Below, piece by piece: positions 1 through 32,171 of a stretch of DNA of 32,171 bases. The notes beneath the pieces were generated by a model. It was not told the origin of the DNA. It did not search any database and saw only the letters and a program-made list of their open reading frames with translations. Location: contig WFNB01000080.1 in NCBI GenBank assembly GCA_015488755.1, forward strand, positions 1 to 32,171, written 5' to 3'. This DNA is from Gammaproteobacteria bacterium. GTDB taxonomy: Bacteria > Pseudomonadota > Gammaproteobacteria > GRL18. Numbering within the stretch: position 1 is the stretch's first letter; the number at the start of each line of letters is the position of its first letter. Both the position numbers and the translations under genes were made by a program.

Positions 1-25
1 AGCGTCAGATGTGTATAAGAGACAG
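1..25 (+). other. Nextera/Tn5 adapter remnant (artefact)
   Basis: Bases 7-25 read AGATGTGTATAAGAGACAG, the 19-bp Tn5 mosaic end used in Nextera libraries. The preceding AGCGTC matches the adjoining bases of the Nextera read-1 transposase adapter. This is untrimmed synthetic sequence at a contig end, so genomic sequence begins at about base 26. Confidence 0.95.
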
Positions 26-59
26 CAATGGTATTATAGAATAACATAAAATTTCTTCA

Positions 60-320
60 TTATTTATCATCTAAAATATTTTCCTGCTTTCTGGCTTTTT
101 TTAACATCTTTGATAAGGCTTTAAATTCTTTACACAGATTATAAGTTTCTTTGCTGCTTTTTCTTTTTTTGGATTCTTTTTTAATGTTTTTTTTCAGCTC
201 TGCTTTCTTATTCTCTAAAGAAAGTACCAGTTTTGAAAGTTTCTCACGCTTCTTTTTCTGCTTTTTTTTAGACTGATCAAAGAACTCATCCAAACTATTT
301 AGCAATTTCCTAATCCCCAT
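60..320 (-). CDS. Small lysine-rich coiled-coil protein, unknown function
   Basis: I do not recognise the family. From the preferred ATG at 320 the product has 86 residues, 26 of them lysine. It has no signal peptide or membrane segment. Two strongly basic helical stretches (about residues 17-30 and 38-57) alternate with leucine-containing heptad-like spacing, suggesting a soluble helical or coiled-coil protein that may bind nucleic acid, acidic lipid or polyphosphate (inference only). An ATG at 326 is also in frame, but AGGAG abuts it directly and sits 6 nt before the ATG at 320, so 320 is the better start. The start lies inside the end of the Na/Pi cotransporter gene (stop 310-312), so the two are probably translationally coupled. 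No terminator is visible before the contig end. Confidence 0.6.
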   Translation of the reverse strand: MGIRKLLNSLDEFFDQSKKKQKKKREKLSKLVLSLENKKAELKKNIKKESKKRKSSKETYNLCKEFKALSKMLKKARKQENILDDK

Positions 321-2076
321 AATCATCTCCTAATTCTGCGATTAATTTATCTTTTACCCAAAGAACTGAAGCAACATTGAGTAATTTTTTAGAAATACTA
401 TGAGTAAATCCGAGATCATTAATTAATGATGAAGCCATTTTAGAATCAATTTTATCGTCTCTAATAAGCGTATCAATATTTTTATTTAAGGTAATTTCAT
501 TTTCATTGGCATTATTCTTAAGTACCTGAAGACGAGTCATAACATCAGTGGCATCGGCTTCTTTATCATATCTTATGTTTTCAATCGTGCGCATAATCGT
601 AACTAATTGCTTACGTAACTCATTATATTGGTGGATCATGAACCAGTTTTTGCTTTTTGTGAAATAATTTAGGTTTTTTTGTAATTCACGAATATCTTTT
701 ACCATTTCAATAATATTGCGCACAGCTAATTTTAATTCATAGACTCGGTTATTGCCTTCTTCATCCATATACGCTTGGGACATAGAGGAATAGCGAAGGA
801 TCTCACTATAAAGGTTTTTAATATCTTTTTTATAAATCTCATTCACATTAACGTCAAATGTATGGTTTGATTGTTCAACTAAATCACCTAATTCACGATT
901 AGAAAACAACTCTTTACGATGAAGGTTCATTGCATGAATAATAGCCTCTAATGACTTATCATAGAGGTGAATACTTTCTTTTCTAATGGCCTCTAATGCC
1001 GATACGGGAATTTCCATGACTTCATTGGTTAAATATTTAGGCCGTCCTCTGCCCTTATGTTTCTGACTAAAGAGTGTCTCTAAAAAGCGAACTAATGGTT
1101 TGATAAAAGGAGAGACCAAAAGCACCCCAATAATATTAAAGATAGTATGGAATAAAGCCAGTTTCATGGCATTATCAGATTCTGAAATTGACAGTAATGG
1201 TGCTAAAATATCTACTAACTCTTTTAGTTGATAAAGAAATACGACCGCCACCAATGCAGTGATAATATTAAAAATAAGATGTGCAACAGCCAAACGTTTA
1301 CCATTTTTATTTGAAGCTAACGAGCCAAGAATAGCCGTTATTGTAGTGCCTATATTGGCACCAATAGCTAAAGATAGGGCGTTAATGTAATCAATTTGGC
1401 CTGTGGCCAGTGCCGTTATAATAATCGCCATGGTCGCACTACTGGACTGGATAATAACCGTAGCAATAACACCAAACAAAATATAAACAAAAACACCAAG
1501 ATAACCTTCCATAGCATATTCAGCAAGATTAATGCCTTCTTTGAGTGTTTCAAAACCTTCTTTCATGTAAGAAATACCAAGAAAGATAAAGCCCAAACCA
1601 ATGAGCACACTGCCTAAGCCTTTATATGAATTTTGTTTAGAAAACTGCATCACAACCCCAAAAATCAACATAGGTAAGGCATATTGAGCAATTTTTATTT
1701 TTAAACCAAGGGAAGAGACCAGCCATGCAGTCGCTGTCGTACCAATATTGGAACCAAACACAATACCAATAGCAGAAGATAAACTGATCAGTTCAGCAGA
1801 TAAAAAAGAGATAACAATAACAGAGACTAATGATGAGCTTTGTACGATAGCCGTCGCTAAAAAACCGGTGCTAATGGCTTTAGGTGTTGTGCTAGTAAAT
1901 CTTTTAAGCACAGTTTCTAATGCCCCTCCACTGAATAACTTAAAGCCATTTTCCATATAATGCATACCAATTAAAAAAATGGCAATGCCAGCAATGATGG
2001 CCTTAGCATTATTATTAGCAATAACAAACCAAGCAAATAGTAAAAAAAGTAACGGTGATATGATTCGTTTCAGCAT
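310..2076 (-). CDS. Na/Pi cotransporter family protein with PhoU-like C-terminal domain
   Basis: Inner-membrane sodium-coupled phosphate transporter of the NptA/PNaS family, 588 residues. Its two inverted halves each carry the QSSS signature (residues 79-82 and 200-203), each followed by a G-S/A-N-I-G-T-T motif (108-114 and 229-235). The membrane region covers roughly residues 1-335, starting with a hydrophobic N-terminus. From about 340 to the end the protein is charged and helical, like the PhoU domains fused to bacterial members such as YjbB. The family moves inorganic phosphate with Na+; direction and physiological substrate cannot be read from sequence. The ATG at 2076 has only a distant purine-rich AGGA upstream. 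Its 3' end overlaps the small lysine-rich gene, so the two probably form an operon. Confidence 0.93.
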   Translation of the reverse strand: MLKRIISPLLFLLFAWFVIANNNAKAIIAGIAIFLIGMHYMENGFKLFSGGALETVLKRFTSTTPKAISTGFLATAIVQSSSLVSVIVISFLSAELISLSSAIGIVFGSNIGTTATAWLVSSLGLKIKIAQYALPMLIFGVVMQFSKQNSYKGLGSVLIGLGFIFLGISYMKEGFETLKEGINLAEYAMEGYLGVFVYILFGVIATVIIQSSSATMAIIITALATGQIDYINALSLAIGANIGTTITAILGSLASNKNGKRLAVAHLIFNIITALVAVVFLYQLKELVDILAPLLSISESDNAMKLALFHTIFNIIGVLLVSPFIKPLVRFLETLFSQKHKGRGRPKYLTNEVMEIPVSALEAIRKESIHLYDKSLEAIIHAMNLHRKELFSNRELGDLVEQSNHTFDVNVNEIYKKDIKNLYSEILRYSSMSQAYMDEEGNNRVYELKLAVRNIIEMVKDIRELQKNLNYFTKSKNWFMIHQYNELRKQLVTIMRTIENIRYDKEADATDVMTRLQVLKNNANENEITLNKNIDTLIRDDKIDSKMASSLINDLGFTHSISKKLLNVASVLWVKDKLIAELGDDYGD

Positions 2077-2156
2077 GGCTTCTGTGGTTTTCCTGTCAAC
2101 AATTTAAAAAGCAATATTCAAGAAATTAAGCAAAGTCGATTTGACGATAACAAGTG

Positions 2157-2366
2157 TCTAAGTAACTTGAACTCTGGAATCCAGAGTGTTGATTAGCCTG
2201 TGTTTGTGGAAAAAGTCTCTTTGGCATGGATGCCAAAGTGAAGCCTACAAGGATGTATTCACGCCCGAAGGAAGTACTCTTGGGGTGCGGCGACTTCTGT
2301 AATAAATACAGGCTAATTAATACGTTACCAGTTCGGTTATCCAGAACTCAGGTTAAGTATCTTATA
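2157..2366. repeat. Compound inverted-repeat intergenic element
   Basis: The 321-base gap 2077-2397 has no credible gene but is full of nested palindromes. The outer arms (about 2157-2205 and 2304-2366) are imperfect inverted repeats, including ATTAGCCTGT at 2192-2201 against ACAGGCTAAT at 2308-2317. Inside are TTTGGCAT-GG-ATGCCAAA (2220-2237) and a bulged stem with arms near 2260-2268 and 2280-2287. ACTCTGGA-A-TCCAGAGT (2171-2187) forms its own hairpin within the left arm. This fits a non-coding miniature element or structured RNA, possibly also the terminator of the mutarotase gene. Copy number is unknown. Confidence 0.5.
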
Positions 2367-2397
2367 AGACTAGCAGAAAAGCATCATCCATCAAAGC

Positions 2398-3312
2398 TTA
2401 ATCTTGCTCTATTGACACCAGCATCGTTAATGTTTGTTTTTGTCCTGAGCCAAGCATAATCGTATTATCATGCACATTAGCAGGTTCAATGCAGATCATT
2501 GATTGCCAGCCATTATTTGCCATGTCCACCATTTTTTTTGCACTCTCCTGCCAAGGATTCCAAACAATAGTAGAAAAAGACTGTGCTTTTGCTATTATGA
2601 TATGCCGTTTAAAGTCTCTATCATGCAAGACAAGTGCCTTTTTGGTATTTTGATAAACACGATCCATTTCTGTTGTCAGTCTCACATTTCCTTGTTGCAA
2701 GCCGATACTAGCATTGTCTAATTTATCAATATATGAGGTATCATCCAAGCCTGAGATTTGAATATGATGCACATCACTAACATTAAAATACGCATGTAGG
2801 GCATTACTTAAAGAAATCGTATGATCGCCCTTATTAATTGTTAATAATTCTATTTTTAAGACATCTCCAACTATTATTTTTAGTCTAAGATCAAGCTTAA
2901 ATGTCACGTGACTGGTTTGGAAATTTTGACAATATTGCAAGCAGGGAAGTTCTAAAATAACTTCTGTACTACCATTAGGTAGTGTTTTAGTCGCACAAAC
3001 ATCCCATAAAGACACTCTGGCAAAACCATGAGCCGGTTGCCTTTCTTGCCCTATATAGTCACCAAACCAAGGCCAACAGATGGGAATACCGCCCCTAATG
3101 GCTTTACCTTGATGATAAATCGCTTGTTCACTCAGCCATAATACCGGTTCGGACTGACTATGAGGCTGAAATTCAAGAATTTGACCACCATAAAGACTGA
3201 TCGTTGCAGTAGAAAATTTATTATTGATCTGGATCATAGGGAAACCCGATATCTGTTCAATAAACTGTAACTGTTTAGTCAGTGCAAATTGTTGTGATAA
3301 TTTTTTTATCAT
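2398..3312 (-). CDS. yeaD: D-hexose-6-phosphate mutarotase (aldose 1-epimerase superfamily)
   Basis: Cytoplasmic enzyme interconverting the alpha and beta anomers of hexose 6-phosphates such as glucose-6-phosphate; 304 residues, close to the E. coli YeaD length. Family motifs are present: GGIPICWPWFG (74-84), HGFAR with a conserved His (95-99), LHAYF with the second His (172-176), WNPW (251-254) and the catalytic-type Glu in CIEPANV (E276). The ATG at 3312 has no strong Shine-Dalgarno sequence. It is transcribed divergently from the lipase gene, sharing a 131-base intergenic region. It ends 31 bases from the compound repeat, which may serve as its terminator. Confidence 0.9.
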   Translation of the reverse strand: MIKKLSQQFALTKQLQFIEQISGFPMIQINNKFSTATISLYGGQILEFQPHSQSEPVLWLSEQAIYHQGKAIRGGIPICWPWFGDYIGQERQPAHGFARVSLWDVCATKTLPNGSTEVILELPCLQYCQNFQTSHVTFKLDLRLKIIVGDVLKIELLTINKGDHTISLSNALHAYFNVSDVHHIQISGLDDTSYIDKLDNASIGLQQGNVRLTTEMDRVYQNTKKALVLHDRDFKRHIIIAKAQSFSTIVWNPWQESAKKMVDMANNGWQSMICIEPANVHDNTIMLGSGQKQTLTMLVSIEQD

Positions 3313-3443
3313 ATAAACTCGTATCGTATTAAATTAAAATTCACTGGAAAAACACCGTATAATTGCTATAGTTAGGCAGAAAAGACACTACCTAGTCCAT
3401 TTACATTTAATTAGTTCTAAACCATTAACCTAGAGGCATTGTA

Positions 3444-4274
3444 ATGAAACGGCTATTACAATCACTATCAGTTTTTATTTTATTTATTTCACTGGTTGCA
3501 CAAGCAGACATTGCTCTATTAGTACATGGTTATCATAGTAGTGGCAAGGCTTGGCGCTCTAGCGGTATCATAGCGCAGCTGAAAACAAAAGACTGGTATG
3601 ATGCAGGTTTATTGACACCACAAGACTATCTTGCTCCTCTTGTTAACTTGTCCTCACATAATGCACCCATGACTAATGAGGGGAAATATCTAGTTACTGC
3701 CGAACTGCCTTCAGAAGCACCGATAGAAATTCAAGCAGCCATGCTTGATAAGTATCTCACGTATATCCACACTCACTTTCCTCAACAAGTTATCCATTTA
3801 ATCGCTCATTCTGCCGGAGGCCTTGTTGCCCGTTTAACCCTTGTTAATAATTATCAACAAAAAGCACCTAGCCATTTTAATATTTTCCAACTCATCACCA
3901 TCGCTACCCCTCATTTAGGTTCTCCGATTGCAAAGATGGCACACCGTGCTGCTAACAGTCCCATTGGGGTAATAGCGCCATTAGTCGGTGCAAATGAGAT
4001 CAATCGTGCACAAACGTTATATCAACAATTAGCTCAGGAAGATAAAAACCCTTTCCTTTTTTGGCTCAACCGACAAGCCCACCCCCCAATGTACTATACA
4101 TCAATTATTCGCGGCAACGGCTCTTTATTAAAGGGCGATTGGTTGGTTCCACCTCTTAGTCAAAACATGGCTCTAGTACCAGCTATTGGCTCCCATGCCA
4201 GAGCCATTATTACAGCAGGCGATCATGATCTAAAATATCAAGATGCAATCATATTAATGGCTCTATTGCCTTAA
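3444..4274 (+). CDS. Exported alpha/beta-hydrolase, lipase-like
   Basis: Secreted or periplasmic serine esterase or lipase, 276 residues. The N-terminus (1-21) is a typical Sec signal peptide with a likely cleavage after A-Q-A. Next come the oxyanion-hole HG (28-29) and the nucleophile elbow AHSAGG with Ser123. ATPHLGSP (154-161) is typical of lipases near the active site. Asp232 (GDWLVPP) and His261 (AGDHDL) are the likely rest of the triad. The substrate is unknown; the motifs fit triacylglycerol or phospholipid esters better than small xenobiotics. A TATAAT hexamer at 3358-3363, about 80 bases upstream, is a candidate -10, but no good -35 accompanies it. It is the first gene of a plus-strand run that continues to 9072. 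Confidence 0.85.
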   Translation: MKRLLQSLSVFILFISLVAQADIALLVHGYHSSGKAWRSSGIIAQLKTKDWYDAGLLTPQDYLAPLVNLSSHNAPMTNEGKYLVTAELPSEAPIEIQAAMLDKYLTYIHTHFPQQVIHLIAHSAGGLVARLTLVNNYQQKAPSHFNIFQLITIATPHLGSPIAKMAHRAANSPIGVIAPLVGANEINRAQTLYQQLAQEDKNPFLFWLNRQAHPPMYYTSIIRGNGSLLKGDWLVPPLSQNMALVPAIGSHARAIITAGDHDLKYQDAIILMALLP

Positions 4275-4350
4275 CACAATAAGCTAAGGATCATCAAAGC
4301 CCATTATTTTTCAATTTATTAGCAGACAACATTTAGGAAACCTAAGTTAT

Positions 4351-4950
4351 ATGTCCCATACCAGCAAATATTTTAAAGATGTCGAGCAATACCGCAAAGA
4401 TATGCTTATTAAAGCTGAGCTTTGTGGTCAGCCAATGCAATTTACGACCACATGGGGGCTGTTTTCACCTAAAGCTATTGATGATGGCTCACGTTTATTA
4501 TTACAGCACATTAGGATCAATAAAGATGATAATTGCCTTGATATTGGCTGTGGCTATGGTCCACTAGGATTAACTCTTGCAAAATGCGCCCCCGAAGGAC
4601 AAAGCGTGTTAATTGATAAAGACTTTGTTGCTATTGAATATACTGAAAAAAATATTCAGCTTAATCGCTTAAACAATTGTCAAACCTTTCTTAGCAATGG
4701 ACTTAATCAAGTTGGCAAACAACGTTTTACTCTCATTGTATCGAATATTCCGGCCAAAGTGGGCAATGAGTTATTAAGCCTATTTTTAATTGATTCATAT
4801 AATCATTTAGAGCGAGGGGGACGCTTTTATGTTGTAACTATTACCGGTATTCGCAAGTATATTGAACGTTCATTTAAAGACGTATTTGGTAATTATAAAA
4901 AAATTAAACAAGGTAAAACCTATACGGTTGCCATGGCAATTAAGGAATAA
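4351..4950 (+). CDS. Class I SAM-dependent methyltransferase, RsmC/RlmG-like
   Basis: Soluble Rossmann-fold methyltransferase, 199 residues. The SAM-binding motif I is LDIGCGYGPLG (63-73). The acidic end of strand 2 is in LIDKD (87-91). At motif IV, where rRNA guanine N2-methyltransferases RsmC and RlmG have NPPF, this protein has S-N-I-P-A-K (131-136). Length and layout match the single-domain MTS family, not the two-domain 340-residue E. coli RsmC. The target is therefore unknown; rRNA is a reasonable guess. A small hairpin TTAGG-AAA-CCTAA (4333-4345) includes the only purine-rich stretch before the ATG and might limit initiation. The stop is 13 bases before the next gene, so they are probably co-transcribed. 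Confidence 0.85.
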   Translation: MSHTSKYFKDVEQYRKDMLIKAELCGQPMQFTTTWGLFSPKAIDDGSRLLLQHIRINKDDNCLDIGCGYGPLGLTLAKCAPEGQSVLIDKDFVAIEYTEKNIQLNRLNNCQTFLSNGLNQVGKQRFTLIVSNIPAKVGNELLSLFLIDSYNHLERGGRFYVVTITGIRKYIERSFKDVFGNYKKIKQGKTYTVAMAIKE

Positions 4951-4963
4951 TTGATAGCATCTA

Positions 4964-7216
4964 ATGGCAAAAATCCTTCAGTATTTTTTTTATAGTAGTG
5001 CTTTTTTATTATGTCTCTTTCTTATTACGGCAACCCTTTTTTCTAATAAGAATTTTTTTCATAGTAAAAAGCTTACCATTGAAGCTTTTAAAAGTGACTA
5101 TATAAAAAACCGATTACCTAAAATTATTGCCATAGAAAAAAAAGGCATTATTAAAAGCATACAAAAATCACCCATAATAAAAAAACAGCTCGATGACTGG
5201 GAGATCATAAAAAAATCGGGTAAATTACGCATTATTGTCCCCTACTCTTTTCAATTTAATGAATTTTTACCTCGTAACTCTCTTTCTTATAATGATGAAC
5301 TGGAGCTATTGGTTCATTTCGCCCAAAGCAATCAACTGAAACCCGTTTTTATTAGCACTAAAAAATTCTCCGACATGTTACCACTGCTGGAAAAAGGCTT
5401 TGGTGATGTCGTCGCGGCTAACTTGGCTATTACTGATGAGCGTAAAGCCAGAGTTAATTTTACCTTACCCGTTGACTATTCAACTGAGCAATTAGTAGTT
5501 GCCGCTGACAACCCAATGTACTTTAACTTTACTAATTTAGAGGGGCTTAATATCGGTGTCAGGGAAAACTCTTCATTTTGGGAAACCATTAGCTTATTGC
5601 AAAAGCATTTGCTTAGTAAACAAACAGATCAGCAAGCAGAAACACTTCATAAGACACCCCCATTTAATATTATCAAATTAGATGATTCTTTATCATCTGA
5701 TGATAAATTTAAACTGGTCACTTCTGGAAAAATAGATGCTGTTATTGAGGACAGTAACCGCCTAATACTCTTTAAAGAGTACCGTAATGATATTAAAGCC
5801 GCACTTGATATTAATAAAGAACGCCCTATTGCTTGGGCAGTACGTAAAAGCAACCCGCAACTTCTTAAGCAATTAAATGAATTTATTAAAACCGAAAAAT
5901 TATTGAGCTATACTCAAGACAACCACTTTGGTGATTTAGATAGCATAAAAAAACAACGACTATTACGCCTTATTACTCGTAACAATGCCACCAGTTATTT
6001 TCTCTGGAAAAACCAATTAATGGGTTTTGAATATGACTTAATCAAACAATTTGCCAAGCAACAACATATTAATTTAAAAGTGCTTATTGCTCAGGATAAT
6101 AGCCAAATGATCCAGTGGTTAGAAAATGGTTATGGTGATATTATTTCTGCTGGACTGAGCAAAACACCTGAATTGGAAAAAGACCCTATTCTCTTTAGTA
6201 AACCTTATTTATATGTTAAGCAGGTCATTGTACAACGCCATCATGAAGCCCCTATTGAAACACTCGCGGATCTCAACCAACGTACATTCTATGTACAAAA
6301 AAGTAGTGCTTACTGGCATACACTCACTACGTTGCAAGCACAATTAGAGAGTAAAAACATTCACTTTATTATTGAAGCGGTACCTGAAAATAAGTCAACA
6401 GCAGAAATCATTAAACAGGTAATAGAGGGACGCTATGATATTACTCTGGTTGACTCCGATATTATTGATATTGAGAAAAGCTGGAATAATCACCTACTTT
6501 CTTCTTTAGCCCTATCAAAAAAACAGGGACACCGTTGGTTGGTGAGAAAATCTGATAAGAAATTATTAGCTGCTTTAAATAACTTTATTAAAAAAGAATA
6601 TAAAAGTTTATTTTATAATATCACTTATAATAAATACTTTAAAAACTCTCATAATCTATTTACCGCAGATAAGTTGGCACAAAACAATAACGGTATTTCA
6701 ATTTATGATGATCTTATCAAGTCATTAGCAACTGAATATGGCTTTGACTGGCGTTTAATTGCTGCCCAAATCAATAAAGAAAGTCATTTTAACCCTAAGG
6801 CTGAATCTTGGGCAGGAGCAAAAGGTTTGCTTCAAGTCATGCCCAGAACAGCTCTTGAGATGGGCATTAATCACTTAGAAAAACCTGAAAACAGCTTACG
6901 GGCTGGACTTAAATACATGGCTTGGATTCGAAAACAATTACCTGAGAACTTACCTGTTGACGTGCGTACATGGTTTACATTAGCTGCTTACAATGCCGGC
7001 TTGGGGCATTTATTTGATGCTCAGCATTTAGCAGAAAAGCAAGGTTTGAATCCTAAACTCTGGTATGGACATGTTGAAAAAGCCTTTTTATTACTTTCAA
7101 AGCCCCAATATTACAAACAAGCACGCTATGGTTATGTCCGAGGCATAGAGCCCGTCTCTTATGTTAAGACAATTCAGGCATTATTTGAGCTATACAGTAA
7201 AAAATACCCACAATGA
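4964..7216 (+). CDS. Membrane-anchored lytic transglycosylase with two solute-binding domains (MltF-like)
   Basis: Periplasmic murein-cleaving enzyme of 750 residues, well above the ~480-520 of MltF. A signal anchor occupies residues 6-27. A first SBP_bac_3-like domain runs from about 86 to 318 and a second from about 328 to 565; both carry the G-[FY]-G-D-[VI]-[VI]-[SA]-A motif (145-152 in the first). The C-terminal SLT domain (about 590-750) has the catalytic Glu606 in NKES, GLLQVMP (621-627), AYNAG (675-679) and the tail motif RYGYVRG (721-727). MltF has one SBP-like regulatory domain that senses muropeptides; two in tandem suggests a second ligand or an internal duplication. It follows the methyltransferase by 13 bases, and its stop overlaps the next start as ATGA. 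Confidence 0.88.
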   Translation: MAKILQYFFYSSAFLLCLFLITATLFSNKNFFHSKKLTIEAFKSDYIKNRLPKIIAIEKKGIIKSIQKSPIIKKQLDDWEIIKKSGKLRIIVPYSFQFNEFLPRNSLSYNDELELLVHFAQSNQLKPVFISTKKFSDMLPLLEKGFGDVVAANLAITDERKARVNFTLPVDYSTEQLVVAADNPMYFNFTNLEGLNIGVRENSSFWETISLLQKHLLSKQTDQQAETLHKTPPFNIIKLDDSLSSDDKFKLVTSGKIDAVIEDSNRLILFKEYRNDIKAALDINKERPIAWAVRKSNPQLLKQLNEFIKTEKLLSYTQDNHFGDLDSIKKQRLLRLITRNNATSYFLWKNQLMGFEYDLIKQFAKQQHINLKVLIAQDNSQMIQWLENGYGDIISAGLSKTPELEKDPILFSKPYLYVKQVIVQRHHEAPIETLADLNQRTFYVQKSSAYWHTLTTLQAQLESKNIHFIIEAVPENKSTAEIIKQVIEGRYDITLVDSDIIDIEKSWNNHLLSSLALSKKQGHRWLVRKSDKKLLAALNNFIKKEYKSLFYNITYNKYFKNSHNLFTADKLAQNNNGISIYDDLIKSLATEYGFDWRLIAAQINKESHFNPKAESWAGAKGLLQVMPRTALEMGINHLEKPENSLRAGLKYMAWIRKQLPENLPVDVRTWFTLAAYNAGLGHLFDAQHLAEKQGLNPKLWYGHVEKAFLLLSKPQYYKQARYGYVRGIEPVSYVKTIQALFELYSKKYPQ

Positions 7217-9072
7217 GGTGGCAATCCTTGTCAGAAAAGTCAGACAATCAACATGAATATTTTTCCTTTCAACGTATTGTTAATGCGGCACTGCACTATA
7301 AAAAGCAACTCATTTATGCCAATATCATTGCCATAATTGCTGCTCTATTATCGGTGCCCATTCCACTTATTTTACCTTTAATGGTTGATGAGGTATTGCT
7401 TAATAAGCCTGCCGATGCCATTGCCTTTATGGATCACTACTTACCTTTAGATTGGCATACGGGTAGTATTTATATCATTACTGCTCTACTAGGTTCTGTT
7501 TTTCTTCGCCTATGCTCTGTGGTACTCAATGTCTGGCAAATGCGTATTTTTACCATTCTTGCCAAATCCATCACTCTACAAATGCGTGAGCGCTTATCTC
7601 TTTACTTAAAAAAAATTGCCATCAGTGAATATGAAACTATGGGCAGTGGTGGTTTTGCCTCGCATTTTGTCACTGACATTGAAGTTATTGACCAATTTAT
7701 CAGTGCCACCATTAGTAAATTTATTGTGGCCGTATTATCCATTATCGGTACGGCCATTGTGCTCTTATGGATTGATTGGCAACTGGCACTCATTCTATTA
7801 TTTTTCAATCCCTTAGTTATTTTTTTCACCATCCGTATGGGGAAAAAAGTTAAAAAACTCAAGCTTAGAGAAAATAATGCCATTGCCCAATTTCAGCAGG
7901 CTCTGGTAGAAACATTAGATGCCATACATCAAATTCGTGCAGCCAATCGCGAACAGCACTATATTAAACGTTTGATCACCCAAGCAACACAAGTTAAGAA
8001 ATTTTCTATTGCCTATTCTTGGAAAACTGATGCCGCCAGCCAATTATCCCATGTTATCTTTTTATTTGGCTTTGATTTATTCCGAGCTGTCAGCATGATT
8101 ATGGTCTTAAACTCTGACTTATCTATTGGTTTAATGTTTGCTGTTTTTGGCTACCTTTGGTATATGATGGGGCCTGTTCAAGAAGTATTAACCATTCAAT
8201 ATTCCTATTTTAGTGCCAAAGCAGCAATTAACCGCCTCAATAAAATTTTTGACCTAAAACAAGAACCTTTTATCCCTAGTAAAATCAATCCTTTTAACGA
8301 GCAACAAACGGTAGCTATTAAATTAGATGATATCTGTTTTGCTTATCCCAATAATAGCGAGCAAGAAGCCTCCGTACTAAGCAAGTCTACAAAACAACAA
8401 ACACATTATATTTTAGATCACCTATCATTAAGTATTAACAAGGGAGAAAAACTGGCCTTAGTCGGTTCAAGTGGCGGTGGAAAATCAACACTTATTCAGA
8501 TTTTATTGGGCTTATACCCTATTAATTCGGGTGATATTTACATCAATGATACCTCTATTGCTGATATTGGCTTTGCAACAATTCGTGAAAATACAGCAGC
8601 CGTATTGCAACATCCCGTATTATTTAATGATAGTGTCCGTGCTAACCTGTCTTTAGGTAAGCAAATAACCGATAAAGTACTCTGGCAGGCTTTAGAAATT
8701 GCTCAACTTGATAGCACGATTAAACAATTACCTGAGCAATTAGAGACCATGGTTGGTCGTCAGGGAATACGTTTATCTGGAGGTCAAAGACAAAGACTGG
8801 CGATTGCTCGAATGATATTAAGTGAGCCAAAATTAATTATATTGGATGAGGCAACTTCTGCTTTAGATACACAAACAGAAAACAAACTGCATGCCTCTCT
8901 ACAAAACTATCTTAAGGATAAAACAACCTTAATCATTGCTCATAGGCTCAGTGCCGTCAAGCAAGCGGATAGGATTGTGGTAATTGATAAGGGTAAAATT
9001 ATTGCTGATGGGACACATAAAGAGTTAGTGCAAAGCAATGAATTATATTTTCGACTCTATGGTATTGAGTAG
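7213..9072 (+). CDS. ABC exporter, fused permease and ATPase (MsbA-like)
   Basis: Type I ABC exporter half-transporter of 619 residues. The N-terminal membrane domain (about 30-330) has six predicted helices and no C39 peptidase domain. The ATPase domain shows Walker A GSSGGGKST (418-426), signature LSGGQRQR (521-528), Walker B LIILDEAT (541-548) and the H-loop His577. Family members export lipids, drugs or peptides; the substrate cannot be told here. The ATG overlaps the stop of the transglycosylase gene (ATGA), indicating translational coupling, so the substrate may concern the cell wall or the ligand of the SBP domains. It is convergent with the adhesin gene. No membrane-fusion protein is encoded nearby, so it is not evidently a type I secretion ATPase. 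Confidence 0.9.
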   Translation: MRWQSLSEKSDNQHEYFSFQRIVNAALHYKKQLIYANIIAIIAALLSVPIPLILPLMVDEVLLNKPADAIAFMDHYLPLDWHTGSIYIITALLGSVFLRLCSVVLNVWQMRIFTILAKSITLQMRERLSLYLKKIAISEYETMGSGGFASHFVTDIEVIDQFISATISKFIVAVLSIIGTAIVLLWIDWQLALILLFFNPLVIFFTIRMGKKVKKLKLRENNAIAQFQQALVETLDAIHQIRAANREQHYIKRLITQATQVKKFSIAYSWKTDAASQLSHVIFLFGFDLFRAVSMIMVLNSDLSIGLMFAVFGYLWYMMGPVQEVLTIQYSYFSAKAAINRLNKIFDLKQEPFIPSKINPFNEQQTVAIKLDDICFAYPNNSEQEASVLSKSTKQQTHYILDHLSLSINKGEKLALVGSSGGGKSTLIQILLGLYPINSGDIYINDTSIADIGFATIRENTAAVLQHPVLFNDSVRANLSLGKQITDKVLWQALEIAQLDSTIKQLPEQLETMVGRQGIRLSGGQRQRLAIARMILSEPKLIILDEATSALDTQTENKLHASLQNYLKDKTTLIIAHRLSAVKQADRIVVIDKGKIIADGTHKELVQSNELYFRLYGIE

Positions 9073-9100
9073 ATGGATATAAAATAACAAGTATTAGAAA

Positions 9101-9116
9101 CGGGGCTTTAGCCCCG
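9101..9116. repeat. REP-like palindrome, first of a pair
   Basis: CGGGGC-TTTA-GCCCCG is a perfect 6-bp stem with a 4-base loop, 29 bases after the ABC exporter stop. No T-run follows on the plus strand, so it is a weak terminator for that gene. Its design (G-rich arm, TTTA loop) is shared by the palindrome at 9159-9176, which suggests a short repeat family. Confidence 0.55.
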
Positions 9117-9152
9117 CGAATAAGTAAGAGTATAGTGCGACTTCCACATGCG

Positions 9153-9176
9153 AAAAAAGCGGGACTAAAGTCCCGC
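9153..9176 (-). terminator. Rho-independent terminator of the adhesin gene
   Basis: GCGGGAC (9159-9165), loop TAAA, GTCCCGC (9170-9176) forms a perfect GC-rich stem. On the minus strand it is followed directly by six T residues (complement of 9153-9158). It lies 20 bases beyond the adhesin stop codon, as expected for its intrinsic terminator. Confidence 0.85.
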
Positions 9177-9195
9177 TTCCAATAGTGAAATGCCT

Positions 9196-12100
9196 TTAAA
9201 CATCAACATTATTCTGATTTACATCCGTTAATAAGTTATCTAAGGATGAATCACCATTAAAGCTTGCGACTTCTGCTGGTGCTTCTTCTACTGGTGCAGG
9301 TGTTTCAGCCGCAACTTCAGTTGCAGGCTCCTCTGACGCTGATCCTGCCTCTGCTGTGCCTTGATCATCTGCTGGAGTTGGCTCAGTTGAACCATCACTT
9401 GAACCAAAGTCTAGTAAGTCATCAAGGCCATCATCAGCCAGCAAAACATCCGCAGCTAAAAGAGGTTCTGCAGGTGCGTCTTCGCCATTTTCATTGCCAG
9501 CCAAGTCATCCGCTGGCTCATCAGCAACAAAGCCCTCAGCCAAAAGAGGCTCCTCATCAGTGTCTATAATACTCACAGAGCCTTCAACAGGAGTACCTTC
9601 ATCTGCCTCTGCAACGAGAGGGGCGCTCTCTTCAGAGTCATCTGTATGCTCATCAAAATCAGCTTGTTCAAGATCGGTATATTCAACTAACATATCAGCA
9701 ACGTGATCCATTGCATCTTCTTCTGTTACAGCCTGTAAGCCATTTTCTTCAATAATAGCAATCAAATCTTCTTCTGAGATGGTTGATAAATCAAAGTTCT
9801 CATCTGAAAAGGCATCATGCATGGCTTGACTAATAACAATATTATCACCTGAGTCAGAATCTAATGACTGTAATAGCACCGCCATATTTTCAAGGTATTC
9901 ATCATTCAAATCTGTCCGATCAACTGAGGCCAGATCTTGTAAAAATACTTGGCTATCTTCATTCATATTACTCGTATCAATACTGCCCACTAGCACATTA
10001 CCAATGCTAAATTGAGTAATATCACCCTCTTGATATTCAAAACGTCCTAAAGCATCGGTATAACCCGTAATATCAGATGATGATTCATAATATAAGCCTT
10101 CAACAATACCATCAACCAATGCGCCTAAGCTATTTGTAGCAGGCATTGGTGTATCCGTTAGAGGTTCTATTTGTACTAACACATCCGCACTGGTATTGCT
10201 GTCTGCATCAGTGACATTGTATTGAAAATCAACATCTGGCACTTCATGGTAGTCTATTTGACTAACAAAATAATCACTACTGTCTGTTCCGCCAGTTACT
10301 GCATTATAGCCAATGGCCGAAAAACGCAGTTGATCAAAAACCACACCTTCAAGTTCTATATGTCCCCAAGTTTCTGTTCCCGCTCCTCCTGATGCATGAG
10401 AATCTAATATATACCCCCCATTTTCTGGTCTAAGATCCGCTTTAACACCAGAGCTATTAGGAGCATCTGAACCAGAGAAGGTCCAAGTTTGAACACGTTC
10501 ACCATCGAGATAGGCTCTTACTTTTCCAACTTCAGCACCACCGCCAGGGTCTTCTGGAAATAAATGTGTGACATAAACAGTGGCATCCGTCACAGGTGCC
10601 TTATTGAAATCCATAATAATCATTTCAGATTCCGATGTTGTACCATCAAAATTGATTTGACTGCTTGGGCCTGTAGAGGCTCCCGATCCTGTAACACCCA
10701 AACCATGAGCAGCAAAAACCAAGTTACCGGGATTACCATCTAAACCAAAACCCTGTATATCAACCCCATTTGTTGCTGTTTCCCAATAGCTTAAGGTTGA
10801 ACTGACATTACTAGTCGCATTAGTACTCACACCGGTATTATCACCAATAGTTAATGAAGGGGTTGGGTTTGCAGCAACTTCAGCAGCAACATCGGCATGA
10901 GTTGCCACCCAGTAGAGATTATCGCCTGTACCAAAATCGGTATTAAAATTAGTCCCATCAACCAGTTGAGTAAAGACACCACCCTGCTCAAGATATAAAT
11001 CACCATAGTCCGGTGCAGTGCCATTAACCAAATTAAAAGTTAAAGCATTCTCGGCTGTTTCAGTATCATAACCGCCTAAATCAGCAGGGTCGCCACCGGG
11101 TAAGGCATTATTTTCATCAACGGTATTATCCCCATCTAAACCACCGCCAACATCTAATTTCTTAAAAAATGCAATGTCACTTGCAGTAATACCTGAACCA
11201 TCACTTTCGGTAAGCCCTGAGCCAGAATCAGCAACAAAATGGCTAGGATCATCTGTATCACGATTGGATTCGGTAGTTACAGGATCGGCCTCAGGAGGAC
11301 TGCCTGCATCCAAAATAGTACCGGTTGCAGCCACACCACCCACGCTTAAATCATAAAATTCGGTAGGCTCTGCAACACCATCAACAGCCACAGTCGTGGT
11401 AATGGTAAAGGAGGTGACGCCTGGTGGAACCACCAGATTACCACCAACCAATGTCACACCATCACTAAAGGTAGGTGCGCCATGATCAGCAGCTGTCGTT
11501 GTATTATCGGTTAGTGTAAAGGCATAATTTTCTGCTTGGTATGATGAGCCACTTAGGGTTACAGTATGGACCAAATCATTACCATTACCTTCTGTTTCTG
11601 TATCAGAGGTAACATCAACCACAATGATATTATCATTATCAAGAATGGTTCCTGTGGCACTTTTACCACCTACAGTGATGTCATAAAACTCACTATTTTC
11701 TTTATTAGCATCATCCGTTACTGTGGTACTGACTGTAAAGCTAGTCACTCCTGCTGGAACAGTAATATTCCCAGTACCTGCATCATAGGTAACCCCATTG
11801 CTAAAGGTTGGTGCACCATGATCGGCACCTACGGTCGTATTATCAGATAAATTAAAGGCGTAGGTTTTGTCTGTAGATGCAGCGCCTGTCATTGTAACTG
11901 TATGAGTCAGGTCATTACCATTACCTTCTGTTTGAGTATCTGAAGTAATTGATAGGACACTTGCAGTGTCATTGTCTAAAATAGTACCCGTTGCTGCCAC
12001 ACCATCAACGGTTAGATCATAAAATTCACTATTTTCATCAATAGTATCATCAGTCACCGTTGTCGTCACAGTGAAAGAAGTAACCCCCGAAGGAACCGTA

Positions 12101-13320
12101 ATCATACCAGTACCTGCATCGTAGGTAACCCCATTACTAAAGGTTGGTGCACCATGATCAGCCCCTACGGTTGTATTATCAGCTAATACAAAAGTATACG
12201 TTTCTGGATTTATAGATGCTCCGCTCATTGTTACCGTATGCACTAAATCATTACCATTGCCTTCTGTTTCTATAGCAGAGGTTACATTCGTTACTCTGGC
12301 ACCATCATCATCAAGAATAGTTCCTGTTGCAGCCACACCACCGACAGTTAAGTCATAGAATTCAGTTGTTTCACTCAAGGCATCATCAGTCACTGTGGTA
12401 CTTATTGTAAATGAATTAACTCCTGCTGGAACGGTAATAGTTCCAGTACCTGCATCATAAGTAACACCATTACTAAAGCTTGGTCCACCATGATCGGCAA
12501 CACTAGTCGTATTATCTGTTAAAGTGAAACTAAAGATTTGATCCGTTGATGGCGTTCTTGTCAATGTAACGGTATGAACTAAATCATTACCATTGCCTTC
12601 TGTTTGCGTATCAGAAGTCACTGTTAATATACCAATAGGAGGAACAGGCACAGGTGGTGGAGGTGGTGGCACTGGATCAGGAGCTGGAATTGGATCAGGA
12701 TCTGGCACTGGAATTGGATCAGGTGTTGGATCTGGCACTGGATCAGGTGTTGGATCTGGGACTGGATCAGGTGTTGGATCAACCGTTGGTTCAATAATAT
12801 TAGGTGGATTTACTGGGCTGGACTGAGGTGAAATTAATAATTGAGGATTCGTGTCTTGCCCCAAGAATTCATTATTTTGCCCTAATCCGTCATTAATACC
12901 GACTGTTTCAAGGAAATCAAAATTAACATCCGCCTGTGAATGGCTTAATATAGTCGGTTCAGCAGCACTATCACCCACAGAAGAGCCTCCCGCTGCCGCT
13001 GCCTCAAGTGAGGAAGGATCAAAATTGGGATCATTTAACAACGCATCTTGTATGCTTTTGACTGAAGCGATATTTTCTTCAACCGGTTGAGCATTGGGAT
13101 CATAAATATCTTGATCCAATGTTAACTTATCATCTCGACCCATGGTAATGGATTGGTTATTATCCATTTTTAATAATATACGGCTATCAACTCCCTCAGT
13201 GATAATCGTTTCACCTAAAAAAACCATCGAGTCCATAGTAAGAACTCGCTCATTACCCGCACTATCAACTGCTTTGACATTACCGGATATAAAAATTACC
13301 TGACCAATTGCTTCTGCCAT
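9196..13320 (-). CDS. LapA-type adhesin with retention module and Calx-beta-like repeats
   Basis: Large acidic surface protein, 1374 residues from the ATG at 13320. An in-frame GTG at 13329 belongs to AAGGTG, a good Shine-Dalgarno 6 bases before that ATG. Residues 1-~75 (AIGQVIFISGNVKAVD...) match the retention module of LapA-type biofilm adhesins. LEAAAAGG (105-112) is a plausible LapG-type di-alanine cleavage site. A Pro/Asp linker (178-228) follows. Four ~110-residue repeats with T-E-G-N-G-N-D and TGTILD motifs (230-667) resemble Calx-beta domains. An unrecognised beta-rich region (about 670-1050) and a module beginning VDGIVEGLYYES (about 1060-1110) come next. The tail is very acidic and ends in DVNQNNVDV. 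No RTX nonapeptides are visible, unusual for this class, and LapD, LapG and secretion genes are absent from the window. Confidence 0.85.
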   Translation of the reverse strand: MAEAIGQVIFISGNVKAVDSAGNERVLTMDSMVFLGETIITEGVDSRILLKMDNNQSITMGRDDKLTLDQDIYDPNAQPVEENIASVKSIQDALLNDPNFDPSSLEAAAAGGSSVGDSAAEPTILSHSQADVNFDFLETVGINDGLGQNNEFLGQDTNPQLLISPQSSPVNPPNIIEPTVDPTPDPVPDPTPDPVPDPTPDPIPVPDPDPIPAPDPVPPPPPPVPVPPIGILTVTSDTQTEGNGNDLVHTVTLTRTPSTDQIFSFTLTDNTTSVADHGGPSFSNGVTYDAGTGTITVPAGVNSFTISTTVTDDALSETTEFYDLTVGGVAATGTILDDDGARVTNVTSAIETEGNGNDLVHTVTMSGASINPETYTFVLADNTTVGADHGAPTFSNGVTYDAGTGMITVPSGVTSFTVTTTVTDDTIDENSEFYDLTVDGVAATGTILDNDTASVLSITSDTQTEGNGNDLTHTVTMTGAASTDKTYAFNLSDNTTVGADHGAPTFSNGVTYDAGTGNITVPAGVTSFTVSTTVTDDANKENSEFYDITVGGKSATGTILDNDNIIVVDVTSDTETEGNGNDLVHTVTLSGSSYQAENYAFTLTDNTTTAADHGAPTFSDGVTLVGGNLVVPPGVTSFTITTTVAVDGVAEPTEFYDLSVGGVAATGTILDAGSPPEADPVTTESNRDTDDPSHFVADSGSGLTESDGSGITASDIAFFKKLDVGGGLDGDNTVDENNALPGGDPADLGGYDTETAENALTFNLVNGTAPDYGDLYLEQGGVFTQLVDGTNFNTDFGTGDNLYWVATHADVAAEVAANPTPSLTIGDNTGVSTNATSNVSSTLSYWETATNGVDIQGFGLDGNPGNLVFAAHGLGVTGSGASTGPSSQINFDGTTSESEMIIMDFNKAPVTDATVYVTHLFPEDPGGGAEVGKVRAYLDGERVQTWTFSGSDAPNSSGVKADLRPENGGYILDSHASGGAGTETWGHIELEGVVFDQLRFSAIGYNAVTGGTDSSDYFVSQIDYHEVPDVDFQYNVTDADSNTSADVLVQIEPLTDTPMPATNSLGALVDGIVEGLYYESSSDITGYTDALGRFEYQEGDITQFSIGNVLVGSIDTSNMNEDSQVFLQDLASVDRTDLNDEYLENMAVLLQSLDSDSGDNIVISQAMHDAFSDENFDLSTISEEDLIAIIEENGLQAVTEEDAMDHVADMLVEYTDLEQADFDEHTDDSEESAPLVAEADEGTPVEGSVSIIDTDEEPLLAEGFVADEPADDLAGNENGEDAPAEPLLAADVLLADDGLDDLLDFGSSDGSTEPTPADDQGTAEAGSASEEPATEVAAETPAPVEEAPAEVASFNGDSSLDNLLTDVNQNNVDV
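12716..12780 (-). repeat. 24-bp tandem repeat coding a Pro-Asp linker
   Basis: The unit GGATCAGGTGTTGGATCTGG followed by CACT or GACT occurs at 12716-12739 and 12740-12763, then partially at 12764-12780. On the coding strand it encodes P-D-P-T-P-D-P-V repeats in the adhesin's linker. Such repeats are prone to length change by slippage. Confidence 0.8.
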
Positions 13321-13383
13321 TGTCTTCACCTTTAATTTGTATTATCTGACTGATAACGACTAATAAATCAAGTAAATGCCCTT

Positions 13384-13389
13384 ATTATA
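13384..13389 (-). promoter_or_regulatory. Candidate -10 box of the adhesin gene
   Basis: The minus strand reads TATAAT here, about 64 bases before the adhesin ATG. No convincing -35 lies 16-18 bases upstream, so it may need an activator or another sigma factor. Confidence 0.3.
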
Positions 13390-13467
13390 TCGCCAAGAAA
13401 GCTATAATACTTTTCTATTATTAACTGTATTGGATAAAAGTATAGCGGAAAATTAGAAAAAAAATAT

Positions 13468-13481
13468 TGTACCTTGGTACA
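13468..13481. promoter_or_regulatory. Candidate operator palindrome upstream of the adhesin
   Basis: TGTACC-TT-GGTACA is a 14-base palindrome with perfect 6-bp arms in the pyrF/adhesin intergenic space, about 150 bases upstream of the adhesin start. Its size and symmetry suit a dimeric regulator; the regulator is unknown. Confidence 0.35.
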
Positions 13482-13489
13482 GTATTTCT

Positions 13490-13513
13490 CAGTGACCGGT
13501 AGTTAGGTCACTG
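13490..13513 (-). terminator. Stem-loop after pyrF
   Basis: CAGTGACC (13490-13497), an 8-base loop and GGTCACTG (13506-13513) form a perfect 8-bp stem 28 bases beyond the pyrF stop. There is no T-run on the minus strand, so it may be a weak terminator or a 3'-end-protecting structure. Confidence 0.45.
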
Positions 13514-13541
13514 GGTCATTACAAATAAGTATCTAATAAAG

Positions 13542-14243
13542 CTATTTTAAGCTTGTTATTATAGCTTGCAATGCTTGAATAGGTTCTGGGTGTGCGGTAA
13601 TGGGGCGTCCGATAACCAAATAATCTGAGCCTTGAGCTAAGGCTTGTGAGGGGGTCATTATTCGTTGTTGATCACCAATATCAGCACCTTTTGGTCTTAC
13701 ACCAGGGGTTACCAGACAAAAGTCCTGAGCAATATTTTGTTTTAACATACTGGCTTCTTGAGGCGAACAAACAACACCATCAAGACCCGAATCATAAGCA
13801 AGTTTTGCTAGGCGTAACACTTGTTCCGAAGGTTCTAAATCGAGACCTATTTCACTAATATCTTGGCGAGATAAGCTAGTTAAAACGGTAACACCAATGA
13901 GTAGAGGTTTATGCTGGCACTGTTCAATAGCTTCTTTGGCATAAGTCATCATTTTTCTACCACCAGAGGCATGAACATTGACCATCCACACGCCCATATC
14001 AGCAGCCGCTTGACAAGCAGCCGCAACGGTATTAGGAATATCATGAAATTTTAAATCTAAAAAGACATCAAAGCCTTGTTTAATGAGTTTTTTTACTAGC
14101 GAAGGCCCACAACGAACAAATAGCTCTTTGCCCACTTTAAGTTTGCATAGAGAGGGCTTTAGTTGGGCAACTAAGGCAAGTGTGCTGGCTTCATCTTTGA
14201 AGTCCAAAGCAATGATAATTCGGGCATCCGTATTTGAGCTCAT
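13542..14243 (-). CDS. pyrF: Orotidine 5'-phosphate decarboxylase
   Basis: Converts OMP to UMP, the last step of de novo pyrimidine synthesis, in the cytoplasm; 233 residues, as usual. The catalytic D-x-K-x-x-D tetrad is DLKFHD (63-68, Lys65). IIALDF (9-15) holds the first conserved Asp. [14 protein letters not shown] and the phosphate-binding VIGRPIT segment near the C-terminus are present. The Shine-Dalgarno AAGGAG lies within the last codons of lapB, whose stop is 5 bases upstream, so translation is probably coupled. The lapA-lapB-pyrF order is widespread in gammaproteobacteria. Confidence 0.97.
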
Positions 14244-14248
14244 TGTTA

Positions 14249-15433
14249 TTATTCTCCTTCAATGCCTTGAATTGGCTTAATTGAACTCCATGATTTGCAA
14301 CTAGGACAATGCCAATATAGGGATTTACTGTCAAAACCACATTGAGTGCAATGGTAAATGGGTTTGTTTTCTAATAATTTTCGTGTTATTTCTTGCAATA
14401 TTAATAGATTATCGTGTGCGGTTCCTTTGGTAAAGTCCAAACTCATATCAATCAGTGAACTTAAGCCTCGGATAGAAGGTTTTTTTCTTAGTGAACCAAC
14501 AATAAAAAGTGCTGCTGTTTTATCATCAGTCACCTGTTGTAAATAGTTGGCATATAAAAGAACAGAAGTAACCCCTTCATATTTTTCTAGTACATGCTGT
14601 AGATAAGAAGTAATTTCTTTATCATTATTAAGCTCTTTATAGCAAAGTATTAGGGATTCTAAAATTTCGGGCACCATTAATGGGTCTTGCTGTTCCACTC
14701 GACGATACGCTCGTGTTGCTGCCTTATAGTCTTGCAAACTCTGGTAAATCTCACCTTCAATAATGCTGGCTCGTACTGATTGCCTATCGGTTCCTAAAGC
14801 TTTTTTTACCAATTTTAATGCTTCTTTAAAATGTCCATTTGATTGACTGATTAAGGCCAGTTCACAATAAAAATGGGCGACTTGCTGAGAATAGGATTTA
14901 TTAGCAGCCGATTCTAATTTTTTAGCAATCAGGATCGCATCATCCCAATCATGTTCCTGCTGATAGATTAAGAGCAAGTATTTTAAGGAAGAGGTCACAT
15001 GCGATTGTTTTTTTATGAGTTCCTGAAATAGGTTTTCAGCTCGATCCAACAAACCCGCATGCATAAAGTCCCTAGCAAGTTCATAAAGGGCATCATTACG
15101 TTTTTCAATACTGAGGGAGGGCTTGGCTATGACATTCTGGTGGATTTTAATAGCCTGTTCGACTTCACCTCTTTGGCGATATAAATTACCCAAAGAAATA
15201 TGTGTATCGACCGTTTCTTCACCCACATCGAGCATACGCACAAAAACATTGATGGCTTTATCGGTTTGTTCATTAAGCAGATAATTAAGTCCTTTAAAAT
15301 AGTCTGAACTTAGGGTATAGCTATGGGAATAGGTGTGAGGTTTATCGGTTCTTTTTCGCCCCCAAAAAAGTCCCAAAAGAAAGGCAAGTACAATAAAAGG
15401 CAAGGCAACAAATAGTGGATTATCGACCATCAT
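14249..15433 (-). CDS. lapB: Lipopolysaccharide assembly protein B (YciM)
   Basis: Inner-membrane-anchored cytoplasmic TPR protein that in E. coli controls LpxC turnover through FtsH and so balances LPS synthesis. It has 394 residues; E. coli LapB has 389. One membrane anchor spans about residues 5-24, followed by R-K-R. TPR-like helical repeats fill about 45-345. The C-terminus has a rubredoxin-like zinc site, C-x2-C ... C-x2-C (CTQC and CPSC). It is followed after 5 bases by pyrF and preceded by lapA after 64 bases. It is unrelated to the LapB ATPase of LapA adhesin secretion despite the shared symbol. Confidence 0.95.
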
Positions 15434-15497
15434 ATTGACTAAAAAAAGTGACTTTTATTAAGGATCATATAAATATAAGCACCTATTTATAATACAT

Positions 15498-15791
15498 TTA
15501 TGGATTGAATTTTGATGAATCGACCAAAGTGCCTGAAGAATTATCTGCCAATTTTTTCAGCTGGCGTTGGGCTCGTCGTACCTGATGACGTAAGCCAAGT
15601 ATGACTAAGCTATTGACTAAAGTAGCCAATAAAGCACCTATTAAAATAGCACCTACCAGTAAAATAGACAATGGCTGTGTTACGCTACCATAGTAATAGT
15701 TAAAAACAACTTCATTGGCATTAACAATTGCGATGGCGACACCAAAAGCCATAAACAAGAGTAATATGATAATGCTGATTAATCGTTTCAT
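15498..15791 (-). CDS. lapA: Lipopolysaccharide assembly protein A (YciS, DUF1049)
   Basis: Small inner-membrane partner of LapB, 97 residues. Two membrane helices (about 4-24 and 42-66) flank a short periplasmic loop containing NANEVVFNYYYG, typical of the family. A basic helix (RHQVRRAQRQLKK, about 68-80) lies on the cytoplasmic side. Immediately upstream is a 13-bp tandem duplication that places two GGAATAGCAC stretches before the ATG; the nearer GGA is the likely ribosome-binding element. This gene is not related to the LapA-type adhesin at 9196-13320. Confidence 0.93.
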   Translation of the reverse strand: MKRLISIIILLLFMAFGVAIAIVNANEVVFNYYYGSVTQPLSILLVGAILIGALLATLVNSLVILGLRHQVRRAQRQLKKLADNSSGTLVDSSKFNP

Positions 15792-15792
15792 T

Positions 15793-15818
15793 GTGCTATT
15801 CCAAAGTGCTATTCCAAA
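15793..15818 (-). repeat. 13-bp tandem duplication in the lapA leader
   Basis: GTGCTATTCCAAA occurs twice head to tail (15793-15805 and 15806-15818), directly upstream of the lapA (yciS) ATG. On the coding strand this duplicates the TTTGGAATAGCAC segment that holds the ribosome-binding GGA. Confidence 0.85.
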
Positions 15819-15857
15819 TATAGAGGGCTATTATAAATATATGCTATTTATAATAAT

Positions 15858-16157
15858 TTACAACATTTCTTTAGCTCGAGTTTTATTAACTCGTTCTCTT
15901 AACTCTTTACCTGGTTTAAAGTGTGGAACATATTTTGATGCCAGTGTAACAGCATCACCTGTTTTAGGGTTTCTACCGGTTCTGGGTGGACGGTAGTGTA
16001 AAGAAAAGCTTCCAAATCCTCGGATTTCGATACGATCACCCGATGCAAGTGTTTGAGCCATTAGATCAAGCATGGATTTAACTGCTAATTCGACGTCTTT
16101 ATAGGCTAATTGAGACTGTTTCTGTGCAAGTGCTTCAATCAACTCAGATTTTGTCAT
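15858..16157 (-). CDS. ihfB: Integration host factor subunit beta
   Basis: Nucleoid-associated DNA-bending protein that pairs with IhfA; 99 residues. The HU/IHF signature is intact: [20 protein letters not shown] (45-64) forms the beta arm with the intercalating proline. The tail [12 protein letters not shown] is typical, and [10 protein letters not shown] is diagnostic of IHF-beta over HU. GGATAA precedes the ATG by 7 bases. It lies downstream of rpsA across a 273-base gap rich in AT palindromes, as in E. coli, where ihfB has its own promoter there. Confidence 0.97.
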
Positions 16158-16430
16158 TGTTATGTTATCCTTAAATCGAACTGGCTATAACGGGAATGGA
16201 TTAAACGGTCATAAAAACTCCGTCTCTAATTTATCATTCTGGGGATAAAATAGATAAAGATTAAAATCAAAGTTGGGATAGTTTTCTCAACTTTCATTAA
16301 GAAAAAATCGATTAAGAATAAACCATTTAGGAATATTCTTAAATTTCACCCAACCTTAATTTAATCTTGCCACTTAGTACTTAAGACAGTTGCATTTTTT
16401 AAAGAGCCACCATCTTAAATTTAAGTGTAT
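16158..16430 (-). other. rpsA-ihfB intergenic region with AT-rich palindromes
   Basis: No gene is visible. It contains CTTAAATTTAAG (16414-16425, perfect palindrome) just after the rpsA stop. It also has TTAAGAATA/TATTCTTAA arms (16312-16320 and 16334-16342) and AAAGTTG/CAACTTT arms (16269-16275 and 16288-16294). The last is followed on the minus strand by GATTTTAA and is a weak terminator candidate. The ihfB promoter should lie here, but I cannot pick it confidently. Confidence 0.4.
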
Positions 16431-18089
16431 TTACTTCTTAGCAAGCTGCTCTTTTAGTAAAGCACCTAATGATGTTGTTGCGGAATCACCATCCGTGTAT
16501 TCTTGCATTGCTTCTGCTTCTTCAGCAACATCTTTAGCCTTCACTGATAAGTTAATAACACGGCTCTTACGATCCACACCAATAAACTTAGCTTCTAGTG
16601 AGTCACCCACTTTCAGGATACTGGATGCATCTTCTACTCGTTCACGAGATAACTCAGAAACACGAATATAAGCATCAACACCTTCAATTAGCTCAACAAC
16701 TGCACCACGAGAGTCAACTTCCTTAATAGTACCGTTAACAATAGTACCCTTAGGATTGGCTGCCACATAAGTTGAGAATGGATCTTGATCCAATTGCTTA
16801 ACACCTAATGAAATACGCTCACGCTCAGGATCAACAGCCAATACAACGGCCTCTAACTCATCGCCTTTCTTAAAGGCCGTAATTTCTTCTTCACCAGCAC
16901 TGTTCCATGAAATATCAGAAAGATGGATAAGACCATCAATACCGCCATCCAAGCCAATAAAGATACCAAAATCAGTGATGGATTTAATCTTACCACTCAC
17001 CTTGTCACCCTTATTATGGGTAGCTGAGAATACTTCCCAAGGATTTTGTGAACATTGCTTCATGCCTAATGAAATACGACGACGCTCTGGATCGATATCC
17101 AAAACCATCACTTCAACTTCATCACCTACGTTACATACTTTTGAAGGATGAACATTTTTATTCGTCCAATCCATCTCAGAAACGTGCACTAAACCTTCAA
17201 CGCCTTCTTCGATTTCAACAAAACAACCATAATCAGCTAAGTTAGTCACCTTACCATTTAGGCGAGTGCCTTCAGCATAACGTGCTTTAATTTGTGTCCA
17301 AGGATCATCACCAGTCTGCTTAAGACCAAGAGATACACGTGAACGTTCACGATCAAACTTAAGAACCTTAACATCAATTTCATCGCCAATAGCAACGATT
17401 TCACTTGGATGTTTAACACGTTTCCAAGCCATATCAGTAATGTGTAATAAGCCGTCAACACCGCCAAGATCAATAAATGCACCATAGTCGGTAAGATTTT
17501 TAACAATACCTTTAACCGTTTGACCTTCTTCAAGGTTCTCAAGTAATTGCTCACGTTCGGCAGAGTTCTCAATTTCAACCACTGCACGACGAGAAACCAC
17601 AACATTGTTGCGTTTTTGATCAAGCTTGATCACTTTAAATTCAAGTTCCTTACCTTCAAGGTAAGTGGTATCACGTACTGGACGTACATCAACTAATGAG
17701 CCAGGTAGGAAGGCACGAATATCACCTAGTTCAACAGTGAAACCACCCTTAACCTTATCAATAATAGTACCGGTAACTGTTTCATCTGCATCAAACGACT
17801 TATCAAGACGAATCCATGCTGCTGCACGTTTGGCTTTCTCACGAGATAAGCGAGTCTCACCGTAGCCATCTTCAATGGTATCTAAGGAGACTTCGACTTC
17901 ATCACCCACTTTAACTTCACCATCAGTGGCAAATTGCTCTAGTGGAATAACACCTTCAGATTTCAGGCCGGCATTAACAACGACAAAATCATTGTCAATA
18001 CTGACGATAACGCCAGTGACCAATGAACCGGGTTTCATTTCAGTCTTTAATAGACTTTCTTCAAATAATTCAGCAAAGCTTTCGCTCAT
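16431..18089 (-). CDS. rpsA: 30S ribosomal protein S1
   Basis: RNA-binding ribosomal protein that brings mRNAs to the 30S subunit; 552 residues from the ATG at 18089. This start gives [13 protein letters not shown], colinear with E. coli S1, and has AAGGAT ten bases upstream. A longer in-frame TTG start at 18110 is rejected. Six S1 OB-fold domains follow at about 18-85, 103-168, 189-257, 274-344, 361-431 and 448-515, each with the G-x-V...F-V-x-[LI] pattern and 'GLxHxS/TDM' segments. It follows cmk across a 191-base leader with three consecutive hairpins, consistent with autogenous control of S1. Confidence 0.97.
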
Positions 18090-18114
18090 TAGAGATATAT
18101 CCTTGATCAAACAC

Positions 18115-18143
18115 TTACATTTAATAGCGGGTATTAAATGTAA
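18115..18143 (-). promoter_or_regulatory. rpsA leader hairpin 1, next to the ribosome-binding site
   Basis: TTACATTTAATA (18115-18126), loop GCGGG, TATTAAATGTAA (18132-18143) is a perfect 12-bp inverted repeat. On the mRNA it ends 25 bases before the rpsA ATG, just upstream of the AAGGAT ribosome-binding site. Confidence 0.7.
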
Positions 18144-18162
18144 CGACTAATCATATGTTGTG

Positions 18163-18191
18163 GTAAAAATACACTCAGTGTTAATTTTTAC
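18163..18191 (-). promoter_or_regulatory. rpsA leader hairpin 2
   Basis: GTAAAAATACACT (18163-18175) pairs with AGTGT and ATTTTTAC (ending 18191), interrupted only by a 2-base TA bulge. It gives a long AT-rich stem 20 bases upstream of hairpin 1 on the mRNA. Confidence 0.6.
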
Positions 18192-18204
18192 AGTTCAGGT
18201 AATA

Positions 18205-18227
18205 TTTAAAACCAAAAGGGTTTTAAA
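18205..18227 (-). promoter_or_regulatory. rpsA leader hairpin 3
   Basis: TTTAAAACC (18205-18213), a 5-base loop and GGTTTTAAA (18219-18227) form a perfect 9-bp stem 54 bases beyond the cmk stop. It has no T-run, so it is more likely a leader structure than the cmk terminator. Confidence 0.55.
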
Positions 18228-18280
18228 CGCTTAAATAGTCAGTTTAAAAAGGGTTACAAAGCTATTTTACAACCGTTCTT

Positions 18281-18955
18281 TTATCTAACTGCATCATATA
18301 ATTGCAACACGCTTTGATAAACTTCGTTAATCGTTAACTCTGATGTATCAATAATGTGTGCATCTTGTGCAGGCTTAAGAGGTGATGCACTGCGATTCAT
18401 ATCGCGCTCATCTCGTTCTCTTATCTCCTCAACAAGGTCGGCGATTTTAACACTATTTCCTTTCTCTATCAACTGCTTATAACGCCTTTTTGCTCTTTGT
18501 TCAGGTGAGGCGGTTAAAAACACTTTTAAGGAGGCATTTGGGAAAACAGTGGTGCCCATATCCCGACCATCAGCAATCAACCCAGGCACTTGTAAGAATG
18601 CTTTTTGTCGTATTAACAATGCCTCACGTACCTTTGGTAAAACAGCCACTTTAGATGCATGAACACCCGCCTGAGCCGTTCTAATTTGCTCTTCAACATC
18701 CTGCCCTTGTAATAAAGTGGCACCTTGAGGTAAAAAGGTAACCGCTAAATTTTCCGCAATTTTAGCAACCTTGTCTTCCTCTTCAAAGGGAATGTCTTGC
18801 ATAACACAGGCCAGTGCCGTCAAGCGATAAAGTGCACCACTATCTAAATAGTGCCAATTAAGATGGGATGCTAATAACGCTGAAATGGTTCCCTTACCTA
18901 CCCCACTAGGGCCATCAATGGTAATAATAGGTATTTTAATCGCACAATCCATCAT
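18281..18955 (-). CDS. cmk: Cytidylate kinase
   Basis: Phosphorylates CMP and dCMP to the diphosphates in the cytoplasm; about 225 residues. The P-loop GPSGVGKGT lies near residues 15-23. DGRDMGTTVFPNA and the RRYKQL lid region are characteristic. The start is ambiguous: GTG at 18967 would overlap the aroA stop by 8 bases, while ATGs at 18955 and 18952 follow it. The ATG starts give a leader length closer to E. coli Cmk, so 18955 is chosen. The aroA-cmk-rpsA arrangement is a common proteobacterial operon. Confidence 0.94.
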   Translation of the reverse strand: MMDCAIKIPIITIDGPSGVGKGTISALLASHLNWHYLDSGALYRLTALACVMQDIPFEEEDKVAKIAENLAVTFLPQGATLLQGQDVEEQIRTAQAGVHASKVAVLPKVREALLIRQKAFLQVPGLIADGRDMGTTVFPNASLKVFLTASPEQRAKRRYKQLIEKGNSVKIADLVEEIRERDERDMNRSASPLKPAQDAHIIDTSELTINEVYQSVLQLYDAVR

Positions 18956-18959
18956 TATT

Positions 18960-20315
18960 TTAGTCACTCACCACATGATTATCGTGAATCGTTAAACCGC
19001 AGGTGTTCGCAAGGGAGATAAAATTAGGAAAGGAGGTATTCACATTGGCACAATCATCAATGGTAATCGTACCCTTGGCTCTCAAAGCAGCCATCGCAAA
19101 GGACATAGCAATACGATGATCGCCCAAACTATCTACGCTACCATGAGTGAACTCACCACCATTAATGATCATACCGTCTTTTGTACCCTCGCAATCAATA
19201 CCTAAAATGGTTAAACCATCAATCATTGCCTGTATGCGATCACTTTCTTTAACGCGTAGTTCTTCTGCCCCTGTTAAAATCGTCTGTCCTTGAGCACAAG
19301 CCGCAGCAATAGCAATAGCAGGAAACTCATCAATAGCTAACGGTACTTGATCCTCAGGGATATGAATGCCTTGTAGTACCGCTGAGCGAATACGTATATC
19401 GGCCACCGGTTCTCCGCCCACTTCTTGTTCATTTGCAAGACAAATATCAGCACCCATTTGCTTAAGTATATTGATAATACCGATACGTGTAGGATTGATA
19501 CCAACGTGCTTTAAAGTAATATCCGAACCCTTGGCAATACTGGCACCCACCATAAAAAAGGCCGCTGAAGAAATATCTGAGGGCACATCAATATCACATG
19601 CGGTTAATTCACCACCACCTTGTAGGCAGATCCGACTACGCTGCTCATCGAGTTTTTGAACATCCAGAGTATAGCCAAAGCCTTGTAACATGCGCTCAGT
19701 ATGATCTCTTGTGGGTGCCGGCTCAACTACGCAGGTTTGACCTTTGGCATATAAACCAGCTAATAAAACACAGGATTTTACCTGAGCACTGGCCATCGGC
19801 AAGTGATAATCAATGGCACTGAGTTGTGATTGTTTATTACTATGGATAATCAGAGGTGCAGTGCCATTATCTGCTGTGGTAATGCTTGCCCCCATTTGTA
19901 TTACAGGATCGGTAACTCGTTTCATTGGTCGTGATGATAAAGAGTGATCACCCGCAAGAGTCACATCAAAGCCTTGAGCAGCGAGCAAACCCGTCAATAA
20001 ACGCATGGATGTGCCTGAATTACCAAGATCCAATGGCTCTGATGGTGCTTGCAAGCCATGCATACCAACGCCATCAATCATCACTTTACCCTGTTCATCA
20101 GGTCCTTCAATAGGAACGCCCATAGCTCGAAATGCCTTTAATGTTGCAAGAGAGTCTTCACCTTGTAAAAAACCGGTAATGGTCATTCTCCCCTTGCTTA
20201 AGGAACCAAGCATAATCGAGCGATGTGAGATAGACTTATCTCCAGGCACACGGATCTCGCCATTTAAACACCCGCCGGCTTGAGCAACGAAGGTAACCGA
20301 TTTTACGTCTGACAT
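18960..20315 (-). CDS. aroA: 3-phosphoshikimate 1-carboxyvinyltransferase (EPSP synthase), class II motifs
   Basis: Sixth step of the shikimate pathway: transfers enolpyruvate from PEP to shikimate-3-phosphate. It has 451 residues, longer than the 427 of E. coli. All four motifs reported for class II, glyphosate-tolerant enzymes are visible: GDKS (25-28), SAQVK (176-180), RDHTE (203-207) and NPTR (274-277). LGNSGTSMRLL (97-107) is the PEP-site loop and keeps Gly101, where the CP4 enzyme has Ala. DEFPA, KESDRI and DHRIAMS are intact, so it should be active. No strong Shine-Dalgarno precedes the ATG. It heads the aroA-cmk-rpsA run; the 297 bases upstream to ampG are a divergent promoter region with no gene. 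Confidence 0.96.
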   Translation of the reverse strand: MSDVKSVTFVAQAGGCLNGEIRVPGDKSISHRSIMLGSLSKGRMTITGFLQGEDSLATLKAFRAMGVPIEGPDEQGKVMIDGVGMHGLQAPSEPLDLGNSGTSMRLLTGLLAAQGFDVTLAGDHSLSSRPMKRVTDPVIQMGASITTADNGTAPLIIHSNKQSQLSAIDYHLPMASAQVKSCVLLAGLYAKGQTCVVEPAPTRDHTERMLQGFGYTLDVQKLDEQRSRICLQGGGELTACDIDVPSDISSAAFFMVGASIAKGSDITLKHVGINPTRIGIINILKQMGADICLANEQEVGGEPVADIRIRSAVLQGIHIPEDQVPLAIDEFPAIAIAAACAQGQTILTGAEELRVKESDRIQAMIDGLTILGIDCEGTKDGMIINGGEFTHGSVDSLGDHRIAMSFAMAALRAKGTITIDDCANVNTSFPNFISLANTCGLTIHDNHVVSD

Positions 20316-20612
20316 AATATTCCAGAATGTTATGAAATTAGTGTGATACTGCTGTCATTAATAGCAGTTGAGGCGGCTATAGTTTACAAAAAAAAATGGC
20401 TAATTCAAGTATTATCCTAAATAAATCACTTTAACCGTAGAGAAAATGAGCAGAATACTGGAAATTCGTAGTCGATTAAACTGAGTTATTTAAGTTTACT
20501 ATAATCCTTACAAAACAAATTATCATTCACTCATTATTCAGTAAACTGTGTTAATCTTATGACTCCTGAACAATCATTTTATTGATACTGAAAACTTAAT
20601 AGAAAAAACACC

Positions 20613-22172
20613 ATGCAAACACCTAAGCCCCTCTGGCGAACCACTTGGCAACCTTTTTTACAGGCACAAGTGATTACTATGTTATTTTTAGGTTTCTCAG
20701 CAGGTATCCCCCTATTACTCATCTTTTCATCTTTGTCTCTATGGCTGGTTGAAGCAGGTATCGAACGTGCCACAGTGACTTATTTTAGCTGGGCTGCACT
20801 GGGATATTCCTTTAAATTTTTATGGGCTCCCTTAATTGACCGTTTACCGCTACCCTTTTTAACACGTCAATTAGGACGCCGAAGAGCATGGTTGATTCTG
20901 GCTCAAATACTGGTGATCAGTGCCATTGTGATCATGGCTTTTATTGATCCATCTGAGGGTGAAGATGCTTTATTACTTATGGCTTTTGCTGCTATTTTAT
21001 TAGGTTTTTCATCGGCTACACAAGACATTGTGATTGATGCTTATCGCATTGAATCCGCTGATATTTCTTTGCAGGCGCTCATGTCATCGACTTATATTGC
21101 AGGCTATCGTATTGGCATGCTGGCATCAGGAGCTGGCGCATTGGTGCTGGCCAGTTATTTTGGCTCTGAAAAAGGCCATTATAGCTATCAAGCTTGGCAT
21201 TGGACTTACCTGTCTATGGCACTATTCATGCTTGTTGGTGTCATCACAACCTTAGTAATCCCTGAACCGCCCCGCTCTGTAGCACAAATACAAAAGCAGC
21301 AGTCTCCTCATAGCACTAAACACTATATACAATTTTTAATGCTATTTATTTGCTGCATCAGCCTATTTATTTTAACCTTTGTTAACCTAAGCACATTTGT
21401 TACATCAGCAAAAGAAATACTGGCACCCTATCTAGGTGGTATGCCTATCAGCCGCTTTATCATGGAGTTTCTTCGTTTAGCCTTATCGCTCATTAGTATG
21501 GGCTTAATGGCTTACCTCTTTATTTATTTTAAACTGGTTGATAAACAATTAGTCTGGGGATCTTATATCGCCCCTGTATATGATTTCTTTCAGCGCTATG
21601 GCAAAACAATCGCACTGGTTCTATTGGTATTTATTGGTTTTTACCGTGTTTCAGATATTGTTCTGGGGGTTATTGCCAATGTTTTCTTTCAGGAAATCGG
21701 CTTTACAAAAATACAAATAGCAACGGTTGTTAAAACATTTGGCTTATTTATGACCATTGCTGGTGGCTTTCTAGGTGGCATTTTAGCGGTACGCTTTGGC
21801 GTAATGAAGGTATTGTTTTTGGGTGCGCTATTAACTGTGGCAACGAACCTTTTGTTTATGCTATTAGCCTCTACAGGTAATAATATTAGCTTGCTCTATC
21901 TGGTAATTTCTGCCGACAATTTATCCGCTGGTATTGCCAGTGCTGCCTTTGTTGCTTTTTTATCTAATTTAACTAATACCTCCTTTACTGCGGTACAATA
22001 TGCTATTTTTAGCTCATTAATGACTTTGGCACCAAAGCTCATTGGGGGTTATTCTGGTAGTATTGTTGAAAGTATAGGCTATTCAAACTTCTTTCTGCTG
22101 GCCAGCTTAATGGGAGTACCCGTGCTCTTTTTACTCTACTTTCTTAACAAACACATTACTTTAAATAAGTGA
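20613..22172 (+). CDS. ampG: AmpG-type muropeptide permease (MFS)
   Basis: Inner-membrane major facilitator that imports GlcNAc-anhydroMurNAc peptides for peptidoglycan recycling; 519 residues with about 12-14 hydrophobic helices. Diagnostic AmpG stretches are GFSAGIPLLLIFSSLSLWL (29-47), FKFLWAPLIDRL in the first cytoplasmic loop, RRRAWL (89-94) and the SATQDIVIDAYRIE motif with acidic residues in helix 4. The ORF has good MFS length and no frameshift. It is followed after 15 bases by an L,D-transpeptidase gene and then an Lpp-like gene, forming a cell-wall cluster. No clear ribosome-binding site is visible. Confidence 0.93.
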   Translation: MQTPKPLWRTTWQPFLQAQVITMLFLGFSAGIPLLLIFSSLSLWLVEAGIERATVTYFSWAALGYSFKFLWAPLIDRLPLPFLTRQLGRRRAWLILAQILVISAIVIMAFIDPSEGEDALLLMAFAAILLGFSSATQDIVIDAYRIESADISLQALMSSTYIAGYRIGMLASGAGALVLASYFGSEKGHYSYQAWHWTYLSMALFMLVGVITTLVIPEPPRSVAQIQKQQSPHSTKHYIQFLMLFICCISLFILTFVNLSTFVTSAKEILAPYLGGMPISRFIMEFLRLALSLISMGLMAYLFIYFKLVDKQLVWGSYIAPVYDFFQRYGKTIALVLLVFIGFYRVSDIVLGVIANVFFQEIGFTKIQIATVVKTFGLFMTIAGGFLGGILAVRFGVMKVLFLGALLTVATNLLFMLLASTGNNISLLYLVISADNLSAGIASAAFVAFLSNLTNTSFTAVQYAIFSSLMTLAPKLIGGYSGSIVESIGYSNFFLLASLMGVPVLFLLYFLNKHITLNK

Positions 22173-22187
22173 TTTACCCCTTAATCT

Positions 22188-22772
22188 ATGAAATCAATAA
22201 ATTCCATTATTCTTGCTTCTTTGCTTATCTTATGTCTATCATCGCCCACTTATTCACAAGAACCAAGTAGCAGTATAAGCCATAATAAAGAAACTATCTG
22301 GCTGTTAATTGATACTAAGAAGCTGGTTTTAGAAGTTAAGCAAGGTGAAAAGACTCTAACAACATACAGCAATATTTCCATCGGACGTAATGGCTCCGGA
22401 TTTAAACGCAAACGTGGTGATGACACCACCCCATTAGGAACCTATCATATTGCATGGATCAACCGAAAAAGCCGTTACCATTTGTTTTTTGGTTTTAACT
22501 ACCCCTCTAAAGAAAATGCCCGTCAAGCCTATGATAAAAAGCTCATTGGCGTATACCATTATAGACAAATATCTCAGGCTCATAGAAATCATCAAATACC
22601 ACCACAAAACACCCCTTTAGGAGGTCTAATTGGTATCCACGGTTTAGGACGTGGCGACAAAAGAATTCACGAAATGATGAACTGGACACATGGTTGTATT
22701 GCATTAACCAATGAACAGATCAATAATCTAGATGGATTTATTCACAAGAATACATTAGTGGTCATTAAATAG
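22188..22772 (+). CDS. L,D-transpeptidase (YkuD domain)
   Basis: Exported cysteine transpeptidase, 194 residues, acting on peptidoglycan tetrapeptide stems. A signal peptide spans about 1-23 (cleavage near TYSQ). The YkuD domain starts at about 36 (TIWLLIDTKKLVLEV). The catalytic block is GIHGLG (149-154, His151) and W-T-H-G-C (166-170, His168 and Cys170). Family members either cross-link meso-DAP residues or attach Lpp-type lipoproteins to DAP. The Lpp-like gene with a C-terminal lysine 43 bases downstream favours the second role (inference). It is in the same direction as ampG, 15 bases after its stop, with no obvious ribosome-binding site. Confidence 0.92.
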   Translation: MKSINSIILASLLILCLSSPTYSQEPSSSISHNKETIWLLIDTKKLVLEVKQGEKTLTTYSNISIGRNGSGFKRKRGDDTTPLGTYHIAWINRKSRYHLFFGFNYPSKENARQAYDKKLIGVYHYRQISQAHRNHQIPPQNTPLGGLIGIHGLGRGDKRIHEMMNWTHGCIALTNEQINNLDGFIHKNTLVVIK

Positions 22773-22815
22773 TTATTAACTTATTATTATACAATTTTAT
22801 TATGGAGAATTTTCA

Positions 22816-23064
22816 ATGAAAAAAGTTTTATCAGTCGCCAGTCTTATTTTTGTTGCTATTAGCGCAACCGGTTGTGCCAACACATCACAATTACAAGCCG
22901 ATGTCGATGCATTAAAAGCACAAGTCAGTAGTTTATCGGTCAAAGTAGATGAAGCCAATGAACGTTCAAAAACAGCAGAGGCAACTGCTAACCGTGCTGA
23001 ACAAACAGCGAATGATACCAATAGCAAATTAAACCGTATGTTTAAAAAGTCTATGATGAAATAA
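22816..23064 (+). CDS. Lpp/OprI-like outer-membrane lipoprotein
   Basis: Small alanine-zipper lipoprotein, 82 residues. The lipobox ISATGC gives lipidated Cys20. The mature part is a single amphipathic helix with heptad spacing and alanine-rich second half (residues 25-75), like Lpp and OprI. It ends F-K-K-S-M-M-K; a C-terminal lysine is the residue by which Lpp is joined to peptidoglycan by L,D-transpeptidases, one of which is encoded just upstream. GGAG lies 8 bases before the ATG, the best ribosome-binding site of the cluster, fitting high expression. A large stem-loop follows at 23088-23135. Confidence 0.88.
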   Translation: MKKVLSVASLIFVAISATGCANTSQLQADVDALKAQVSSLSVKVDEANERSKTAEATANRAEQTANDTNSKLNRMFKKSMMK

Positions 23065-23087
23065 TAGCAATTGAGAGACTTTTGAAT

Positions 23088-23135
23088 AAGCAATACTCTT
23101 ATTTTTCTTTATGAGTATCATGAAGAGTATTGCTT
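23088..23135 (+). terminator. Stem-loop after the Lpp-like gene
   Basis: AAGCAATACTCTT (23088-23100) and AAGAGTATTGCTT (23123-23135) are perfect 13-base arms around a 22-base T-rich loop. No T-run follows, so the function may be termination or stabilisation of an abundant short mRNA. Confidence 0.55.
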
Positions 23136-23327
23136 ACAACATCACTGCCCCACATTTATCAGCAATTCCACCCTATTTTTACTTAATATAGAAAAACTCC
23201 TAGTATTTTTATAACATAAATCTATACTAATATTTAAAGTAAACTAAAGAAATAATAACTCATGCCGATGGGTATTAGTAAGCGTATAAGCAATCGATTT
23301 TATTTATTATCTTGCCAAGGAGATATC

Positions 23328-24458
23328 ATGTTTTTTTCGTCCAGCAAAAAAAAATTACTTGAAACGACAGAAAACGAATTAGCTGAGCTAAAAAAAGAGC
23401 ATCAAAAAGTAGTTGCATCCTTAGAAAACGCTGACAACAAGGTCAAGCAATTAGAAGATGAGCTACTCAATAGTCAGAAAAAACAGATCTTAAGCGAAGG
23501 TATTTATAAAAACTTTCAGATTTTTGGCACCTCACTCACCAATTTTCAGGCATCATTACAAACCATGGCAAATAACCTAAAAGAGGAAAAAGCCACAGCA
23601 ATTAATGCCGCAGAAGTATCAACAAATACCCGCAATAGCATTGATGTCATTGCCAAGAGTTTACATAAAATGTCTGATGATACCAGCAATAACTCAAAAG
23701 CAGTTCAAGGACTTAGTCAACATGCAGATAATATTGGCAATTTTGTCAAAGTGATTAGTGATATTTCCGAGCAAACCAATCTATTAGCACTTAATGCTGC
23801 AATTGAAGCTGCTAGAGCAGGCGATCAGGGGCGTGGCTTTGCTGTCGTTGCTGATGAAGTAAGAGGGCTTGCAGAACGAGCTAATATCGCAACAGGTGAA
23901 ATATCGTCATTAGTTAATCTAATACAAACGGATACAGAAACAGCACAAAAACAAATGGATAGTGTCGCTATTGAGTCTGAAAACTTTGGTACCACTGGTG
24001 ACAAGGCTGTTGATCAAATGCATAATTTATTACAGCTATCACACCATATGGAAGAGACCATTTCTGCTTCTTCACTAAGAAGCTTTGTTGAACTGGCCAA
24101 GATCGATCACCTCGTCTTTAAGTTTGAAGTATATAAGGTATTTATGGGACTGTCACAAGAGCATAGCCATGACTTTAGCGATCATAATAATTGTCGATTA
24201 GGCAAATGGTATTATGAGGGTGATGGTATGCACTGTTTTTCAAAGCTAAAGGGTTATAAGGAGCTGGAAGCACCTCACCAGCAAGTTCATGATGCCGGTC
24301 TGCATGCCTTGGAAAGTTTACAAAACAATGACATCACTGCATCAATTAACTCTTTGGAAAACATGGAAAGAGCCAGTATTGAAGTCCTTGCCTGTTTAGA
24401 AAAAATTGCTACTAATGGCGAGGATGATAAATCATTGCTTTGCACTCACAATGAATAA
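23328..24458 (+). CDS. Soluble methyl-accepting chemotaxis protein with CZB domain
   Basis: Cytoplasmic chemoreceptor, 376 residues from the ATG at 23328, which has AAGGAG upstream at ideal spacing. The ORF extends 22 codons further upstream, but the ATG there has no ribosome-binding site. There is no membrane segment. An N-terminal coiled coil (about 8-60) leads to a short MCP signalling domain whose hairpin tip includes [20 protein letters not shown]. The C-terminal CZB zinc-binding domain has the 3-His/1-Cys set His261, Cys289 ([10 protein letters not shown]), His317 and His321. CZB receptors sense zinc or oxidants such as hypochlorous acid through the zinc-bound cysteine. No CheA or CheW genes lie nearby. 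The thioesterase gene starts 11 bases later. Confidence 0.9.
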
Positions 24459-24469
24459 TTAATTAGCTA

Positions 24470-24859
24470 ATGAAAATCCATCATTTTCCAGTACGTGTTT
24501 TTTATGAAGATACCGATCACTCGGGTGTTGTTTATTATGCCAATTACCTAAAGTTTATGGAACGAGCCAGAGAGGATGTACTGGGTATCGATACCTTGAT
24601 TTCACTTTGGGAAAAGCATCAAATTGGTTTTGCCGTTTATACCGTTAATGTAAAATATACCGATGCGGCTGTCTTTGGTGACCAACTTGATGTTCGCACA
24701 ACATTTACTATGGATAGTCGCTACCGTGCCATTCTTAATCAAGATATCTGGAAAAAAAATGCTCTAAAACCATCCGTAACGGGCATTATTGAATTAATCT
24801 GCATTGATAAGAATAATAAGCTATTGGCCTTTGAAGATGTCATTACACTTCCCTTATAA
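24470..24859 (+). CDS. YbgC/4HBT-family acyl-CoA thioesterase
   Basis: Hot-dog fold thioesterase of 129 residues, the usual size. The family signature FYEDTDHSGVVYYANYLKF (11-29) includes the catalytic-type Asp16, and ERARED follows on the long helix. E. coli YbgC hydrolyses short acyl-CoAs and acts with phospholipid enzymes in the Tol-Pal cluster. Here the gene is not beside tolQ/tolR/pal but directly after the CZB receptor, probably on the same transcript (11-base gap). The substrate is not predictable, and it could be a 4-hydroxybenzoyl-CoA-thioesterase-like paralogue instead of the true tol-linked YbgC. Confidence 0.88.
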   Translation: MKIHHFPVRVFYEDTDHSGVVYYANYLKFMERAREDVLGIDTLISLWEKHQIGFAVYTVNVKYTDAAVFGDQLDVRTTFTMDSRYRAILNQDIWKKNALKPSVTGIIELICIDKNNKLLAFEDVITLPL

Positions 24860-25060
24860 CACTATCAGCTAGCTCCTATTTCTCATAGTAGTAAATTCAG
24901 CCCTCCAGCTCTGCCCAATTTTAAACTATTATTCCGATAACTTATGAGTCATTTTAAAAGCGACTTATCTTCTGTTAATATAGCCTGCGTATTATTACGC
25001 TTTAGCCTTATATACTAAATATAAAGAGTTTGTACTCTTCTACAAATATCGGATATCACT

Positions 25061-26128
25061 ATGACTGAACTCAATGAATTTCTTTCCCAAACTTTTTATG
25101 GCAATACCATACTTACTTGGAGCATATCACTAGGGATTATTTTATTTTCTACTATTATTGGTAAAATTGTTTATTGGTTTTTCTCAAAATTTGTCCGAGT
25201 TTTGACTAGAAAAACAAAAAATAATCTTGATGATATTGTGGTCGATATGATTGAAGAACCTTTGGTCTTTACCATTATTGTCACCGGTATTTGGCTGGCA
25301 TTATCACTACTTACATTACCAAAGCTTGTCAGTGTAGCAATTACTCATTCCTATTCTATGGTAATTTCATTATTAGTTGGCTGGCTAGTCGCTCGACTCT
25401 TTGATGCTATTTACCAGCAATACCTACTCCCATGGGCTGATAGAACTGAGAATGATCTCGATGATCAATTACTTCCTGTATTAGGCAAAGGGATTAAAAT
25501 GAGCATCTGGATATTAGCCATTATTATTGGTCTTAATAATGCAGGCTATGATGTTGGCGCTTTAATTGCGGGCTTAGGGATTGGCGGATTAGCCTTAGCC
25601 ATGGCAGCTAAAGATACCGTATCCAATGTCTTTGGTGGTTTTACCATATTTACCGATAAGCCCTTTCGCTTAAAAGATCGCATTATTATTTCTGGCTATG
25701 ACGGCATCGTACAGGAAATAGGTATTCGCAGTACACGTTTAAGGACATTAACTGGAAGGTTGGTCACTATACCTAATGCTAAATTTGCCGATGCTCCTGT
25801 AGAAAATATTTCTGCTGAACCTTCTCGGAAAATTACTTTAGAGCTCGGTTTAACCTACGATACGACTCCCGATAAAATGCAAGAAGCAATGAATATCTTA
25901 CAAGCAATTGCGGATGCCAATAGTGATACCGAAGAAAAAACAGTCATTTATTTTAGTAGCTTTGGTGATTTTGCCATGACCATAAAATTTATCTACTATA
26001 TCAAAAAAGGATGTAGCGTCGCCATGACACAATCAGACATGAATATGGCCATTCTTAAGCAGTTTAATGACCACAAACTAGAGTTTGCCTTCCCTACCCA
26101 AACACTTTATAACATTGCACAAAATTAG
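25061..26128 (+). CDS. MscS-family mechanosensitive ion channel
   Basis: Inner-membrane channel that opens under membrane tension and releases solutes during hypo-osmotic shock; 355 residues. Four or so hydrophobic segments lie in residues 15-175. The pore helix and following signature are GIGGLALAMAAKDTVSNVFGGFTIF (about 172-197), followed by DKPFRLKDRI and the beta domain; VTIPNAKFADAPVENIS is characteristic. It is longer than E. coli MscS (286) with extra N-terminal helices, like YnaI/YbdG-type members. It has its own 201-base upstream region, with a small AAGAGT-TTGT-ACTCTT hairpin (25024-25039). A TTGCCCC/GGGGCAA stem at 26172-26197 may end its transcript. Confidence 0.92.
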   Translation: MTELNEFLSQTFYGNTILTWSISLGIILFSTIIGKIVYWFFSKFVRVLTRKTKNNLDDIVVDMIEEPLVFTIIVTGIWLALSLLTLPKLVSVAITHSYSMVISLLVGWLVARLFDAIYQQYLLPWADRTENDLDDQLLPVLGKGIKMSIWILAIIIGLNNAGYDVGALIAGLGIGGLALAMAAKDTVSNVFGGFTIFTDKPFRLKDRIIISGYDGIVQEIGIRSTRLRTLTGRLVTIPNAKFADAPVENISAEPSRKITLELGLTYDTTPDKMQEAMNILQAIADANSDTEEKTVIYFSSFGDFAMTIKFIYYIKKGCSVAMTQSDMNMAILKQFNDHKLEFAFPTQTLYNIAQN

Positions 26129-26171
26129 CATGGCGCTCAGTATAATGACTTAAGAATAAGTCTGAACCTTA

Positions 26172-26197
26172 TTGCCCCGTACCCGTAAATGGGGCAA
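26172..26197 (+). terminator. Stem-loop after mscS
   Basis: TTGCCCC (26172-26178), a 12-base loop and GGGGCAA (26191-26197) lie 43 bases after the MscS stop. No T-run follows, so termination here is uncertain. Confidence 0.35.
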
Positions 26198-26231
26198 ATT
26201 AACTAAGTAGCTCTGATTATAGGCAGACAAT

Positions 26232-26265
26232 AAAAAAGGCCTACATTCAAAAAATGTAGGCCTTT
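26232..26265 (-). terminator. Intrinsic terminator of the tRNA-Arg transcript
   Basis: AGGCCTACATT (26237-26247), loop CAAAA and AATGTAGGCCT (26253-26263) form a perfect 11-bp stem. On the minus strand it is followed by six T residues and starts 11 bases after the tRNA-Arg CCA end. A short T-run on the plus side may also help end the mscS transcript. Confidence 0.85.
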
Positions 26266-26273
26266 GTCTTGTA

Positions 26274-26350
26274 TGGTGCGCTCGACAGGAGTCGAACCTG
26301 TAACCGCTCGGTTCGTAGCCGAGTACTCTATCCAGTTGAGCTACGAGCGC
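26274..26350 (-). tRNA. tRNA-Arg (anticodon ACG)
   Basis: The minus strand folds into a complete cloverleaf. The acceptor is GCGCTCG/CGAGCGC and the anticodon stem CTCGG/CCGAG with loop CTACGAA (anticodon ACG, read as ICG after deamination). The T arm is ACAGG-TTCGACT-CCTGT. The 3' CCA is encoded (26274-26276). It lies downstream of csrA and tRNA-Ser, as in many gammaproteobacteria. Confidence 0.97.
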
Positions 26351-26551
26351 ATAACTTTTATGCTTTATATATCAAAAAAGCAAAGATTCTAATATAAACA
26401 AACTGCTTAAAAAGAAACTTTCTTTACTATCTAAAAGTGGGTGAATTATGAAGTTTTAAGGGGAGTTTGTCAACTAAAATCTTAACAAAACATCAATAAA
26501 ACTCTTTACTATAAAACTCATTTCACCCATTATTTTCGTACTGCAAAATAA

Positions 26552-26644
26552 TGGCGAAGAGGGGGGGATTCGAACCCCCGATACGGCTACAAACCGTATA
26601 CTCCCTTAGCAGGGGAGCGCCTTCAGCCACTCGGCCACCTCTCC
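26552..26644 (-). tRNA. tRNA-Ser (anticodon GCT)
   Basis: Class II tRNA with a long variable arm. The acceptor is GGAGAGG/CCTCTTC with one G-U pair, and the anticodon stem CTCCC/GGGAG has loop CTGCTAA (GCT). The variable arm TATACGG...CCGTATC and the GGGGG-TTCGAAT-CCCCC T arm are clear. CCA is encoded (26552-26554). About 200 AT-rich bases separate it from tRNA-Arg, with no gene between. Confidence 0.97.
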
Positions 26645-26658
26645 AAAATTTGAACGCT

Positions 26659-26687
26659 AGGATACCTTTAGTTGAGGCTAAGGTAAA
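26659..26687 (-). promoter_or_regulatory. Candidate sigma-70 promoter of tRNA-Ser
   Basis: On the minus strand TTTACC (-35, complement of 26682-26687) and TATCCT (-10, complement of 26659-26664) are separated by exactly 17 bases. They lie 14 bases before the mature tRNA 5' end, a typical position; each box matches the consensus at four of six bases. Confidence 0.45.
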
Positions 26688-26761
26688 GCCTTTTCTTACA
26701 TTTTATTAAATTATTTACAATAATTCATAAAAGCTTGCATTTTAATACATTAATACCCTAA

Positions 26762-26959
26762 TTATTCATCATTTTCGGATGAACTTTCAGGTGCTTTTTC
26801 ACGCTGAATACGATCATAAATTTCTTCACGATGTACAGAAACACTTTTAGGTGCATTAATACCAATACGAACCTGATTCCCTTTCACGCCTAATACAGTG
26901 ATATGTACATCATCACCAATAATCAATGTTTCGCCTACTCGACGAGTTAAAATCAACAC
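26762..26959 (-). CDS. csrA: Carbon storage regulator CsrA
   Basis: Dimeric RNA-binding protein that blocks or stabilises target mRNAs at GGA motifs; 65 residues. The start of the fold [10 protein letters not shown], the GNQVRIGI core and V-H-R-E-E-I-Y (Arg44 region) RNA-contact residues are intact. The start codon is GTG at 26959, with AAGGAG nine bases upstream; no ATG is available. A possible promoter has TTGTAA (complement of 27069-27074) and TACTAT (complement of 27047-27052) 16 bases apart. The alaS-lysC-csrA-tRNA-Ser order is conserved in several gammaproteobacteria. Confidence 0.97.
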
Positions 26960-27164
26960 TATTGTTCTCCTTCGCTTTAATTAGCAAGTACAATTCGTAA
27001 ACCAGCAATATTGAGCTAGAAATCTGTCCTAGATGCCCATTGGTTAATAGTAGTTTTTTATAACTAATTTACAAGGGGTACAATAACGCTTAATAAGGAA
27101 GTGGTGTATATAATAATAAAACAAACACCATGTCCTAAACAAATTAAATTTTTATCTCTATGGA

Positions 27165-28409
27165 TTATTTTTCTTCTAAACCAAAGGCAGAATGCAAAGT
27201 TCTAACCCCTAATTCAAGATATTTTTCATCCACAACCACGGATATTTTGATCTCTGAAGTGGCGATCATAATAATATTAATACCTTCTTCAGCTAGGCTT
27301 TTAAACATTTTACTGGCAATACCTGCATGAGATCGCATGCCCACACCCACTAAAGAAATTTTAACAATTTTATCATCGCCCTTAACTTCTCTAGCACCTA
27401 AATCATTAGCAACTTGAGTTAAGACCCTTTGAGCTTCTTCAAGATCATTACGATGCACTGTAAAGGTAAAATCGGTCGTACCATCCGCACTAATATTTTG
27501 AATGATCATATCAATTTCAACATTACTATCACCGATAGGTCCCAAAATGCTATAGGCAACACCCGGCTTATCGGGTACACCTAAAATGGTCAGTTTGGCT
27601 TCATCTCGGTTAAAGGCTATACCAGAAATTAATGCCTGTTCCATTTCATCTTCCTCATAAGTAATTAGGGTGCCATTATTTGTGTGATCATCAGAATCAA
27701 AATTTGGTTCATCAAAGCTTGATAGCACTCTTAGAGGTACATTATATTTGCCTGCAAATTCAACCGCTCGAATCTGCAATACTTTAGAACCTAAGCTTGC
27801 CATTTCCAGCATTTCTTCAAAGGTAATTTTATCTAAGCGCCTTGCTTCAGGTACTACTCGTGGATCGGTTGTATAAACCCCATCAACATCGGTATATATT
27901 TGACACTCATCAGCTTTAAGGGCTGCCGCTAAGGCCACTGCAGTAGTATCTGAACCACCACGACCCAAGGTTGTAATATTACCCTCTTCATCCACACCCT
28001 GAAAGCCCGCGACCACAATAACTTTGCCTTCATTCAAGTTACTACGCATATTCTTTTCTTCAATATCGAGAATACGCGCTTTATTATGAGCACTGTCCGT
28101 TAAGATATGTACCTGTGTTCCCGTATAAGAACGAGCAGGCACACCTAGCTTATTCAAGGCCATGCTTAATAAGGCAATGGTTACTTGTTCACCTGTGGAT
28201 AGTAAAACGTCATATTCTCTGGCATTGGGTTTATCATCAATACTCTGTGCTAAGGCAACCAGTCGATTGGTTTCGCCACTCATAGCCGAAACAACAACGA
28301 CAATATCATCACCTCGATCACGAAATTTCTTAATCCGCTGAGCCACATTTTCTATGCGTTCAACGGTACCTACTGATGTGCCACCAAATTTTTGAACAAT
28401 TAAAGCCAT
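27165..28409 (-). CDS. lysC: Aspartate kinase
   Basis: Phosphorylates aspartate, the entry step to lysine, threonine and methionine, in the cytoplasm; 414 residues. The N-terminal kinase domain has KFGGTSVG (7-14), the S-T-G-E-Q segment (about 90) and GRGGSDTTAVALAAAL (about 148-163). Two C-terminal ACT domains (about 265-335 and 345-410) bind lysine/threonine for feedback control. Size and architecture match the monofunctional Pseudomonas/Corynebacterium-type enzyme, not the E. coli bifunctional ones. It lies between alaS and csrA in the same direction. Confidence 0.95.
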   Translation of the reverse strand: MALIVQKFGGTSVGTVERIENVAQRIKKFRDRGDDIVVVVSAMSGETNRLVALAQSIDDKPNAREYDVLLSTGEQVTIALLSMALNKLGVPARSYTGTQVHILTDSAHNKARILDIEEKNMRSNLNEGKVIVVAGFQGVDEEGNITTLGRGGSDTTAVALAAALKADECQIYTDVDGVYTTDPRVVPEARRLDKITFEEMLEMASLGSKVLQIRAVEFAGKYNVPLRVLSSFDEPNFDSDDHTNNGTLITYEEDEMEQALISGIAFNRDEAKLTILGVPDKPGVAYSILGPIGDSNVEIDMIIQNISADGTTDFTFTVHRNDLEEAQRVLTQVANDLGAREVKGDDKIVKISLVGVGMRSHAGIASKMFKSLAEEGINIIMIATSEIKISVVVDEKYLELGVRTLHSAFGLEEK

Positions 28410-28531
28410 ACTATTAAAACCATACCATTAAGGCTGTAAGCACTATTTTTGAAAATATCTCACGACACGCCCAAAGCCCGCAACGCTTCCAAAGATAGTG
28501 GCAATATATTAGTGAATTTTGGAAAAGCCGC

Positions 28532-31165
28532 CTATTTTAACTGATTTTCTACCCAAGATGGAACCAAAGAAAGTGCTTTTTCTAAATTTTCTGGCTGATT
28601 ACCACCTGCCATAGCCATATCTGGACGTCCACCGCCCTTACCGCCAACTTGAGAAGCCACGCTATTGACTAGATCACCTGCTTTTAGGCGTTTTATTGAA
28701 TCTTTGCTCACACCAGCAGCTAGGCTCACTTTATCACCGTTAACAACGCCTAAAACAATGGCACAAGAACCCAGTTTGCTTTTTAGCTGATCCATCGTAT
28801 CACGTAAGCCTTTGGCATCAACCCCTTCTAACTTAGCCGCTAAGACTTTAAGGCCATTAACTTCAACAGCATTATCTGTTAATTCACTGCCCTGTGCATT
28901 GGCAAGTTTCCCTTTCAATTGTACCAATTCTTTTTCTAGTTTTTTACTACGTTCAACCAGTGCTGACACCTTATCAAACATGGAATCACGGTTTGTTTTT
29001 AGCAAGAGCGCAGTATTATCCATTTGTTGCTCATTTTGCTCAATATAATTCAGTGCTCCCTGCCCTGTTACTGCTTCAATTCGGCGCACACCAGCTGCGA
29101 CACCACTTTCAGAAGTGATCTTTAATAGACCAATATCACCTGTACGAGAAACATGTGTTCCACCACAGAGTTCAACAGAAAAGTCACTCATACTTAAGAC
29201 GCGCACATCTTGTGCATATTTTTCACCAAACAAGGCCATGGCACCACTTTCTTTAGCCGCATCAATATTCATTATATTGGTTTCAACTAAATGGTTTTTG
29301 CGAATATGCTGATTAACAAGTGCTTCAATACTTTGTAATTGCTCAGCAGTAATTGCTTCAAAATGAGAGAAGTCGAAACGCAATTTATCAGCATCCACAA
29401 GAGAGCCCTTCTGCTGTACATGATCACCTAAAATTGTTCTCAAAGCAGCATGTAACAAGTGAGTTGCTGAGTGATTACAAGCAATTGCTTCACGCTTAGT
29501 TTGGTTCACCTGACAGCTAACTGTATCACCCACTTTTAATGAACTTGTCCCTGAAGCCGTGGTTAATAATTGACCGATATGGATAGTCACATCGGCATTT
29601 TTTTGTGTATCTACAACAGTAAATTCAGCCTGAGCGGTACTAATCACCCCTGTATCTCCAGTCTGACCACCGGATTCACCATAAAATGGCGTATTATCGA
29701 GGATCAACAAAGCAGATTGCTGTTCATTTAAGGTATCTTTTAATTCACCATCAACAATGATTTTAAGAATTGCACCCTGATTACTATGCAATTCATCATA
29801 GCCTAGAAACTCGGTCTTTCCTTGTATATCAATGGTGTCATTGTAATCAATATCAAATGAGCTGGATGCACGAGCCATTTCTCGTTGTTTTTCCATTGCC
29901 TCTTCATAGGCTTCTCTATCAATTTCAAGACCGTGTTCACGGGCTACATCAGCAGTCAGATCAACTGGAAAACCATAGGTATCATAGAGCTTAAAAACAG
30001 TCTCACCCGGAATAATATTTGCTTTAAGTGTTTTTATCTCGGCTTCTAAGATATGCATCCCTTGATCTAAGGTTTCAGCAAAGCGTGTTTCTTCTTGTTT
30101 AAGCACTTTTTCTACTTGAGCCTGTACCTTAGTCAGTTCAGGATATGCTGCACCCATTTCTTGTTGCAGAACTGCCACAAGCTTATAGAAAAAAGGTTCT
30201 CTTAAACCCAATTTATGACCATGACGGATCGCGCGACGAATGATACGGCGTAAGACATAACCACGACCTTCATTGGATGGAATGATGCCATCAACAATTA
30301 AAAAAGAGCAAGCTCGAATATGATCGGCAATAACGCGTAATGACTTGTTTTCTAAATCCTTACATTGTGCTAACTGAGCAATGGTTTTTATAATGTGTTG
30401 AAATAAATCAATTTCATAATTATTATGCACGCCCTGCAAAATTGCCGCTAAACGTTCCATCCCCATGCCGGTGTCAACAGAAGGATGGGGTAATTCGTTT
30501 AATGTCCCATCTTTGTCTCGGTTGTACTGCATGAAAACTAGGTTCCATATTTCAATATAACGATCACCATCTTCTTCTAGTGTGCCTGGAGGGCCTCCCG
30601 CAATCTCTTCACCATGATCATAGAAAATTTCACTACAAGGTCCACAAGGCCCCGTATCACCCATTGACCAGAAGTTATCTTTAGCCCCAATTTTTGAGAA
30701 CCGCTCGGGAGAAATGTGCATTTCATTAAGCCAGATATTGCTTGCTTCATCATCATTTTCAAAGACCGTCACCCATAGACGCTCTTCTGGCAAGCCGAGA
30801 GTTTTTGTTAAAAACTCCCATGCGTATTTAATGGCTTCACGTTTGAAGTAATCACCAAAGCTAAAATTACCCAACATTTCAAAGAAGGTATGGTGTCTAG
30901 CAGTATAGCCTACATTCTCAAGGTCATTGTGTTTACCACCTGCACGAACACAACGCTGACTACTGGTTGCACGCTTATAGTGCCGCTTATCCTGCCCAAG
31001 AAAGACATCTTTAAACTGCACCATTCCAGCATTAGTAAAAAGTAATGTGGGATCATTCCCAGGAACTAGAGGACTGCTATTGACTATCGTATGGTCATGA
31101 TCTGCAAAAAATTCCAGAAAGGCGCTACGAAGTTGAGCACTTGTTTTAATTGTTCCATTTGCCAT
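28532..31165 (-). CDS. alaS: Alanyl-tRNA synthetase
   Basis: Charges tRNA-Ala in the cytoplasm; 877 residues, full length. The class II catalytic core occupies about 1-240 ([31 protein letters not shown]). The tRNA-recognition region follows to about 460. The editing domain has HSATH (His565, His569) and CGGTH (Cys667, His671) as zinc-type ligands, needed to clear Ser- and Gly-tRNA-Ala. The C-Ala domain with its glycine-rich end ([15 protein letters not shown]) completes it. It follows recX by 23 bases, fitting the recA-recX-alaS order. Confidence 0.98.
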
Positions 31166-31188
31166 TGAGATGTTTTCTCGTTGCTTAA

Positions 31189-31716
31189 TTATTCAGTTGA
31201 AATATCGTTAAAAAATTGATGAATTAATTCACCATTAAAACCACGTTGATACAAAAAGCGTGCTTGCCGACTTTGTTCTTTATAATCATTGGGCTGTTGT
31301 GAACCAAAACGCTTTTCTCGTACTCGTTTGATGTGAGGTTGCCAGAAGTGATATGACATGTCTAAACACTCATTTATCAAATCATTACTAATGCCCCGCT
31401 GTATCAATTCATGACGAATTTTCACCGGTCCAGAGCCTTTATTAACCCGTGAACGAACAAAACAGTGTGTAAAGCGAGCCTCGTTTAATAAGTTATCATC
31501 AATAAGCTGCTCAAGCACTTGCTCAATTAATTGTTCTAAGTGCGCAAAATAACCCTGCTTAGAAGTAAATTTTTGCTCTAGTTTTTGCTTTATTTCATCA
31601 ATGCTATGTTCTCGCATAGCCAAGCTATTCATTGCTGACATTCGTAAGCTAAGCAATTGCTTTTTCTGCACATTATCATTTGTTTGATTTATTGGACTCG
31701 TCACCCGATCACCCAT
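31189..31716 (-). CDS. recX: Regulatory protein RecX
   Basis: Small helical protein that binds RecA filaments and limits recombination activity; 175 residues. It shows the RecX three-helix repeats: [14 protein letters not shown], the central [39 protein letters not shown] region, and a C-terminal repeat ending [13 protein letters not shown]. The ATG at 31716 lacks a strong ribosome-binding site; an internal Met ([13 protein letters not shown]) could be the true start. recA, which normally lies directly upstream, is absent from the remaining 455 bases. Confidence 0.92.
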
Positions 31717-31943
31717 ACATGATAAGCCTGTTAAGACGGAGGGGATTTTAGCATACTAGAAGTATGAAAATAAAGCTGAGAGTAATACTTAGAAGTGGAC
31801 ATTTAAAGATAGCCTTGTGGCTAAAAGACAATTCGGTCATACGCCCAGTACAAACCAATTATTGCAATGATCAAGGAGCCTGGGATCACAACATAGTGCA
31901 GCAAAACTCGTTGAGAGAACAAAGGCTGATTTTATCAAGGTAA
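31717..31943. other. Region upstream of recX, no confident gene
   Basis: It contains a CATACT-AGA-AGTATG palindrome (31752-31766), a TAGCC-TTGT-GGCTA hairpin (31810-31823) and a 33-codon minus-strand micro-ORF. No recA coding sequence is present on either strand. It adjoins the IS left end. Confidence 0.4.
31821..31922 (-). pseudogene. Hydrophobic micro-ORF or gene remnant
   Basis: A 33-codon reading frame from TTG (31922) to TAG (31821) encodes a well-formed single membrane segment (VVIPGSLIIAIIGLYWAY) followed by D-R-I-V-F. The frame extends three codons upstream to a TAA without an ATG or ribosome-binding site. It could be the 3' end of a membrane-protein gene cut by the adjacent IS, a micro-protein, or chance. 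I do not recognise a family. Confidence 0.2.
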
Positions 31944-32171
31944 TGTGGCTATACTTAACCGGACACACAACTTAAAATATCCAAAAGAGAAAGAGTGTGC
32001 CTAAAAATGAATGAACAAGCAAAAAAGCCAAATAAAACTTATATATCAGAATTTAAAGAATCGGCAGTCAAATTAGCCATCGAGACCGATCAAGCCATCT
32101 CCCAGACGGCAAGGGAGTTGGATGTTAATGTGTAAGCGATCAATCAACGATTCTATTTCCCCAATCTAGCC
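31944..32171 (+). mobile_element. Left end of an IS3-like insertion sequence, truncated
   Basis: The stretch TGTGGCTATACTTAACCGG at 31944-31962, continuing ACACA, resembles terminal sequence of IS3-group elements as I recall them. It is followed by an orfA-like reading frame at 32007 in the expected place and direction. The element runs into the window end; no orfB or right terminus is visible. Repeats commonly break assemblies at such points. Confidence 0.6.
32007..32135 (+). pseudogene. Truncated IS3-family transposase OrfA
   Basis: Only 42 codons remain. Y-I-S-E-F-K-E-S-A-V-K-L-A-I-E and I-S-Q-T-A-R-E-L-D-V-N form the first helices of the OrfA helix-turn-helix (residues 12-26 and 31-41). 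OrfA proteins usually run to about 90-100 residues and continue after V-N with a tryptophan-containing helix. Here V-N-V is followed at once by TAA, and the next 36 bases do not resume the expected reading in any frame. It is therefore broken by mutation, internal deletion or misassembly near the contig end. Confidence 0.65.

Follow-up and report, generated by a model that had tools for sequence, protein, structure and literature searches.

Do the outermost bases of a draft-genome contig belong to the organism, or were they left there by the sequencing library? The question arises at the left edge of contig C80, from a draft genome of 3,525,292 bases in 122 contigs. The window analysed here is this entire contig (C80:1–32171; 32,171 bases), which makes base 1 a real contig edge. 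It opens with the hexamer AGCGTC (bases 1–6, plus strand), after which bases 7–25, on the same strand, are the 19-bp Tn5 mosaic end, found with no mismatch in a pattern search of the window. No other window position matches the mosaic end at up to three mismatches, and shuffled sequences average 0.01 such matches. In engineered Tn5 the mosaic end serves as the recognition end; at the C80 edge it is oriented toward the genomic part of the contig. We take the hexamer to be the part of the Nextera Read-1 (i5-side) oligonucleotide that adjoins the mosaic end. Window bases 1–25 agree at 25 of 25 positions with the 3′-terminal stretch of the Illumina Nextera Read-1 adapter; that adapter is 33 bases long, and C80 keeps just the last 25.

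The full exact mosaic end occurs once in the source genome, on C80, and a search of 56 other genomes, taken as relatives, found none. Under equal base frequencies, chance alone would place a given 25-mer in this genome about 6e-9 times. Among 121 contig starts (that of C122 was left out), C80 is the only one to open with more than three bases of adapter, and a TruSeq 13-mer is absent from the source genome.

Public genome contigs carry the same 25-mer in at least 119 stretches, with at least 128 matches. It lies no more than 70 bases from a contig end in 122 of the 128 matches listed, the other six being 77 to 474 bases in. Outside the 25-mer, 126 of the 128 matches listed show no disagreement with the adapter, over comparisons of at most eight bases (four matches had none there); among listed copies with at least eight outer bases, 108 of 110 go on as adapter. 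C80 is like these draft-genome remnants in having the identical 25-mer at a contig edge. It differs from most of them in extent, since the 122 listed remnants near ends have 0 to 46 further adapter bases (four have none) and C80 has none. A contig-edge position combined with continuation into adapter is the signature of adapter remnants and not of a natural element. The same remnant was also seen at bases 25–49 of L002 and L006, public records titled Streptomyces novaecaesareae NRRL B-1267 and Streptomyces catenulae NRRL B-2342, so it is not a feature of metagenome bins alone. According to the SKESA authors, this 19-mer ranked first in frequency among suspect k-mers in 5 of 5 and in 199 of 219 read sets after trimming (PMC6172800).

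A shorter trace is found elsewhere in the assembly. The mosaic end's final 12 bases have one other match in the genome, C28:7532–7543 on the minus strand, and the final 14 bases of C28 (7545 bases long) are mosaic-end sequence running outward from the insert. About 0.4 chance 12-mers would be expected in the genome, though not at the very end of a contig, and so we take the end of C28 as a probable second, shorter adapter remnant. We found no native continuation for C28: the 18 native bases just before its remnant are unique in the genome, and comparison with 121 contig starts gave no overlap of at least 10 bases. The last 10 bases of the mosaic end occur at seven places, which are C80, C28 and five with 1500 bases on either side; the last 16 bases, at up to two mismatches, match one further place (C65:6756–6771), internal to a 22,200-base contig, and the reversed control of the 16-base pattern gives three matches in the genome. 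Two remnants of at least 12 bases were found in the genome, on C80 and C28. The C28 remnant implies that adapter traces were left by the library in general. Their scarcity counts somewhat against an adapter origin: the fault would be rare here, while in some other assemblies many contigs are affected.

If bases 1–25 are foreign, the native sequence that should precede base 26 may lie elsewhere in the assembly, and contig C9 provides a candidate. The first genuine bases of the window (26–42, read on the minus strand) are, as an exact reverse complement, bases 1–17 of C9, with different DNA thereafter, and this 17-mer occurs at only two places in the genome, C80 and C9. With bases 1–25 kept, the ends of C80 and C9 show no overlap; once they are dropped, the overlap stops exactly at the adapter boundary. 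Beyond those 17 bases, C9 and the adapter coincide at 4 of 25 positions, roughly what unrelated DNA would give; the native DNA at the C9 start thus differs from the adapter and lacks adapter sequence. Under equal base frequencies, about 2e-6 matches of 17 bases would be expected among all pairs of the 244 contig ends, an expectation that AT-rich DNA would raise, by our estimate, roughly tenfold. Among the 121 contig starts, 19 start-to-start overlaps were found, of which 10 were dropped as uninformative, involving four contig starts that match themselves in reverse, and nine were kept. The eight besides C9–C80 range from 10 to 110 bases, so that a length of 17 is not unusual in this assembly; it is nonetheless short, and this weighs against the link.

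Gene order in relatives gives a second line of evidence. Beside the contig start lies an 88-aa gene (60–326, minus strand), followed by a Na+/Pi cotransporter gene (310–2076, minus strand), identified by its Pfam match (PF02690) and used as the anchor for comparison. The 88-aa protein is lysine-rich and has no Pfam match, and its gene here overlaps the end of the cotransporter gene. Counting the source genome, 33 of 57 genomes carry relatives of the cotransporter, and gene order was judged on the 11 best cotransporter loci from other genomes, taken with their flanks (L124–L134). A homologue of the 88-aa gene adjoins the cotransporter in all 11, marking it as the cotransporter's genuine neighbour. 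The first gene of C9 encodes a 254-aa solute-binding protein (SBP_bac_3, PF00497), and the second a protein starting MSEHNVKLIWTKETESF, which is putatively OsmC-like and is here called MSEHN-type. A gene of the MSEHN type lies downstream in the same direction in 10 of the 11 relatives' loci, with a solute-binding gene between it and the 88-aa gene in six of the 11; the one locus with neither C9-type gene is L127, where about 500 bases remain to its contig end. In L124 and L129 the solute-binding protein gene follows the 88-aa gene. The L124 protein has two strong matches in the source genome, C14:90067–90813 and C9:58–801, both 65% identical, the latter sitting at the very start of C9.

The cluster recurs on contig C14 (L145, C14:88500–92500, at about 1290–2775); in this second copy the solute-binding and MSEHN-type genes appear intact and the cotransporter has shrunk to a 54-codon match; a similar 54-codon cotransporter match is present in the relative G020. 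The C14 solute-binding match has a slightly better E-value than that of C9 at equal identity (65%). Since the gene that leads to C9 also matches C14, the link to C9 comes down to the 17-base overlap together with gene order, a further point against it. C14 was considered as the true neighbour of C80 and rejected, no copy of window bases 26–325 having been found on it and the 17-base overlap being with C9 only. Apart from C80 itself, a search of the genome with bases 26–325 gave just one weak match, of 46 bases, in C103; blastn of bases 26–2100 against a plasmid collection gave no match. Taken together, the 17-base overlap and the gene order in relatives indicate that C80, once reversed, very probably adjoins C9 on the chromosome, that the sequence from base 26 onward is genuine and that only bases 1–25 are foreign.

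We therefore hold it as nearly certain that bases 1–25 are an untrimmed piece of the Nextera Read-1 transposase adapter, probably brought in by read-through and kept as a dead-end extension of C80, whose true continuation is very probably C9. The sequence of events would be as follows. During library preparation, Tn5 transposase would have joined the Read-1 adapter to a genomic fragment ending at window base 26. At least one read from the opposite side of a short insert would then have run past the fragment into the adapter, and its tail would have been left untrimmed; the assembler would have retained 25 adapter bases as an extension of C80, with the true continuation split off as C9. On the minus strand the contig end reads ...CCATTG and then CTGTCTCTTATACACATCTGACGCT, which, given its orientation and the design of such libraries, would fit a second read running through a short insert into the i5-side adapter. 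The adapter branch may have helped to break the contig, or the adapter may only sit at a low-coverage break. The original prediction of an untrimmed Nextera/Tn5 adapter, with the 19-bp mosaic end and six adjoining adapter bases exact, is borne out by the complete agreement of the 25 bases, their contig-edge position, the C28 remnant, the absence from the 56 other genomes and the native alternative at C9.

Several other explanations were weighed. The one that survives best, while still very improbable, is a real insertion of a Tn5-type (mosaic-end) element, as in a transposon mutant, with contigs breaking inside the insert and C80 and C28 representing its two sides. It would account for the exact mosaic end on C80 and for the 14-base part that ends C28. 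What is present, however, is one full end and one 14-base partial end in place of two. The six outer bases, moreover, are those of the Nextera oligonucleotide, and 108 of the 110 listed public copies with at least eight outer bases go on as that oligonucleotide. The two sides of a single Tn5 insertion share a 9-bp target duplication, and the genomic flanks of the C80 and C28 remnants, compared by eye, share none. C9, finally, bears the uninterrupted native continuation of C80. A variant that allows for this last point, in which the insertion was real in a minority of the sequenced cells and C9 derives from cells without it, seems to us less probable again.

As remote as that variant is a contig chimeric past the adapter, with base 26 onward derived from elsewhere. 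Adapters can mark chimeric library molecules, and the original prediction had accordingly warned that the nearby junction might be chimeric. That warning holds for the joint between bases 25 and 26, which is artificial, and is not supported beyond it: bases 26–42 are repeated at the C9 start, the 88-aa gene stands beside the cotransporter in every relative's locus examined, and the genes of C9 are the ones expected next. Any chimera is confined to the 25/26 joint itself. Least probable of all is native sequence that equals the adapter by coincidence, which has nothing in its favour beyond presence in the record and is countered by the chance expectation given above, by the absence of the mosaic end from the 56 other genomes searched and by the different DNA at the same place in C9.

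The adapter at the C80 start is thus a routine assembly artefact without biological meaning, and the practical consequences are a matter of record hygiene only: bases 1–25 of C80 should be trimmed, as had been advised, and so should the last 14 bases of C28. Where primers, k-mer indexes or repeat searches draw on contig ends, they can take in this remnant, which is found at contig edges in many public draft and metagenome-assembled genomes. For this draft, C80 and C9 may be entered as probable neighbours.

At its right end (31980–32171) the contig breaks off in an ordinary repeat. An interrupted reading frame there, putatively transposase-like by eye, shares 81% identity with part of C11, and the final 40 bases of the window match a repeat end on six other contigs with different flanks (39–40 of 40 bases). 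This end looks like one insertion sequence inside another.
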